This document shows positions 1 to 64,000 of a DNA stretch of 64,000 nucleotides, one piece after another. The stretch is taken from contig JAGTQE010000006.1 in the NCBI GenBank assembly GCA_018396635.1, positions 1 to 64,000 on the forward strand. Direction: 5' to 3'. The DNA comes from Candidatus Bathyarchaeota archaeon. GTDB taxonomy: Archaea; Thermoproteota; Bathyarchaeia; Bathyarchaeales; DTEX01. Position numbers and translations under genes: made by a program. Under the pieces are notes generated by a model, which was not told where the DNA came from, did no database searches, and worked only from the letters and a program-made list of their open reading frames with translations. Position 1 is the stretch's first letter; the number at the start of each line of letters is the position of its first letter.

Positions 1-405
1 GAAAGAGGTCGCTTGGCTTATCCTTGTCTCCCTTGGGATCACAAGAATCTCACAAAGAGAATTGAAAGCTTTCCGCATCTTGGGCATTTAGGCTGCCAAG
101 TCTCCACGGGAATCTCACAAAGAGAATTGAAAGTAAATATTTAGAACTCATCCCAAAGTCTCCCTTGGAGTCTTTTGAATCTCACAAAGAGAATTGAAAG
201 AACCATCCGTGTTCCGCATCAATTGGGTCAAGCCACTCCCATCTATTAGAATCTCACAAAGAGAATTGAAAGGTGTCTAAGTCAACAACTTCTATCGTGA
301 CTTCGTCCTTTGTCTCGAATCTCACAAAGAGAATTGAAAGAGTGTTCCATCAATGCTGTTATGCACGCCAACACCGATATGGAATCTCACAAAGAGAATT
401 GAGGT
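1..405 (+). CRISPR. CRISPR array, leader-distal end; 24-nt repeat GAATCTCACAAAGAGAATTGAAAG
   Basis: Perfect repeats at 45-68, 110-133, 177-200, 249-272, 317-340; partial repeat end at 1-5; terminal copy from 382 diverges after ..AATTGA. Six spacers of 39-48 nt. The ATTGAAAG 3' end resembles an archaeal crRNA 5' tag and the degenerate last repeat is on the right, so the leader is probably left of the window. Confidence 0.97.
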
Positions 406-620
406 GGCGTTAGCCCTTTCCTTGTCAGCTGAGGGTATTGCAAGATCTCTTCTAGGCTCCTTTAAAATATTTTCGCCCTAGCTGGCTCGCCTAGTAAAAT
501 AGGTAGCCCTCCACAGCATAAACATCTCTCTACCTATTCTAAGACTATGGTTCAATGAGGATCCAAGGGTAGGGCATTTAACCAGCAGAAAAATAAATAT
601 ACCTTTAGGAGCATACATCC

Positions 621-790
621 ATCTTGGCGATGAATGCCATCCCACTTTCTTCTACGCTGACCTATGGGATGAGGATCCCACGAACCCGATGAGCCCAACA
701 AAACTCTCCCAAGAGTTTTCGGCTCAGCGCTGCGTGGGCACCTCATCAATCTTCAATTTCGGTTGATGTTTTTCCTCATCGCCAATCATA
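621..790 (+). ncRNA. Candidate structured non-coding RNA (or MITE-like palindromic element)
   Basis: Nested complementary arms: 624-633/776-785 (TTGGCGATGA/TCATCGCCAA), 668-674/741-747, 677-682/733-738, 691-695/721-725, 700-707/712-719. TATA-like AAATAAATATA at 591-601. No convincing ORF. Confidence 0.4.
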
Positions 791-1073
791 ATAAGACCTC
801 TACAATATTTTTAAACAGTTTGGCTATAGGTAAAAATCATCTTAGGGTTAAGATATCGTCCACTCGCCACAATAAAATAGGAGAGGATTTTGCGCCCAGC
901 AGATGCCCTAATAATTAAAGCAAACTCCTGTCGGCAGCTCCTCTATTTCAGAACCTTTCAATATGGCTGGCTCTCATATCAATCCCCTAATCCTGGCATT
1001 ATTTAGGATAGTTTTCCATGCTAAGAAGAATAAAATTTTGGGAGATTTGAAGGTTGAAGGTTGTTTCTCACCT

Positions 1074-1304
1074 CTACAGTCGGAATAGAAATGATAGCGC
1101 AAATCTTATGGGTAGTTGGCTTATTATCCACTGGCGTATCAATATAAGTAGCACTAAAAAGATGGCGAAGGCAATAATCATAGCAACTATCAATGTTATT
1201 AGGAAAGCAAGCCAAAACTTCAATGATGTCGAGAAGCTGACTTCAACCTCAATCTTCTCCTTAGAGCCCATAAATGATACCCAAATAAAGTGATCACACA
1301 TCAA
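1074..1304 (-). CDS. Small membrane protein, unknown function (start may be 1271)
   Basis: ORF with one long hydrophobic segment after MGSKEKIEVEVSF. Confidence 0.45.
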   Translation of the reverse strand: MMCDHFIWVSFMGSKEKIEVEVSFSTSLKFWLAFLITLIVAMIIAFAIFLVLLILIRQWIISQLPIRFALSFLFRL

Positions 1305-1427
1305 TACTTAAAGATTAAAGAGAGAGTGGTTAATGGAGCAATTTATCTTTTAGGTCCATTGAGCACGGGTGAAAGCCCATTTTCTTGGAAAATCTTATAT
1401 AGGTAAAGAGATTAGCAAAAAGGGAAA

Positions 1428-1688
1428 GTGGGAAGACTAATGAAAGGAGCAATAGTATTTCTGTCAGTATTCATAATATTTTTATTGATAACTTTAGCGT
1501 ACCAAGATCTGCCGCCCGGAAGATCCTTATATCAGCGTTTAGGAGTCCCTGAGACAGAGTATCCCGTTCTCGGAGTCCCAGCTACATTACTTATCGAGGC
1601 CGTATTTAATGGAGTAGTATATGGAGTCATTGCGTGGCTCATATTCACCGTATCTCATGGAATGCAGAAAAAAGGTAAAAGGGAATAG
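1428..1688 (+). CDS. Small membrane protein with two predicted hydrophobic helices
   Basis: 86-aa ORF with hydrophobic N- and C-terminal segments and a basic tail. Confidence 0.6.
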   Translation: MGRLMKGAIVFLSVFIIFLLITLAYQDLPPGRSLYQRLGVPETEYPVLGVPATLLIEAVFNGVVYGVIAWLIFTVSHGMQKKGKRE

Positions 1689-1801
1689 AGCAAGAATAAA
1701 CCTCAACAGCCTGTTGGAAGAAACAAGCAATTCTTTCCCATAATTTTTAAATATTTTTTGGCTAATAAATTCTGTATAGATAGGTAAAATATGGTGGAAA
1801 T

Positions 1802-2020
1802 ATGCCTAAATCCATCGTGAAGAGCTCCCAGGCTGGCGGTGAGGAGGAGGGCGCCAGATATATCAGCGTCAAGATACCGAAGGAGCTCATGGATGAGATT
1901 GACAGGATAGTTTCAACAGGCATGCTTGGCTACAGAAGTAGGATGGAGTTCATCAAGGAGGCCATTAGGGACAAGATTAGGGAGCTTAGATCTGAGGTTA
2001 GCGGTGAGAAGAGAAGATGA
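1802..2020 (+). CDS. Ribbon-helix-helix (CopG-like) DNA-binding protein
   Basis: ARYISVKIPKELMDEIDRIVSTGMLGYRSRMEFIKEAIRDKIRE matches the RHH pattern. Confidence 0.8.
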   Translation: MPKSIVKSSQAGGEEEGARYISVKIPKELMDEIDRIVSTGMLGYRSRMEFIKEAIRDKIRELRSEVSGEKRR

Positions 2021-2409
2021 TAAGCGTTGATGAGTTTAAGGCGCAGCTATTCGAGTTTATCGAGTTTATGGAGGAGCCATTCGACGCAAAATTCATTTAT
2101 AAGTCATGCATCCAACCAATAGATATCTACCGAGTCTACGATGTGCTCCAGCAGCTCGAAGATGAAGGAAAAATAGTAAGCCTCTCAGATGGACGCTACA
2201 TTAGCATTAGGGGAGCACTTAGGCGATGGCTTAGGGGAAGGCTCATTGAAGTGAAGATACCCGACTACCTCATCAGAGACGTCGAGTGGGCGGCGAAGAT
2301 AAGGCCAAAACAGTATAAATCCATCGATGCCTTCATAGCCGACGCCATAAGAGACCATATCATGAAGATTAAAAAGAGGTATGAGGAGGAAGTGAGGAGA
2401 TACGGCTAG
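2017..2409 (+). CDS. Winged-helix plus ribbon-helix-helix fusion regulator
   Basis: N-terminal wHTH-like region (..VYDVLQQLEDEGKIVSLSDGRYI), C-terminal RHH-like region (LIEVKIPDYLIRDVEWAAKI..SIDAFIADAIRDHI); 4-nt overlap with the upstream RHH gene. Confidence 0.65.
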   Translation: MISVDEFKAQLFEFIEFMEEPFDAKFIYKSCIQPIDIYRVYDVLQQLEDEGKIVSLSDGRYISIRGALRRWLRGRLIEVKIPDYLIRDVEWAAKIRPKQYKSIDAFIADAIRDHIMKIKKRYEEEVRRYG

Positions 2410-2490
2410 CTGCCCGCCCAGCTGGCCAAAAACTATAAATTTAAATCTCCCGTAACTGGAAAATTAAGATCCTTATAAGCGTGATGCGAT

Positions 2491-2835
2491 ATGAGCCAGC
2501 GTGACTCAGCCGATAAAACGGGGCATATTGCTGGATTAATAGTGTTTTTCCTAGGAATAGCCCTCTTAGCATTCACATTCTGTAATGGCCTGCTATTTCT
2601 AATGTATCCAGAGAGGCTGGCAGACTTCGCAAAATTAATCCCCCAAATAGAGGTTAGGGGGCAACCCGAAGACCCATTCAGCAGCCTATACATAATTATG
2701 ACGCGCATAGCAGCCTACCTTATCCCAGCACTACTACTATTGGTGCTCGGATACATCGCCTCAAGGATCACAATGCATGGAATACAGATGTATAGGACTA
2801 AACCACAAGATCGCATAGAGGCTGCCAGAGAATAA
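2491..2835 (+). CDS. Membrane protein, unknown function
   Basis: 114-aa ORF with two hydrophobic segments. Confidence 0.6.
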   Translation: MSQRDSADKTGHIAGLIVFFLGIALLAFTFCNGLLFLMYPERLADFAKLIPQIEVRGQPEDPFSSLYIIMTRIAAYLIPALLLLVLGYIASRITMHGIQMYRTKPQDRIEAARE

Positions 2836-2946
2836 GAGACCTAATAACAGAAGACGAATATAGAGAAACCCTAAAAATTATATTTCCTTAAGAAATAAAA
2901 TAATGCCCTACTGAGGTGTTGATGGAAGAGGAGATGAGAAATAAGA

Positions 2947-4116
2947 TTGAGAAAATACCTTCTTAGGAATTGTCCAAGAGCATACCTTGAAATTTTAGCC
3001 TCATCCTTCACGTTAATGATGAACATGAGCCTGGTCTCAGCATTCCTCCCAATCTTCGCCCACGAACTAGATCCATCCGGTATAATGGTGGGCCTAGTAT
3101 CCTCAGTATGGTTCCTCTCAAGGATGTTCCTCGAAATCCCTTCAGGCATATTATCCGATAGGATCGGCAGGCGCCTTCTGCTAATCTCAGGCTTAGCCCT
3201 ATCCGCCCTAGGTGCATCGATATGCGCATTAGCCAGCAATATATATGTACTGATAGCCGGCAGGTCCCTGTGGGGTTTAGGAACCGGGCTATTCTTCATG
3301 AACAGCTCAGCCATAATATTTGACATATTCCGCTCAGGTAGGGGATTGGCCCTTGGAACATTCCAGTCAATAGAGTTCATCGGGAGCTTCATTGGGGCTC
3401 CCATAGGCGGCTTCATGGTGGGCATTATGGGCTACAGAATGGTCTTCGCCGTCTCAGCCGCCTTAGCCGCAGCATCCTTCATAATAGCCTACTTCTCCAG
3501 CGGCCTACGCCAAATAAGCGTAAAAAGGGTTATTGGAAGGGAGATCTTATCCTCCCTCAAGAAGGTTCTGCCAGGCAGAAATATGGCGCTCACATCAGTT
3601 TACATAGGCTCCTTCACAAGGATGTTCGTATGGACTGGCATAACAGGAACAGTCCTCCCACTCTTCCTTAACATTCATCTGGGCGTCCCAGTTGAAATTA
3701 TAGGTATAATTGCTAGCATCAGGACTCTGGGCATAATCTTCTCTACATCCATATCCGGCAGACTATCAGATAGGGTAGGGAGGAAACCCATAGTAGTCGC
3801 GGGAATGGTAATAGAGGCCTTAAGCCTCTACGCATACACATGCGTACCAGCCTCAAGCATAATTATTTCCATCATATCTTTCATCGACGGGTTTGGACGA
3901 GGCATGGTTCTAACATCTCTCATGGTTCTACTCTCAGATCTAGCCCCCCAATCCCTTAGGGGGAGCGCTATAGGAATATATCGAACATTCATGGATATCG
4001 GGGGCTTCACCGGACCAATATTCTTCATGGCCCTCTATGAGGGTTTCGGTCCAACATCACCATTCCTATCGGCCATAATCTTCGTGCTAACCGTCTCAGC
4101 GCTAATAGCCATATAA
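2947..4116 (+). CDS. Major facilitator superfamily transporter
   Basis: 12-TM-like hydrophobic pattern; repeated MFS motif A: GILSDRIGRRLLL and GRLSDRVGRKPIV. Confidence 0.88.
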   Translation: MRKYLLRNCPRAYLEILASSFTLMMNMSLVSAFLPIFAHELDPSGIMVGLVSSVWFLSRMFLEIPSGILSDRIGRRLLLISGLALSALGASICALASNIYVLIAGRSLWGLGTGLFFMNSSAIIFDIFRSGRGLALGTFQSIEFIGSFIGAPIGGFMVGIMGYRMVFAVSAALAAASFIIAYFSSGLRQISVKRVIGREILSSLKKVLPGRNMALTSVYIGSFTRMFVWTGITGTVLPLFLNIHLGVPVEIIGIIASIRTLGIIFSTSISGRLSDRVGRKPIVVAGMVIEALSLYAYTCVPASSIIISIISFIDGFGRGMVLTSLMVLLSDLAPQSLRGSAIGIYRTFMDIGGFTGPIFFMALYEGFGPTSPFLSAIIFVLTVSALIAI

Positions 4117-4145
4117 AAGCGCCGGCTTGAAAAAGGCTCTATCAG

Positions 4146-4481
4146 CTAAACCTCTATCCGTATAAGGTGGGTGAGGTCATACTTCAAATCTACAAAAGGC
4201 TCTATCTGAATCCTCACCTCACCATTCTTTAGCTCAACACGTATAAGCTTACATTTAGGGTTCTTGCACTCAAACTTCCCAGTAAAGTTACGTTTATGCA
4301 GTTGCCTACCGCAGAGGGGGCACTTAAGTTTTAGGTTAGGCGACCCCTTACCCCTAAAATAGAGACCTATCCTATCCCTATTCTCCTCAATCCACTTCTC
4401 AAACATCTTTTGAGCTAAGCCCACCTCTCCTGCCCCTTCAAGGGTAAATCTCCAGCAAAAATTTATTAAGCAATCTATCAT
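4146..4481 (-). CDS. Zinc-ribbon protein, unknown function
   Basis: CPLCGRQ...FECKNPKC zinc-ribbon motif. Confidence 0.55.
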   Translation of the reverse strand: MIDCLINFCWRFTLEGAGEVGLAQKMFEKWIEENRDRIGLYFRGKGSPNLKLKCPLCGRQLHKRNFTGKFECKNPKCKLIRVELKNGEVRIQIEPFVDLKYDLTHLIRIEV

Positions 4482-4593
4482 TCAGGTAATTCCCAGAATA
4501 TTATAGTGATAAATATCAGCGAAGTTTAACGTAGACAGCACAGCAACACATCTATCTTTTTAAGGGCGGATAGACATATACTTCTGGATAAAC

Positions 4594-5931
4594 ATGAGGG
4601 TTATAGCTGACCTCCATATACACAGCAGGTATAGCCGTGCAACGAGCGCTAACATGAATATCCAAGAGATAGCAAGCTTCTCGCAGATTAAAGGTTTAAC
4701 GCTCATTGGAACCGGCGACTTCACCCATCCAAAGTGGCTTAGTGAGCTCAAAGAGAGCCTGGAGGACGCCTACGGTATAGGCCTATATAAGCCAGTGGAT
4801 GCGCCTAGGTCGCAGGTATGGTTTATGATCACAGGCGAGGTCTCAACAGTCTTCGCATTTAACGGCGAGAGCAAGAAGGTTCATCACGTAATCCTGACGC
4901 CCAGCATAGAGGTTGCAGAACAGATAAATGACCGCCTATCCAAATATGGGGATCTAGGGGTTGATGGGAGACCAACATTAAACATGTCCGCAGCGCATCT
5001 AGTCGAGGAGGTTATGGAGGTCTCCAAAGACAACATGGTCTTCCCAGCCCACGCCTGGACCCCCTGGTTCAGCATCTTCGGAGCGTTCAGTGGCTTCGAT
5101 AGGATGGAGGACTGCTACCAAGACATGATTAAATACATATATGCCCTAGAGACAGGGCTATCATCCAACCCGCCAATGAACTGGCGCCTAAGCGCCCTAG
5201 ACAGGTTCACGCTCCTATCGAACAGCGACTCACACTCAGCCTGGCCCTGGAGGATTGGGCGTGAGGCAAACCTCTTCGAGATTGAGCGCCTAACATACAA
5301 GAATATAGTTGACTCAATCAGGGGGAAGGACGCCAATATACTGAAACTTACAATTGAGACAGACCCAGCCTATGGAAAATACCATTGGACGGGGCATAGG
5401 GCATGCGGAGTATCCATGCCGCCTGAAGAGGCGATAAAGCTTGGAAACAGGTGTCCCATATGCCATAAGAGGCTTACAAAGGGCGTTGAGCAGCGGGTTG
5501 AGGAGCTGGCCGACAGGCCATATGGCTTCAGGCCCCCAAACTCCCCAGGATATGTGCATCTACTCCCCCTCTCCGAAGTTATATCAGCGGTTATAGGCGC
5601 AAACTCCCCGAATTCGCAGAAAGTCTGGAACATATACAATGCTCTAATAGCCAGGTTCGGCAACGAGTACGCAGTTCTCATGGACGCCAGCTTCGATGAG
5701 ATAGCTAGAGTAACAAACCCCCTCATAGCCGAAGCCGTCATAAGGGTTCGCGAAGGTAGGGTTAAGGTTATTCCAGGATACGACGGAGTATATGGACAGA
5801 TAATAATTTTCCCTGAGAAGGGTTTAGGCGTAGCCAGGGAGTCCGGGGAGGAGGGCGAAGTGGACAAGGAGTTTTCCAGGAGAAGGAGGACGGAGAAAGC
5901 CGGGCAGAGATCGCTCTCAGACTTCTTCTAA
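4594..5931 (+). CDS. Endonuclease Q-like PHP-domain nuclease with C-terminal PIP box
   Basis: PHP motif ADLHIHSRYSRATS; Zn-finger CGVSMPPEEAIKLGNRCPICHKRL; C-terminus QRSLSDFF = QxxLxxFF. Confidence 0.82.
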   Translation: MRVIADLHIHSRYSRATSANMNIQEIASFSQIKGLTLIGTGDFTHPKWLSELKESLEDAYGIGLYKPVDAPRSQVWFMITGEVSTVFAFNGESKKVHHVILTPSIEVAEQINDRLSKYGDLGVDGRPTLNMSAAHLVEEVMEVSKDNMVFPAHAWTPWFSIFGAFSGFDRMEDCYQDMIKYIYALETGLSSNPPMNWRLSALDRFTLLSNSDSHSAWPWRIGREANLFEIERLTYKNIVDSIRGKDANILKLTIETDPAYGKYHWTGHRACGVSMPPEEAIKLGNRCPICHKRLTKGVEQRVEELADRPYGFRPPNSPGYVHLLPLSEVISAVIGANSPNSQKVWNIYNALIARFGNEYAVLMDASFDEIARVTNPLIAEAVIRVREGRVKVIPGYDGVYGQIIIFPEKGLGVARESGEEGEVDKEFSRRRRTEKAGQRSLSDFF

Positions 5932-5963
5932 AAATAAAAAAAGGATTAGAGTTGAGAATAAGG

Positions 5964-7307
5964 CTACTTCATTCTCCTCAGAAGGGCCTGTGCCGCCAAG
6001 ACCATTGGATCCCATGTCTCAGATAATGGCGGAGCATAGCATGTCTCAGCCCTAGCAAGATCCTTGACGGTCATCTCGTTAAGTATTGCGAATGATAGGG
6101 CATTTATCCTCTGGGCCACACCCTCGCCGCCAACTATCTGCGCTCCAACTATCCTCTCCGTATCCCTATCAGCTGTAAGCTTTACTCTAATGGGCATGGC
6201 GCCCGGATAATATGCGGCCCTAGTCTTCCCACTAAAAGTCATAGAAACAGTCTCAATGCCAACCCTCTTAGCGAAGGTCTCGGTTAAGCCTACAGCCCCT
6301 ATCTCAAGGTCAAATAGCTTTGTTACAGTTGCCCCTAAGACCCCTGGGAATACGGCGTACCCCCCAGCAGCATTTATCCCAGCAACCCTAGCCTGCCTAA
6401 CGGCTGTTGTCCCGAGCTGGCATACAACTGGGCGCTTAGTTATGAGGTGTATCGATTCAACGCAGTCCCCGCAGGCGTAAACATCCTTAACGTTCGTCTC
6501 CATACGCATGTTAACTTTAATCAGTTTAGTCTCGCCTAGCTCTATGCCAGCCTTCTGAGCCAGCTCAACGTTACCCCTAACACCCGTAGCCACAACAACA
6601 ATATCCGCCTGAATCTGCTCCCCAGCAACAGATACCCCAGTAACCTTATCGTCGCCCAGTATCTCATCAACAGACTTCCCAGTAATTATCCTCAAATTAT
6701 TCTTCTCTAGCTCCTTCTGAACTAGATCAGCCATATCCTTATCAAGCATGGCCGGTAAGATTTGAGGCAACAGCTCTACAACAGTCGTCTTCAGCCCGCG
6801 CTCAACGAAGGCTACGCCCAGCTCCAGGCCGATTAAGCCCGCCCCAACCACGACAGCCGACTTAGCATTCTCAACAGCCCTATTAATCCTCTCGCCGTCA
6901 TCTATAGTCCTCAGCACATAGACCCCCTGCTTCTCCCTACCCTTAATTGGGGGCATGGCGGGCCTAGCGCCAGCAGCTATTATCAAGCTGTCATACTGAA
7001 GCTTCTCAGTACGCCCATCCCTATACTGGACTTCGACGGCTTTAGAGTTAACGTCAATATTTGTGACGTTCGCCTCAAGCCTCAAATCCAACCTATTCAT
7101 CCTGAAGTAGGATGGCGGGAAGACTATTAAGTCCTCAAAGCTCTTAATGTGCCCACCTATCACGAATGGTAGCCCGCACCTAGAGTATCCAGCATAGCGC
7201 TCGTTTGTGAGCAAGATTATCTCAGCTTCCCTGTCGGTGAGCCTAGCAGCAGCCGCCGCATCGCAGCCCGCTGCATGGGCCCCAATAATAACTATTCTCC
7301 TAGCCAT
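5964..7307 (-). CDS. FAD-dependent pyridine nucleotide-disulfide oxidoreductase (CoA-disulfide reductase/NADH oxidase family)
   Basis: N-terminal IVIIGAHAAGCDAAAAAR, active-site-like GYSRCGLPFVIGG, VVVGAGLIGLELG, VYACGDC. Confidence 0.85.
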   Translation of the reverse strand: MARRIVIIGAHAAGCDAAAAARLTDREAEIILLTNERYAGYSRCGLPFVIGGHIKSFEDLIVFPPSYFRMNRLDLRLEANVTNIDVNSKAVEVQYRDGRTEKLQYDSLIIAAGARPAMPPIKGREKQGVYVLRTIDDGERINRAVENAKSAVVVGAGLIGLELGVAFVERGLKTTVVELLPQILPAMLDKDMADLVQKELEKNNLRIITGKSVDEILGDDKVTGVSVAGEQIQADIVVVATGVRGNVELAQKAGIELGETKLIKVNMRMETNVKDVYACGDCVESIHLITKRPVVCQLGTTAVRQARVAGINAAGGYAVFPGVLGATVTKLFDLEIGAVGLTETFAKRVGIETVSMTFSGKTRAAYYPGAMPIRVKLTADRDTERIVGAQIVGGEGVAQRINALSFAILNEMTVKDLARAETCYAPPLSETWDPMVLAAQALLRRMK

Positions 7308-7314
7308 TCAGCCC

Positions 7315-7731
7315 TCAACTCTTTCTTGCCACTTCCCTATACCATTCTACAGCCTGCTCGAATGTCATGAGAGCGCTGAGATCCTCTTGGAGGTTCGTCG
7401 GCTCAACAACTATTAGCCATCCCTCACCGTAGGGGTCTTCATTTATTAGTTCAGGCCTCTCACTAACCCTATCATTCACTTCAACGACCCTGCCGCTCAC
7501 CGGGGATATAAGGTCAGATACGGCTTTAACCGACTCAAGTGTTCCGAATGGTTCCCCACGCCTAACGTCAGCCCCAACCCTAGGCAGCTCAGCGAAGACT
7601 ATTTCACGCATCTGCTTCTGCGCATAGTCGGTTACGCCAACCCTAGCCCTACCATTCTCAACCTTAACCCACATCCACTCCCTAGAATAATACAGCCCCT
7701 CAAGAACCTCATATCCCTCAACATTAACCAT
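7315..7731 (-). CDS. gcvH: Glycine cleavage system H protein
   Basis: Lipoyl-lysine motif GTLESVKAVSDLISPVSG and typical GcvH length. Confidence 0.92.
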   Translation of the reverse strand: MVNVEGYEVLEGLYYSREWMWVKVENGRARVGVTDYAQKQMREIVFAELPRVGADVRRGEPFGTLESVKAVSDLISPVSGRVVEVNDRVSERPELINEDPYGEGWLIVVEPTNLQEDLSALMTFEQAVEWYREVARKS

Positions 7732-7973
7732 GCCGCCTCACCTTGAAACGAATATGTAGCAAAACTCTTAATTTAAAATTAACGTAAGAATACTCTCTTT
7801 CAAGGGTAAATTAGAGGGAAAATTAATGCTTAAGCGCGGAAGGGTTTGTGAGCAGTTAACTGGGAGCCTTCGGATCTTGGTGAGAGTGAGCTATGGTTTG
7901 CTTATGGAGTTCTCAGAGCACTGCAACTCAATAAGGAAGCTAGGCCCTATTTATTTAAGGGAGGGGTGTAAAA

Positions 7974-8390
7974 ATGGCTAAGGTGGCCTTCATTTCAGGC
8001 CCAATCCAAGGATTAGAGGATAAGCAGCACTACAGAGATAAGATGAGGAGAATTCTCACTAAATATGGCTACGAGATCATAGATCCATGGCAGCGTGAGA
8101 AAATAATATATCGGGCTTTCGAAGGCAGCCGTGTGGAAATTTCTTCTCCAAGAGACTTTATTAGAAGAGACCTTGAAGACATTGATAGGTGCGATGTTCT
8201 CGTCGCCTACATGCCCAGGCTTTCAGCTGGAACATGCATGGAACTATTTTACGCTAAGCTTAGGGGTAAGAGAACGATCACCATCTGTAGACTTAAGAAT
8301 CCAAGTCCATGGATAATAGAGTTCTCAGATGTGGTCGTCAAAAACTTTAGGGAGTTTGAGAGGGTTTTAAGGGAGGGGCTGCTAAGCTAA
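7974..8390 (+). CDS. Nucleoside 2-deoxyribosyltransferase-like protein
   Basis: VAFISGPIQG...RRDLEDIDRCDVLVAYMPRLSAGTCMELFYAK. Confidence 0.65.
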   Translation: MAKVAFISGPIQGLEDKQHYRDKMRRILTKYGYEIIDPWQREKIIYRAFEGSRVEISSPRDFIRRDLEDIDRCDVLVAYMPRLSAGTCMELFYAKLRGKRTITICRLKNPSPWIIEFSDVVVKNFREFERVLREGLLS

Positions 8391-8674
8391 CATCTACGGT
8401 TATGCTGCTCCGACTGCTTTACCTCACCAACCTTCTCTAGGAAATCGGATATTGAGGAAGCCTTAACAAGGCTCTTCACAACAATAGTTTTACCGCGCAG
8501 CATATCAAATAGCCTTTTAACCTCCCTATCCTCAAGCTTTGCGACATTTATGAATATCATTGAAGAGAAGTACTGCGCAAATAAATATGGGTCCCTCCTT
8601 ATCACGAATGGCGCCTGCTCGGCGACGAGCCTAAAAGTCCCGACATCTTCAACCTCAATAAATTCCTGAACCAT
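8387..8674 (-). CDS. Hypothetical protein
   Basis: 95-aa ORF convergent with the upstream gene, 4-nt overlap. Confidence 0.5.
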   Translation of the reverse strand: MVQEFIEVEDVGTFRLVAEQAPFVIRRDPYLFAQYFSSMIFINVAKLEDREVKRLFDMLRGKTIVVKSLVKASSISDFLEKVGEVKQSEQHNRRC

Positions 8675-8730
8675 ACCCCAGCACCAAAATAATCTACGAA
8701 GCCAGACAAGATAATAATGTTTTGCCTATT

Positions 8731-9165
8731 TTAGCGCCGGGCTCTGGGCAGAAGATACGATAATATGAAAGATGTCAGAATCATGGCGGCAATGAACAAT
8801 GTTAGCAACCCTAAGATGAGGCTTCCCGTAACAAAGTATCCATAAACAATTATTCCAAGAGATATGACGCTAAAAATTACTTCCAGAAACCTTTTTGCTC
8901 TATGTTCACATTTAACATGGCGCGTTAAGAAGAGTGAGCTGCCTGCAAACATCATAGCTGAGCCAATGATCATTTCGACAACATCTCCAGAAAGAAAGCC
9001 AGATATAAACATTGAAAAGCCCAGCAATGTTAAAATGGCATCTCCAATCCAGACCCTTGGCTCCGCATCCCTCTTATAAAGTTTATGAACCGGGTAGAAG
9101 AAGACTGCGATTAAAGCGAAGAATGAAATAAGGAAAATCGCTTTTAAATCCATGCAATTCACCAC
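8731..9165 (-). CDS. Membrane protein, unknown function
   Basis: 144-aa ORF with four or more hydrophobic segments. Confidence 0.6.
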   Translation of the reverse strand: MVNCMDLKAIFLISFFALIAVFFYPVHKLYKRDAEPRVWIGDAILTLLGFSMFISGFLSGDVVEMIIGSAMMFAGSSLFLTRHVKCEHRAKRFLEVIFSVISLGIIVYGYFVTGSLILGLLTLFIAAMILTSFILSYLLPRARR

Positions 9166-9214
9166 TAAACCCTAAAGGGCCTTCTCCAAAATAAATATTA
9201 AAGTATATTTTCCT

Positions 9215-10501
9215 TTAGTCTTCCCACCTCATTATCTCCCTTAAATAGTCTCTCACGATATCCTTCAGTGATTCAACGTTACTAACGGAGCTTATTGTTT
9301 TTCCCTCTTTAATTAACCGTTTTATATCGTTGGGGTCGGCGTAAGGTAAACCGTCAATCCACCTGATGTTTAGCTCGCTAGCCGGAACAACTGATATATG
9401 ATATTTCTCGAAGATCTCTAGGGCTTGATGGGACATCGTTCCATTAATGATCACTGCCTTAATCCCTCTTTTAGCTAGGTTTTCAGCTGTTGACGAGCCC
9501 CCGCCGCTTGGATCCATTATGTAGACTAAGTCGCCAACCTTAATATTATATAGCTTGAAAGATTTATCAAGCCCCTCCCTAGTGAACGATTCGATCGGCT
9601 TCAGTAGAATTAGCCCCTCCCTTGATTCTGAGCCGCTTAAGGATTGGAGCCTGCTAAGCGCCTGCCTATAGGCTTCTATTTGGGCTTCCTGCTCCGCAAT
9701 CTTATCCCTGAGAACTCTTATCTCCTCATAGAGCTTTCGGTACTCACGCTCCCTCCTTATCTGGAGAACCTGCTCGCTACGAACCTTCTCTAGGGCATTC
9801 CTAAGGCTCTCAACCTCAGTCTCCAGAGCCCTTATTTTTAAGTGCAGCTCCCTATTCGCCTCTCTCAGGATCCTGTTTCTCTCCCTCTCAAGCATAAGCC
9901 TTCTAGTAAGATTCTCTATAATCTCCCTCATCTTCTCTTCAGTTGATATAACGGGTCCAAGGATAGGCGGCTTCTCGGAGCCCTTATCCTTAAGAGCTTT
10001 TATGGCCCTGGATATGCTATAGCCCCTGGCAACGAGATCCTTAACATCGTTTGGTGAGATTTCGTCTCCAATCTCTTTCAGCTTGGCGTCAACCTGCTCA
10101 AACTTACTTTTATAATGTTGATAGGCTTTTATTGCAGCAGCTAGGGCGTCAAGTTCATGGGCGTTCTCGATCTTCACATTGTACCGCTCAGCGTAAAGCT
10201 TAGTTAATCGATGCTTCTCCTCAATGCTCATCGATATAGCTGGCTCAAATAGTACGGCATTGAGTTTTCTTGATAGTCTCTCAAGGAGACTGGGGGCTGG
10301 CGAGACGTCGCTTGAAACTATTGTCGTCTCACCGAAGCTTATTATCCTCTCAATTATCTTACTAAGAGACCAACCTCTATGGCTCTCGACGAGTATGGGC
10401 TCCCCATCAAGGGTTAAGATTGCTAGGCCACAGTTTAGCCCAGGGTCAACCCCAACGATCAGCTTCCTTGCTCCATAACCAGCCATACAATAAATATTCA
10501 T
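9215..10501 (-). CDS. DUF460/COG2433-like protein (RNase H-fold N-terminus plus coiled coil)
   Basis: IVGVDPGLNCGLAILTLDGEP N-terminus, long coiled coil, C-terminal GDLVYIMDPSGGGSSTAENL. Confidence 0.75.
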   Translation of the reverse strand: MNIYCMAGYGARKLIVGVDPGLNCGLAILTLDGEPILVESHRGWSLSKIIERIISFGETTIVSSDVSPAPSLLERLSRKLNAVLFEPAISMSIEEKHRLTKLYAERYNVKIENAHELDALAAAIKAYQHYKSKFEQVDAKLKEIGDEISPNDVKDLVARGYSISRAIKALKDKGSEKPPILGPVISTEEKMREIIENLTRRLMLERERNRILREANRELHLKIRALETEVESLRNALEKVRSEQVLQIRREREYRKLYEEIRVLRDKIAEQEAQIEAYRQALSRLQSLSGSESREGLILLKPIESFTREGLDKSFKLYNIKVGDLVYIMDPSGGGSSTAENLAKRGIKAVIINGTMSHQALEIFEKYHISVVPASELNIRWIDGLPYADPNDIKRLIKEGKTISSVSNVESLKDIVRDYLREIMRWED

Positions 10502-10529
10502 GTGGATTACGCTTAAAAACTTGCAGATG

Positions 10530-11426
10530 TCAGAGAGGCCTCTTCATGTAATCTAACGCTTCCTGAAGATCCCTAATAACGCCATGCTTCCTCCTAAAGA
10601 ATTTGATTATGTTCCAGACATCCCTCTTTAAAATGTCTTCAGCGTTTGGATGATCAGCCCTAACGAATTGCGGCCAATCTATTATTAGTATATGGTTTGA
10701 CGGCGTTAAAATAATGTTAAATTCGCTTAAATCTCCATGTATAACCCTGGATTTAAGGTAAGCTAACCTCACGTTCTCCAAGATCTCGTTTAGAACAGCC
10801 TCCGGATTAGGTATCTCCTTGAATTTAAATAGGCAATCACCCTCTATCATCCCCATAACAACAACATGCCTATTGTGCCCGATAGGCTTCGGAACGGATA
10901 CTCCACATGGATGAACGAGCCTAAGCGCCTCCATCTCCTTCTCCGCGGCCAGGCGTGACTGATATAGCCATGAGACGTGCCTCCTATCTAGAAGATAACC
11001 TCTAAACCTTCTAGTCTGCCGGAAACTAATCCTGCCCAGACGATGAAACTTCACAGCCACCCTCTCGCCGCCCGCAGTCAGCCCGTCATAGACATCCGCC
11101 TCCTTGCCGACTCCCAAAGGCTTACCTAGAGACTCTAAAACTCCCATTTTCACTAGGGCGTTTAGGGCTAGGCAGTCGTATCCCGCTGTGCTCAGAACGT
11201 AGCCAATATAGGAGCCGACCCACCGGTGAATTAAGCCCAAACCATTAAGCTTCTCAAGCCTATACCTGATCTCCTTCTCCGCTAAGCCGCTCATCATTAA
11301 GATATCTCTTTCAGGGACGTATCTATGGCGGCTCATATCAACCTCTATCTTAGCCAGAACCTTTATATCCTCGGCCTCAAGCTGGCGGAGCGCCCTAACA
11401 GCTATATCAACTGAAGACATAAACAA
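10530..11426 (-). CDS. rio2: RIO2-type serine protein kinase
   Basis: N-terminal wHTH, GVGKEADVYDGLTAGGERVAVKFHRLG, VIHGDLSEFNIIL, ILIIDWPQF. Confidence 0.93.
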   Translation of the reverse strand: MFMSSVDIAVRALRQLEAEDIKVLAKIEVDMSRHRYVPERDILMMSGLAEKEIRYRLEKLNGLGLIHRWVGSYIGYVLSTAGYDCLALNALVKMGVLESLGKPLGVGKEADVYDGLTAGGERVAVKFHRLGRISFRQTRRFRGYLLDRRHVSWLYQSRLAAEKEMEALRLVHPCGVSVPKPIGHNRHVVVMGMIEGDCLFKFKEIPNPEAVLNEILENVRLAYLKSRVIHGDLSEFNIILTPSNHILIIDWPQFVRADHPNAEDILKRDVWNIIKFFRRKHGVIRDLQEALDYMKRPL

Positions 11427-11564
11427 TAAAATAGACCTATTTCAGGCATTTAACCTTTAAATGTCTCCGCAATCATCTACTTGGAGGGGTTGCGTAGTTA
11501 AGGAAGATTTATATCTATAAAAGTTACAATTATAGGTTGTCTTTAATGCTGAAGGTTTAATTGA

Positions 11565-11912
11565 ATGAGCAAGTCTGTAAAATCTGATAAGACAAGTTAT
11601 GGTGTGGGTGCGCTCTTCGTTTTCGCAGCTTCTCTAGGTGTGGCGGCGATAGTTTATGGCGGAGGTTTTCTCATATTCGACCCACTAAATTTAATTACAT
11701 TCATCATTAGCCCCCTCGGAGCCTATACGCTCCTTTACGCCTTAAAGGTGCGGGGAGACCGCCCATATTATTTGAGCTGGGGGCTAATAATGCTCATTAC
11801 GGGCTTATCGCTCGCCCTCTATAGGCTTATAAACGTGATGGTGTTATTCGGTCTGCTACTTATCCTCCTAGCATCCATAGGTCTCTTCGAGTATTGGAGG
11901 AGAAAGGGATGA
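11565..11912 (+). CDS. Small membrane protein
   Basis: 115-aa ORF with four hydrophobic segments. Confidence 0.6.
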   Translation: MSKSVKSDKTSYGVGALFVFAASLGVAAIVYGGGFLIFDPLNLITFIISPLGAYTLLYALKVRGDRPYYLSWGLIMLITGLSLALYRLINVMVLFGLLLILLASIGLFEYWRRKG

Positions 11913-12445
11913 GTGGAGAAAAGAGGTTGGAGAAAGTTCGTGGGGAGATGGGGTTACTGGAGAGGATTGTTAGCTATCTTCCCGGCTATAGGGGGTATAA
12001 GGAGAAGGAGCTGCGTCGGGAGACCGATAGGCTTGTTAGGATGGAGGCTGTTAATAGGCTTAGGGCTGCAAAAGAAGCTTTAAGAAGAAAGCTCACAAAC
12101 CCAGCCCTTCTCCAAAGGATTTCAGGCGAGGACATGTGGGTGCTTGAGAGCCTTATGTCTAGGCTGGATAGGGTGATACAGCGCTTAGATAGGGCTGTAG
12201 CTGGCTACGCAGGCATGTTCGATTCGGTTAGGGTTAAGGAAGATAAGCTTGACTCCGCCCTTCAGCTCGACCTAGAACTAATAGAGAAAGCCGATTCTTT
12301 AAAGGCGGATACTGAGGCGCTTGTTAAAATGTCTCCGGGCGGAGAAGAGTGGAGGCAGGGCATGAACAACCTGATGTTAAGAGTCGAAGAGATAGATGCC
12401 CTGATTGATAGGCGAGTGGAGATATTTAGGGGGCTGACGGGTTAA
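11894..12445 (+). CDS. Coiled-coil protein upstream of SPFH gene (start probably 11909)
   Basis: Heptad-rich charged sequence LPGYRGYKEKELRRETDRLVR..; overlaps the upstream ORF; same strand as the SPFH gene. Confidence 0.65.
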   Translation: MEEKGMSGEKRLEKVRGEMGLLERIVSYLPGYRGYKEKELRRETDRLVRMEAVNRLRAAKEALRRKLTNPALLQRISGEDMWVLESLMSRLDRVIQRLDRAVAGYAGMFDSVRVKEDKLDSALQLDLELIEKADSLKADTEALVKMSPGGEEWRQGMNNLMLRVEEIDALIDRRVEIFRGLTG

Positions 12446-12475
12446 TGCGGCCTTACATTTTGGAGGTGATTTGAG

Positions 12476-13516
12476 GTGCCGAAGGTTATTGAGTGGGTTG
12501 GCGCAAAAGAGGACGACATTGTTTGGAGGTATCCTAGAGAAGATATTGCGTGGGGAGACATCCTAGTGGTCCATGAGTATGAGGCTGCAGTATTCTTTAG
12601 GGATGGAAAAGCCTACGATGTCTTCAGGGCTGGAAGACACGTCTTAACGACAGCAAACCTACCTCTGCTGACAAAAGCGCTGTCAGCTTTAGCTGGATAC
12701 GATAAGGTTCCGTTCAGGGCGACAATAATATTTGTCTCGCTAAAGCAGTTCCAGGGAAGGTTTGGCGCTCAAGGTCAAACCAAAGAGCTGGCTCCCCTAA
12801 AGTTTTACGGAAGCTTCTGGTTTAGAATTGAAGAGCCTAATCTCTTCGTTAATGAAGTTGTCGGCGGGCAGGGAGCGTACACCACAGGCAGCCTCCAAGA
12901 TTTTCTCAGAGGATACTTCAATGAGAGATTAATTGACACGTTGAACCAATATTCGCTAACCGAGGTTTATGGGAAACTCGATGAAACCAGCTTCCTAGCG
13001 AAGAATGCCCTCTACGATGCCTTCAAGAGGATTGGGCTGGAGCTAATTGACGTGAAGTTTGAGGGGATTGACACAACACCGGAGTGGAGGGACAGAATAT
13101 TCTTCTTGAGAACCGGGGTTTCAGCCAGCGAGGTTTTAAGGATGCAGACAGTTCAGAAGACAGCTGAAAGCCTATCGAAGAGCCCCGGCGCAGCTGTAGG
13201 TGCGGGCGTAGTGGTGATTCCACCATTATTCCAGCCGCCAGCCCCAGCCGCGCCAGCACAGCAGATTACACCATGCCCAAAATGCGGCTTCCAAAATCCG
13301 TCAACAGCAAAGTTCTGCAGCAATTGCGGCGCACCCCTACAGGCGGCCGCAGCTGGCTTAACATGCCCGAAATGCGGAACAGCGAACCCAGCAGGTGCGA
13401 AATTCTGCATAAATTGCGGTTCGCCACTACAATCTTCAGTTAAGTGCCCGAAGTGTGGAAGCGAGGTTCAGCCGGGGGCAAAGTTCTGCCAAAATTGCGG
13501 GGAAAAGCTGGCTTAA
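12476..13516 (+). CDS. SPFH-domain protein with three C-terminal zinc ribbons
   Basis: VIEWVGAKEDDIVWRYPREDIAWGDILVVHEYEAAVFFRDGKAYDVF start; tandem CPKCG-x12-FCxNCG ribbons. Confidence 0.88.
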   Translation: MPKVIEWVGAKEDDIVWRYPREDIAWGDILVVHEYEAAVFFRDGKAYDVFRAGRHVLTTANLPLLTKALSALAGYDKVPFRATIIFVSLKQFQGRFGAQGQTKELAPLKFYGSFWFRIEEPNLFVNEVVGGQGAYTTGSLQDFLRGYFNERLIDTLNQYSLTEVYGKLDETSFLAKNALYDAFKRIGLELIDVKFEGIDTTPEWRDRIFFLRTGVSASEVLRMQTVQKTAESLSKSPGAAVGAGVVVIPPLFQPPAPAAPAQQITPCPKCGFQNPSTAKFCSNCGAPLQAAAAGLTCPKCGTANPAGAKFCINCGSPLQSSVKCPKCGSEVQPGAKFCQNCGEKLA

Positions 13517-13615
13517 TGGATTCAAGCCACATAATAACAAGTAACTTGGCGGGCGATTCGGGCGCAGCGCTAATCCCCTAAATCTTTTTATTCTGTAAGG
13601 TCTAGGAAAGTTAGA

Positions 13616-14212
13616 CTACGCTGTCCTTCTAGCGCCGCAGTGGGGGCATACTGTCTCGGTTTGCGGGAAGAGCGTTCCACAGTATTTGCATGGAACCATA
13701 ACTACTTCGCGGATAACTTCCCTCTCCTTTATAACTGGGGCAGCCGCCGGCTGGGCGACTTGAACCTCGAGGGTTGGGCTCACGGCATCCAGCCTACCCT
13801 TAACCGCTACAACGCCCTTAATTGTCCACGTAACCCTTCTGTCCACCCCCTTGGAGGTTGGCTTCATTGTGATTGGGATCGGGATGCTGAAGGGAAAGCT
13901 ACCTGAAAAACCCTTTGAAATATGCATAGGCCCGCTGAGGCTTGGTTTCGCGGAATAAAGCGTAGCCGACTCCCAAACTTCTCTGACAACTTCCCTCTTT
14001 AGGGCTGCGTCATAGAGCCGCTTCTGAACCTTAGCCGACTCAACACATTGTAATTCACATCTGACATCTTCGGCGTCAAAATCCTCATCCGAGGATACAA
14101 ATAATTCTCCCTTGATGTCGCCTCCGAGGAAAAAGACGTTACCATCGAGATTTAATCTTAAGCTGACTTTTGGAGGTGTAACCTTCTCAGCTATCCTCTT
14201 CAGGAACGACAA
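13616..14212 (-). CDS. Arrestin-like/SpoOM-like beta-sandwich protein with C-terminal zinc ribbon
   Basis: VSLRLNLDGNVFFLGGDIKGELFVSSDEDFDAEDVRCELQC pattern; CKYCGTLFPQTETVCPHCG. Confidence 0.6.
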   Translation of the reverse strand: MSFLKRIAEKVTPPKVSLRLNLDGNVFFLGGDIKGELFVSSDEDFDAEDVRCELQCVESAKVQKRLYDAALKREVVREVWESATLYSAKPSLSGPMHISKGFSGSFPFSIPIPITMKPTSKGVDRRVTWTIKGVVAVKGRLDAVSPTLEVQVAQPAAAPVIKEREVIREVVMVPCKYCGTLFPQTETVCPHCGARRTA

Positions 14213-14380
14213 TGGTGATCCTCCACTCTCTCTAAAAATGTAAAATGTTAAAACTTAAAATATTTGCCCTTAAGGATTTAGTAGGCTTTTCTCCCTTTTT
14301 GATCGTTAAGTCCCTATTTAATTAAGGCAGATGTCCTCTAAGCTAAGCATAAAGTCTCATTCTGTTTTATGTGAGGGCAA

Positions 14381-15055
14381 CTACTCTGGTGGAGGGGGCG
14401 GAGGCGGCGGGGGTGGCGGAGGTGGAGGAGGTCTTAATGAGATGAAAAAGTATGCTGCTGAAACGGTGAAGATGGCGTTTAACAGCCAGCTTACTACTGC
14501 ACCTATATATGATCCGACGATTGGGATTAGCGAGAAACCATACGAGAACACTGCGCCTATAACTATTACGAGGATAATGAAGACCACGACTTCGCCAACA
14601 TTACTCAACACGAAATTAAAGGATCTCTTCACGCTTTCAACAGCATCTAATTCCTCAATTATAGCTATGACAACTATGAACATGGCTATTGGAAGCAATA
14701 TCACGGTTATGCTGAATAAAGCCGCAATTATAGCCGTGACGATTAATGTGCCAATTCTGCTAACCACAAGATTCAGGCTCTTGTGTAAATCTATCGGCTG
14801 ACCGCTAAGGGAGTCGTTAACCATATCTATGAGCATGCATGCGGCTACGAAGCCTAAAATAGCGGCGACAAATGAGCCGAACATGAGTATGAATGGATTC
14901 GGCGCCTCAATAAAGTAGTATCTTATGGGGAACAATTGGGCGAGAGCGGAGAAAACCCATTGAACAATAATTGGGGCGGCGAAGGGAGCCAGCAGCATCG
15001 GGTTCCTCACTGAGATATCTAAACCCCTAGAAATAGATTCTATTGACTTTGACAT
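14381..15055 (-). CDS. Multi-pass membrane protein with C-terminal poly-proline (15 Pro) tail
   Basis: Five or more hydrophobic segments; C-terminus FISLRP(15)E-stop encoded at 14381-14434. Confidence 0.8.
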   Translation of the reverse strand: MSKSIESISRGLDISVRNPMLLAPFAAPIIVQWVFSALAQLFPIRYYFIEAPNPFILMFGSFVAAILGFVAACMLIDMVNDSLSGQPIDLHKSLNLVVSRIGTLIVTAIIAALFSITVILLPIAMFIVVIAIIEELDAVESVKRSFNFVLSNVGEVVVFIILVIVIGAVFSYGFSLIPIVGSYIGAVVSWLLNAIFTVSAAYFFISLRPPPPPPPPPPPPPPPE

Positions 15056-15138
15056 GCTTTACATTTATGAGCTTTTAGCTTATTAATCTATCGTTGCCTA
15101 AAAAGGCTTAAATTAATTATGCTCCAAAATAATAGGGT

Positions 15139-15525
15139 TTGAGGCTGATTGGAGAGATTAATATGGCGCAGGCGAGAGAGAAAAGCGTGACAAGAGAACG
15201 TTTAATTGGGATGCAGGTTATAGATGGAGACGGCTATTTAGTGGGGACTGTTAGGGACATAAGCTTCACTATTGGAAGAATGGGCATATCGCTATACGTG
15301 GAGGGGAAAGACGGCTCAACAAGAGAGATACCTTGGGAAGAGGTGCAATCCGTAGGAGACTTTGTCCTCTTAAAACAGCGGCCAGCACAGGTTTTAGAGG
15401 CACAACAGCCCCAACAACAGGTTCAGCAAGCGCAGGCACCGGTCTGCCCAACCTGTAAAGGCCCACTTACATGGATACCACAATATCAGAGATGGTACTG
15501 CTATAAATGTAGGAAGTACGCTTAA
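15139..15525 (+). CDS. PRC-barrel domain protein with Gln-rich linker and zinc ribbon (start probably 15163)
   Basis: LIGMQVIDGDGYLVGTVRDISF PRC-barrel pattern; CPTCKGPLTWIPQYQRWYCYKC. Confidence 0.8.
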   Translation: MRLIGEINMAQAREKSVTRERLIGMQVIDGDGYLVGTVRDISFTIGRMGISLYVEGKDGSTREIPWEEVQSVGDFVLLKQRPAQVLEAQQPQQQVQQAQAPVCPTCKGPLTWIPQYQRWYCYKCRKYA

Positions 15526-15664
15526 TCGAGCAAAAAGATAAGACAATGCTCATATCAGCTGCCAGCATACTATTTATAAACCCGACATAAAGGCTTTAAA
15601 ATTAGGCTACTTGCTAAGCGCTTTCCCCAACTAAGTTTTCCTAAAGATTTATGGAGGTGTCGAA

Positions 15665-16729
15665 TTGGATGTAAGAAGGAGGGTGATGACGGTTTACCGC
15701 GGTGGGGAACCAGATAGAATACCATGGTTAATTTATGATGGGCTTCTCCCTAGGGGTTATTTTGAGCGTAAGCTTAGAAATATGGGTTTAGGCTTGAAGT
15801 TTTCCGCACCGGTTTGGAGGGTTGAGATGCTCCATGTCCGCGTTGAGACGAGGAGTCTAGGCAACATCATATATACGAGCTTTCATACTCCTGTTGGCAG
15901 CGTTTCGATGAGTCAGAGAATCGGCTTACAGGAGGGCGCAGGCTCATCTTGGATCATAGAGCATCCGATTAAGGGCTTAGCGGACTTTGAGGTTGTCGAG
16001 TTTATAGCTGAGGATACGCAGTATGTTCCCGACTATAAGCCTTTCCTAGACGCTGAGCGTAATCTAGGCGATGATGGAATAGTGTTCGTTTGGGCTGGGC
16101 GCTCGCCAATCCAGGAGCTTCAAATCGAGCTCATGGGATATAAGATGTTCGCCGTTGCGCTCTACAGGTATCCTAAGGAGTTTGAGAGGCTTCTGAGGGC
16201 TTTGGAGAAGAGGGCTGATGAGCGCTATAAGATAATAGCAGAGTCCCCGGCTGAAGTTGTGAATGGAATGGATAACATAAATAGTGTGATAGTGAGCCCG
16301 AAACTCTACGAAAAATACGTTATGCCATTCTATAGTAAGCAGCATAGGCTTCTACGCAAACATGACAAGATTTTGGAGGATCACATGGATGGGAAACTTA
16401 AAGCTTTAAAAGATTTGATTGCGAAAACGGATCTGAACGTTATTGAGGCGTTTACGCCTCCCCCCATGGGAGACCTGCCGCTAAAGGAGGCTAGAGAAGC
16501 ATGGGATGGAAAGATCATAAGCCTCAACATTCCGGAATCAATTTTCCTAGAGAGCCCTAGTAGAATCCAAGAGTACGTTTTAAGTCTTCTGAGGGAGGCG
16601 GCCCCAGGCGACCGCTTCATGCTGTCGATTACAGAAGATATTCCGGCAGGATACAGGGAGATGGGGTTGACGACGGTTACAAGAGTTTGGAGGAGGTATG
16701 GTAAGTATCCAATTCAGAACGCATTTTAA
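15665..16729 (+). CDS. Uroporphyrinogen decarboxylase (URO-D)-like protein, possible methyltransferase
   Basis: URO-D-like architecture: MTVYRGGEPDRIPWL.. and DNINSVIVSPKLYEKYVMPFYSKQHRLLRKH.. Confidence 0.78.
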   Translation: MDVRRRVMTVYRGGEPDRIPWLIYDGLLPRGYFERKLRNMGLGLKFSAPVWRVEMLHVRVETRSLGNIIYTSFHTPVGSVSMSQRIGLQEGAGSSWIIEHPIKGLADFEVVEFIAEDTQYVPDYKPFLDAERNLGDDGIVFVWAGRSPIQELQIELMGYKMFAVALYRYPKEFERLLRALEKRADERYKIIAESPAEVVNGMDNINSVIVSPKLYEKYVMPFYSKQHRLLRKHDKILEDHMDGKLKALKDLIAKTDLNVIEAFTPPPMGDLPLKEAREAWDGKIISLNIPESIFLESPSRIQEYVLSLLREAAPGDRFMLSITEDIPAGYREMGLTTVTRVWRRYGKYPIQNAF

Positions 16730-16764
16730 GCTTAAACCTTAGAGCGTAAACACCGAATAGTGGG

Positions 16765-17853
16765 ATGCAGGGGGAAGTAATTTTGGAATCGTATTTGAGC
16801 GAAGTAGATTTTGAAACTATAAAGCAGCGCTTCGACGCCTTCTGGAATAGGGAGGTTCTAGATAGGCCCGTAATTCATATAACTGCGCCCAGAAAGCCGA
16901 GGCGTGAGATAAAGCTGCCACCCGTTAAGTCTGTTGAGGAGAGGTGGACAAACATAGATTATATCCTAAGTAAGGTTGAGCTGCAATTTGAGTGCACTCT
17001 CTTTCTAGGTGACGCCATACCCGTCTACTGGCCTAACCTGGGCCCAAATCAGCTAACAGCATTCCTAGGGGGCGACCTAATATTTCTCAATGAGCGCACC
17101 TCCTGGGTGAAGCCCTTCATAAATGATCTGAGGGGCTTTGACCCTGTCCTAGACGAGTCTAATAGGTGGTGGAAAATAATGAATAACATAATGGATGCGA
17201 TCTGCGAAGTCGCTGAAGGTAACTTTCTTGTCGGTATACCAGATCTACACTATGGCGGAGATGCTTTAGCGGCTATGATCGGCACAGAGAATCTTGTCAA
17301 AGCGTTGTACACACAACCCAATGAGGTTAAAAGGTTGATTGGGAGACTGACTGAGATATGCATAAAAGTTTTCGAAGTCTTCTACCAGAAGACCTCACGC
17401 ATCCAAAAGGGCTCAATAAGCTGGATACCTGCATACTCAAGGGGCAGATTCCTCCCACTTCAGGACGACTTCTCAGGCCTCGTCTCCCCGAAAATGTTCA
17501 GGGAATTCTTCTTAGAGGAGCAAGTGATCTTATCCAAGCATGTAGATAACTCAATCTTCCACTTAGATGGCCCAATGGCTCTAGGTAATTTAAGCATACT
17601 GCTAGAGGTAGACTCAATAGATGGCATTCAATGGGTTCCAGGGGCAGGTTCACCCCCAGCCTCCAAATGGATACACGTATGCCAAAAGATACTCAACTCC
17701 GGAAAGTGCCTTCATATAAGCTGCGAGCCTTGGGAGGTAAAAATACTGCTAGATAACCTTAAACACGGCGGGCTCTTCCTGCAAACATGGTGTAGCAGCG
17801 AGGAGGAGGCGCGTAGAGTCCTGAAGATTGTTGAGAAATATTATGCAAAGTAA
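16765..17853 (+). CDS. URO-D-like protein, divergent second copy
   Basis: ..SGLVSPKMFREFFLEEQVILSKHVDNSIFHLDGPMAL..GIQWVPGAGSPPASKW.. URO-D-like C-terminal half. Confidence 0.7.
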   Translation: MQGEVILESYLSEVDFETIKQRFDAFWNREVLDRPVIHITAPRKPRREIKLPPVKSVEERWTNIDYILSKVELQFECTLFLGDAIPVYWPNLGPNQLTAFLGGDLIFLNERTSWVKPFINDLRGFDPVLDESNRWWKIMNNIMDAICEVAEGNFLVGIPDLHYGGDALAAMIGTENLVKALYTQPNEVKRLIGRLTEICIKVFEVFYQKTSRIQKGSISWIPAYSRGRFLPLQDDFSGLVSPKMFREFFLEEQVILSKHVDNSIFHLDGPMALGNLSILLEVDSIDGIQWVPGAGSPPASKWIHVCQKILNSGKCLHISCEPWEVKILLDNLKHGGLFLQTWCSSEEEARRVLKIVEKYYAK

Positions 17854-17872
17854 GCTCAGCTAGCTTCTGATA

Positions 17873-18484
17873 TTGCATTGCAAAAATCTTTTTACTCCAT
17901 TTTGGTTAACGATTATTTTGGTAGGTGTCTTAAAATTGGGTATAGTTCTGACTCCAAACGAGAAGTTCTTTAAGATTCAGAAGGGTAGGATTCCGAGCGT
18001 TGATATTGGGGCTTGGCGCCTTACAGTGGATGGATATGTTGAAAAGTCTCTCTCCCTCTCCTATGATGAACTGAGCATGCTTCCGCAGATTAAATTGATT
18101 GAAGTTTTAGAGTGCTATGATAATACTCCGGGAGGAAACCTTATAGGCGTTGCTGAGTGGGAAGGGGTTCTTGTAAGAGATCTCCTTGAAATGGCTCAGC
18201 CGAGAGAAGGGGCTTCGACACTACTCTTCTACTCCCTAGACGGCTACTCCACCAATCATAAAATAGATTATGTTAGGAGGATGTGCGTCATGCTGGCCCT
18301 TAAGATGAATGGTGTGATCCTGCCGATTGAACATGGCTACCCTGTTAGGCTTGTGGCCCCAGGAATGTATGGCTATAAGTGGGCTAAGTGGGTCTATAGG
18401 GTTGAGGTTTTGAGGGAGGAGAAGCTGGGGTACTGGGAAAAGAGGGGTTATCCCTCAGAGCCATTTAGGGGCCTCAGAAAATAG
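17873..18484 (+). CDS. Sulfite-oxidase/YedY-like molybdopterin-binding oxidoreductase
   Basis: WRLTVDGYV..LSYDELSMLPQ..VLECYDNTPGGNLIGVAEWEGVLVRDLLEMA..GYPVRLVAPGMYGYKWAKWV; hydrophobic N-terminus. Confidence 0.87.
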   Translation: MHCKNLFTPFWLTIILVGVLKLGIVLTPNEKFFKIQKGRIPSVDIGAWRLTVDGYVEKSLSLSYDELSMLPQIKLIEVLECYDNTPGGNLIGVAEWEGVLVRDLLEMAQPREGASTLLFYSLDGYSTNHKIDYVRRMCVMLALKMNGVILPIEHGYPVRLVAPGMYGYKWAKWVYRVEVLREEKLGYWEKRGYPSEPFRGLRK

Positions 18485-18512
18485 GAGAATAATATTATGG
18501 ATGGCGCTAAAT

Positions 18513-19853
18513 TTACTGCTGGAATTGTGGGAGAAACTCTTTGTGGGCTTCAATATACTCGTCTAGAAGTTTCTTAGCTACGCTTAATGTTGGAACCATT
18601 GGATCCAATGCTAGCGCTTGTAGCGCTATCTCCCTATCTCCAGACAAAGCCGCTTCAACGGTCAGCTCCTGCTGATATACCCTCTGCTGTAGTATTGTCT
18701 CAATCCCCTTAGGTAATCTCCCAACATTAACGCCTCTAAAGCCGAATGGGCCAACAATGGCTGGGATCTCAACTACGGCTTCATCTGGCAACCCACTTAT
18801 ACATCCCATGTTAGGTATGTTGACCCCCTCAAAGAATTGGACTCTACCGCTCATAATTATCTCCATTAGCTCGTAGACGAAAGAGTGCTCAGTTACACCC
18901 GCCCTCCTCTCAATAAGATCCTTTATGGGATACCTCCCCTCAGCCCAGCCTGAAACTAGATTCCAGACTCTATTCCGCCACTCCTCGCTGTAAATTGTAT
19001 TTCCTGGGAAGAGCTTAAGCCCATACTTTGCGCCATAATTTGTCTCTGGACGTAGGAAGTAGGGGAAGAACTCGGCGACATGGTGGTCTCCCTGAACCGG
19101 GTATAGGCCGAAGGTTTCCATAAGCTCAACTGAAACGTGGGCGTTAAAAGGTTTACCCTGCCTTAGGGCCTCATCTCTCATCTCCCTAATTCTCCGCTTA
19201 AACTCCGGGTAAACATTTTTTCCATTCACATACGCCTCAAGAATCCAGGTCAGATGATTTACGCCAGCGGATATGAACTTAACGTCCTCAGGCTTACATC
19301 CAATAACTCTCGATATTATATGGCGTGGGCCCCTTACACCAGTGCATAGCCCCACAATACCTACTTTCGTCACCTTCCTAACAGCCCTACATATCGTTGT
19401 TAGGGGATTTGATTCGTTGAAGACTATGGCCCCTGGGCATATCTTCTCGATATCTCGGCATATTTCAATTATTGGCGGTATGTGTCTAAGGGCCCTTGAG
19501 AAGCCTGCCGGGCCGACGGTGTCAGCCACAGTATGATATATTCCATATTTTTCAGCTATTTTAACATCGGTCTCTATGCCCTTAACCCCTCCAACAGCTA
19601 TTGTTATCACGACAAAATCGGCTTTTCTTAGGAGTTCTCCCCTATCTGTGCTGGCTTCAACGCTGATCTCAGCCCTAGTCTCATTAATTATTCTAGAGGC
19701 TATTTTCTCCATAATTTTAAGTCTCTCCTCATCTATGTCGACGAGCCCTATCTCTATACCCCTAAACACCTCGGAAGTAGCCATCTCAGCCAGCAGCTCC
19801 GGCGTAAACGCCAAGCTACCGGCCCCAATAACTACCAGCTTCAATCCCGCCAC
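18513..19853 (-). CDS. GH4-family glycosidase (alpha-galactosidase/6-phospho-glycosidase type)
   Basis: LVVIGAGSLAFTPELLAEM; IVFNESNPLTTICRAVRKVTKVGIVGLCTG; GVNHLTWI. Confidence 0.9.
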   Translation of the reverse strand: MAGLKLVVIGAGSLAFTPELLAEMATSEVFRGIEIGLVDIDEERLKIMEKIASRIINETRAEISVEASTDRGELLRKADFVVITIAVGGVKGIETDVKIAEKYGIYHTVADTVGPAGFSRALRHIPPIIEICRDIEKICPGAIVFNESNPLTTICRAVRKVTKVGIVGLCTGVRGPRHIISRVIGCKPEDVKFISAGVNHLTWILEAYVNGKNVYPEFKRRIREMRDEALRQGKPFNAHVSVELMETFGLYPVQGDHHVAEFFPYFLRPETNYGAKYGLKLFPGNTIYSEEWRNRVWNLVSGWAEGRYPIKDLIERRAGVTEHSFVYELMEIIMSGRVQFFEGVNIPNMGCISGLPDEAVVEIPAIVGPFGFRGVNVGRLPKGIETILQQRVYQQELTVEAALSGDREIALQALALDPMVPTLSVAKKLLDEYIEAHKEFLPQFQQ

Positions 19854-19950
19854 CCCAACGATGTAATCTGTGTTTTTAGCTAAATATGCTTTCCCATATC
19901 TATGCTAAGATACCAAAAATTATGGATTTCTTCTCCTTGCTGGCGCTACG

Positions 19951-19960
19951 CTTTTATATA
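19951..19960 (+). promoter_or_regulatory. TATA box for the secE-spt5-ribosomal protein operon
   Basis: CTTTTATATA about 37 nt upstream of the secE start. Confidence 0.5.
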
Positions 19961-19996
19961 GGCTTTCCTCTTTGAGTAAATGACGGTGGACTTAGT

Positions 19997-20194
19997 TTGG
20001 GACTAATGTCTTTTCTAAGGGCAAGCGTGAGGATGCTTAAGCTCGCTAGGAAGCCCGATAGGGATGAGCTTTGGCTATCTATAAAACTGTGTTTTTTAGG
20101 CGTAACTATAGTTGGATTAATAGGTTTCATAGTATTTATTATTGCAAACTTTATTAGGTCGAGTGTAACCTTTCTTATAGCAATGTTATCCTAG
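19997..20194 (+). CDS. secE: Preprotein translocase subunit SecE/Sec61-gamma
   Basis: 65-aa single-TM protein ..RMLKLARKPDRDELWLSIKLCFLGVTIVGLIGFIVFII; immediately upstream of spt5. Confidence 0.88.
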   Translation: MGLMSFLRASVRMLKLARKPDRDELWLSIKLCFLGVTIVGLIGFIVFIIANFIRSSVTFLIAMLS

Positions 20195-20196
20195 AA

Positions 20197-20667
20197 GTGG
20201 TCGGAATGAGCAGAGAAGAATCAACAAGAATATTCGCTATAAGCACAACAGTCGGCCAAGAGAAGAATGTCGCTAAGATAATAATGGGTCGCGTTGAAGC
20301 GAACAATATACCAGTAAAGGCTATAATTGTTCCTGAAAACCTGAAGGGTTATGTACTAATTGAAGCTGATGGGCCGCATCTCGTTGAGAGAGCTACCGCC
20401 AACATAAAGCATATCAAATCAAGGGTGCCAGGCATCCTATCCCTATCAGAGGTGGAAAAATACATTATAACTAAGCCAGTCATCAGCGAGCTAGATATTG
20501 ATGACATAGTTGAGGTTATAAGCGGCCCATTTAGAGGTATGAGGGCTAAGATAACGGACATAGATAGAAGTAAGGGTGAGGTAACCATAGAGCTGCTTGA
20601 AGCGTCATTCACGCTGCCAGTTACAGTCCACGCCGACTACGTGAGGCTGGTATCTAAAGGGAGGTGA
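20197..20667 (+). CDS. spt5: Transcription elongation factor Spt5/NusG
   Basis: NGN-like N-terminus [19 protein letters not shown] motif [31 protein letters not shown]. Confidence 0.95.
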
Positions 20668-21179
20668 TGAATATGCCAGCTGAGAAGAGAGTTGTTGAGC
20701 TAGTCGTTAGCGGCGGGCAGGCTACGGCTGGTCCGCCGATAGGTCCGGCCATAGGCCCTCTAGGAGTTAATGTTGTTGCTGTAGTGAATAAGATCAACGA
20801 GTTGACTAAAGAGTACTCTGGCATGAAGGTTCCAGTTAAGGTGATAATTGATCCGGAAACTAAGACTTTTGAGGTTGAGGTTGGGATACCGACTACTTCA
20901 GCCCTAATAATTAAGGAAGCTGGTATAAGTAAGGGGTCGGGGAAGCCTAATAGCGAGAGGGTTGGTAACCTATCTATGGCTCAAGTTATAAAGATTGCCA
21001 AGATAAAGCGCAGCAAGCTCCTTGCGAAAACCCTTAAGGCTGCCGTTAAGGAGATTATTGGCAGCTGTGTTAGCATGGGAGTCACTATTGATGGTAAGGA
21101 TCCTAAAATGGTTTTAAGGGAAATCGAGGAAGGAAGATATGACGATATGATTAGAAGATCTGAGGAGGAGAAACAATAA
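20664..21179 (+). CDS. rpl11: 50S ribosomal protein L11
   Basis: [23 protein letters not shown]. Confidence 0.97.
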
Positions 21180-21218
21180 CATTTTTATCTTTAATTTTCC
21201 CGTAATTTCTTACATTAC

Positions 21219-21896
21219 TTGGGGTTGATGTCGGAAATGCCTATAGAGAGAAAGAATCTGGTTGAAGCATTGAGGGAGCTTAGGGCTAAGACCCCCAAGA
21301 GGAACTTTAATCAATCTATAGAGCTTATAATAAATCTCCGCGACATTGATTTGAGCAAGACGGAGAATAGGATACAGGAGACTATTGAGCTGCCACACCA
21401 TATAGGTAAGAAGGTTAATGTATGTGTCTTCGCTTCCGGCGACGCTGCCCTTAGGGCTAGAAGAGCTGGCGCGGATCTAGTATTAGAAAGGGAGGAGGTT
21501 GAGAGCCTCATGGGAAATAAAAAGAGGCAGAGGCAGATAGCGAAGCAGTTCGACTCATTTCTTGCAACGGCCCCTCTAATGCCAATTGTCGGCAGGGTCT
21601 TCGGCGCGATACTCGGCCCTAGGGGTAAGATGCCTACACCCATACCCCCAACTGCGGATATAGAGCGCGAGATTGAGCGGCATAGGAGGATGGTTATGGT
21701 TAGGACTAGGGGTCAACCGGTCCTAAGCTGTCGGGTTGGCACAGAGGATATGAGCGATAATGAGATAATTGATAATATTGAGGCGGTCATACATAGGATT
21801 GAGGGAAAACTTAAGAGGGGAATGAAGAATATAGCGTCAATATATATTAAGGCGAGCATGGGGCCCCCAGTTAAAGTTAAGATCGAGGAGGATTAG
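21219..21896 (+). CDS. rpl1: 50S ribosomal protein L1
   Basis: ELIINLRDIDLSK..; LMPIVGRVFGAILGPRGKMPTPIPP. Confidence 0.96.
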   Translation: MGLMSEMPIERKNLVEALRELRAKTPKRNFNQSIELIINLRDIDLSKTENRIQETIELPHHIGKKVNVCVFASGDAALRARRAGADLVLEREEVESLMGNKKRQRQIAKQFDSFLATAPLMPIVGRVFGAILGPRGKMPTPIPPTADIEREIERHRRMVMVRTRGQPVLSCRVGTEDMSDNEIIDNIEAVIHRIEGKLKRGMKNIASIYIKASMGPPVKVKIEED

Positions 21897-21898
21897 AA

Positions 21899-22765
21899 TT
21901 GTTAGTCCAGCTCCGCAAGTCTCTTCTCGAGAAGTCTGAGAAGATTAAGGAGATAAAAGATCTATTAATGAAGTATAGTGTTCTTGGGGTTGCTAGCCTA
22001 CATAAGGTTAGGGCGCAGCAGCTACAGGAGATAAGGCGTAAACTTGAGGGAATAGCGTGCATGAAAGTCTTTAAAAATACTCTCGTTGAGCGGGCACTTA
22101 AAGAGCTGGGAAGAGCCAATATAGACGAACTTAAAAAGTATATGCAGGGTTCAAACGTCTATATTTTCACGAACTATAACCCATTCAAACTAGCGCTTCT
22201 CCTTGAGAGGAGCAAGGTTAAGGTGCCAGCTAAGGCTGGAGATATAGCGACAGACGACATAATTGTTCCAGCTGGCAACACTGGTCTACCCCCAGGCCCA
22301 ATAATCAGCCAGCTGAATGCTGTTGGTATACCAACACGTATCGAGAGCGGCAGCGTTTGGGTTAGCAAAGATACTGTTGTGGCGAGGAAGGGTGAGGTTA
22401 TAAATGAGAGCCTTGCAGCAGCGCTCTCGAAGCTGGGCATTAAGCCCATAGAGCTTGGAATTTCGCTTAAAGCGGTGTATGATGGGAACATGGTGCTCTC
22501 TGAAAGCGACTTGAAGCTAGATTTTGAGGATTACAAGAAGAGGATTGGGGAGGCTTATGCGCAGGCCTTAAACTTGGCGTTTAATGCCGCCTACCCAATG
22601 CCGGAAACTATTATTCCCCTACTCCACAGAGCGATTATTGAGGCCAGAAATCTAGCTTTAAATGCTGGGGTCTTCTTACCGGAGGTTCTGCCTGAACTCT
22701 TGCTGAGGGCGCATATCGAAGCATTAGCCCTGGAATCTGAAGTTAAAAGGAGGATGGGATCCTAA
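21899..22765 (+). CDS. rpl10: 50S ribosomal protein L10 (P0), C-terminally short
   Basis: L10 core: GSNVYIFTNYNPFKLALLL..VPAGNTGLPPGPIISQLNAVGIPTRIESGSVWV..; ends ..ESEVKRRMGS without the acidic GLGxLFG tail. Confidence 0.93.
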   Translation: MLVQLRKSLLEKSEKIKEIKDLLMKYSVLGVASLHKVRAQQLQEIRRKLEGIACMKVFKNTLVERALKELGRANIDELKKYMQGSNVYIFTNYNPFKLALLLERSKVKVPAKAGDIATDDIIVPAGNTGLPPGPIISQLNAVGIPTRIESGSVWVSKDTVVARKGEVINESLAAALSKLGIKPIELGISLKAVYDGNMVLSESDLKLDFEDYKKRIGEAYAQALNLAFNAAYPMPETIIPLLHRAIIEARNLALNAGVFLPEVLPELLLRAHIEALALESEVKRRMGS

Positions 22766-23580
22766 ACCTTCTCCACCTCTAGACCTAGGCTCCCTATAAT
22801 TTTAACCAGCCTATCCTTATCCTCGCCCCTAATACCCTTCCAATCTAAAATAACCCTCTCAACCCTCTCCACAGTCTTTTCAACGCACTGTCTGAGTAGA
22901 GCCTCATTCAGGTAACTTAAGGCGTATTTTGGGATAATGTGGCCGAACGCTATGTTACTTGTTAAGGCTATGCGTGTAAACTTCCCATTATAGTGCGGCC
23001 CACCAATGCCTAGAGCCGTCGGATAAGTGCTCTCATTCTCAGCTGCCGCCATAGCTCCCCTGGCAACAGCCTCAGCAGCCCTAATATCACGCCACTGGTC
23101 CGGTGTGCTTCCGAGCTCGACGAACATTGCTGGATAATCGATTGACGGGCCGTGATGGGTGCATTCATAGGAAACCTCGTAGGGTAGATCCATCTCATCT
23201 CGAACTCTCTTCATCTCGAGTAGGGCAGCCTTCATGGCGCTTGCAGGCGAAATGGACACTTTCTCCGGGACTCCGCCGAGAGATGCTTCACCAATATTTC
23301 CAGGCGTATGCACAGAGAGTGTTGGAGTCCCGCTTTTACTGCTATGTCTCGATATGAATATTGCTATCCTCATGTCGTTTGGATATGGAATATCCTGCGT
23401 ATTAACTGGCTCATCGTCAACGAAAACCAGCTTCGCTGTTTCCGACCCCCTAACCTTTCCAACGTATACCGGGTTTCCAAGGAACAATTCTCCGCCCTTT
23501 TCTAAACTAAATATTTCGATAAGTCTCCTCGCTATATTTAATCCAGCCTCATCTATTTTTGAGGCTATGAAAAGTATCAT
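22762..23580 (-). CDS. dtdA: D-aminoacyl-tRNA deacylase, archaeal/GEK1 type
   Basis: SYECTHHGPSIDYPAMFVELGSTPDQWRD..ALGIGGPHYNGKFTRIAL..FGHIIPKYAL. Confidence 0.92.
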   Translation of the reverse strand: MILFIASKIDEAGLNIARRLIEIFSLEKGGELFLGNPVYVGKVRGSETAKLVFVDDEPVNTQDIPYPNDMRIAIFISRHSSKSGTPTLSVHTPGNIGEASLGGVPEKVSISPASAMKAALLEMKRVRDEMDLPYEVSYECTHHGPSIDYPAMFVELGSTPDQWRDIRAAEAVARGAMAAAENESTYPTALGIGGPHYNGKFTRIALTSNIAFGHIIPKYALSYLNEALLRQCVEKTVERVERVILDWKGIRGEDKDRLVKIIGSLGLEVEKV

Positions 23581-23624
23581 GCAGCCCCATCCTTAAATGG
23601 AGAAGAGCCTTTTGCCTAGCTGTC

Positions 23625-23858
23625 TTAGGCCTCCACTAGGGTCTCAGTGCTTCTTACACCATTTATGCCATTTATTGTCATGGTTGCTTTTCTTAGGCTT
23701 GCGTAATCCTCAACCTCTAGGAAGGCGACTATATCAAATCTGCCGTATGTGAAGTACGCTTTCCTAACGCCCTCAACCCTCCTTATGGCTTCTAAGACCG
23801 ATTCAGCTTTTGTTGGAACAACCTTTACCAATATACATGCGTTTAACATGCCTTCCAA
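23625..23858 (-). CDS. Stand-alone Lrp/AsnC-type ligand-binding (RAM) domain protein
   Basis: 77 aa; ACILVKVVPTKAESVLEAIRRVEGVRKAYFTYGRFDIVAFLEVEDYASL; no HTH. Confidence 0.82.
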   Translation of the reverse strand: MEGMLNACILVKVVPTKAESVLEAIRRVEGVRKAYFTYGRFDIVAFLEVEDYASLRKATMTINGINGVRSTETLVEA

Positions 23859-23871
23859 ACCTCCATTCAGA

Positions 23872-24102
23872 TCAGCTTTCTATCTCCACGAGAGTCTCAG
23901 TGAATACAACTCCACTTAACCTACCTATCCTTAGAACTATGGCGCCAAGATCCTTCATATCGCCGGCTTCAACATCGGCCACAACGTCGTATCTCCCAAG
24001 GACCGGGAAGACCCTCTTAACGCCCTTCACTTGGCTCACTGCCCTAACAACATCCTCAAACCTTCCGTGCTCAGTCCTTATTAAAATGCATGCTGAAACC
24101 AA
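23872..24102 (-). CDS. Stand-alone Lrp/AsnC-type ligand-binding (RAM) domain protein, tandem paralogue
   Basis: 76 aa; SACILIRTEHGRFEDVVRAVSQVKGVKRVFPVLGRYDVVADVEAGDMKDL. Confidence 0.82.
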   Translation of the reverse strand: MVSACILIRTEHGRFEDVVRAVSQVKGVKRVFPVLGRYDVVADVEAGDMKDLGAIVLRIGRLSGVVFTETLVEIES

Positions 24103-24172
24103 GGGTTAAACCACTCCTATATTATCTTCTGTTGTTGGGTATGGGATTAATGTCTTTCGGTTAACCACTGGA

Positions 24173-24189
24173 GCGATATATTTAAATAA
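24173..24189 (+). promoter_or_regulatory. TATA region for the rps13 operon
   Basis: GCGATATATTTAAATAA about 50-65 nt upstream of rps13. Confidence 0.45.
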
Positions 24190-24238
24190 AGAGTTGTGTT
24201 CTCCATGATAATTGCTGAAAGCTTAGAAGGTTAATGGG

Positions 24239-24688
24239 ATGTCGACGGAGTTTAGGCATATAGTTCGCATAATAGACAGGGATATAGATGGATCGAAAAC
24301 GGTAGTGGATGCTCTAAGCGATATTAAGGGCATAGGTTTAAGACTAGCCAACATAATAGCCGCGAAGATGGGCCTCTCACCCTCCGCGAGGATAGGCTAT
24401 CTTCCAAGCGAGAAGATTGGGGAGATTGAGAAGATGATCAAAAATATAGATGAGAGCGGGCTGCCCTCTTGGCTCCTTAATCGCCGCAAAGATATAGAAA
24501 CTGGAAAAGATAGACACTTAATCTCATCAGATATAGATTTGCAAGTTAAAGCCGACATAGAGCGTGAGAAGGCTCTATGGTCCTGGCGCGGTTACCGCCA
24601 CGCATATGGGCTTAAGGTTCGCGGGCAGAGGACAAGAACCACTGGCAGAACCGGCAAGACTGTTGGTGTAACCAAGAAGAAGAGGTGA
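24239..24688 (+). CDS. rps13: 30S ribosomal protein S13
   Basis: [53 protein letters not shown]. Confidence 0.97.
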
Positions 24689-25251
24689 GGGCTGACATGG
24701 GCGACCCAAAGAAGCCGAAAAAGAAGTATGAGTCTCCGAGGTTTCCATGGAGGAGCGATATCCTACAGAATGAGCTTGTTCTTTTGGGTCAGTATGGTTT
24801 GAGGAATAAGCGTGAGCTCTGGCGTGCTAAGACCATGCTCTCAAAGATTAGGGGTATTGCAAGATCCCTCCTTGGCATGAGCGCTGAGAAGAGGGTTAAG
24901 CTTGAGACACAGCTCCTAAATAAGCTGAAGCGCCTAGGGATGCTTCCTGAAAATGCTGTATTGGATGATGTCTTAGACATGACTGTTGAAAATATTTTGG
25001 AGAGGAGACTTCAGACCATAGTCTTTAGGAAGGGGTTGGCCAAAACAATTTATCAGGCCCGCCAACTGATAGTTCATGGCCATATAGCCGTTAATGGTAG
25101 GGTGGTTTATTCGCCAGGCTACCTGGTGAAAAGAGATGAGGAGGAGCATGTGACTTACGCGCCTAGAAGCTCACTTAATAACCCTGAGCACCCATTAAGG
25201 CTATCTATAGAAGCCATGCCTAGGGCTGAAGGTGGTGTTAAGGCGAGATGA
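24685..25251 (+). CDS. rps4: 30S ribosomal protein S4
   Basis: [51 protein letters not shown]. Confidence 0.96.
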
Positions 25252-25652
25252 GCAGTAAGAAGTCTGGTCTTAGGTGGGGGGTAGCCCACATATATAGCTC
25301 ATATAACAATACAATAGTTCATATAACCGACCTATCTGGCGCAGAGACTATCGCACGGGCCTCTGGAGGAATGTTCGTTAAGGCTGATAGGCAAGAGTCG
25401 TCGCCATACGCGGCGATGAGGGCGGCAGCTTACGCAGCGCAGATAGCGAAAGACAAGGGTATAAATGCCATACATATAAAGGTTCGTGCTCCCGGTGGGA
25501 CAGGTCCAAAAACTCCGGGGCCGGGAGCGCAGGCTGCTATAAGGGCGCTTGCTAGAGCTGGCTTCAAGATGATTGGGCGTATAGAGGAGGTTACACCGCT
25601 CCCGCATGATGGTTGCAGGCGCCCTGGAGGACGCAGGGGTAGGAGGGTGTAA
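25248..25652 (+). CDS. rps11: 30S ribosomal protein S11
   Basis: [49 protein letters not shown]. Confidence 0.97.
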
Positions 25653-25742
25653 TTATATTTTTATTGAGTTTTCGCTGAGGAAAGAAAGATTGAAATACTT
25701 CCCTTATCTCTTATGTGGGGAGCGTAGTGCCAGTCAACATTA

Positions 25743-26576
25743 TTGGTAGAGGATTGGGCTATGCGTGTAACGCTGCTTGAAAAGACTGATTTAACGGCGC
25801 GTTTTATAGTTGAGGGTATAAACCCTCCATTAGCCAATACCCTAAGAAGGATAATTCTCTCAGAAGTCCCAACGATGGCTATAGATGACATCGTTATATA
25901 TGAGAATTCATCGGTCCTGCATGATGAGATTCTGGCGCTTAGACTCGGTTTAATCCCCCTCAAAACAGATCTAGACACATATAATCTTCCGGAAAAATGC
26001 AGTTGTAGGAGTGAGCTGGGGTGCCCCCTATGCAGGGTTGTCCTGACGCTTAATGTTGAGGCGAAAGGCGGTGTTCGCACAGTTTACTCAGGCGATCTCG
26101 TCTCAGAAAACCCGAATATTGTTCCCGTAAGTGAAAAGATACCAATAGTTAAGCTTGCATCCGGACAGAAAATAATGCTTGAGGCCTACGCTAGGCTTGG
26201 GAGGGGTAAGGATCATGCTAAGTGGCAGCCAGTTTCAGCCTGTACCTATAGATATAAACCGATAATAAAGATAGATTATGCTAGATGTGATGGGTGCGGA
26301 AGGTGTGCTGAAATATGTCCGAGAAGGGTTCTGGCTAAGGAGGGAAACAAGATAGTTATTGTTAGGGAGATGGAGTGCACCTTATGTATGGATTGCGTTA
26401 GGGCTTGCGAAGTTAAGCCTCCGCCAATACAGATAAGCTGGGATAACACCACATTCATCTTTTATGTTGAGTCAACGGGATCCTTACCGGTTGAGCGCAT
26501 AATCCTTGAAGCCCTGAAAATCTATGAGGAAAAGTTTACCGAGTTTATGAGGCTACTTGAGGGATTGGGGGTATGA
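25743..26576 (+). CDS. rpoD: RNA polymerase subunit D with a two-[4Fe-4S]-type ferredoxin insertion (start probably 25761)
   Basis: GINPPLANTLRRIILSEVPTMAID; CDGCGRCAEICP and CTLCMDCVRACE. Confidence 0.95.
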   Translation: MVEDWAMRVTLLEKTDLTARFIVEGINPPLANTLRRIILSEVPTMAIDDIVIYENSSVLHDEILALRLGLIPLKTDLDTYNLPEKCSCRSELGCPLCRVVLTLNVEAKGGVRTVYSGDLVSENPNIVPVSEKIPIVKLASGQKIMLEAYARLGRGKDHAKWQPVSACTYRYKPIIKIDYARCDGCGRCAEICPRRVLAKEGNKIVIVREMECTLCMDCVRACEVKPPPIQISWDNTTFIFYVESTGSLPVERIILEALKIYEEKFTEFMRLLEGLGV

Positions 26577-26935
26577 GGAGAGTAAAGTCAACAAACCCTA
26601 ATCTAATAAGACTATTATATATTCTGAGGAAGGCTGCCATAAAGAATAAGGCTGCAGTATGGAGGGCTATAGCCGAATACCTCTCTAAGCCACGGAGGAA
26701 GCGTATAGCGGTTAACCTTAGCCGCATAAACCGCTACACTCAAGAGGGGGATGTGGTAGTTGTCCCCGGGAAAGTTTTAGGCTCCGGGGTTCTCACGCAT
26801 CCAGTCACGATTGCAGCCTTCGCCTTCTCCAGGCAAGCCCGCCAAAAAATAATCAGCGTTAAGGGGAAATGTTTATCCATACCTGAGCTCATAGAATTGA
26901 ACCCTAAAGGCTCAAATGTTAAAATAATTGGGTGA
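26573..26935 (+). CDS. rpl18e: 50S ribosomal protein L18e
   Basis: NPNLIRLLYILRKAAIKNKAAVWRAIAEYLSKPRRKRIAVNLSRINRYT..VVPGKVLGSGVL. Confidence 0.95.
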   Translation: MRRVKSTNPNLIRLLYILRKAAIKNKAAVWRAIAEYLSKPRRKRIAVNLSRINRYTQEGDVVVVPGKVLGSGVLTHPVTIAAFAFSRQARQKIISVKGKCLSIPELIELNPKGSNVKIIG

Positions 26936-27378
26936 TGGTGCTGTTGGGAGCGCAAATCGGTGAAAGAGTAACCATAATTGACGCTAAGGGCTTAATTCTT
27001 GGGAGGATGGCTAGCATCCTTGCTAAAAGGCTGCTCAATGGGGAGAGGATTATAGTTGTGAATGCTGGAGACGCTGTGATATCCGGTGATAAGCATATGT
27101 TGATAAGGCAATACCATGAGTATCTCCAAATAGGTCATCCTGGTAAGGGACCGTTACATGCTAGGAGACCCGACCGAATAGTTAAGCGTGCCATACGCGG
27201 CATGCTGCCATACAAGCAGCCTCGTGGGAGGGAAGCCCTGAAGAGGCTGAGGGTTTATGTCGGTGTTCCAGATGAGCTTAAGGGTAAGCCTATGGAGACT
27301 ATTCCTGAAGCCGATGCTAGCAGGCTTAGGGGGCCACGTATAACAGTATCCGAGCTATCTAAACATATTATGGGTTAG
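26932..27378 (+). CDS. rpl13: 50S ribosomal protein L13
   Basis: IDAKGLILGRMASILAKRLLNGERIIVVNAGDAVISG..AIRGMLPYKQPRGREALKRLRVYVGVP. Confidence 0.96.
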   Translation: MMVLLGAQIGERVTIIDAKGLILGRMASILAKRLLNGERIIVVNAGDAVISGDKHMLIRQYHEYLQIGHPGKGPLHARRPDRIVKRAIRGMLPYKQPRGREALKRLRVYVGVPDELKGKPMETIPEADASRLRGPRITVSELSKHIMG

Positions 27379-27390
27379 TGGGAGGCGTAT

Positions 27391-27813
27391 ATGATGCCAG
27401 CTCCAGTAACTAAAAAGATTTTGGTCGTGAGCGGTAAGAGGAAGACGGCTATAGCCAGAGCTGTTGTTAAGCCTGGAATGGGTAGAATCCGCATCAATAA
27501 TATACCATTAGAAATATATGAGCCTGAGATTGCGCGCCTAAAGATTCTTGAGCCGCTCATAGAGGCGGGGGAGGAGGTTTGGAAGGAGTTAGATATAAAT
27601 GTTGATGTTAGGGGAGGGGGTTTTATGGGCCAAGCTGAGGCTGCTAGGATGGCAATTGCGAGGGCGCTTGTAAAGTGGACTAAAAGTGCGGCGCTGAAAT
27701 CTGCTTTCCTCAGGCTTGACAGGACATTGTTGGCTGGCGATCCGAGGAGGAAGGAGCCCAAAAAGTATGGTGGGCCGGGAGCTAGAGCTAGAGACCAGAA
27801 GAGTTATAGGTGA
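27391..27813 (+). CDS. rps9: 30S ribosomal protein S9
   Basis: [58 protein letters not shown]. Confidence 0.97.
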
Positions 27814-27851
27814 AATATCATCTTATTTATTTCTCAAGAAGGAATGATTAT

Positions 27852-28070
27852 ATGATAATACCGGTCAGATGCTTCACATGTGGCAAACTTATAGGGGATA
27901 AGTGGGAGGAGTTCGCTAGAAGAGTTAAGAGTGGAGAGCATCCTGGAAAAGTTTTAGATAGTTTAGGCCTAACACGCTACTGCTGTAGACGTATGCTCCT
28001 CTCACACGTCGAGATAATAGACGATATAATAAAGTTTTATGAGAAGATGGCTGAATTTAAGGAGGAGTAA
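27852..28070 (+). CDS. rpoN: RNA polymerase subunit N
   Basis: [46 protein letters not shown] extends upstream to 27810. Confidence 0.95.
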
Positions 28071-29326
28071 TGCGTATGTCGACAGTAATTGAGGATGTTA
28101 AAGCCAGAAAAATATTTAATAGTAGAGGGGAGGCGACAATAGAGGTTGAGATAACGACGGCAGACGGCTTCGGCGTGGCTTCAGCACCTAGCGGCGCAAG
28201 TAAGGGTAAGGCTGAGGCCATAGCGTATCCGCCAGGCGGTGTTGACGAAGCCATAAGGAAAGTTGAGGAGCTCATAGCACCCGAGCTCATAGGGATGAAC
28301 GCCGATGACCAGGAGGAGATAGACAACCTCCTACGCGAGGTAGATGGTACTAAAAACTTCGCGAACATTGGCGGAAATACGGCTTATGCGGTCTCGCTGG
28401 CAGCTGCCGACGCCGCAGCCAACTCTTATAATATGCCGCTCTTTCAGTATCTAGGCGGCTACTTTGCATGTCAACTGCCATATCCGCTTGGAAACGTCCT
28501 CGGGGGCGGGAGGCACGCTCTAGGGAAGGCCCCAGACATACAGGAGTTCCTCGTCTTGCCGGTTGGAGCCCCAAACTTCATGGCTGCGGCTGAGGCTAAC
28601 GTTAGGGTTCATAGAAAGGTTAGGGATATACTTGCCAAGGTGGATCCATATTTCACTGGTGGGAAGGGAGATGAGGGCGCGTGGGCTCCAACATTAACTA
28701 ATGAGAAGGCGCTTGAGGTTGTTGTGAGGGCTTGTGAGGAGGTTTCGAGCGAGGTTGGCTTTGAGTGTAGAGTTGGGCTTGACGTTGCATCATCATCGCT
28801 ATGGGATCCTGAAAAGCAGCGGTACATTTACGTTAATGAGGGTGTTGAGAGGGATTCTGGTGAGCAGCTTGAGTACATACTGAGCCTTATCAGCAAGTAT
28901 AGGTTGATTTATGTTGAAGACCCGTTCCATGAGGAGGACTTTGAAAGCTTTAGGGAGCTCACATCTAAGGTTAGGGGCTGTCTTATATGTGGGGATGACC
29001 TCTTCGTCACTAGCGAGGAGCGCCTTAAAGTCGGCATAGAAAAGGGTGCGGGAAACGCCATAATAATCAAGGTTAACCAGGTTGGAACGTTAACAGACAC
29101 TTGGAGGACTATTAGGCTCGCTAAGGAGAATAACTATGTGCCAATAGTCTCACATAGATCTGGTGAGACAACATCCTTCCACATAGCGCATATAGCGGTA
29201 GGCCTAGGATGCCCAATTATAAAAACTGGTGTTGTGGGCGGGGAGCGCATAGCTAAGATCAACGAGCTAATCTATATTGAGGAGATCCTGGGAGAGAAGG
29301 CTAAGATGGCTAGGCTGAAGATTTAA
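28070..29326 (+). CDS. eno: Enolase (start probably 28076)
   Basis: IEDVKARKIFNSRGEATIEVEI; PLGNVLGGGRHA; VEDPFHEEDFE; SHRSGETT. Confidence 0.97.
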   Translation: MRMSTVIEDVKARKIFNSRGEATIEVEITTADGFGVASAPSGASKGKAEAIAYPPGGVDEAIRKVEELIAPELIGMNADDQEEIDNLLREVDGTKNFANIGGNTAYAVSLAAADAAANSYNMPLFQYLGGYFACQLPYPLGNVLGGGRHALGKAPDIQEFLVLPVGAPNFMAAAEANVRVHRKVRDILAKVDPYFTGGKGDEGAWAPTLTNEKALEVVVRACEEVSSEVGFECRVGLDVASSSLWDPEKQRYIYVNEGVERDSGEQLEYILSLISKYRLIYVEDPFHEEDFESFRELTSKVRGCLICGDDLFVTSEERLKVGIEKGAGNAIIIKVNQVGTLTDTWRTIRLAKENNYVPIVSHRSGETTSFHIAHIAVGLGCPIIKTGVVGGERIAKINELIYIEEILGEKAKMARLKI

Positions 29327-29347
29327 AGTTTATGGGGATGATGTGTA

Positions 29348-30013
29348 TTGGCATCCGAGGATAAGGTTAAGGATGAGGTTGGAGCTGCTGTTGAAGGCCT
29401 CCTTATACCGCAAGAGGTTCTCCTCTCAGCTGGGGTACATATTGGAACAAAAATTAAGACGAGGGATATGGAGCAATTCATTTATAAGGTTAGGGGAGAC
29501 GGCCTATTCGTCCTAGACATAAAGAAGATTGATGAGCGGATAAGAATAGCTGCAAAGTTTCTGAGCAGATTCGACCCACCGAAGATCGTGGCCACGGCTG
29601 CTAGACTCTATGCCCGCGAACCAGTCGCCAAGTTCTGCGAGTTCACGAAGGCAACACCCGTACTTGGAAGGTTTGTTCCAGGCCTATTCCTGAACCCACT
29701 TTATCCCGAGAGGATTGAGCCTGATGTAGTGCTGGTCTCAGACCCCCGCGCCGACGTCCAAGCCATTAGGGAAGCTGTTAAAATTGGTATACCAGTGGTG
29801 GCTTTATGTAGCACGGATAACGACTTTACAAACATCGATTTAGTTATACCAACAAATAATAAGGGTAGGAAAGCCCTAGCAGTCATATATTGGCTTCTGG
29901 CCAGGCAGATTCTGCGGGAGAGGGGTGAGCTCCCACCCAACGGCGACCTACCAGTGCCAATAGAGGAGTTTGAGGTTAAGCTCGTTGAGAAGCCCCAGCA
30001 GGCAACCAGCTAA
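29348..30013 (+). CDS. rps2: 30S ribosomal protein S2
   Basis: LLSAGVHIGTKIKTRDMEQFIYKVRGDGLFVLDIKKIDERI; RFVPGLFLNPLYPERIEPDVVLVSDPRADVQAI. Confidence 0.96.
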   Translation: MASEDKVKDEVGAAVEGLLIPQEVLLSAGVHIGTKIKTRDMEQFIYKVRGDGLFVLDIKKIDERIRIAAKFLSRFDPPKIVATAARLYAREPVAKFCEFTKATPVLGRFVPGLFLNPLYPERIEPDVVLVSDPRADVQAIREAVKIGIPVVALCSTDNDFTNIDLVIPTNNKGRKALAVIYWLLARQILRERGELPPNGDLPVPIEEFEVKLVEKPQQATS

Positions 30014-30120
30014 CCAGAATCAATCTAATCAGTTGATTTTTCTTCACCATCCTGAAGCTAATATTATTATAATCCCTTTAGTAAAAGTCTATTTTAGGAT
30101 TTAGCCTATGGTGAAGAGAT

Positions 30121-30984
30121 TTGTCGCCTAAAGTTAGGTACGCTAAATATGCTGGCAGCTTCTATGCTGGTTCTAGGGAGTCGCTTAAGAGGCAGATAGA
30201 GGAGTGCTTTAAGCATAGTTTTGGCCCCGGAGTTATTCCAGCTTTATCTGAGAGGGGCCCCAGATCGATAATTGGCTTAATATGCCCACATGCCGGATAC
30301 ATGTACTCCGGCCCAATAGCAGCTAACGCATATCATCGCCTAGCCTTAGATGGCAGGGTTGATACATTCGTGATTCTAGGCCCAAATCATCAGGGTATTG
30401 GTAGTGGCGTTGCGATAATGGATCAGGGCGTGTGGCGCACACCTCTCGGAGACATTGAGGTGGATGGCGACTTGGCTAGGGAGATTCTTAAGCACTCCGA
30501 TATTATTGATATTGATGAATCGGCGCATGCATATGAGCATTCAATAGAGGTTCAGCTTCCATTCATACAATACATTTATAGTTTAGCCAACATGCCTTTC
30601 AAGTTCGTCCCCATCTGCTTTCTAATGCAGGATTTGGAGACTGCGCGTGAGGTTGGTAGGGCACTGGCCGAGGCCCTGAAGAATAGGAATTCTGTGATAA
30701 TCGCTTCAACAGACTGGACGCACTATGAGCCTCATAGCAGGGCATATGAGAAGGATATGGAGGCGATAAACGCTGTCATACGGCTCGATGAGGATCGATT
30801 TTACTCTATTTTAGAGTCACGTAATGTTACGGCGTGCGGCTACGGTCCAGTGGCAGCATTAATGACAGCGGCTAAGATTATTGGCGCTAGGAGTGTTGAG
30901 CTGCTAAGCTATAAGACCAGCGGGGATATAACTGGAGATAAAATGGCAGTTGTTGGATATGCTGCCATAGTTGTAAGCAGGTAA
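30121..30984 (+). CDS. MEMO1 family protein
   Basis: YAGSFYAGSRESL; GLICPHAGYMYSGPIAANAY; FVILGPNHQGIGSGVAI; STDWTHYEP. Confidence 0.95.
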   Translation: MSPKVRYAKYAGSFYAGSRESLKRQIEECFKHSFGPGVIPALSERGPRSIIGLICPHAGYMYSGPIAANAYHRLALDGRVDTFVILGPNHQGIGSGVAIMDQGVWRTPLGDIEVDGDLAREILKHSDIIDIDESAHAYEHSIEVQLPFIQYIYSLANMPFKFVPICFLMQDLETAREVGRALAEALKNRNSVIIASTDWTHYEPHSRAYEKDMEAINAVIRLDEDRFYSILESRNVTACGYGPVAALMTAAKIIGARSVELLSYKTSGDITGDKMAVVGYAAIVVSR

Positions 30985-30999
30985 AAAAGGGGCTAACTG

Positions 31000-32004
31000 T
31001 TGAAGAGGCTCTCCGTTGCCTCGGCGCCAGCGAAAGTGATCCTATTCGGCGAGCACTTTGTTGTCTACAATAAGCCAGCTATAGTTATGGCGATAAATAT
31101 GAGGGCTTATGCAAAGTCCAAGCCTGAGGAGAGTCAGAAGATAATTATTGAGTCTAAGTCAATGAATATTTCCGGAGCCTTTACTATTAGCGGCGATTAT
31201 CAGCCGATCATTGGCGGGTTTGAGGGAAAGGAGAAACTTCTACCAATATATGTTGCCATTAAGAGCATTTTGGAGCGTGCTGGTGAGGAGCGTGGGGTTA
31301 GGGTGGAGATTGACTCAACAATCCCTGTGGCTGCTGGTTTAGGCTCATCGGCAGCCGTCTCTGTTGCGTCTGCAGCAGCTGTAAGCAGCCTCCTCGAGCT
31401 GAATATTAGTAGGGAGGATATTTTTATGGCTGCGCTTGAGGCTGAGAGGATTGTTCACGAGAATCCCTCCGGGGTTGACCCAGCCATATCAACCTATGGC
31501 GGGCTCATAGTTTACCGTAAAGGTGATGGAATAAGGCGCCTTAGCGTTGATGCGAGATTACCTCTCGTTGTCGGCGATACTGGCATTAAGCGGGTGACGG
31601 GTGAAATGGTTCTTCTAGTTGGGGAGATGAGGAGACGTTACCCGCTGGTTGTGGATAGAATCATGGATTCAGGCGAGGCTATAGTTGATGTGGGGGTTGA
31701 GGCGCTACGGAGAGGCGATCTAAAGACCATAGGGGACCTAATGAACATTAACCACGCCCTCCTATGCGCCCTAGGCCTCTCTAATGAAACTATTGAGAGG
31801 CTTATCCACGCGGCCAGGAGGGCTGGAGCATTTGGGGCGAAGCTTACGGGGGCTGGTGGTGGAGGATGTATGATTGCGTTGTCCCCACCAGATAGGATTA
31901 ATTATGTTGTAAGAGCTATTGAGAATGCTGGTGGGAGAGCTTTCATAACTGATATTAGCTTGGAGGGCGTTAGGGTTGAGGTGCAGCAGCCCAACAGTGC
32001 TTAA
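31000..32004 (+). CDS. mvk: Mevalonate kinase
   Basis: SAPAKVILFGEHFVVYNKPAIVMAI; PVAAGLGSSAAVSVA; GAKLTGAGGGGCMIAL. Confidence 0.96.
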   Translation: MKRLSVASAPAKVILFGEHFVVYNKPAIVMAINMRAYAKSKPEESQKIIIESKSMNISGAFTISGDYQPIIGGFEGKEKLLPIYVAIKSILERAGEERGVRVEIDSTIPVAAGLGSSAAVSVASAAAVSSLLELNISREDIFMAALEAERIVHENPSGVDPAISTYGGLIVYRKGDGIRRLSVDARLPLVVGDTGIKRVTGEMVLLVGEMRRRYPLVVDRIMDSGEAIVDVGVEALRRGDLKTIGDLMNINHALLCALGLSNETIERLIHAARRAGAFGAKLTGAGGGGCMIALSPPDRINYVVRAIENAGGRAFITDISLEGVRVEVQQPNSA

Positions 32005-32776
32005 GATAGGCGGCTCAGTCATAACCTTTAAAGACAGGGCGCTGACGCCGAACTTACCTGCAATTGAGCGGCTTGCCAGAGAAATATCTGAGTCGCAGGT
32101 CTCGCCACTTATAATAGTTCATGGCGGAGGAAGCTTCGGCCATCCTATAGCCGCCGAGTACAAGATAGCTGACGGGTTTAGGGAGTCGGGCCAGAGGGTA
32201 GGTTTCTCTAAAACTCATAACGCCATGGTCTCACTAAACTCCCTTGTGATTGAAGCTTTGCTCAATAATGGTCTCCCGGCGTTTAGCATCGCTCCATCTT
32301 CATTTATAGTTACGAGAAGTGGGAGGATCCATTACCTTTGTATGGATGTTTTGGGGCAGGCAATTAAGCTCGGCTTCATTCCAGTTCTATATGGAGACGC
32401 CGTCTTCGACTACAGTTATGGCTTCACAATACTGTCAGGCGACCAGATAGTTTCAAGGTTGGCTGTTGAGCTTAACGCTAGCAGAATTATTGTTGGCGTT
32501 GATGTCGACGGCCTATACACGTCGGATCCAAAGATGGATCCTCACGCCCAGCTTATAACTAAGGTAACTGTTAGCGAGTTGAAGGATCTTCTCAGCAGGA
32601 TTGGCGGCTCAAGTTTCACCGACGTGACTGGCGGGATGGTGAAGAAGGTGATTGAGTTAATGGTTCCGGCATCGGCCGGCATCGAGGTCCTCATAATAAA
32701 TGCTTTAAAGCCCAATAATGTTTATAGAGCCTTAAAGGGTGAAGAGGTCGTTGGGACAAGGATTATTAAGGGGTGA
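31976..32776 (+). CDS. ipk: Isopentenyl phosphate kinase
   Basis: VLKIGGSVITFKD; IIVHGGGSFGHPIAAEY; PVLYGDAVFD; ILSGDQIVSRLA. Confidence 0.94.
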   Translation: MRCSSPTVLKIGGSVITFKDRALTPNLPAIERLAREISESQVSPLIIVHGGGSFGHPIAAEYKIADGFRESGQRVGFSKTHNAMVSLNSLVIEALLNNGLPAFSIAPSSFIVTRSGRIHYLCMDVLGQAIKLGFIPVLYGDAVFDYSYGFTILSGDQIVSRLAVELNASRIIVGVDVDGLYTSDPKMDPHAQLITKVTVSELKDLLSRIGGSSFTDVTGGMVKKVIELMVPASAGIEVLIINALKPNNVYRALKGEEVVGTRIIKG

Positions 32777-33884
32777 GGGCACCGCTAAGAGGACTGCGAA
32801 TAGGAAGGAGGATCATTTGAGAATATGCCTTGAGAAGGATGTTGAGGCAAAGAAGATAACTGCCGGGTTTGAGGACGTCTTCCTAATCCATAAGGCCCTG
32901 CCGGAAATAAATTTGGAGGACATAAGGACTGAGACGTTCTTCCTTAACCATAAGTTTTCAGCCCCAATAATAGTTGAGGGAATGACGGGCGGGACTGAAA
33001 AGTCTGTCACCATAAACGCCGCCATAGCCCAAGCGGTTGAGGAGCTAGGCTTAGGGATGGGCGTTGGAAGCCAGAGGGCTGCTTTAGAAGACCCGAGCCT
33101 TGAGCGGACATATAAAATTGTTAGGGAGAAGGCTCCAAAAGCCTTCCTAGTCTCCAATATAGGTGGACCCCAGCTATTAATGGAAGACAGCATCTCTAAG
33201 ATTAAGCGTGCGGTTGAAATGATTGAGGCTGACGCCCTAGCAATACATTTAAACCCACTTCAAGAGGTTGTTCAGCCTGAAGGTGAAAAATTCTATGCTG
33301 GGATAATAGATAGGATAAGGAGGGTTACTGAGAGGTTGGATGTTCCTATAATAGTTAAGGAGACCGGTGGAGGAATATCAGCTGAGGTTGCTGGGATGCT
33401 TGAGGATGCGGGCGTCGCCTGCATAGATGTTGCTGGGGCTGGTGGAACAAGCTGGGCGGCTGTCGAATATTATAGGGCTGTTGAGCAGGGGATAGCCTTC
33501 AGCAGGGATCTTGGGTTAATGCTCTGGGACTGGGGTATACCAACCGTTATAAGCTTAATTGAGGTCACACGCTCAACAAGCCTACCAGTTATAGCGTCCG
33601 GCGGCGTGAGGTCCAGCCTAGACATAGCCAAGAGTATAGCTCTTGGAGCCTCCTTAGCTGGGATTGCTAGGCCAGTCCTCCTATCAGCCTCTAGAGGATA
33701 CGAAGATGTTAAGAGGATGCTGAGCTCACTCATAGCGCAGCTGAGGAGCGTAATGTTTTTGGTTGGGGCTGACTCAATAGAGAGGTTGAGGAAGGCGCCT
33801 CTAGTAATATTAGGTAGGACGGCTGAATGGCTCAGGGCAAGGGGTTTCAACCCAGATGAGTATGCTAGGAGGAGCTGGGCGTGA
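32739..33884 (+). CDS. fni: Type 2 isopentenyl-diphosphate isomerase (true start probably downstream of 32739)
   Basis: APIIVEGMTGGTEKSVTINAAIA; GMGVGSQRAAL; HLNPLQEVVQPEG; VDVAGAGGTSWAAVE. Confidence 0.95.
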   Translation: MKRSLGQGLLRGEGTAKRTANRKEDHLRICLEKDVEAKKITAGFEDVFLIHKALPEINLEDIRTETFFLNHKFSAPIIVEGMTGGTEKSVTINAAIAQAVEELGLGMGVGSQRAALEDPSLERTYKIVREKAPKAFLVSNIGGPQLLMEDSISKIKRAVEMIEADALAIHLNPLQEVVQPEGEKFYAGIIDRIRRVTERLDVPIIVKETGGGISAEVAGMLEDAGVACIDVAGAGGTSWAAVEYYRAVEQGIAFSRDLGLMLWDWGIPTVISLIEVTRSTSLPVIASGGVRSSLDIAKSIALGASLAGIARPVLLSASRGYEDVKRMLSSLIAQLRSVMFLVGADSIERLRKAPLVILGRTAEWLRARGFNPDEYARRSWA

Positions 33885-34954
33885 GCATTGAAGTCTATCT
33901 TGAGGAGAAGGCTAAAGTTATAGATGAGCGGATTGAAAAATATCTGCCGAGAATATTGTCAAGAGAATCATTAATCTTCAGGATTGTTCCGCCAAAATAT
34001 AGTCTTGACTTTGAGGCGCTAAATAAGGCTGTAAGTATACCGCTATGGGACTTCCTAGATAGGGGCGGAAAGCGTTGGCGTCCAGCTCTATTCCTGCTGG
34101 TTTATGAAGCTTTAGGTGGAAAGGACTTTGAAGATGCCCTAGACTTCGCAATAATTCCTGAAGTGATCCATAACGGTACGCTGATAGCCGACGACATTGA
34201 GGATTCATCAGAGATGAGGAGGGGAAAACCATGCACATACAAGATCTTTGGGGTTGACGTAGCCATAAACCTCTCACAGTCAATGTACTTCCTTCCAATG
34301 ATAGTCTTAAGCGAGAAGGGCGGTAAGATACCGGCTGAAAAGGCTAGAAGAATATATGAGATATATGTGCATGAGATGATTAACCTGAGCCTCGGACAAG
34401 CAATCGACATAGCATGGCATAGAGGTTTAGTTCAAATAGATAGGCTCTCAGAGGAACATTATCTACAGATGTGCGCCTATAAGACTGGCACCTTGGCTAG
34501 AATGGCCGCTAAGATGGCTGCAGTTTTAGCTGGCGCCGAGGAGGAGGTTGTCGAGAAAATAGGGGCCTTCGCAGAGTCTATAGGCGTCTCCTTTCAGATT
34601 CAAGACGACATCCTGGATATTGTTGGTGAAGAGTTCGCTAGGGGGAAGGGCGGCTTAGGCATGGATATAACGGAGGGAAAGATAACTTTAATGGTTCTTT
34701 ATACTCTGAAGAGAGCTGAGAAGAGCGATAGGGAGGAGCTCCTAAAGATACTTGGTATGCATACAAGCGATGAGGGTTTAAGAAGGAGGGCTATTGAGAT
34801 AATCAAGAAGTATGGTGCCGTTGAGTATGCTAGGCATGTTGCCACGAGAATTGTTGACGAGAGCTGGAGGAATATTGAGGGGCTTCTGCCTGAATCAGAT
34901 GCGAAGAAAAAGATTAAGATGCTCGCTGAGTATCTTATCCAGAGAAGAATTTAG
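33881..34954 (+). CDS. Polyprenyl (geranylgeranyl/farnesyl) diphosphate synthase
   Basis: GGKRWRPALFLLVYEALGG; GTLIADDIEDSSEMRRGKP; SFQIQDDILDI. Confidence 0.95.
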   Translation: MSIEVYLEEKAKVIDERIEKYLPRILSRESLIFRIVPPKYSLDFEALNKAVSIPLWDFLDRGGKRWRPALFLLVYEALGGKDFEDALDFAIIPEVIHNGTLIADDIEDSSEMRRGKPCTYKIFGVDVAINLSQSMYFLPMIVLSEKGGKIPAEKARRIYEIYVHEMINLSLGQAIDIAWHRGLVQIDRLSEEHYLQMCAYKTGTLARMAAKMAAVLAGAEEEVVEKIGAFAESIGVSFQIQDDILDIVGEEFARGKGGLGMDITEGKITLMVLYTLKRAEKSDREELLKILGMHTSDEGLRRRAIEIIKKYGAVEYARHVATRIVDESWRNIEGLLPESDAKKKIKMLAEYLIQRRI

Positions 34955-34983
34955 CAGCAACAGGATTTAAGAGGCTGCCCATA

Positions 34984-36747
34984 TTGAGTGCCCCCGCAAG
35001 GGATCTAAGCGAGGTAAGGGAGACGATAAGGAAGCTGGCGTTACTGAATGCCATTCAATACGATGGAAAGGCGCAGAGTAAGCCAGTTTTAGGTAAACTC
35101 TTCAGCGAGAGACCTGAGCTTAAGGGCATAGCCAAGGAGATAGTAGCATTAGTGGATTCCATAGTCCAAGAAGTTAATAGCATGTCTCTGGAAGAGCAGA
35201 GGAGACTGCTGGAGACTTTATGGCCTGAGGCCCTCGCCAAGGAGAGGATGCGTGAGAAGGGTTGGGAGAAAACGCTTCCACCGCTGCCAAATGTTGAGAA
35301 GTATGGCCGTGTTGTAACACGCTTTGCGCCTAACCCCGACTGTGTTCTTCATCTTGGCTCAGCTAGGGCGATAGTGCTATGCTATGAGTATGCGAGAATG
35401 TATAATGGGCGCTTTATACTGAGGTTTGAGGATACTGATCCTAGACTTAAGAGATCCTCGCTTCAGTTTATGGACATGATTAGGAAGGATTTAGAGTGGT
35501 TGGGTTGTATTCCAGATGAAGAGTATATTCAGAGCGATAGGATAGAGATATACTATGAGCATGCCGAGAAGCTTCTTAGAGACGGATATGCCTATATCTG
35601 TACATGTAAGCCTGAGAGCTTCCATAGAAGGGTTATGGCTTGTGAACCATGCGAATGCAGGAATTTAGCGCCAGAGGAGAATCTGCGCAGATGGGAGCGT
35701 ATGCAGGATGGGACTTATGGCGAGGGCGAGGCCGTTATGCGCATAAAGACCGACTTAAGCCACCCGAACCCGGCTGTTAGGGATTGGCCAGCCTTCAGAA
35801 TAATAGACACCAAGAAGCATCCTCACCCAAGGGTTGGGTCAAAGTATAGGGTCTGGCCGCTATATAATTTCGCATGCGGGGTGGACGATCACTTAATGGG
35901 CATAACCCATATTATACGTGGAAAGGAGCATTTAACGAACCAGGAGAGGCAGAAGTACTTATATAAATATTTCGGCTGGGATTACCCTGAGGCTATACAT
36001 TATGGGAGACTTAAGATTGAAGGAGCCTCGCTAAGCAAGTCTAAGATTCTTAGGGGCGTTAGGGATGGGCTCTACACAGGCTGGGATGATCCTAGGCTGG
36101 CAACGTTCCTAGCGCTTAAGCGTAGGGGGATATTGCCTGAAGCCATAAAGAGGCTGATGATAGATATAGGGCCTGGGGCAGCAGACATAACTATAAGCTG
36201 GGATAATCTCTACGCATATAATAGGAAGATGGTTGATCCGATAGCTAACAGATACTTCTTTGTTTGGAGTCCAGTGAGGCTCCTTGTTAAGGGTGTTGAG
36301 AAGGAGTTTACCGCACGAATACCCTTTCACCCAGATTACCCTGAAAGGGGGAGTAGGGTCTTCCATATAAGGCCTGTTGAGGGCTCCTTCACCTTCCTCA
36401 TATCTGGGAGAGATGCTGAGCAAATGAAGGCTGGTAGCATTGTCCGCCTAATAGAGCTGTTTAATGTGAGGGTTGAGCATACTGGTAGAGATAGCATAGT
36501 TGCCTCATTCTACAGTGAACCATATTATGATGCGAAGAAGATGGGTGCGCCCCTCATACATTGGCTTCCTGAAGGGGATGGATTACCCTGCGAGGTCTTC
36601 ATGCCTGATGGCTCCACTGTAAGTGGGCTCGTTGAGAGGTCTTTTGGCTCGGTCCCAATCGATAGAGTTGTGCAGTTTGAGCGCTTTGGCTTTGTTAGAG
36701 TTGACAGCGTCGGCGAGAAAATAATCGTTTTCTTCACCCATAGATGA
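34984..36747 (+). CDS. gltX: Glutamyl-tRNA synthetase
   Basis: RFAPNPDCVLHLGSARAI; RFEDTDPR; HYGRLKIEGASLSKSKI. Confidence 0.96.
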   Translation: MSAPARDLSEVRETIRKLALLNAIQYDGKAQSKPVLGKLFSERPELKGIAKEIVALVDSIVQEVNSMSLEEQRRLLETLWPEALAKERMREKGWEKTLPPLPNVEKYGRVVTRFAPNPDCVLHLGSARAIVLCYEYARMYNGRFILRFEDTDPRLKRSSLQFMDMIRKDLEWLGCIPDEEYIQSDRIEIYYEHAEKLLRDGYAYICTCKPESFHRRVMACEPCECRNLAPEENLRRWERMQDGTYGEGEAVMRIKTDLSHPNPAVRDWPAFRIIDTKKHPHPRVGSKYRVWPLYNFACGVDDHLMGITHIIRGKEHLTNQERQKYLYKYFGWDYPEAIHYGRLKIEGASLSKSKILRGVRDGLYTGWDDPRLATFLALKRRGILPEAIKRLMIDIGPGAADITISWDNLYAYNRKMVDPIANRYFFVWSPVRLLVKGVEKEFTARIPFHPDYPERGSRVFHIRPVEGSFTFLISGRDAEQMKAGSIVRLIELFNVRVEHTGRDSIVASFYSEPYYDAKKMGAPLIHWLPEGDGLPCEVFMPDGSTVSGLVERSFGSVPIDRVVQFERFGFVRVDSVGEKIIVFFTHR

Positions 36748-37337
36748 CTTCGACAGGCGGGCTTAAATTAAAGCTTATTAGCCTCTTGACAAAAGATTTT
36801 TCGTTAGAGGTGTTTGTGGTGAAGGTGGCTATATGCGGTTATCTAGGTTCGGGGTGCACTGAGGTTGCTGAGATACTTGCCGGAAAGTTTGGGCTAGAGA
36901 TTTTTAATACCAGCAGAATACTTACGATGATAAAGGATTTTGAGCCGCTTAGTAGGTCTGGTGAAGTTGACGTTGATCTAATAATAAAGAATAAGCTTGA
37001 GGAGATATTGCAGCAAAGGGATAATATAATTATTGAGGGTAGATCAGCTTTCTTCCTGCTTGATAGGAAGGATGTTATAAAAGTTTTCCTGAACTCCTCA
37101 CTTGAAGAGAGGATTAGACATGTGGCTAGTAGGAGAGGTATACCCTTGGATGAGGCACGTGAGGACGTTGAGAGGAGCGATAGGGATAGGAACGGGATCG
37201 TCAAGAGGTTCTTCAATAAAGATGAGGTGACCCCTGAAGACTTTGACTTCTCAATAAAGACCAATGCTAAGACCTTCGCTAAAGTGGCTGATATAATAGC
37301 TGACGTCATTAAGGGCCTGTCAGCCATGCGTCCATGA
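36744..37337 (+). CDS. Cytidylate kinase-like P-loop protein
   Basis: VAICGYLGSGCTEVAEILAGKFG; IIEGRSAFFLL; VERSDRDRNGIVKRFF. Confidence 0.72.
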   Translation: MTSTGGLKLKLISLLTKDFSLEVFVVKVAICGYLGSGCTEVAEILAGKFGLEIFNTSRILTMIKDFEPLSRSGEVDVDLIIKNKLEEILQQRDNIIIEGRSAFFLLDRKDVIKVFLNSSLEERIRHVASRRGIPLDEAREDVERSDRDRNGIVKRFFNKDEVTPEDFDFSIKTNAKTFAKVADIIADVIKGLSAMRP

Positions 37338-38662
37338 TTATAGGCATATTAAGAATATTTGCAACGCTCCGGAGCTCAAATATGATCGTCAATATACCAT
37401 ATGGTAAAACCTCAGTCAGCTTAGATCTGCCGGATGATAGGGTTGTGGCTGTTTTACAGTCTATAGATTTTAATGTACGCCTAGATGAGAAGAGAATTAT
37501 ACAGGATGCTCTGGATAACCCTATTGGGCATAGTCGATTAGCCGATCTATCGCTTGGTGGGCGGAGAGTCTGCGTGGTGGTTAGCGACTACACTAGGGCT
37601 ACACCGAATGGCATCCTCCTCCCGCCAATAATTGAGTCGCTTAAGGAAGCTGGCGTAAAACCAGGCGAAATAAAAATTTTGGTGGCCTATGGCTTACATA
37701 AGCCAGCTCCAAGAGAACTGCTTAAAGAGTTTCTTGGCGGAGAGGTTATGGAGGAGCTGGAGGTTATAGACCATGATGCTGAGAGCGAGAGAGATCTCAC
37801 CTATGTTGGCATGACATCTTTTGGAACAAGATTGTCCATTAACAGGCATATAATTGGCTCAGACCTCATTATATTAACTGGCCTTATAGAGCCTCACTTC
37901 TTCGCCGGCTACAGCGGCGGGAGGAAATCAATATTGCCAGGGGTAGCTGGCAGGGAGGCTATCTTCAATAACCACAGCTATAAGATGATAATGCATCCGC
38001 TGGCGCGTTATGGTATTCTTAAGGGTAACCCTATACATGAGGATATGGTTGAGGCTGTGAAGATGATAAAGAGAGAGATGTATGTGGTTAACGTCGCTAT
38101 TGATAAGAGCCACAAGGTTGTGGGCGCCTTCGCGGGCGATGTATTCGAAGCCCATTTGGAGGGTGTTCGCTTCCTCGATAGATATATTAAAGTTAAGTCG
38201 CCTATGAGGGCGGATATAGTTGTGACGAGCAATGGCGGCTACCCGCTAGACAGGGATCTATATCAGGCTGTTAAGGGCATGGCTACTGGAGAACTCGTTG
38301 TCAGGGAAGGTGGGGTTATAGTGATTTTCGCCGAATGTATTGATGGTATCGGTAGAGGCCATGAAGAGTTCTATTGGCTTATGGCTGAGGCTAAATCGCC
38401 CGAAGAGGTTTTAGAGCGTATAAGGCGGGAAGAGCCCATTAAGGATCAATGGGAGGCGCAGATACTTGCCAGAATACTGAGGACCGCGAAAGTTATTCTA
38501 GTGACAAAAAATATTAAACACAGCGTGGTTGAGGAGATGCATATGATACCGGCATCAAGCCCGGAGGAGGCTGTTGAGGAGGCATATAGAATTGCTGGAA
38601 ACAAACCGAATATAATCGCCATACCCGAGGGGCCATATGTTATACCATATGTTGAGGGCTAG
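37334..38662 (+). CDS. LarA-like nickel-dependent lactate racemase family protein
   Basis: VVVSDYTRATPNGILLPPI; ILVAYGLHKP; HFFAGYSGGRKSILPGVAGREAIFNNH. Confidence 0.9.
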   Translation: MIIGILRIFATLRSSNMIVNIPYGKTSVSLDLPDDRVVAVLQSIDFNVRLDEKRIIQDALDNPIGHSRLADLSLGGRRVCVVVSDYTRATPNGILLPPIIESLKEAGVKPGEIKILVAYGLHKPAPRELLKEFLGGEVMEELEVIDHDAESERDLTYVGMTSFGTRLSINRHIIGSDLIILTGLIEPHFFAGYSGGRKSILPGVAGREAIFNNHSYKMIMHPLARYGILKGNPIHEDMVEAVKMIKREMYVVNVAIDKSHKVVGAFAGDVFEAHLEGVRFLDRYIKVKSPMRADIVVTSNGGYPLDRDLYQAVKGMATGELVVREGGVIVIFAECIDGIGRGHEEFYWLMAEAKSPEEVLERIRREEPIKDQWEAQILARILRTAKVILVTKNIKHSVVEEMHMIPASSPEEAVEEAYRIAGNKPNIIAIPEGPYVIPYVEG

Positions 38663-38699
38663 TCAACCTCGACAGTGAATAGCGCTGGCAAACTACATC

Positions 38700-38756
38700 A
38701 ACCCTATAAACTTTAACCGTAACATATATAGGGAGAAACTTATAGTTTTTAGGGTT
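38700..38756. promoter_or_regulatory. Imperfect 13-bp inverted repeat flanking a TATA-like box upstream of rpl7ae
   Basis: AACCCTATAAACT (38700-38712) and AGTTTTTAGGGTT (38744-38756), one mismatch; CATATATAGG between them. Confidence 0.4.
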
Positions 38757-38770
38757 AAAAGTATATGAGG

Positions 38771-38788
38771 CTGAATCTGAGTTGATGA
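38771..38788 (+). promoter_or_regulatory. Candidate kink-turn-like (CUGA..UGAUGA) motif before the L7Ae start codon
   Basis: CTGAATCTGAGTTGATGA, 12 nt upstream of the rpl7ae ATG. Confidence 0.35.
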
Positions 38789-38800
38789 GGTTGATAGTGT

Positions 38801-39175
38801 ATGCCGAAACCATTTTACGTTAAGTTTGACGTTCCAAGCGAGCTGGTAAATGCTGTTTACGAAGCCGTCCAAATATCGAATAGAACTGGTAAGGTTAGAA
38901 GAGGGACTAATGAGACAACTAAGGCTGTTGAGAGGGGGCTGGCGAAGCTCGTTGTGATAGCTGAGGATGTTGACCCACCTGAAGTTGTGGCACACCTCCC
39001 ACTACTATGCGATGAGCGGAAGGTGCCATACGTCTATGTTCCAAGTAAGGCTAAGCTTGGGTCCGCTGCTGGGATAGAGGTTGCAGCAGCGTCGGTATGC
39101 ATTGTTGATCCGGGCGAGGCAGGCGACCTAGTTAAAGAGATTATAAATCGAGTCCAGAAAATTAGAGGAGGCTAA
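38801..39175 (+). CDS. rpl7ae: 50S ribosomal protein L7Ae
   Basis: [51 protein letters not shown]. Confidence 0.97.
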
Positions 39176-39180
39176 GATGA

Positions 39181-39429
39181 GTGAGCCGCAGGGCTGCTAG
39201 AGAGCGGGAGGAAGCGGAGGAAGCTGGCGAAGAGATCCCAACCCCAGCTGAGGTAATACAGATAATTGGGCGTACAGGCGTAACAGGCGAGATAGAGCAG
39301 GTTAGGGTCCGCATACTTGAGGGGCCGGATAAGGGTCGAATAATTACGAGGAACGTTAAGGGTCCCGTTAGGTTAGGCGACATACTTATGCTTAGGGAGA
39401 CTGAGAGGGAGGCGAGGAAGATAAAGTAG
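39181..39429 (+). CDS. rps28e: 30S ribosomal protein S28e
   Basis: [60 protein letters not shown]. Confidence 0.95.
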
Positions 39430-39469
39430 GCTTTAGCCCCATTTTCGCCCTCTAGGATGGTTTGAGACG

Positions 39470-39691
39470 ATGCCTAAACCCAGAAGATGCTCATTCTGCG
39501 GGCATGAGTTCAATCCTGGAACAGGAATAATGTACGTTAATAATGATGGCACCATATTCTGGTTCTGCTCAAGCAAATGTAGAAAGAATCATCTGTATCT
39601 GGGCAGGGATCCGCGTAAGCTTAAGTGGACAGCCTATTATGGGCAGGAGGAGAGGGCTGGCAGGGAAAAGGCTTCAACCGCAAAATCCTAA
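39470..39691 (+). CDS. rpl24e: 50S ribosomal protein L24e
   Basis: [36 protein letters not shown]. Confidence 0.95.
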
Positions 39692-39715
39692 CTTACTTAT
39701 CCCCTTTTCTATTGC

Positions 39716-40051
39716 CTAGAAGAGTGGCGGAACAAAGATAGTTAATAGTGTTATAGGCTCGATAATCTTAACTAGACTATGCTTCACGCCTCTAGGCACA
39801 TAGATGAATGTGCCCTTACATATTTCTCTTTCACCCAGCCCCTCAACAAACATTATAGCCTTTCCTTCAATGCAATACTCTATTTGATCGTTCTCCTCAT
39901 GAGTATGCATATCGAGCTTACTGCTCTGGCTAAGCATGCTTAGCCTAACGCTGGCAGCAGCCCCATCACATTTAGATAGAAGTATTTTTGTTGGGAATGG
40001 CATATTGGGGCTGATGGGTATTTCGCTCTCATGTTTAATTATTGGTTTCAC
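39716..40051 (-). CDS. Cupin-domain protein
   Basis: LDMHTHEENDQIEYCIEGKAIMFVEG..FIYVPRGVKHSL. Confidence 0.82.
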   Translation of the reverse strand: MKPIIKHESEIPISPNMPFPTKILLSKCDGAAASVRLSMLSQSSKLDMHTHEENDQIEYCIEGKAIMFVEGLGEREICKGTFIYVPRGVKHSLVKIIEPITLLTIFVPPLF

Positions 40052-40111
40052 ATAAACCCCTCCATATCTCTAAATGTTTAGCTCAGCCCTTAAAAGGCTT
40101 CTCCCATAAAA

Positions 40112-41020
40112 CTATTCTCCCACGCTTAATTTAACCTCCTCAAACCTTTCAAGGGATATGTCGCCGGGCTTCTGTGGAATAACCTTTATTATCGGCTTTG
40201 ATGGAAATAGGTAGAGCGACAGTCTGACAGGCTTGCCGTTAAGCCTAAATGTCACATTTGAGCTATCAGCTAGATGCATGCCATCCGAAATTGACCTTAT
40301 TGATCCTATGGTCTTGCCTAGAAGTTTCACCCTCTCTCCGAGCTTTGGCGTGAAGTCTGCGTGTACTCCGAAGAATCCATAATGTGGTATGCCCCCATCT
40401 ATTAGCCCAACTCCATCGCCTAAGCTGACAGGTATACCGTGCTTAAAATCTCCATCCGGAGAGATTAGGGAGTATTCATGCTTAACTTCTATAACAACTC
40501 CTCTAATCCAATCTAGGCTTAACATTTCCCTACACCCCTCACTTATTCTAATTACCCTCCTAATTCTATACCCGCCTCTTGCACGGATTGGGTCGCTTGG
40601 CTTCCTAACCTCAACATGGATATGTGGATCTGTCCAAAAGTCAAAGAAGCCTGACCTTATAAGCGTCCCTATGCGTTCGCCCACCATTACTCTGTCGCCA
40701 ATATTAACTGAGGGTTTGACGTGAAGGATTTTTATGAGGCGATCCTTGTTCTCTATGCTTCTCAGTATAATTAAGTAGTCTACTTTGGAATGCTCAAAGC
40801 CCCTATTCTCAAAGTAATTAACCTCCTTTATGAACATGACTTTGCCGGAGACTGGTGATGGAGCATCCCCCTCAAATTTAGAGTTAGAGCCTGGATAAAT
40901 ATCTATGCCGGTGAAGTTGCGGTGAGCAAAGTAGGGGCTGTTGAAGAATGAGAACCTTCCATCTATAGGACAGTAAATGTTTACACCTTCGGAGTATGCT
41001 GCAGCAATCATGCTTGGCAT
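40112..41020 (-). CDS. M23 (LytM)-like metallopeptidase-fold protein
   Basis: AHRNFTGIDIYPG (HxnGxD), PVSGKVMFI, DPHIHVEV (HxH). Confidence 0.6.
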   Translation of the reverse strand: MPSMIAAAYSEGVNIYCPIDGRFSFFNSPYFAHRNFTGIDIYPGSNSKFEGDAPSPVSGKVMFIKEVNYFENRGFEHSKVDYLIILRSIENKDRLIKILHVKPSVNIGDRVMVGERIGTLIRSGFFDFWTDPHIHVEVRKPSDPIRARGGYRIRRVIRISEGCREMLSLDWIRGVVIEVKHEYSLISPDGDFKHGIPVSLGDGVGLIDGGIPHYGFFGVHADFTPKLGERVKLLGKTIGSIRSISDGMHLADSSNVTFRLNGKPVRLSLYLFPSKPIIKVIPQKPGDISLERFEEVKLSVGE

Positions 41021-41092
41021 AAAATCGAGATAGTAATTAATTATTAATAATTCTTCTCACCTCCCATTTATATTAGAAGGGGCTGAGTTGTT

Positions 41093-41773
41093 ATGAGTCT
41101 AGATTTAATCAGTAGGTTTAAGAGTGTTAGGGTTGCGGATGTTGTGGACGCTCTAGATAGATTCGGTTTCCACGAGAAGACATTAGTTTCGAGGGATATA
41201 CGCCCAGTTTATTCGGGAATAAGGGTCGCTGGTTTCGCCTTGACTGTTCAGGCTAGAAGGGTTCAGGAAGAGATTCCGTCAATGAGCCCTGAAGAGTACG
41301 ATAAGTATGCTGAGGAGTGGTATAAAATTAGAGCTAACTATAACCACTTTATGAAAGATGCTGGTCCAGGAACAGTTATAGCCATTAACTGTGACGGGTG
41401 CTTGGACGTTGGCTTCTGGGGTTCAATGATAGCCTTAGTCGCTAAGGCTAAGGGGGTTGAGGGTGTTGTTCTGGATGGCGGCTGCAGGGACACCTGGGAG
41501 ATCCAGCGCATGAGGTTTCCAGTTTTCTGTAGGGCGATCGGTAGGACGGAGGTTGTGGGTAGGCTTGAAATAAAACAGGAGTTCATTAACATCCCTATTT
41601 CGATAGGTGGTGTGACAGTTAATCCTGGAGACGTAATTGTCGGCGATGATGATGGGGTTGTAGTTGTTCCGAGGAAATTGGCTTTACAAGTGGTTGAGAG
41701 GGCGGAGAGGCAGATGGCTATGGATAGAGCCTCACAGAAACCCTATCTAGATATGCTTGGCTTAACCCTTTAA
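41093..41773 (+). CDS. RraA-like/4-hydroxy-4-methyl-2-oxoglutarate aldolase family
   Basis: VADVVDALDRFGF; GVVLDGGCRDTWEIQ; VTVNPGDVIVGDDDGVVVVP. Confidence 0.88.
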   Translation: MSLDLISRFKSVRVADVVDALDRFGFHEKTLVSRDIRPVYSGIRVAGFALTVQARRVQEEIPSMSPEEYDKYAEEWYKIRANYNHFMKDAGPGTVIAINCDGCLDVGFWGSMIALVAKAKGVEGVVLDGGCRDTWEIQRMRFPVFCRAIGRTEVVGRLEIKQEFINIPISIGGVTVNPGDVIVGDDDGVVVVPRKLALQVVERAERQMAMDRASQKPYLDMLGLTL

Positions 41774-41778
41774 GCACA

Positions 41779-42234
41779 ATGGTGGTATATATGGGGTTTA
41801 GGAGAATTGTACAGATAGGCATAGTTGTAAGCAATATTGAGGAGACTAGCGAAAAGTGGGCTAAGCTGCTCGGATTAGAGCCGCAGCCCATTATTGAGAC
41901 TGAGGACTGGAAGCATACGCAGATGACCTTTAGAGGCAACCCTTCCCCTGGAAAAGCTAAGCTAACCTTTTTCAGGCTTGAGAACATAGTTATAGAGCTG
42001 ATTCAACCGATAGGTGGCCCAAGCACCTGGAGCAATTTCCTAGAAAAGCATGGCTGTGGAATTCATCACATAGCGTTCACAACTGATGATGTCAATGAAT
42101 CTACTAGGGTGCTCCTTGATCTTGGGGCTGTTGAGGAGCAGAAAGGGCTATTTAAGGGCGGCGGATACGTCTATTTAGACGCTAGAGAAAGTCTCGGAGC
42201 CATCTTAGAGCTCCTATATTATAGGAGAGATTAA
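41779..42234 (+). CDS. Glyoxalase-fold/methylmalonyl-CoA epimerase-like protein
   Basis: RIVQIGIVVSNIEETSEKWAKLLGLEP; GCGIHHIAFTTDDV. Confidence 0.8.
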   Translation: MVVYMGFRRIVQIGIVVSNIEETSEKWAKLLGLEPQPIIETEDWKHTQMTFRGNPSPGKAKLTFFRLENIVIELIQPIGGPSTWSNFLEKHGCGIHHIAFTTDDVNESTRVLLDLGAVEEQKGLFKGGGYVYLDARESLGAILELLYYRRD

Positions 42235-42261
42235 GGGCAGAGTTCCTAGAGGGGTGTAACC

Positions 42262-42711
42262 ATGGAGTATTTTGTGGCTGAAAAAATAGGTAGAGTTTTT
42301 CTTTTAAGACTTGATCCAGGGGACTATGTTTTAGAGAGCATAAACGAGCTTATAAGGAGGGAGGGGGTAAAGGACGCAGTCGTCTTTTCGGCTATTGGAA
42401 CGCTGGACGAATGCGTATTACATATGGTTACGACAATAGGCTATCCGCCGAAAGAGTTCTTTAAGCGTTGGAAGGATGCGCCACTAGAGCTAGTGTCCAT
42501 AATGGGTATAATAGCTGATGGAAAGCCACATCTGCACGCCGTAGTATCGGATAAAGACTACGCCTACGCCGGACACCTGGAGGAGGGGTGCAGAACATTG
42601 TATTTGGCTGAAATAGCGATAATAGAGTTGATCGGAGCAAACCTGACGAGAAAACGGGATGAAAGGGGTATCTTAAAGCTAAAGAGCCAGCCCGATGCCC
42701 ATGAAACTTAA
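42262..42711 (+). CDS. DUF296/PPC-domain protein
   Basis: VFLLRLDPGDYVLESINELIRREGVKDAVVFSAIGTLDE..HLHAVVSDKDYAYAGHLEEGC. Confidence 0.82.
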   Translation: MEYFVAEKIGRVFLLRLDPGDYVLESINELIRREGVKDAVVFSAIGTLDECVLHMVTTIGYPPKEFFKRWKDAPLELVSIMGIIADGKPHLHAVVSDKDYAYAGHLEEGCRTLYLAEIAIIELIGANLTRKRDERGILKLKSQPDAHET

Positions 42712-42819
42712 AATCTTCTCATTCCTCCCTATGCTAAAAATTATGGAGGCTTTTTCTGAATTAGGCTTAAAGAGAAAGCTTTTATATTCGTCTCGTCCTC
42801 TAGAACTTGGGCGTCCTTT

Positions 42820-43824
42820 ATGGAGTACGCAGTGAAGACTGTTGGCCTGACGAAGATTTATGGGGGCAGGATTAAAGCCTTAGATGGTGTGGACTTAAAT
42901 GTTGAGTCTGGCAAGGTTTTTGCTCTCCTGGGGCCTAATGGCGCTGGCAAAACGACCCTCATGAGGATTCTGACAACCCAGATTAAGCCGACATCTGGTG
43001 AGGCCTACGTGTTTGGGTTGAGTGTTGTCCGTGAAGGAGCTAAGGTTAGGGAGATGGTGAGCTATGTTCCACAGGAGATGAGCGTTTGGACTGATATAAG
43101 CGGATATGAGAACCTGCTAATCTACGCTAAAATCTATGGTATTCCACCGAGCAGGAGAAATAAGCTCATATGGGAGGCCTTAGAGAATATGGGCTTAAGC
43201 GAGTTCGCGAACAACCTTGTTAAAACTTATTCCGGCGGTATGATTAGGAGGCTTGAGTGCGCATGTGCCCTGCTAACCAGACCTAAAATATTATTTTTAG
43301 ATGAGCCGACAATAGGTTTAGACCCATCAGCTAGGAAGGCTGTATGGGAAAGATTATCTATTTTTCGGAAGGAGAATGGTGCAACAATTTTCTTTAATAC
43401 ACATTATATGGATGAGGCTGATCTTTACGCGGACGAGATCGCTATAATTAATAGGGGTAGGATAGTGGCTTTGGGAACCCCGGAAAGCCTTAAGCATTCG
43501 CTTGGAGGTGAGATAATATCTCTTGAGGTCGAAGACTCAGCTTTTGGCTCGAAGGTTCTGGAAGCGATTAAGGGGTTAGATGTGGTTAGCGACATAATCA
43601 TGGGTGGAAATGAGGTAAATATAGTGTCCCGGGATGCAGAGCATTCTCTGCCGGAGATCATGGATATTTTAAGGCTTAATGGTGTTTCCGTTAGGAGAGT
43701 TTCTATAACTAAGCCAACTCTGGATGATGTCTTCCTGAAGTATGCTGGTGTTAGGCTTGAGCCGGTGGCTGCTGGAAGGATCAGCGAAGTTAGACATGTT
43801 AGAAGCATGATTAGGAGGGGTTAG
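42820..43824 (+). CDS. ABC transporter ATP-binding protein (DrrA/CcmA type)
   Basis: LLGPNGAGKTTLMRIL; YSGGMIRRLECACALLTRPKILFLDEPTIGLDP. Confidence 0.95.
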   Translation: MEYAVKTVGLTKIYGGRIKALDGVDLNVESGKVFALLGPNGAGKTTLMRILTTQIKPTSGEAYVFGLSVVREGAKVREMVSYVPQEMSVWTDISGYENLLIYAKIYGIPPSRRNKLIWEALENMGLSEFANNLVKTYSGGMIRRLECACALLTRPKILFLDEPTIGLDPSARKAVWERLSIFRKENGATIFFNTHYMDEADLYADEIAIINRGRIVALGTPESLKHSLGGEIISLEVEDSAFGSKVLEAIKGLDVVSDIIMGGNEVNIVSRDAEHSLPEIMDILRLNGVSVRRVSITKPTLDDVFLKYAGVRLEPVAAGRISEVRHVRSMIRRG

Positions 43825-43826
43825 GC

Positions 43827-44591
43827 TTGAGGGGCTTCATGAGGAATGCATTCGCAATGATTGAGCTTGAGATGAGGAGGCTTAAGCATGACAGGACTGA
43901 GCTTTATTCTAGGGCTGTTCAGCCGATTCTATGGATAGCCGTTTTCGGCCCAATAATGGGCAGCGTTAGAGCTATACCGACCGGGGGAATACCATACACA
44001 GACTACATAACTCCCGGCGCCCTCATTCAGTCTACGACTTTTGTTTCAATCTTTTATGGATTAACGATCGTTTGGGAGAGGGAATCCGGAATCTTAAAGA
44101 AGCTTCTAGTCGCCCCAGCCTCACGGTACTCAATAGTTATTGGAAGGGCTATGGCATCCGGCGTTAGAGCCATTTTCCAAGCACTTATAATTATTCCGGT
44201 GGCGCTTCTCATGGGTGTGAGGTTCACGCCAAGCGTGTTAAACTTTATTCTAGCGCTGCTCGTGATATTTGTTTCATCTGGCGGCTTCGCTGCAACATCG
44301 ATACTTGTGGCTTCATTTATGAAGACTAGAGAGCGTTTTATGGGTATAGGGCAGGCGCTAACAATGCCGCTATTCTTCGCTAGCAATGCCCTATATCCGG
44401 TTGCAATGATGCCTGAAATAATGCAGTGGATAGCGCACTTCAATCCGATGAGCTATGTTGTGGATGCCGTGAGGTCGCTGATGATAACTGGAAACTTAGC
44501 TAACCTGCCAATTGACTTGGCGGCAATATTTATATTTGATGCAGTAATGTTTGTGGTTGCTTCAATAAACTTTAGGAGGATAATAGAGTAG
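43827..44591 (+). CDS. ABC-2 type transporter permease
   Basis: Six hydrophobic segments; FYGLTIVWERESGILKKLLVAPASRYSIVIGR. Confidence 0.92.
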   Translation: MRGFMRNAFAMIELEMRRLKHDRTELYSRAVQPILWIAVFGPIMGSVRAIPTGGIPYTDYITPGALIQSTTFVSIFYGLTIVWERESGILKKLLVAPASRYSIVIGRAMASGVRAIFQALIIIPVALLMGVRFTPSVLNFILALLVIFVSSGGFAATSILVASFMKTRERFMGIGQALTMPLFFASNALYPVAMMPEIMQWIAHFNPMSYVVDAVRSLMITGNLANLPIDLAAIFIFDAVMFVVASINFRRIIE

Positions 44592-44626
44592 GAGAACTAA
44601 AAAATAGTGGGGATTTAATGGAGTAT

Positions 44627-45865
44627 TCAGTATCTTCCGTACTCCTCGACAGCATCTATCAGAGCCCTTAAATTCTCTGGTGGAACGGGCATCGGAATAT
44701 CCGCCACGCCGGGTGATAATATGAAGCCTCCGCCCGGCTTCACCTCGCTGAGAATATCCTTTATGTATCCCTTAATTTTATCCGGCGTGGCTTCAAGTAA
44801 TAGTGATGGTGGAACCCCACCCATTATGCAAGTGTGTCCGCCTAAAATCTTCTTTGCTTTCCTAACATCGGTCTTCTCAAAGTAAGCTATGCCCCAGCCT
44901 CTTGGCAGCTCCAGTATAGTTTCTAGATGCGGGTCATGCCACCCCTCAAAGAATACTAGTGACTTTATCCCCTGCTCGTAGAGTGCTACTATAATCTTCT
45001 TGAGTGTTGGCCAGTAGAACTCATTGTATAATTTGGGCGATAGGTACTCGTTGAGGTGTAGTGGTATAAATGCATATTTTGCTCCAGCCGGCTTAAGGGA
45101 TAATGCAACCTTAAGTATGGGCTCAACCAGTGCCTCGCATGCCCGCTTAACGTCATCCGGGTGCCTGCGTACATCTAATAGTGCCCCGGTTGGGTATCTG
45201 AGGAAGTCGCCTATGAAGTCTAGCGGAGCGTAGGCGAACGTTAGGGGGAGCGATGGCACGCCAACTTTAGCCAGATCTGCGGCCGAATCGCCTAGAAACT
45301 TGAGGTATCTGGAGACTTCGACTCCAAGCCTTATTAGGGCGACATTAGCCTTTTCTGAATTAGGCTTCTCTAGGTTTAAGCATGATCTTGGGAGTATCAC
45401 TTCATTCAAGAATGTTATTGGGTCATCGGAGAGCTTGCAATATTCCTTGGCTTCCATGAACTGTCCGCCAATAAACTGGAATATGCTGTCTTCTGGGAGT
45501 TCTCTACCGGGCCACCTAGTATACTTGTCCCCCAGCGCGTCGTGCATCGGCCCGGTCCAGAATCTAACTGATGGTGCTATATCCGGGTAGTCTGAGAAGG
45601 CTAGGGCGAATATAAATCCCTCAGCGGCTAGGGCTGCGAGGAATACGTCTACTGGATATTCGGTTGCGAACCTTACGGATACTTCACGAGCCCTATCATA
45701 ATTGAAGTATAATTCGTAGCCCTTCGCATATTTGCGTAGAATATCCCCGCAGGTAAATATTATTAATGGCACTCTATCGGGTTCGCCTAGCTCTATAGCC
45801 TTCTCAACCCTTCCAAACCTCTCTTTTAGGAGATCTTCCGGAGATTTTAATTCGGCTCCAGTCAT
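44627..45865 (-). CDS. URO-D-family protein, probable corrinoid-linked methyltransferase
   Basis: RVEKAIELGEPDRVPLI; AKKILGGHTCIMGGVPPSLLLEATPDKIKGYIKDILSEVKPGGGFILSPGV. Confidence 0.82.
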   Translation of the reverse strand: MTGAELKSPEDLLKERFGRVEKAIELGEPDRVPLIIFTCGDILRKYAKGYELYFNYDRAREVSVRFATEYPVDVFLAALAAEGFIFALAFSDYPDIAPSVRFWTGPMHDALGDKYTRWPGRELPEDSIFQFIGGQFMEAKEYCKLSDDPITFLNEVILPRSCLNLEKPNSEKANVALIRLGVEVSRYLKFLGDSAADLAKVGVPSLPLTFAYAPLDFIGDFLRYPTGALLDVRRHPDDVKRACEALVEPILKVALSLKPAGAKYAFIPLHLNEYLSPKLYNEFYWPTLKKIIVALYEQGIKSLVFFEGWHDPHLETILELPRGWGIAYFEKTDVRKAKKILGGHTCIMGGVPPSLLLEATPDKIKGYIKDILSEVKPGGGFILSPGVADIPMPVPPENLRALIDAVEEYGRY

Positions 45866-45869
45866 AATT

Positions 45870-46511
45870 TCACCCTCCTAACCCCAGCATCTCCTTACAT
45901 TTTCTTATGCCCAGCATTGCGTTATCCGCCCATTCATCTGCGCCGACATACCGCTTTACATGCTCATCCATCCTTCCACCACCAACTATAACTCTAACCC
46001 TATCCCTTAAGCCGGCTTCCTTGAGGGCGTTAACAGTCTTCTTCATCGACTCGTAGCTTATAGTTAAGAGCCCGCTCATGCCAACGATGTCTGGATTATG
46101 GGTCCTAACAGCATCAACGAATCTCTCTGGCGGGACATCAACGCCCAAATCTATAACCTTGAAGCCGGCAGCTTCGGCGAATGCTTTAAAAATGTTTTTA
46201 CCTATATCATGAATATCTCCCTGAACTGTGCCTAAAACTATTGTTCCGAGGGGTTTAGTCTCCCTCTTAAGCTCTGGGAGAACAACCCTCATAACGCTAT
46301 TAAATATTTCGCTGGCGAAAACAAGTTCTGAGAGGAAGTATTCGCCCCTTTCAAACCTTTCGCCAATAATTGTTGTCGCTTTCCTGCAAGCCTCAAGAAT
46401 CTCGGATGGATCCGTACCCTCCCTGAGAAGTTTCTCAACAATTCCGAGAACCCTATTCTCATCGAGATTAACAAATGCGTCAATAAGATCCGCTAGAGAC
46501 AAGTACTCCAC
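45870..46511 (-). CDS. Corrinoid (B12-binding) methyltransferase protein
   Basis: GTVQGDIHDIGKNIFKAFAEAAGFKVIDLGVDVPPERFVDAV..VIVGGGRM. Confidence 0.95.
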   Translation of the reverse strand: MEYLSLADLIDAFVNLDENRVLGIVEKLLREGTDPSEILEACRKATTIIGERFERGEYFLSELVFASEIFNSVMRVVLPELKRETKPLGTIVLGTVQGDIHDIGKNIFKAFAEAAGFKVIDLGVDVPPERFVDAVRTHNPDIVGMSGLLTISYESMKKTVNALKEAGLRDRVRVIVGGGRMDEHVKRYVGADEWADNAMLGIRKCKEMLGLGG

Positions 46512-46622
46512 CCATCAGAAAATAGGGTTAGCGGTGTATTAAAACCTTCCTGTCTCCATAAAATAAAGATTTCTTGGGATTTATTCTTTTAAGTCGGCTA
46601 GTTTTTGCTTCTAGGAAGGCTT

Positions 46623-47042
46623 TTATGGGTTCTCTATCCACTGTGAGCCTTTATCGGTTACCTCCTTCTTCCATATTGGGGTTTCATGCTTAAGCCTCTC
46701 GATCAACTCAACTATGGATTTGAAGCCCTCCTCCCTGTGCTTTGAGGCAACCAGTGCGTATACTGTGTCTTCGCCTACGCTGGCGGATCCAACCTTATGC
46801 TCAACTATGGCGTCGATTATGCCGTACTTTGCCTTTAGATCCTCAATTATCTTCTCCAGAGAATCCTTGGCAGCCTCCTCGTAGGCTTCGTATTCAAGCC
46901 TCAAAACCCTTCCCCCATCTCTGCCAGTACCCCTAACAGCCCCAACAAAGATTACCACAGCGCCTATCTCGCTTGACGCCCCCTTAATTTCACTCAATAA
47001 ACTATTTAGATCGTCAAGCTTCTCGGATATTTTAACCTTCAT
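46623..47042 (-). CDS. moaE: Molybdopterin synthase catalytic subunit MoaE
   Basis: GAVVIFVGAVRGTGRDGGRVLRLEYEAYEEAAKDSLEKI..HKVGSASVGEDTVYALVASKHREEGF. Confidence 0.93.
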   Translation of the reverse strand: MKVKISEKLDDLNSLLSEIKGASSEIGAVVIFVGAVRGTGRDGGRVLRLEYEAYEEAAKDSLEKIIEDLKAKYGIIDAIVEHKVGSASVGEDTVYALVASKHREEGFKSIVELIERLKHETPIWKKEVTDKGSQWIENP

Positions 47043-47045
47043 TTT

Positions 47046-47372
47046 TCATCCACCGCCAACTGGTGGTAGAATCGCAACTTCATCGCCGTCCTTGAGCCTG
47101 TAAGTTATCTCTGGGCTCTTACCGCCAACTAGCACATAGTAGTTTCTAAGTATTGGGGTTCCATCCCTATTTACGGCAACCTCGCCCCTAATCGTCATGA
47201 ATACTGATTGTTTCCACTCCTCGGCTACCTCACCATGTCTTTCAGGTATATGTTTTAGGAGGAGGTCTGCAAGCGTCGTCTCTCCAACCTCGTACTCCTC
47301 CTCCTTAACGCCAAGCAGCTCACGCAGCCTGCCGAAGTACTTAACTTTAACCTTGGCCATGTCTTTCCACAA
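47046..47372 (-). CDS. moaD: MoaD/ThiS-family sulfur carrier
   Basis: VKVKYFGRLRELLGVKEEEYEV; C-terminal DGDEVAILPPVGGG. Confidence 0.93.
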   Translation of the reverse strand: MWKDMAKVKVKYFGRLRELLGVKEEEYEVGETTLADLLLKHIPERHGEVAEEWKQSVFMTIRGEVAVNRDGTPILRNYYVLVGGKSPEITYRLKDGDEVAILPPVGGG

Positions 47373-47470
47373 TCTCCTTTAAGGTAACCTAACTATAATA
47401 ATTGAGCTCAAAAATTAATTTTTCCTATGTCTAGAAAAACCATTTTTTATAGTATTTCGGAGTAGATTTC

Positions 47471-48112
47471 CTACCTAGCCCTCCTCCTCTCTCCAGATTG
47501 TCTTGCACGCTCAATATTCTTTAAGCGTGCCTGGAGGATCGCTATCTTTGTTTTAGAGATCTTTCTCGGCTTTCTGATGCTGGCTCTAGCCTTAAAGGCT
47601 AGCGTCTTAAACTGCTTTGACTTTCCAGGTGAGCGTTTAACTTCATCGCTATTAGCGTTGTCGTCTTCGCTCCCTGCGCTTCTCTCCCTGATGAACGTGA
47701 CTCTTCCCTCCTCTAGGTCAACCTCCTTAACCATCCAGCCCACGGTTAACCAAGCCTCTGATGGCATGCGCCCCCTGATGTTGCTCCACCACCCCTTCTG
47801 CTTACGGGCTGATTCTGGAAGCCTATCGCCTATGATCTCCTCAATCTCCTGGAAGGAAAGCGTGGTCTCGCTTAGGAATCTAGCCTTCTTGGCTAGGAAT
47901 ATGCTGAGGTTCATGTATTTGCTCCTTGAGGATCTTGGGGACACTTCCTTAACAGCGCATTTTAGGCATATTATTCCGTCTCCTCTCGGCAGGATGCAGT
48001 TTCCACAGTAAATCATCCCGCAGCGGCTGCATGTGTAAAGTGCGCTCCTTGGATAGGTTTCCTCACAGAGTGCGCAGACATTACCGACCTGAATTATCTT
48101 TCTAGCCTTCAA
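47471..48112 (-). CDS. N-terminal zinc-finger protein with a conserved WW-containing domain (DUF7662-like) and basic tail
   Basis: CALCEETYPRSALYTCSRCGMIYCGNC..ICLKC; LSFQEIEEIIGDRLPESARKQKGWWSN..AWLTVGWMVKEVDLEEGRVTFIR. Confidence 0.6.
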   Translation of the reverse strand: MKARKIIQVGNVCALCEETYPRSALYTCSRCGMIYCGNCILPRGDGIICLKCAVKEVSPRSSRSKYMNLSIFLAKKARFLSETTLSFQEIEEIIGDRLPESARKQKGWWSNIRGRMPSEAWLTVGWMVKEVDLEEGRVTFIRERSAGSEDDNANSDEVKRSPGKSKQFKTLAFKARASIRKPRKISKTKIAILQARLKNIERARQSGERRRAR

Positions 48113-48166
48113 GCTTCTCCATCCTGAAACATAGATTATCTCTGGATGGATTATTTATCTTTTCAG

Positions 48167-48198
48167 TTCACACCCAGCTTTAGGCTGCTGGGTGTGAA
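48167..48198 (-). terminator. Perfect 12-bp stem-loop; candidate terminator or mRNA-processing element
   Basis: TTCACACCCAGC (48167-48178), 8-nt loop, GCTGGGTGTGAA (48187-48198); lies after the 3' end of the minus-strand amidohydrolase gene. Confidence 0.5.
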
Positions 48199-48265
48199 GA
48201 TGTGGCGATGTCAAAGGATCAAAGTTTTAAGGCGTTAATAGCATCGATATTGGGTGGCTGTGTGG

Positions 48266-49123
48266 TTATGGGGAGATGCCAAGTATTTCGAGAGCATCTC
48301 TATTTATGATCTCCTCGATTTTTCTCTCAGGTATTCTCGGCAGATTCGTGCCCTCAACAATTAGATTTATCCTCCTCAAATTATTGATTGTCTCCTCAGG
48401 AGTGGTGACAGGCCAGTCTGAGCCAAGGAGGAGCTTGTGCATCTGGTCATACTCATTTGCGAGGACTAACGCATTATAGAATTGCCATGGTCTATAGAAC
48501 AGGGCTGATATATCGGCGTAGACGTTAGGGTGCTTCCGGATCAAGATTATTGTATCCGGTATCCATGGGTGTCCCATATGTGCCACAACCATTTTCAGGT
48601 CTGGGAAGGCTATGGCAACCTTCTCTAATATTAGCGGGTAAGAGTACTCCATTGGGTCATATTTGCCGGGTGTCGCCCCCATATGGAAGATTATGGGTAG
48701 CCCGAGATCAACAGCCTTTGAGTAGATTGCGCATGCCCTCTCACTATAAGGATGAAAGTTCTGGTAGGCTGGCCCAAGCTTAATGCCTTTAAGCTTCAGC
48801 TCATTAACGCAGCGCTCAACCTCCTCAAGAGCATCCTCCCCATTGGGATCCACAGTTAAGAAGCCTATGAATTTTCCGCCATACATCCTCACGTACTCCG
48901 CAACATTATCATTCTCATGCTTATCCCTCCCAAAAGATAGCCCAAAAACTATCGCCCTATCGACATTTCTCATGGCTTTGTAGTGATCATCCCAGCAGAG
49001 AGCATCCATATCTATTGGGTGACCTGGCCGTGCAGTATAATACTTTGGCTTCTCAGATTTAGCTGGCTGCCTATTTCTTGGAAGGTGAGTGTGTACGTCA
49101 ACTATCATTCTCACCACAAGCAC
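48266..49123 (-). CDS. Amidohydrolase family (TIM-barrel metal-dependent hydrolase)
   Basis: MIVDVHTHLP; LPIIFHMGATPG; MVVAHMGHPWI; LLGSDWPVTTPEE. Confidence 0.88.
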   Translation of the reverse strand: MLVVRMIVDVHTHLPRNRQPAKSEKPKYYTARPGHPIDMDALCWDDHYKAMRNVDRAIVFGLSFGRDKHENDNVAEYVRMYGGKFIGFLTVDPNGEDALEEVERCVNELKLKGIKLGPAYQNFHPYSERACAIYSKAVDLGLPIIFHMGATPGKYDPMEYSYPLILEKVAIAFPDLKMVVAHMGHPWIPDTIILIRKHPNVYADISALFYRPWQFYNALVLANEYDQMHKLLLGSDWPVTTPEETINNLRRINLIVEGTNLPRIPERKIEEIINRDALEILGISP

Positions 49124-49219
49124 TATTTTATTCCAGTAACCCTAATAACTTTGGTTGGAGCGTTTTGGAGTTTCGCTAGGGTAACTATATATTTTTAGTC
49201 GCTTAATCATATTCTGGGG

Positions 49220-50719
49220 GTGCTTATGAAGACAACTCCAATAGGAATAGCCTTAATTAATGATGAGAGGGAGCATGTTTGGAGGGCTAATAGGGATGAG
49301 TGCATGGAGGTCGTTCATAGGTGGGCTGAGATTATTAGGAGGGGGGTTAAGAACGTTGATGGGTCTTCGCCTGAGGTTGTTGTCGGCTCGGATACGATAA
49401 CCTCTGTTAGGGTTGCTCAGAGGGTTGGCGAGGAGCTTGCTAAGGCGAACTGTAAACAAATAATATTATGCTTCTACGTCTGGAACTTCCCATATCTAGT
49501 CTGGCCATTCATCAACAGCGTCGGCAGAGATAAGCCTATCCTCTGCTTATCAAATAACAGCGGAAAATATCCTGGAAACGTCGGCCTATTGGCGACGGAC
49601 GGCGCCCTAAGACAGGCTGGGTTGAGGACCCATAGGATAATTGGAGACATGAATGATCCTGAGGTTCAGGCCGAGGTTATAGATTGGGTTAGGGCTGCTC
49701 AGGCATATACGGCTATCCAAAATGAGGTTTATGGCATGTATGGCGGCCACTCCATGGGCATGGAGACAGGCTACTTCCACCTAATCCCAATAATAAAGAC
49801 TTTCGGAGTAACCGTCTGCCAGATAGATCAATTTCTTCTAGTTGAGAGGATGAAGGATGTTGATGAGAGGGAAGTTGAAAAGGCCATGAAGTGGTTCACC
49901 GAGATGCTTGGGGACAGAATAAGATATGATGGTAAGATGCTCACGCCTGAAACTCTGAAGAGGCAGATACGGCTATACTTGGCGATGAAGATGATTAATG
50001 AGGAGATGGGCTTCGACTTCTGCGGCATAAAGGGGCAGAGGGAGCTCTCTGAGCACGTATGCATAACAGACGTCGCCGAGATGCTCATGAACGACCCATA
50101 CGACTGGAATGGGCCTAAAGAGCCTACGGTCTGCGCCACTGAGGCCGACTCGCTGGCGGCGGTAACAATGCAGCTCCTAAAATATGTTAGCGGGGGCCTC
50201 CCAGTCCTATTTATGGATGTCCGCCTATACCACCCGGACAAGGACATATGGGACTTCTGCAACTCAGGAAACCATGCAAGCTGGTACGCTTCAAGGAGTA
50301 TGGATCCAAAGGAAAACTTAAAGAAGGTGACCTTCCACCCAGCCCTAGAATTCTACTTTAAGGCTGGCGGCGCATCCGTTGAGTTTGATGCCGCACCAGG
50401 GCCGATAACATTCGCCAGGCTCGGGCTCCTTGAGGATAGGCTCTACATGGTTATAGTACAGGGCGAGGCTGTCGAGCTGCCGCCTGAGGAGCGCAGAAGG
50501 ATAAATGAGCAGACGAACCCAACATGGCCGCATGTTCACGCTAAGCTAAACTGCGGCTTCGAGGAGTTCATTGAAGTTTTTCCAAGCAATCATATACTTG
50601 GGGTTGCCGGGAACCATGTGAGGGCGCTAAAGTATCTCTGCGAAATAGCTGGCATAGAGCCTATAATCCTAGGCCCAGAAGGCCAAAAGTACACTAAGCC
50701 CATCTGGAAGCGAGTATAA
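49220..50719 (+). CDS. L-fucose isomerase-like protein
   Basis: Similarity in VYGMYGGHSMGMETGYF, CATEADSLAAVTMQLLKYVSGGLPVLFMDVR, WPHVHAKLN. Confidence 0.8.
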   Translation: MLMKTTPIGIALINDEREHVWRANRDECMEVVHRWAEIIRRGVKNVDGSSPEVVVGSDTITSVRVAQRVGEELAKANCKQIILCFYVWNFPYLVWPFINSVGRDKPILCLSNNSGKYPGNVGLLATDGALRQAGLRTHRIIGDMNDPEVQAEVIDWVRAAQAYTAIQNEVYGMYGGHSMGMETGYFHLIPIIKTFGVTVCQIDQFLLVERMKDVDEREVEKAMKWFTEMLGDRIRYDGKMLTPETLKRQIRLYLAMKMINEEMGFDFCGIKGQRELSEHVCITDVAEMLMNDPYDWNGPKEPTVCATEADSLAAVTMQLLKYVSGGLPVLFMDVRLYHPDKDIWDFCNSGNHASWYASRSMDPKENLKKVTFHPALEFYFKAGGASVEFDAAPGPITFARLGLLEDRLYMVIVQGEAVELPPEERRRINEQTNPTWPHVHAKLNCGFEEFIEVFPSNHILGVAGNHVRALKYLCEIAGIEPIILGPEGQKYTKPIWKRV

Positions 50720-50770
50720 GTTGGTGTAGCCGAGCTTTCTCAGCCCTCCAGCCCCTATTTTTTAACCTAT

Positions 50771-51523
50771 TTAATTACCGAGGGTTGGGGCATTAAAAGA
50801 CCAAATCTTCCGGAGTACATGTTCAACATCCCTAGCAAAGCTTGTTTCGAGAAGTTTCTCTACACTCCCAAGCGCATCCTCTAGGCTAGTGTCGAAGCGT
50901 ATGCTTCCAAGGAAGCATATGCCTAGGGCTTCAACCTCGAGTTTAATGTTCTCTGAGTTATCCATCTTCATGTTCTCTATAACGCCAACTATGGGGGCCT
51001 TAAGGCCCTTAAGCAGGCTGAGCAGTCTCCTAACAGTCTCGAAAGCCATCTTAGATGGCGTTGTAATGAGGAGGAAGTTTGCGCCCCTAACATACTTAAG
51101 TATGTCCAGCGTTAGGTCGCTTATGCCGGGAGGCATATCGATCAGTAGAATATCTAGGCTACCCCAGCGGGTGATCGCCAGCATCTCGAGAAGGGCGTTG
51201 GATAATTCTTCTCCTCTGAGCGGTGTGGTTTCATCCCCAATATAGAAGATTAAGGACATATATTTTACGCCGTGCACTTCGGGTGGGATAATTCCCCTAT
51301 CTTCAGTAGGCTTTAAGCCTATTGCGTTCAGAACAACATGCGTTGTTGGACTTGTGAAGTCTAGGTCTAGTAGACCCGTTTTAAAGCCTCTTCTTGCTAG
51401 GAGTAAGGCTAATGTTGATGCTATTACGCTCTTCCCAACACCACCCTTACCGCTTAGGACAACAATTATTCTCTTTATGCCGCTTAACCTCTCATCTATA
51501 ATGCTTCTCCTTGGATCTATCAT
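50771..51523 (-). CDS. hypB: Mrp/MinD-type P-loop ATPase, probable HypB-type Ni chaperone ATPase (ORF extends to 51595)
   Basis: IIVVLSGKGGVGKSVIASTLALLLARRG; LLIDMPPGISDLTLDIL; adjacent to hypA. Confidence 0.78.
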   Translation of the reverse strand: MIDPRRSIIDERLSGIKRIIVVLSGKGGVGKSVIASTLALLLARRGFKTGLLDLDFTSPTTHVVLNAIGLKPTEDRGIIPPEVHGVKYMSLIFYIGDETTPLRGEELSNALLEMLAITRWGSLDILLIDMPPGISDLTLDILKYVRGANFLLITTPSKMAFETVRRLLSLLKGLKAPIVGVIENMKMDNSENIKLEVEALGICFLGSIRFDTSLEDALGSVEKLLETSFARDVEHVLRKIWSFNAPTLGN

Positions 51524-51524
51524 C

Positions 51525-51923
51525 CTACTTAACACCCCTAATGCTAGATATCCAGACACCCCTCCCACCTGAGAGATCGAAGTCTGGGCTTCCACATTTT
51601 GGGCACCTTATGTATGCGTGGGCTACCTCCGGAATAAAATGGATAGCTTCCATAATGTCGCTTGAAGCTCTAATGTCTCTGAAAAGCCATCTATGGCCGC
51701 AAACCCTACATTTAAAGGCTGCCTTAGACACCCTTATAACAAATTTTGTATTTGCGAGCTTGCCGGATCTAAGCTCCCTGAGGGCGAAGTCTAAAATTTC
51801 TCTGTCAACCTGCTGTAGCTCGCCGACCTTTAAGTGAACCTCGCTGACCTCCCTCAAACCCTCCCTCTCGGCAGCTTGGGAGACAGCCAATATTATAGCC
51901 TCGGCCAGAGCCCACTCATGCAT
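51525..51923 (-). CDS. hypA: Hydrogenase maturation nickel metallochaperone HypA
   Basis: MHEWALAEAII N-terminus; CRVCGH..RCPKCGS zinc site. Confidence 0.93.
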   Translation of the reverse strand: MHEWALAEAIILAVSQAAEREGLREVSEVHLKVGELQQVDREILDFALRELRSGKLANTKFVIRVSKAAFKCRVCGHRWLFRDIRASSDIMEAIHFIPEVAHAYIRCPKCGSPDFDLSGGRGVWISSIRGVK

Positions 51924-51961
51924 AGGAAAAGTTTAGATGGCCCATGATTTAAGAATATCTA

Positions 51962-53053
51962 ATGCAGCCGGTGTTAGAGATGGATGTTGGCGGCGAATAT
52001 ATAACTATGCTACACGGTGCAGGCGGCTCAGTCATGCATGAGCTCGTAAGAAAATACATTCTTAAGTTTTTCGGAGACCTTGAAAGCGGCAGCCTAGAGG
52101 TTCCACTTAAAGCCCTCGATGACGCCGCAGTCATTAACGGCATAGTTTTTAAGAGCGACTCACACGCGGTTAAACCAATATTTTTCCCAGGAGGAGATAT
52201 TGGTAGGCTGGCGGTTTCAGGAACCATCAATGATATTGCGGTTATGGGGGCTGAGCCAGCAGCCCTAGCATGCGGCCTCATACTTGAGGAGGGCTTGGCT
52301 TTAAGAGATTTGGAGCGCATACTGAGGAGTATGCGTGAGACCTGCATTGAGGCCGGAGTTGCCATCGTCACAGGCGATACCAAGGTTGTTGAGAAGGGTT
52401 CACTTGGCGGATGCGTAATAAACACATCCGGCATAGGGTTTGAGACCGAAGCCCTGAAAAAGAATATCAGCATCGTCAGGAGATATCGCGCCGACTTTAG
52501 GGCTAAGTGGCTTCTCGACTCAAACCTGAGGGCTGGAGATAAAATAATAGTCTCCGGAACTATAGGCGATCATGGCATAGCAGTCCTATCAGCTCAGGAG
52601 GGCTTGAGCTTTTATGGTGAGATAAGGTCTGATGTTAGGCCGTTGAACAGAATGATCCAGCGCATGCTCGGCGAGGTTGGCGGGGTTGTCGCCATGAAGG
52701 ATCCTACGCGGGGTGGGCTTGCAGACGCTTTAAATGAGTTTAGCGAGAAATCCAATTTAGGCATACTCATATATGAGGACAGGATACCGATAAGGGGGCC
52801 TGTTAAGGCCGCCTGCGATATGCTTGGTCTGGATCCGCTTGAGATAGGTAATGAGGGTAAGGTCGTGATCGGCGTAGTTAGGGAGAAGGCTGAGGAGGTT
52901 CTAGAGTTTCTCAGGGCAACCGATGAGGGCAGGGATGCTGCAATAATAGGTGAGGTCACAGATAAGTTTAATGGGGTGGCAATGGAGACAATTATAGGCG
53001 GAAAAAGGATTATTCCGAGACCCCTAGGAGACCCGATTCCAAGAATATGTTAG
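51962..53053 (+). CDS. hypE: Hydrogenase maturation protein HypE
   Basis: MLHGAGGSVMHELV; ATP-binding GTINDIAVMGAEP; C-terminal ..PRIC catalytic cysteine. Confidence 0.96.
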   Translation: MQPVLEMDVGGEYITMLHGAGGSVMHELVRKYILKFFGDLESGSLEVPLKALDDAAVINGIVFKSDSHAVKPIFFPGGDIGRLAVSGTINDIAVMGAEPAALACGLILEEGLALRDLERILRSMRETCIEAGVAIVTGDTKVVEKGSLGGCVINTSGIGFETEALKKNISIVRRYRADFRAKWLLDSNLRAGDKIIVSGTIGDHGIAVLSAQEGLSFYGEIRSDVRPLNRMIQRMLGEVGGVVAMKDPTRGGLADALNEFSEKSNLGILIYEDRIPIRGPVKAACDMLGLDPLEIGNEGKVVIGVVREKAEEVLEFLRATDEGRDAAIIGEVTDKFNGVAMETIIGGKRIIPRPLGDPIPRIC

Positions 53054-53055
53054 CA

Positions 53056-54213
53056 CTATTCCTCATACCAAGCCTTCCTAATGGTTTTAGGCCTTAAAGC
53101 AGTTATGCCTTCCAGAGCCTCTAGGAGTATCCTGGTTTTCTCAAGCTTCGGCTCCGGGAGCCTGTTCCCATAATTATCGTAGCCCACGTAGACTATCTCC
53201 GGCGAAATATTATAAATCCAATCTATGAACTCCTCATCGAAGTCTAAGATCGGCTCGATGACAACAGCCTTCCACCTCCAGTTGAGCCTAACCATGGCTT
53301 CGTACCGCTCCCTTGGCGGCGGAGCCCTAGTAAGCTTATAGTCCCGGTTAGTCTCCAACGTTACGCCGAGCACAACATTACCGCTGAACTTGTCCTCAAA
53401 CTCCAAGTACCTCTTCGGATTCTTTGTTAGGAAGAAGAATTTTGATCTGGGCTTCAACCTAACAACCCTCAGAACCTTATCAATCCATTCTACTGGAATC
53501 CAGTCGCCCCACATGTCACTCATATCGCAGTTATGAGACACAATTCCATTTGATATATAATTATGGGTTGTTGTTGTTAAATCATAGAGCACTTCTCCAG
53601 AACCCTCAACCTCGACTTCTCTAACCCTCTCCCAGCCAAGTTTAATGTCTCGGCATCTTAGGCGGCTTTCACAGTCTCCTTTATCGTTTTTCCTCTGCTT
53701 ATTGAGGCGGACACAAACGCCGTCCCCCACTTTTAAGTCTTTTGCCGCCACATATCCTCTGAGCGTTAACATCCTATGTGTTGGCGAGCAGATTATCTCT
53801 GTAGAGTCCGTAACTATCCTGTAAGCGACCTCCGTCTCAACCACTGTTTTAGCAATAACAGTGCTTGGCGTAATAAAGCCTCCATGTAATCCCAGAATTA
53901 CATCGCCAACGCCAACATCTTTAACTTCAGAAGGACCGTTAATAGTATCAATTAGCGTTTCTCCTGCTACACACACAAAGATAAATCTGCCGTTTGGAAT
54001 CCTCTGCCTAAGCCTCCACTCAGCGAGAGCAGGGCTGAAGCCGTGTGTTTTATAGGGTTCAACACCCATGGAAGCAAGCCTCTTAGCGAACTTCCTAGCC
54101 CAACAGTAGGAGCACATGTGTAGACAGCCCGTGATAGGGTTCCACGAATAATTTATCTCCTCAAACTTCACGTTAACTTCCCGCATCCGATCACATCTAT
54201 AAAGTAATCTCAC
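53056..54213 (-). CDS. DUF5131/phage Gp37-Gp68-type radical-SAM-like protein interrupted by a mini-intein (start probably 54186)
   Basis: INYSWNPITGCLHMCSYCWARKFAKRL (CxxxCxxC); CDMSDMWGDWIPVEW; intein-like block between residues 81 and 228. Confidence 0.9.
   Translation of the reverse strand: MRLLYRCDRMREVNVKFEEINYSWNPITGCLHMCSYCWARKFAKRLASMGVEPYKTHGFSPALAEWRLRQRIPNGRFIFVCVAGETLIDTINGPSEVKDVGVGDVILGLHGGFITPSTVIAKTVVETEVAYRIVTDSTEIICSPTHRMLTLRGYVAAKDLKVGDGVCVRLNKQRKNDKGDCESRLRCRDIKLGWERVREVEVEGSGEVLYDLTTTTHNYISNGIVSHNCDMSDMWGDWIPVEWIDKVLRVVRLKPRSKFFFLTKNPKRYLEFEDKFSGNVVLGVTLETNRDYKLTRAPPPRERYEAMVRLNWRWKAVVIEPILDFDEEFIDWIYNISPEIVYVGYDNYGNRLPEPKLEKTRILLEALEGITALRPKTIRKAWYEE
53530..53973 (-). 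mobile_element. Mini-intein, 148 aa, no homing-endonuclease domain evident
   Basis: N-splice CVAGETLI; block B SPTHRMLTLRGYV; block F/G YDLTTTTHNYISNGIVSHN followed by Cys+1. Confidence 0.93.
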
Positions 54214-54394
54214 TAACCCGCATATATTTATGAGCCAATAGTCTTAATCCTCAAAAAATAAGCCTGGAAAATTACCATTAGTAAACTTCTTTAGGATATG
54301 CACCTGCTCTTATCCTGAAATATTCATGTATATTTTTCTGATGGTGACATTTTTATTGGCTGAACGCAATTTACTTTTTGGGCGTAGGGTTATT

Positions 54395-55795
54395 ATGGGG
54401 GATCCATTAGCTAAGAAGCACTATTCAAGTGAGGTTGTTAGGCGTGAGATAGCGGATTATTGCAGGGGTAGGTGGGTTGCCCTTGAAGGCGGCGCCTTGA
54501 GCAGCAGGGTTTTCCTCAGATATTGGAGGGATGGCAGACCCTTAACGGTTAACGATGCCAACGATGTCAAGATTTTGCTAGAGCAGTTTGGAGGCTTGAA
54601 CCCGAGAACAATATATGGCTCAGTCAACATTTACAGGAGCATCTCGGCGAAAGAGAGTTTAGAGGACCCTAGAAACATAGCTTACGCCTCCCCAATATGG
54701 GATATTGACGGCGAGCTTAGTGAATGGAGGGGTGTGATCGAGGCCGCCAGAATAATAGTTGACGATCTTGAGAAGCTTGGCATCTCAGAGTCCGTCTTCA
54801 TCAAGTGGAGTGGCGAGGGAGCACATGTCCACGTCCATGAGCGCTGCTTCTCAAACGACGTTCTCTCAAAACATAATCCCCTAGACATAGCCTACTCGCT
54901 TGTGGGCTTCGTCCTTGAGAGATGTAGGGAGAAGATAATGGATGTTGTAGCGAGGTATAACAGCGTTAAAGTTGAGAATGAAATAGACATGAAAAGGGTC
55001 TTCACAGCACCATTATCACTACATAGGAGGCGCCCCCTCTGCTGCATATGCATTAAGCCAGGTGAAATAGACAGGTTCGAGGTGGAATGGGCTAACCCCG
55101 AAAGCTTTAGGCATAATGTTGAGTGGAGGCGATATAGTGAAGGCGAGGGCGATGAGGCGGCATTTAAGGCGATTGAGAGTATTGGCGGTTATGGGGGCTG
55201 GCTCAACGCCGCAAACACAGCAATTAGAGCAGTGATATCAGCTGAAGGATTTGCGGAGGCCAAACAAAAACATGAAGTTAAGGGCGGCGGCAGGTTAGGA
55301 CGCTTCCAAGTTATGGGGCTGCTCCAGGCGGCCAGATTTTACCTGCTGACCGGTGATCTGGAGAGGGCTAAATCCTTCGGGTTAAATAGGGCTATATTCT
55401 ATGCGTGGGCGAAGAGGTATAAAGGTGAGGTCTCTTCAAGGAGGATGATGGGCGCTAGGGGTGGGCCCTCTAAGATATTATATGGGGAGAGGGCTTTTCA
55501 GCTCGGGGATGAGGTGGCTTTCACCTCTGATAATGGTTGGTTCATGATAGGCGGTCAGGTACAGAGGCCTGAAGACTACGATAACCAGATAGCTAGGAGG
55601 ATAGATAGCGTGGTCAGCTATGAGAGGGCGTGGCAGTCTGCAATAGAATATCTGCAGAAGTTTAGTAGAGACGTACTCCTCAACCAGCAGAAATTCTTTA
55701 AGCAGGTTTACGAGCCAGTTAGGGATAAGTTTCTTGAAATTGTTCTGGCTAGGGGTGAGCGGGATGAACGCAGAGATTTGGCCAGATGGCTCTAA
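54395..55795 (+). CDS. Archaeo-eukaryotic primase (PriS-like) superfamily protein with extra C-terminal region
   Basis: PIWDIDGEL (DxD), FIKWSGEGAHVHVHE (SGxGxHVH), EIDMKRVFTAPLSLHRR (PriS-type SLH motif); ORF extends to 54326. Confidence 0.75.
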   Translation: MGDPLAKKHYSSEVVRREIADYCRGRWVALEGGALSSRVFLRYWRDGRPLTVNDANDVKILLEQFGGLNPRTIYGSVNIYRSISAKESLEDPRNIAYASPIWDIDGELSEWRGVIEAARIIVDDLEKLGISESVFIKWSGEGAHVHVHERCFSNDVLSKHNPLDIAYSLVGFVLERCREKIMDVVARYNSVKVENEIDMKRVFTAPLSLHRRRPLCCICIKPGEIDRFEVEWANPESFRHNVEWRRYSEGEGDEAAFKAIESIGGYGGWLNAANTAIRAVISAEGFAEAKQKHEVKGGGRLGRFQVMGLLQAARFYLLTGDLERAKSFGLNRAIFYAWAKRYKGEVSSRRMMGARGGPSKILYGERAFQLGDEVAFTSDNGWFMIGGQVQRPEDYDNQIARRIDSVVSYERAWQSAIEYLQKFSRDVLLNQQKFFKQVYEPVRDKFLEIVLARGERDERRDLARWL

Positions 55796-55998
55796 GAATG
55801 TGGGCCGCCGTGGTTAAGATAACCCCTGTCATATTGAATTAGGATAAGCGCCAGAGCCTAGCTTTCGATTTAGACTAGGTATGATTTTATCGCTAAAAGA
55901 TGCGAGAATGAAAAGGGTTTAAACATTGTGTCAGGTAACCCTTAAATTCTCAACAGCTATTCTTATTCACTTTAGTTTGAAGGGAAGGGGTTGTAAAT

Positions 55999-56913
55999 TT
56001 GAGAATAATTCGCTTTTCATCCCCCTCTGGAGAACGCATCGGCGTTTGGATGAATGAGAAGGTAATTGATATAACTGAAGCATTCGAAAGCCCCCTCCGC
56101 TCCATATTAGATTTAGCGTCTAAAGCAAACGAGGCCGGCAAATCTATTGACGATCTTCTCACAGATATTCTCGAACAAAAATCTGGGCATCTTCCAGTAT
56201 ACTTGTACAAGAAGATTGAGAGGGGTGAAGATAATCTTCGGCTTCTAATACCCATTGTTCCACCAGAGGTTTGGGGTTGCGGTGTAACATATAGGCGGAG
56301 TAGGGAGGCAAGAGAACGGGAAACTAACGTGAAGAGCGTTTATGACTTAGTTTATAATGCCGCAAGACCGGAAATCTTCTTTAAGGCTACGGCTCATCGT
56401 TGCGTAGGGCCTGGAGAGGAAATATATTTAAGAGGAGATTCAAAACGAAATATTCCAGAAGCGGAGCTCGCATTTATCTTAGGATTTAACCAAGAGATCC
56501 TCGGCTTCACAGCTGGCAACGACGTCTCTTCAAGGGATATAGAGAGCGAGAACCCGCTTTATCTCCCCCAGGCAAAAATATTTGATAGATGTTGCGCTCT
56601 AGGCCCATCGATTCTAACGATTAATGAAGCTGGAAAGGAGCCTAAGCTGCGGGTGGAATGTAGGGTTTTCAGGTCTGGAAAAATAGTTTTTGAGGGTACG
56701 ACAAGTACGGCGGAAATGAAGCGGAGCATAGAAGAGCTTAAATCATATCTCTGCAGATATAACACTATCCCACCGGGTTCCGTATGCTTAACTGGAACTG
56801 GAATAATTCCTCCAGATGAATTCTCTTTAATTGATGGAGACATCGTTGAAATCACTATTGAAAAAATTGGGTCTTTAAGAAACCCGGTTAAACAGCTCAA
56901 ACCCATAATATAA
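55999..56913 (+). CDS. Fumarylacetoacetate hydrolase family protein (2-keto-3-deoxy-sugar-acid dehydratase-like)
   Basis: EVWGCGVTYRRSREARE; EIFFKATAHRCVGPGE; EAELAFILG; GNDVSSRDIESENPLYLPQAK. Confidence 0.85.
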   Translation: MRIIRFSSPSGERIGVWMNEKVIDITEAFESPLRSILDLASKANEAGKSIDDLLTDILEQKSGHLPVYLYKKIERGEDNLRLLIPIVPPEVWGCGVTYRRSREARERETNVKSVYDLVYNAARPEIFFKATAHRCVGPGEEIYLRGDSKRNIPEAELAFILGFNQEILGFTAGNDVSSRDIESENPLYLPQAKIFDRCCALGPSILTINEAGKEPKLRVECRVFRSGKIVFEGTTSTAEMKRSIEELKSYLCRYNTIPPGSVCLTGTGIIPPDEFSLIDGDIVEITIEKIGSLRNPVKQLKPII

Positions 56914-57155
56914 TCCTGGGCTGAAGAGTGTGGAAAATTGAAAAATTTGGGCTCTTGCCAACACATATGAAGACATAATTAAGGTGTAGATGATGTTTAT
57001 GTGAAAGAATAGGCATAGATTACGTGGGTCCATTTAAGATTCCATTGAAAGTTCTCTATTGCGATATATTCGCCAGAGATATCTAAGATTTCAGCATGCC
57101 TGTGAGGGAAAGAATTAGGCATATATATTAGGAGCTTTAAGAAGTTGCAGGCGAG

Positions 57156-58373
57156 CTAGGGTGATGCCTGCTTCGCTTTAGTCTCCCGCAGAGCATAGGT
57201 TATGGCTTCGGATGGGCATAGCGAGGAGCATAGGCCACAATTGTCGCATCTCCTCATATTAATCTCAGCTTTTCCGAGGGGGCTCAAATCTATTGCGTGG
57301 TAAGGGCAGACTTTTACGCATATTCCGCACCCGGTACATTTATCGGTCACTAAAAACCTGTAAATCCTTCTTCTGTTTAGATCTTCGAGCTTAATGATCT
57401 TGCTGAGGATCATCCCCCTAAAGTCGCTTATCTTTGAGAAGCCATGCTTATTCATCCAATCCTTAAGTTCAGAGATCATCTTTGAAATGGCCTCGTGCCC
57501 CCTAAGCATTATTGCTGTACAGCATTGCGTCGCATCGGCCCCAACAAGTATAAATCTCGCTATGTCCTCGCCTGACGATATGCCGCCTGAACCTATCACT
57601 GGAACCCCGAGGTTCTCACTAACTATTTTAGCGGTCCATGAGAGGCTTATGGGTAGCTGCCATGGGCCGCCGTACCCCCCATACCCACCCCAGGAGACTA
57701 CGCAGAGTTTTTCAGCATCTATCACCAGCCCCTGAAATCTTGCCGTCGAGACTAAAGAGTCTACGCCAGCGGAAACCATGATTTTAGCAAGCTCGAGTGG
57801 ATTTGCGCCGTGAGGCGTTAGTTTTCCAATAACTGGGAGGCTTGAATTCTCCTTCACGGCTTTTATTACGTTTCTTATAGCCTCCGGTCTGCTTGCCACG
57901 GCCCTTCCCATAAGCTCCTCGCCCTCTATGTGGGGGCACGAGAGGTTTATTTCTATTGCGTCTGCGCCAGCATCCTCCATCATGCCGGCGAGTTTCCCCC
58001 ACTCCTCATAGCTTCTCCCAGCTATGCTTGCAATCAATCCTCCTCTAATCCCACGCCTACTCATCTCCCTCTTCACATCCCTTATAAACTTCACCCACCT
58101 CTCGGGCTCATACTCCGACATCAGATCCACGGAGTAAAAAGAGTATAGCTTGCCAGCGAAGAGTTCCCTCTTCCCAATAAGGTACATGCGGGGCTTGGGT
58201 TGGAGCTGCTGCATGGGATCGTACGTTATCGTCTTTGTTACAACCCCCCCAGCATTATTCTCAAAACACTTCATTATTGCTTTAGGGTTTAGTGTTGATG
58301 GGCCTGATGCGACTATCAGGGGATTTGGGTATGAAATGCCGTTTATTGTTACAGTTAAATCAACATCCACCAT
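57156..58373 (-). CDS. Dihydroorotate/dihydropyrimidine dehydrogenase-like protein with C-terminal 2x[4Fe-4S] ferredoxin
   Basis: NPLIVASGPSTLNPKAI; AIEINLSCPHIEGEELMG; PVIGSGGISSGEDIARFILVGADATQ; CTGCGICVKVCPY, CDNCGLCSSLCPS. Confidence 0.9.
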   Translation of the reverse strand: MVDVDLTVTINGISYPNPLIVASGPSTLNPKAIMKCFENNAGGVVTKTITYDPMQQLQPKPRMYLIGKRELFAGKLYSFYSVDLMSEYEPERWVKFIRDVKREMSRRGIRGGLIASIAGRSYEEWGKLAGMMEDAGADAIEINLSCPHIEGEELMGRAVASRPEAIRNVIKAVKENSSLPVIGKLTPHGANPLELAKIMVSAGVDSLVSTARFQGLVIDAEKLCVVSWGGYGGYGGPWQLPISLSWTAKIVSENLGVPVIGSGGISSGEDIARFILVGADATQCCTAIMLRGHEAISKMISELKDWMNKHGFSKISDFRGMILSKIIKLEDLNRRRIYRFLVTDKCTGCGICVKVCPYHAIDLSPLGKAEINMRRCDNCGLCSSLCPSEAITYALRETKAKQASP

Positions 58374-58385
58374 TTTAATAGTCCC

Positions 58386-59309
58386 TCAAATCATCTTAAG
58401 GTTTTTTAGTATTCTACGGATCCTTTCACGCTCCTCCTCGGATATAGGCATCAGCGGAGGCCTAACATATGCTGTCTTGAGTACGCCCATCATGACTAAA
58501 GCCTCCTTTAAACGCGCCCTATAATTCCTGACTGGAGGGGCGAATATGGCTTCCTCCAGAGGTAAAATTCTATCCCATATTTGGCGGGCTTCCTCATACC
58601 TCCCCCTACCTACTAGATCAAACATCTCCACCTGCTCCTTAACGGCTATAGTGCCGAAGCCTAGCAGACCGCCTTCAGCCCCAAGTATCAGCGACTCATA
58701 TATGAAGTTATCATTTCCAGTCAGCAGAGTTATCTTTCTAGGGAGAACCCTCAGCGTCCTAACAATCTCAACAAACTTTCTTGCATCAAACGACGCCTCC
58801 TTTATGGCAACAACCTTCCCTATTTCGGATAGCCTTCGCAGAGCCTCCTTCGTATATTCGACGCCGCCCAAGGCTGGCTGCAGATTAAAAAGTATCAATT
58901 GAATGTCTACATTTACTGCTATCGCATTATGATACTCATATATGACGTCTTCTGAGGGGTACCCTATGAAGGCTGGGTGCGGAAAGACCAGTAGGCCGTT
59001 GGCTCCAGCCTCTTTATATCTTCCCGCTGAATCTATCGCCTCCCTAGTATTTCTGGAGTGTAGGCCGGCGACTATCGGAACCCTGCCCTTAACAATCTCA
59101 GAAACAAGCCTTATTACTTTAACCTTCTCATCCTCATAGAGCTGTGGGCCTTCGCCTGTATCAACGTTCACCGCCAAGCCGCCTATATCGAACGAGAGAA
59201 GCCACCTGATATAATCCTCAAGCTGCTCATAGTCAACGTTGAAGTTCTTATCCATGGGTGTTAAAGTTGCTGGAATTAGGCCGAAAGGGCGGCAAGGTAT
59301 CATGGCCAA
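58386..59309 (-). CDS. Dihydrodipicolinate synthase/KDG aldolase family protein
   Basis: GLIPATLTPMD; GEGPQLYEDEKVKVIRLV; Lys in VAIKEAS; LLTGNDNFIYESLILGAEGGLLGFGT. Confidence 0.88.
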   Translation of the reverse strand: MAMIPCRPFGLIPATLTPMDKNFNVDYEQLEDYIRWLLSFDIGGLAVNVDTGEGPQLYEDEKVKVIRLVSEIVKGRVPIVAGLHSRNTREAIDSAGRYKEAGANGLLVFPHPAFIGYPSEDVIYEYHNAIAVNVDIQLILFNLQPALGGVEYTKEALRRLSEIGKVVAIKEASFDARKFVEIVRTLRVLPRKITLLTGNDNFIYESLILGAEGGLLGFGTIAVKEQVEMFDLVGRGRYEEARQIWDRILPLEEAIFAPPVRNYRARLKEALVMMGVLKTAYVRPPLMPISEEERERIRRILKNLKMI

Positions 59310-59520
59310 TACACCATCACCTCAACTAAAAGATATGTGAAACATTAAAAATTCTTTTTGTGGAAAAGGGGGCTAGGTATTAACTAAAATCTTCAGGTAA
59401 AATATTTTAGAATCTATGAGCGTAATGATTAATTGGCGATGAAGAAGGTATTACTCCCGGCGCTGACTAAAATGGATGAAGAGACCGGAACCAATGAGCC
59501 AAGCAACCTGAAATTTTCCC

Positions 59521-60633
59521 TTACCCCTCCTCAAAGCGATTGCCCCTGCTTAATTGTTGCCTCGTCACGGCCCATATCCTACAGGTTCCCTCTATGCCTA
59601 CCATGCATGGCCCTACGGGCTTCTGTGGTGTACACGCCCTCATGAATAGCGGGCACTCTGTGGGCTTAATCTTACCAACTATGACCAAGTGACATTGGCA
59701 TCCGGGCCTAACATCCCTTCCAGATAGAATTTTAATCCCATACTTTTCACGGGCGTCATATTTCGCATACTCCTCCCTAAGAGTTAATGTTGAGTCCGGC
59801 ACCCTTCCGATCCCACGCCAGCTTCCGCCCACAACATTGAATACCCTTCTCATGAGATCCTTAGCCCTAACATTTCCCTCCCGCCTAACAGCCCTATTAT
59901 ACTCGTTCTCCAGCGCTGCTCTACCATCCCTAATCTGCTTTAAGGCCATATATATTGCCAAGAGTACGTCAACCGGCTCAAACCCCGCGATAATGGTGGG
60001 CATCCTATAGGCTTTGGGAAATATCTCATAGGGCTCTAAACCTATAATTGTGCTGACATGTCCTGGAGCTATGAAGGCATCTATCTGGAGATCGCCAATG
60101 CCGAGCATAAGCTCCATCACCGGCGGAATAAGCCTATGAGACACAAGGAAGCTAAGGTTTCTCGGAGACCCTTTAAGTATCTCGGCTGCGGTTGAGGGCG
60201 CCGTCGTCTCGAAGCCTATCGCAAAGAAAACAAAATCTTTATTAGGCTCCCTCTCAGCCATCTTAACGGCATCAGTAACACTATAGACGACGCGTACCTC
60301 AGCTCCCTTAACTTTAGCCTCCATGGGAGACATGTTTGAGCCGGGGACTCGGATAACATCTCCAAAGCACGCTAGTACGGCGCCTCTCAGAGCCGCCTCA
60401 ATAGCCTCATCTACCTCTGCGGCTGGGGTGACGCAGACAGGGCACCCCGGTCCAGCCACGACGTCAACAGTTTCTGGTAGTAGGCTTCTTATGCCATAAT
60501 GCGATATAACCCATTCGTGTGTTCCGCAGACATGACATATCTTCACAACATCCCTTTTAGGCGCAGCCTCACGAATCTTCTCAATGATCCTCTTTACGAG
60601 ATGTGGATCTCTAAAGCCTCTCTCCCAGAACAT
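59521..60633 (-). CDS. hypD: Hydrogenase maturation protein HypD
   Basis: ICHVCGTHEWVISHYGIRSLLPETVDVVAGPGCPVCVTPA; FFAIGFETTAPSTA; FIAPGHVSTIIG. Confidence 0.97.
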   Translation of the reverse strand: MFWERGFRDPHLVKRIIEKIREAAPKRDVVKICHVCGTHEWVISHYGIRSLLPETVDVVAGPGCPVCVTPAAEVDEAIEAALRGAVLACFGDVIRVPGSNMSPMEAKVKGAEVRVVYSVTDAVKMAEREPNKDFVFFAIGFETTAPSTAAEILKGSPRNLSFLVSHRLIPPVMELMLGIGDLQIDAFIAPGHVSTIIGLEPYEIFPKAYRMPTIIAGFEPVDVLLAIYMALKQIRDGRAALENEYNRAVRREGNVRAKDLMRRVFNVVGGSWRGIGRVPDSTLTLREEYAKYDAREKYGIKILSGRDVRPGCQCHLVIVGKIKPTECPLFMRACTPQKPVGPCMVGIEGTCRIWAVTRQQLSRGNRFEEG

Positions 60634-60639
60634 GGTTCA

Positions 60640-60882
60640 TCATCCTTCGCTCTCTCCCTCCTCAAGCTCCAGAATCTTCCTCCAAAGTTCTAAGGTTTCT
60701 TCAGCCTCAGCCTCATCTATAACCTGTATGGCATAGCCTGCGTGAACGAGGACATAGTCGCCAACCTTAACGTCAACAAGGGAGACATTAACCTCCCTAA
60801 CAATTCCGCCAAAATCAACTCTAGCCAAATCGCCACTAATCTCAATAACCTTCGCTGGTATCGCTAGACACATGCTGCTCAT
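60640..60882 (-). CDS. hypC: Hydrogenase assembly chaperone HypC
   Basis: MCLAIPAKVIEISGDLARVDFGGIVREVNVSLVDVKVGDYVLVHAGYAIQVIDEAEAEETL. Confidence 0.97.
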   Translation of the reverse strand: MSSMCLAIPAKVIEISGDLARVDFGGIVREVNVSLVDVKVGDYVLVHAGYAIQVIDEAEAEETLELWRKILELEEGESEG

Positions 60883-61024
60883 CTCTCAAGATTAGAGAAG
60901 CCAAATAAATACTTTTCAAGAAAATTTCAGGGTTCTTAAGTTAAGCGGTATGCGCATTACCAGCAAATAGAGAAGCGCTAAATCTTAAATTTAATTGCTG
61001 CTCAATTATTTATGGTGATCTGCG

Positions 61025-61324
61025 TTGAGTAAAGATCAGGTTGTAGGAGTATTGCTTCTGGTGGTTGGGGTTCTCGGCATAATTGTTTATGGTTGGCTTG
61101 TCTTTCTAACAGAGTGGTCTATGCTAATCCTCCAGATAACGGGCTTCGTAGCCGTCTCCGCCATCCTAGCCATAATCGCCTGGATAGGCTACACTCTCGC
61201 AACAACACCCCCACCCAAACCAATAGAAGAAATAGAGAAAGAGATTGAAGAGGAGCTCAAAAAGATTGAGGAACCATCTAAGTCTGAGAGTGAAAAGGCT
61301 GGCGGTGAAGAGCGAAAAGAATAA
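61025..61324 (+). CDS. Small membrane protein with charged Glu/Lys-rich tail
   Basis: Two hydrophobic helices followed by IEEIEKEIEEELKKIEEPSKSESEKAGGEERKE. Confidence 0.65.
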   Translation: MSKDQVVGVLLLVVGVLGIIVYGWLVFLTEWSMLILQITGFVAVSAILAIIAWIGYTLATTPPPKPIEEIEKEIEEELKKIEEPSKSESEKAGGEERKE

Positions 61325-61333
61325 GATCTGAAG

Positions 61334-61716
61334 TTGAAATTGACCCGGCTGGACAGCAACAGCATGGGTTGCCTTAATGGCTACTGTGGTAAAAAGCCGT
61401 ATGGAGGGACTCTGAGCGTGGAGGTTGGCGGCGGCTGGAAAGGCAAGGTAAGGTTTTTCACGAGCTGGATTTTTAATCCAGAAAACGAGCCGTTTTCTGA
61501 GCTTGGTCTCCTCGGCCAGCTGGGAAGATAGGTGGCTATCCAAAAGATATTACTGCGGGCTCACCAATCATACTGAACATTTATGTTAGGAATCATGGGG
61601 ATGGGGCGATGTATTGCAAGATCCTCATAAAGTTGGGAATAAACCATCAATTATAAACGCCTTAACGCCTCCCTCAGTAGAGCTAATAATGGATATCAGA
61701 GCCGATATGCGGTAGC
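61334..61716 (+). pseudogene. Decayed coding region (secreted/beta-domain-like remnant)
   Basis: Protein-like segments in successive frames: MGCLNGYCGKKPYGGTLSVEVGGGWKGKVRFFTSWIFNPENEPFSELGLLGQLGR; GGYPKDITAGSPIILNIYVRNHGDGAMYCKILI; KPSIINALTPPSVELIMDIRADMR. Confidence 0.5.
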
Positions 61717-61828
61717 TGGATTGCTAGGCTTGGAGGATGCTCCACACCGGCCTTAAAAGGAGATATGCTGATCCTTTCATCAACCATAATCCAAACGCTC
61801 TCATTTAAGCATCTCGGCCTTTTGTGAT

Positions 61829-61945
61829 ATGAAGCCAATAATGGTTGTTGGAACCAAGCCTGAGATTATAAAGCCGGCTCCGGTTATTAAATGGCTTCAG
61901 AGGCTTAGTCTCGACTATGTTTTTAGCGATATATGTGAGTTTTAG
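61829..61945 (+). pseudogene. N-terminal fragment of a UDP-N-acetylglucosamine 2-epimerase-like gene
   Basis: MKPIMVVGTKPEIIKPAPVIKWLQRLSLDYVFSDICEF-stop resembles the WecB N-terminus (..VvGTRPEIIKmaPVI..). Confidence 0.6.
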
Positions 61946-62004
61946 TGGAGTTCAAAGAAGGTCCTCTTAGCTTGGATGAGAATGACTTTATTGTATAGGT
62001 GTGG

Positions 62005-62775
62005 TCACTTAATTATTGCCCTCAAATTATTTATGCATCTTCTAACGCACTCTAACGGTGGATAGGCGTATGATTCCTGTTCGATTATAAACCATTCTGT
62101 TCCACCAACCTCTCTACATAAATCTATGAACTCCTTCCACTTCATTTCTCCCTCACCCAACAGCGCCTTCTCGTTTTTCGACGAATACTCCTTCAGATGA
62201 ACTGTCTTAGCTCTGCCTGGATAACGCCTAATAATATTCAGTACGTCGTCTGGGCTTACACCGCCACGCATAGCGTTTCCAGTATCAAGCTGCATCACAA
62301 CATCAGGCTTGGTTGCATCGAAGAATATATACCACGGGATCTCCCCATTCATTGGCTGGAATTCAATCATGTGGTTATGGTATCCTACAAACATCCCCTC
62401 AGACCTAACTCTATCAGAGATCTCATTCATTATTTCGGCAGTTTTAAGCCACGCTGCCTTCGATCTCCTCATCTCCTCCGGCAATGAGGGCACTATGAGA
62501 TATTTATTGCCAAGGACACGATTAAACTCTATAGTTTCCTTCAGCTTTTCTCCCAATAAAGTATTTATACTTATATGTGTCCCGGCAACCTTAAGCCCAA
62601 GATCATCTAGAATCTTTCTGAGATTCTCCGCGGTTCTACCATAATATCCGGCGAACTCAACACCCTCGTAGCCCATTTCAGCAATAGCTTTAAGGGTGCC
62701 TTCCAGGTCACGGGCGCAGTCTTCACGGACTGACCATAATTGTAAGGCAATCTTTATTTCAACCAAATACACCAC
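62005..62775 (-). CDS. Sugar phosphate isomerase/epimerase (xylose isomerase-like TIM barrel)
   Basis: LQLWSVREDCARDLEGTLKAIAEMGYEGVEFAGYYG; VGYHNHMIEFQP; LDTGNAMRGG; VHLKEYS. Confidence 0.93.
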   Translation of the reverse strand: MVYLVEIKIALQLWSVREDCARDLEGTLKAIAEMGYEGVEFAGYYGRTAENLRKILDDLGLKVAGTHISINTLLGEKLKETIEFNRVLGNKYLIVPSLPEEMRRSKAAWLKTAEIMNEISDRVRSEGMFVGYHNHMIEFQPMNGEIPWYIFFDATKPDVVMQLDTGNAMRGGVSPDDVLNIIRRYPGRAKTVHLKEYSSKNEKALLGEGEMKWKEFIDLCREVGGTEWFIIEQESYAYPPLECVRRCINNLRAIIK

Positions 62776-62845
62776 CCCTAATTGCCTATATAATCGGAAA
62801 GATTAAATATTTATGGTTTTATGAAGGATTTTTTCAGAGTAGAGT

Positions 62846-63898
62846 GTGAGGTTTATGGGCGCTGTTTTAAATATTGGCGTTATTGGCGTGGGCGTTATAG
62901 GTAAGTCGCATGTCCAGGCTATTATGAGCCAGAAGAATGCGAGAGTTTCAGCGATAGCCGATATAAATGAGAAGACACTTAAATCCGTGGCGGAAACATT
63001 CAAGATCGAGAAATGCTTCACTAACTACCATGATCTCTTAGCCCTAAAAGATATAGATGCTGTTATAATCGCAACGCCGCCATTTAACCACGCCGAAATA
63101 ACATGCGATGCTGCAGCAGCCGGAAAGCATGTTCTATGCGAGAAACCCATGGCCATGAACTCTAAAGAGGCTGCTAGAATGGTTGAGTCATGCAGGAAAG
63201 CTGGCGTAAAGCTTGGCATTTGCAGTGCAAGGAGCAGATTAACAGCGCAATCCGAGCTAGCTAAAAAGTATATTTCTGAGGGGAAGCTGGGCGACATATA
63301 TTATGCCAGGTTTACGACGATACGCAGGAGAGGTAGGCCGGGCATAGATATATTGAAAGAGTCTAAATGGTTTCTAGACTCATTAAAGGCTGGCGGAGGG
63401 GCGTTAATTGATATAGGCTGCTACGACATAGACCTAGCCCTCTACCTATTGGGAGGTTTACAGCCTCTATCCGTAAGCGCTATGACATTTAGAGGTATCG
63501 CTGACGGCATTGAGATAGAGACAAAATACGATGTTGAGGAGCACTCTACAGCATTCGTTAGATTTAAGGGTGGGCCGAACGTACTGTTTGAAACAGCCTG
63601 GGCTGCAAATCTAAACCCCTACCAGGAGGCGATACTGCTCGGCTCAAAAGGAGGGCTGAGGCTCAATCCATTCACATATTTCAGCGAGGAAAATGGGAGA
63701 GGTGTAGCTATCTCCTATGATTTCGGCGGCGAGAGACCTCCAATACAAAGCCTTTTAATAGAGGATTTTGTGAGGGCATGTCTAGAAGACAGGCCGCCTA
63801 AAACTCCGGGCGAAGATGGATTAAAGGTCATGCAAATAATTGACATGGCATATAAGTCGGCCAAGCTGGGTAGAGAAGTGAAGATAGACGAGATTTAG
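62846..63898 (+). CDS. Gfo/Idh/MocA family oxidoreductase (start may be 62855)
   Basis: IGVIGVGVIGKSHVQAI; DAVIIATPPFNHAEI; AGKHVLCEKPMAMNSKEAARMV. Confidence 0.95.
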   Translation: MRFMGAVLNIGVIGVGVIGKSHVQAIMSQKNARVSAIADINEKTLKSVAETFKIEKCFTNYHDLLALKDIDAVIIATPPFNHAEITCDAAAAGKHVLCEKPMAMNSKEAARMVESCRKAGVKLGICSARSRLTAQSELAKKYISEGKLGDIYYARFTTIRRRGRPGIDILKESKWFLDSLKAGGGALIDIGCYDIDLALYLLGGLQPLSVSAMTFRGIADGIEIETKYDVEEHSTAFVRFKGGPNVLFETAWAANLNPYQEAILLGSKGGLRLNPFTYFSEENGRGVAISYDFGGERPPIQSLLIEDFVRACLEDRPPKTPGEDGLKVMQIIDMAYKSAKLGREVKIDEI

Positions 63899-64000
63899 CC
63901 GATCTTTTCAGAAAAATACGTTAAATTATGCCGGCACGATAACCCTCGGAAATGCTCCTTTTCATCTTTCTCTTCAGCCACGCAATTATAAAGTCTTCTA

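Follow-up and report, generated by a model that had tools for sequence, protein, structure and literature searches.

A 148-residue mini-intein interrupts a DUF5131 protein in the 64,000-nucleotide stretch of Candidatus Bathyarchaeota DNA analyzed here (the window), and we consider it very probable that this element arose by deletion from a dual-coding homing intein, in which a separate I-CreI-type endonuclease was encoded in the +1 frame of the intein's own DNA. More broadly, the window intein is likely to be the end product of an old and mobile intein family that pairs a host-frame splicing protein with an independently initiated +1-frame endonuclease, expressed in some members via an intein-internal promoter, and that has passed between viruses and archaeal chromosomes and entered several kinds of host protein.

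A mini-intein in an archaeal DUF5131 protein

The first-pass annotation had placed a mini-intein in this DUF5131, radical-SAM-like protein, and that reading is supported consistently by the intein boundaries and block motifs, by homologues with an empty site, and by family models and the predicted fold. Translation of the gene reproduced the proposed Cys1, Asn148 and Cys+1 codons and the length of 148 aa (Table 1). The Cys1/block A nucleophile, block B His, HN ending and Cys+1 that define class 1 inteins are all present; the proposed block B motif is SPTH with His66, and no homing endonuclease lies in the intein frame, as had been noted. Pfam Intein_splicing (PF14890) matches above its gathering score and NCBIfam intein_Cterm (TIGR01443) above its cut-off, which bears out the proposed family-model check. 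The intein modeled alone with 13 relatives gave a confident AlphaFold structure (pTM 0.82) with low confidence only at residues 94-104; the full-length precursor model was poor within the intein and was not used. Foldseek recovered the Hint fold, and the top solved structures were inteins or related Hint domains (Ssp DnaB, Mtu RecA, Npu DnaB). We regard the insert as confirmed as a class 1 mini-intein, predicted from its motifs and modeled fold to self-splice. In the precursor, an acyl shift at Cys1, transfer to Cys+1 and cyclization of Asn148, a chemistry expected from the motifs, would release the 148-aa intein and leave a ligated 237-aa DUF5131 CxxxCxxC protein.

Table 1. Features of the DUF5131 locus and two nested endonuclease ORFs (window positions unless a locus is named; asterisks are stops)
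Feature	Position	Strand	Evidence or remark
AIR synthase/HypE-like neighbor gene	51962..53053	+	
DUF5131/radical-SAM-like gene with intein, 385-aa precursor	53056..54213	-	GTG start as given
N-extein, 80 aa, with CxxxCxxC	53974..54213	-	Cys codons 54124-54126, 54112-54114, 54103-54105
Mini-intein, 148 aa, class 1	53530..53973	-	PF14890 E 1.6e-14; AlphaFold pLDDT 89.9; Foldseek E 2e-8 (intein structures)
Cys1, block A nucleophile, TGT	53971..53973	-	translation, motif comparison
Block B SPTH, His66 of intein	53776..53787	-	translation, motif comparison
Putative endonuclease-deletion scar, low-confidence loop, intein residues 94-104	53662..53694	-	564 nt absent relative to L002
Putative decayed C-terminal tail of former +1-frame LAGLIDADG ORF, KTIKETVKAA*DAETLN...LEKCSMI*	53577..53693	-	
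Asn148, block G, HN, AAC	53530..53532	-	translation, motif comparison
C-extein from Cys+1 (TGC 53527-53529), DUF5131 motif CDMSDMWGDW	53056..53529	-	
Nested endonuclease ORF, glycosyltransferase intein	L114:600-1322	-	
Nested endonuclease ORF, viral contig	L117:3995-4606	+	

The exteins match DUF5131 (PF07505; E 6e-16, 59.1 bits against a gathering cut-off of 28.9), the match being interrupted by Intein_splicing, and the radical SAM model PF04055 reaches only E 0.067. The CxxxCxxC reported in the extein corresponds to C30, C34 and C37, invariant across 15 aligned DUF5131 homologues. The GTG start is doubtful, since relatives begin near residue 10, and an ATG at 54184-54186 offers an alternative. 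The window genome has a single copy of this interrupted gene. Relatives found through GTDB were Candidatus Bathyarchaeota genomes, and six congeners hold the gene uninterrupted, reading FVSDMGDMWGDW across the site. These same-genus orthologues, with C-exteins 78-88% identical, align without a gap across V80/C229, as a true intein insertion had been predicted to require, and the insert is therefore precise. The +1 position is Ser in the intein-free genus relatives (FVSDMGDMWG), and a native Cys occurs only in more distant DUF5131 proteins. Several congeners share the neighborhood (HypE-like gene, hypA, NUBPL ATPase) in synteny, and the locus is therefore chromosomal. Among 121 phage DUF5131 records, the 60 listed run unbroken across the window intein site.

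An overlapping endonuclease at the same site

A congener (G003) carries at the window's site an intein of 336 aa (locus L002, 6196-7203) whose frame 0 is open for 1008 nt and whose splicing blocks are about 70% identical to those of the window intein. The middle of this intein resembles nothing in the intein frame. Its +1 frame holds a 229-aa ORF (L002:6467-7156(+)) with its own ATG within the intein and a stop within block F. This ORF contains YLAGLIDGDGTISF, with the motif LAGLIDGDG; compared with solved structures it matches I-MsoI (3fd2, E 1.9e-11) and also I-CreI, and it scores just under the cut-off for PF14528 (E 3.6e-4). When the endonuclease protein was held fixed and its codons were permuted synonymously, 9.1 intein-frame stops were expected and none is observed (P<5e-5; 20,000 trials, never zero); in the converse test, with the intein frame fixed, 7.2 stops were expected and zero again never arose (P<5e-5). 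Dual coding is thereby shown computationally for L002, a predicted splicing intein with a separate, overlapping LAGLIDADG endonuclease of the I-CreI/I-MsoI type, and the dual-coding arrangement at the site of the window intein comes from this one metagenome-assembled genome.

In ungapped comparison the two inteins match best if a single deletion of 564 nt (188 codons), covering most of the endonuclease, is placed in the window intein. Right of the deletion the window +1 frame, which here overlaps the intein frame and block F, reads KTIKETVKAA*DAETLN with a stop within, where L002 has KPTKEMMEIVQDVKALN. Because this tail is decayed, we take the direction to be deletion and not insertion. The scar falls in the flexible loop of the AlphaFold intein model. 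On the strength of the deletion, the decayed tail and the scar loop, we read the window mini-intein as originally dual-coding, with its endonuclease lost and its predicted splicing kept.

It is quite unlikely that decay went further, with splicing lost and the locus a decaying pseudogene. The element did lose its endonuclease, and inactive inteins are known, such as Arsp-FB24 Arth_1007 (PMC3196547), but every splicing residue is intact in an open frame, the splicing blocks have kept their similarity to L002, the AlphaFold model is confident, and the extein motifs and synteny are retained.

We propose that in the full form, exemplified by L002, the host frame would yield an intein that splices and whose long linker is poorly conserved, while the +1 frame of the same DNA would yield, from its own ATG, a separate single-LAGLIDADG homing endonuclease of the I-CreI type. 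Splicing would keep the host protein whole, and the separate endonuclease would spread the element by cutting alleles that lack the intein; we infer both this homing and the independent initiation of the endonuclease. In the window lineage, the 564-nt in-frame deletion would have taken most of the endonuclease and left a splicing-only element, which should no longer spread by itself.

Recurrence and expression of nested endonucleases

Searching 398 genomes of the phylum turned up L114, a glycosyltransferase intein from another archaeal family with a similar ORF in the matching frame. Endonuclease profiles run on viral contigs then added L117/L118, L201-L206, L210 and L211, the L117/L118 sequence being identical in two separate IMG/VR metagenome records. 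Only profiles succeeded here, single-sequence scans of the viral contigs with the window intein or the L002 or L114 endonuclease having returned no matches. The class consists of 11 dual-coding inteins (two on archaeal chromosomes, nine on viral contigs), drawn from metagenome-assembled genomes and viral contigs. Their hosts fall into three protein families, DUF5131 for L002 and glycosyltransferases or DUF2201 metallopeptidase/VWA-like proteins for the other ten.

Nesting was seen for 11 of 196 distinct endonuclease-family ORFs (371 loci), in every case in the +1 frame of an ORF with a Hint C-terminal match; the remaining 185 lie outside any long out-of-frame ORF. Dual coding was significant at each of the 11 loci (P from <5e-5 to 0.0055 over matched stretches). 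Their +1 open runs extend over 204-269 codons; in inteins of the same genomes that carry the endonuclease in frame, used as controls, no +1 or +2 run exceeds 52 codons. The endonuclease frame is more conserved than the intein frame in all 55 pairs (mean 30% vs 14.5%), so that what the intein frame encodes across the overlap resembles a linker free of stops. Cys1, the HN end and a Cys or Ser at +1 are kept in 12/12 inteins. L203 and L206 have RDN at the block B position where His is normal, which makes their splicing less certain. On the endonuclease tree, the nested state needs two changes vs 10.4 with shuffled labels (0/500 shuffles), which suggests that nesting arose once or twice and then spread from host to host.

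Overlaps in L196, L258, L259 and L263 were rejected as dual coding; these loci are GC-rich, with P(0 stops) of about 0.33. Free-standing relatives of the endonuclease were also seen. The only one found in a phage isolate is Anedea gp24; another (L071 1378-1944) lies immediately after a PCNA gene and overlaps its 3' end.

The recurrence bears on a simpler account, in which the window holds an ordinary mini-intein whose ancestral endonuclease was in frame, and the out-of-frame reading of L002 reflects two compensating frameshifts or assembly errors. An in-frame endonuclease is the usual arrangement and is present at two other DUF5131 sites, and L002 is one assembly at the window's site. We nevertheless judge this account highly improbable: a shifted endonuclease would bring about 9 stops into the intein frame, whereas L002 has none; ten other loci, L117/L118 in two separate records among them, share the arrangement and the frame; and the ATG start of the nested ORFs is conserved. 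The endonuclease is found in the +1 frame in L002 and ten others and decayed in the window, not fused in the intein frame.

How the endonuclease would be made is a separate question. The uniform frame (11/11) and a Shine-Dalgarno-like motif before just 1 of the 11 internal starts could point to programmed +1 ribosomal frameshifting, which would produce an N-extein/N-intein/endonuclease fusion. A constant +1 frame does not alone imply frameshifting, however, because +1 needs fewer stop avoidances than the other alternative frame (9 vs about 30 in L002), and this could by itself fix the frame. The start Met is invariant in the 11 nested ORFs and is followed by Pro in six, which argues for initiation at the internal ATG. 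In L117 and L202 this ATG is preceded, 7 nt upstream, by TATAAT, with TTGACC or TTGACG at a spacing of 18 or 17, respectively, a consensus sigma-70 promoter; such a promoter precedes 13 of 18,945 ATGs in the background, and copies of the L117/L202 loci themselves are among those counted. It would give a leaderless endonuclease message. This clear promoter signal is confined to 2 of the 11 dual-coding inteins, and no expression signal was identified at the internal starts of the archaeal members. We favor internal initiation and consider frameshifting unlikely, though less so than the in-frame ancestor discussed above.

Intein traffic in DUF5131 and relation to known systems

Within the genus, the DUF5131 gene occurs in three states: empty, carrying the window intein type (window, G003/L002), or carrying an unrelated intein 7 residues downstream (DMWG/C...N/SWVP, in G004/L015 and G007/L004/L011). 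This downstream intein has LAGLIDADG-like motifs in frame, with a weak PF14528 match. A third site, just ahead of the last Cys in CxxxCxxC, is occupied in another Bathyarchaeia family (G240-G242), where the intein (L068:457-2115(+), L293, L294) has an ordinary in-frame endonuclease with two motifs. DUF5131 has thus been invaded by inteins at three sites within Bathyarchaeia. In gene trees every intein carrier has a nearby empty-site relative, and these inteins therefore appear to have been gained or lost repeatedly, without distinction between gain and loss. The window genome's other intein (L088; G000:C35, about 19250-20690) lies just past the Cys motif of a putative PflA-like radical SAM protein, so labeled from its sequence, and has homologous matches in G003, G004 and G006.

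Inteins, mini-inteins, intein-free alleles and LAGLIDADG endonucleases are well known, and inteins are described as one polypeptide with both splicing and homing functions. The window intein shares the Hint fold, Cys1, block B His, HN end, Cys+1 and lack of an endonuclease with class 1 mini-inteins such as the Mtu RecA splicing domain, the Ssp DnaB mini-intein and gp41-1, and it differs in its new host protein and in a scar that appears traceable to an out-of-frame endonuclease. In full inteins with in-frame LAGLIDADG endonucleases, the endonuclease coding region lies between blocks B and F, and this holds for dual-coding inteins too. In the latter, however, the linker read in the intein frame is not an endonuclease; the enzyme would instead be translated from its own ATG as a separate I-CreI/I-MsoI-like polypeptide with a single LAGLIDADG motif. 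I-CreI and I-MsoI have a single LAGLIDADG domain like the nested endonucleases (E down to 1.9e-11), and the known enzymes come from group I introns in organellar rRNA genes, not from within an intein. The Rv2578c-family radical SAM intein (NF038136) also resides in a radical-SAM-like protein, and its intein part matches the window at E 9e-14; the score is far below the model cut-off and the host family is different, and profile coordinates suggest that this intein probably sits at another site. We also considered mycobacteriophage Catera Gp206 as a known DUF5131 intein, and rejected it, as papers on it do not name the host as DUF5131.

The nearest precedent is the ShiLan domain/Pacc40 insertion in phage methylases, where an out-of-frame HNH endonuclease is hidden in an insert whose host frame remains open (PMC11855218). 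Both systems share an out-of-frame homing endonuclease in such an insert, but the ShiLan insert lacks a splicing domain and is not removed from the protein, whereas dual-coding inteins have complete Hint motifs, a LAGLIDADG enzyme and other hosts, including ones on archaeal chromosomes. Our search of open-access papers for an intein with an out-of-frame endonuclease returned only the ShiLan work and a phage announcement, and inteins with an endonuclease in an overlapping second frame were not found, which makes them hitherto undescribed in the searchable open-access literature.

Annotation pipelines that read only the intein frame will miss such endonucleases. Where splicing and homing share DNA but not a reading frame, endonuclease supply could be uncoupled from host-protein synthesis. 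The family is a natural system for testing how splicing elements gain and lose homing endonucleases, and for testing overlapping coding at an extreme, with about 200-230 codons under stop avoidance. With empty sites, a full dual-coding intein and a deleted mini-intein in the same gene of one archaeal genus, the homing cycle becomes directly testable.
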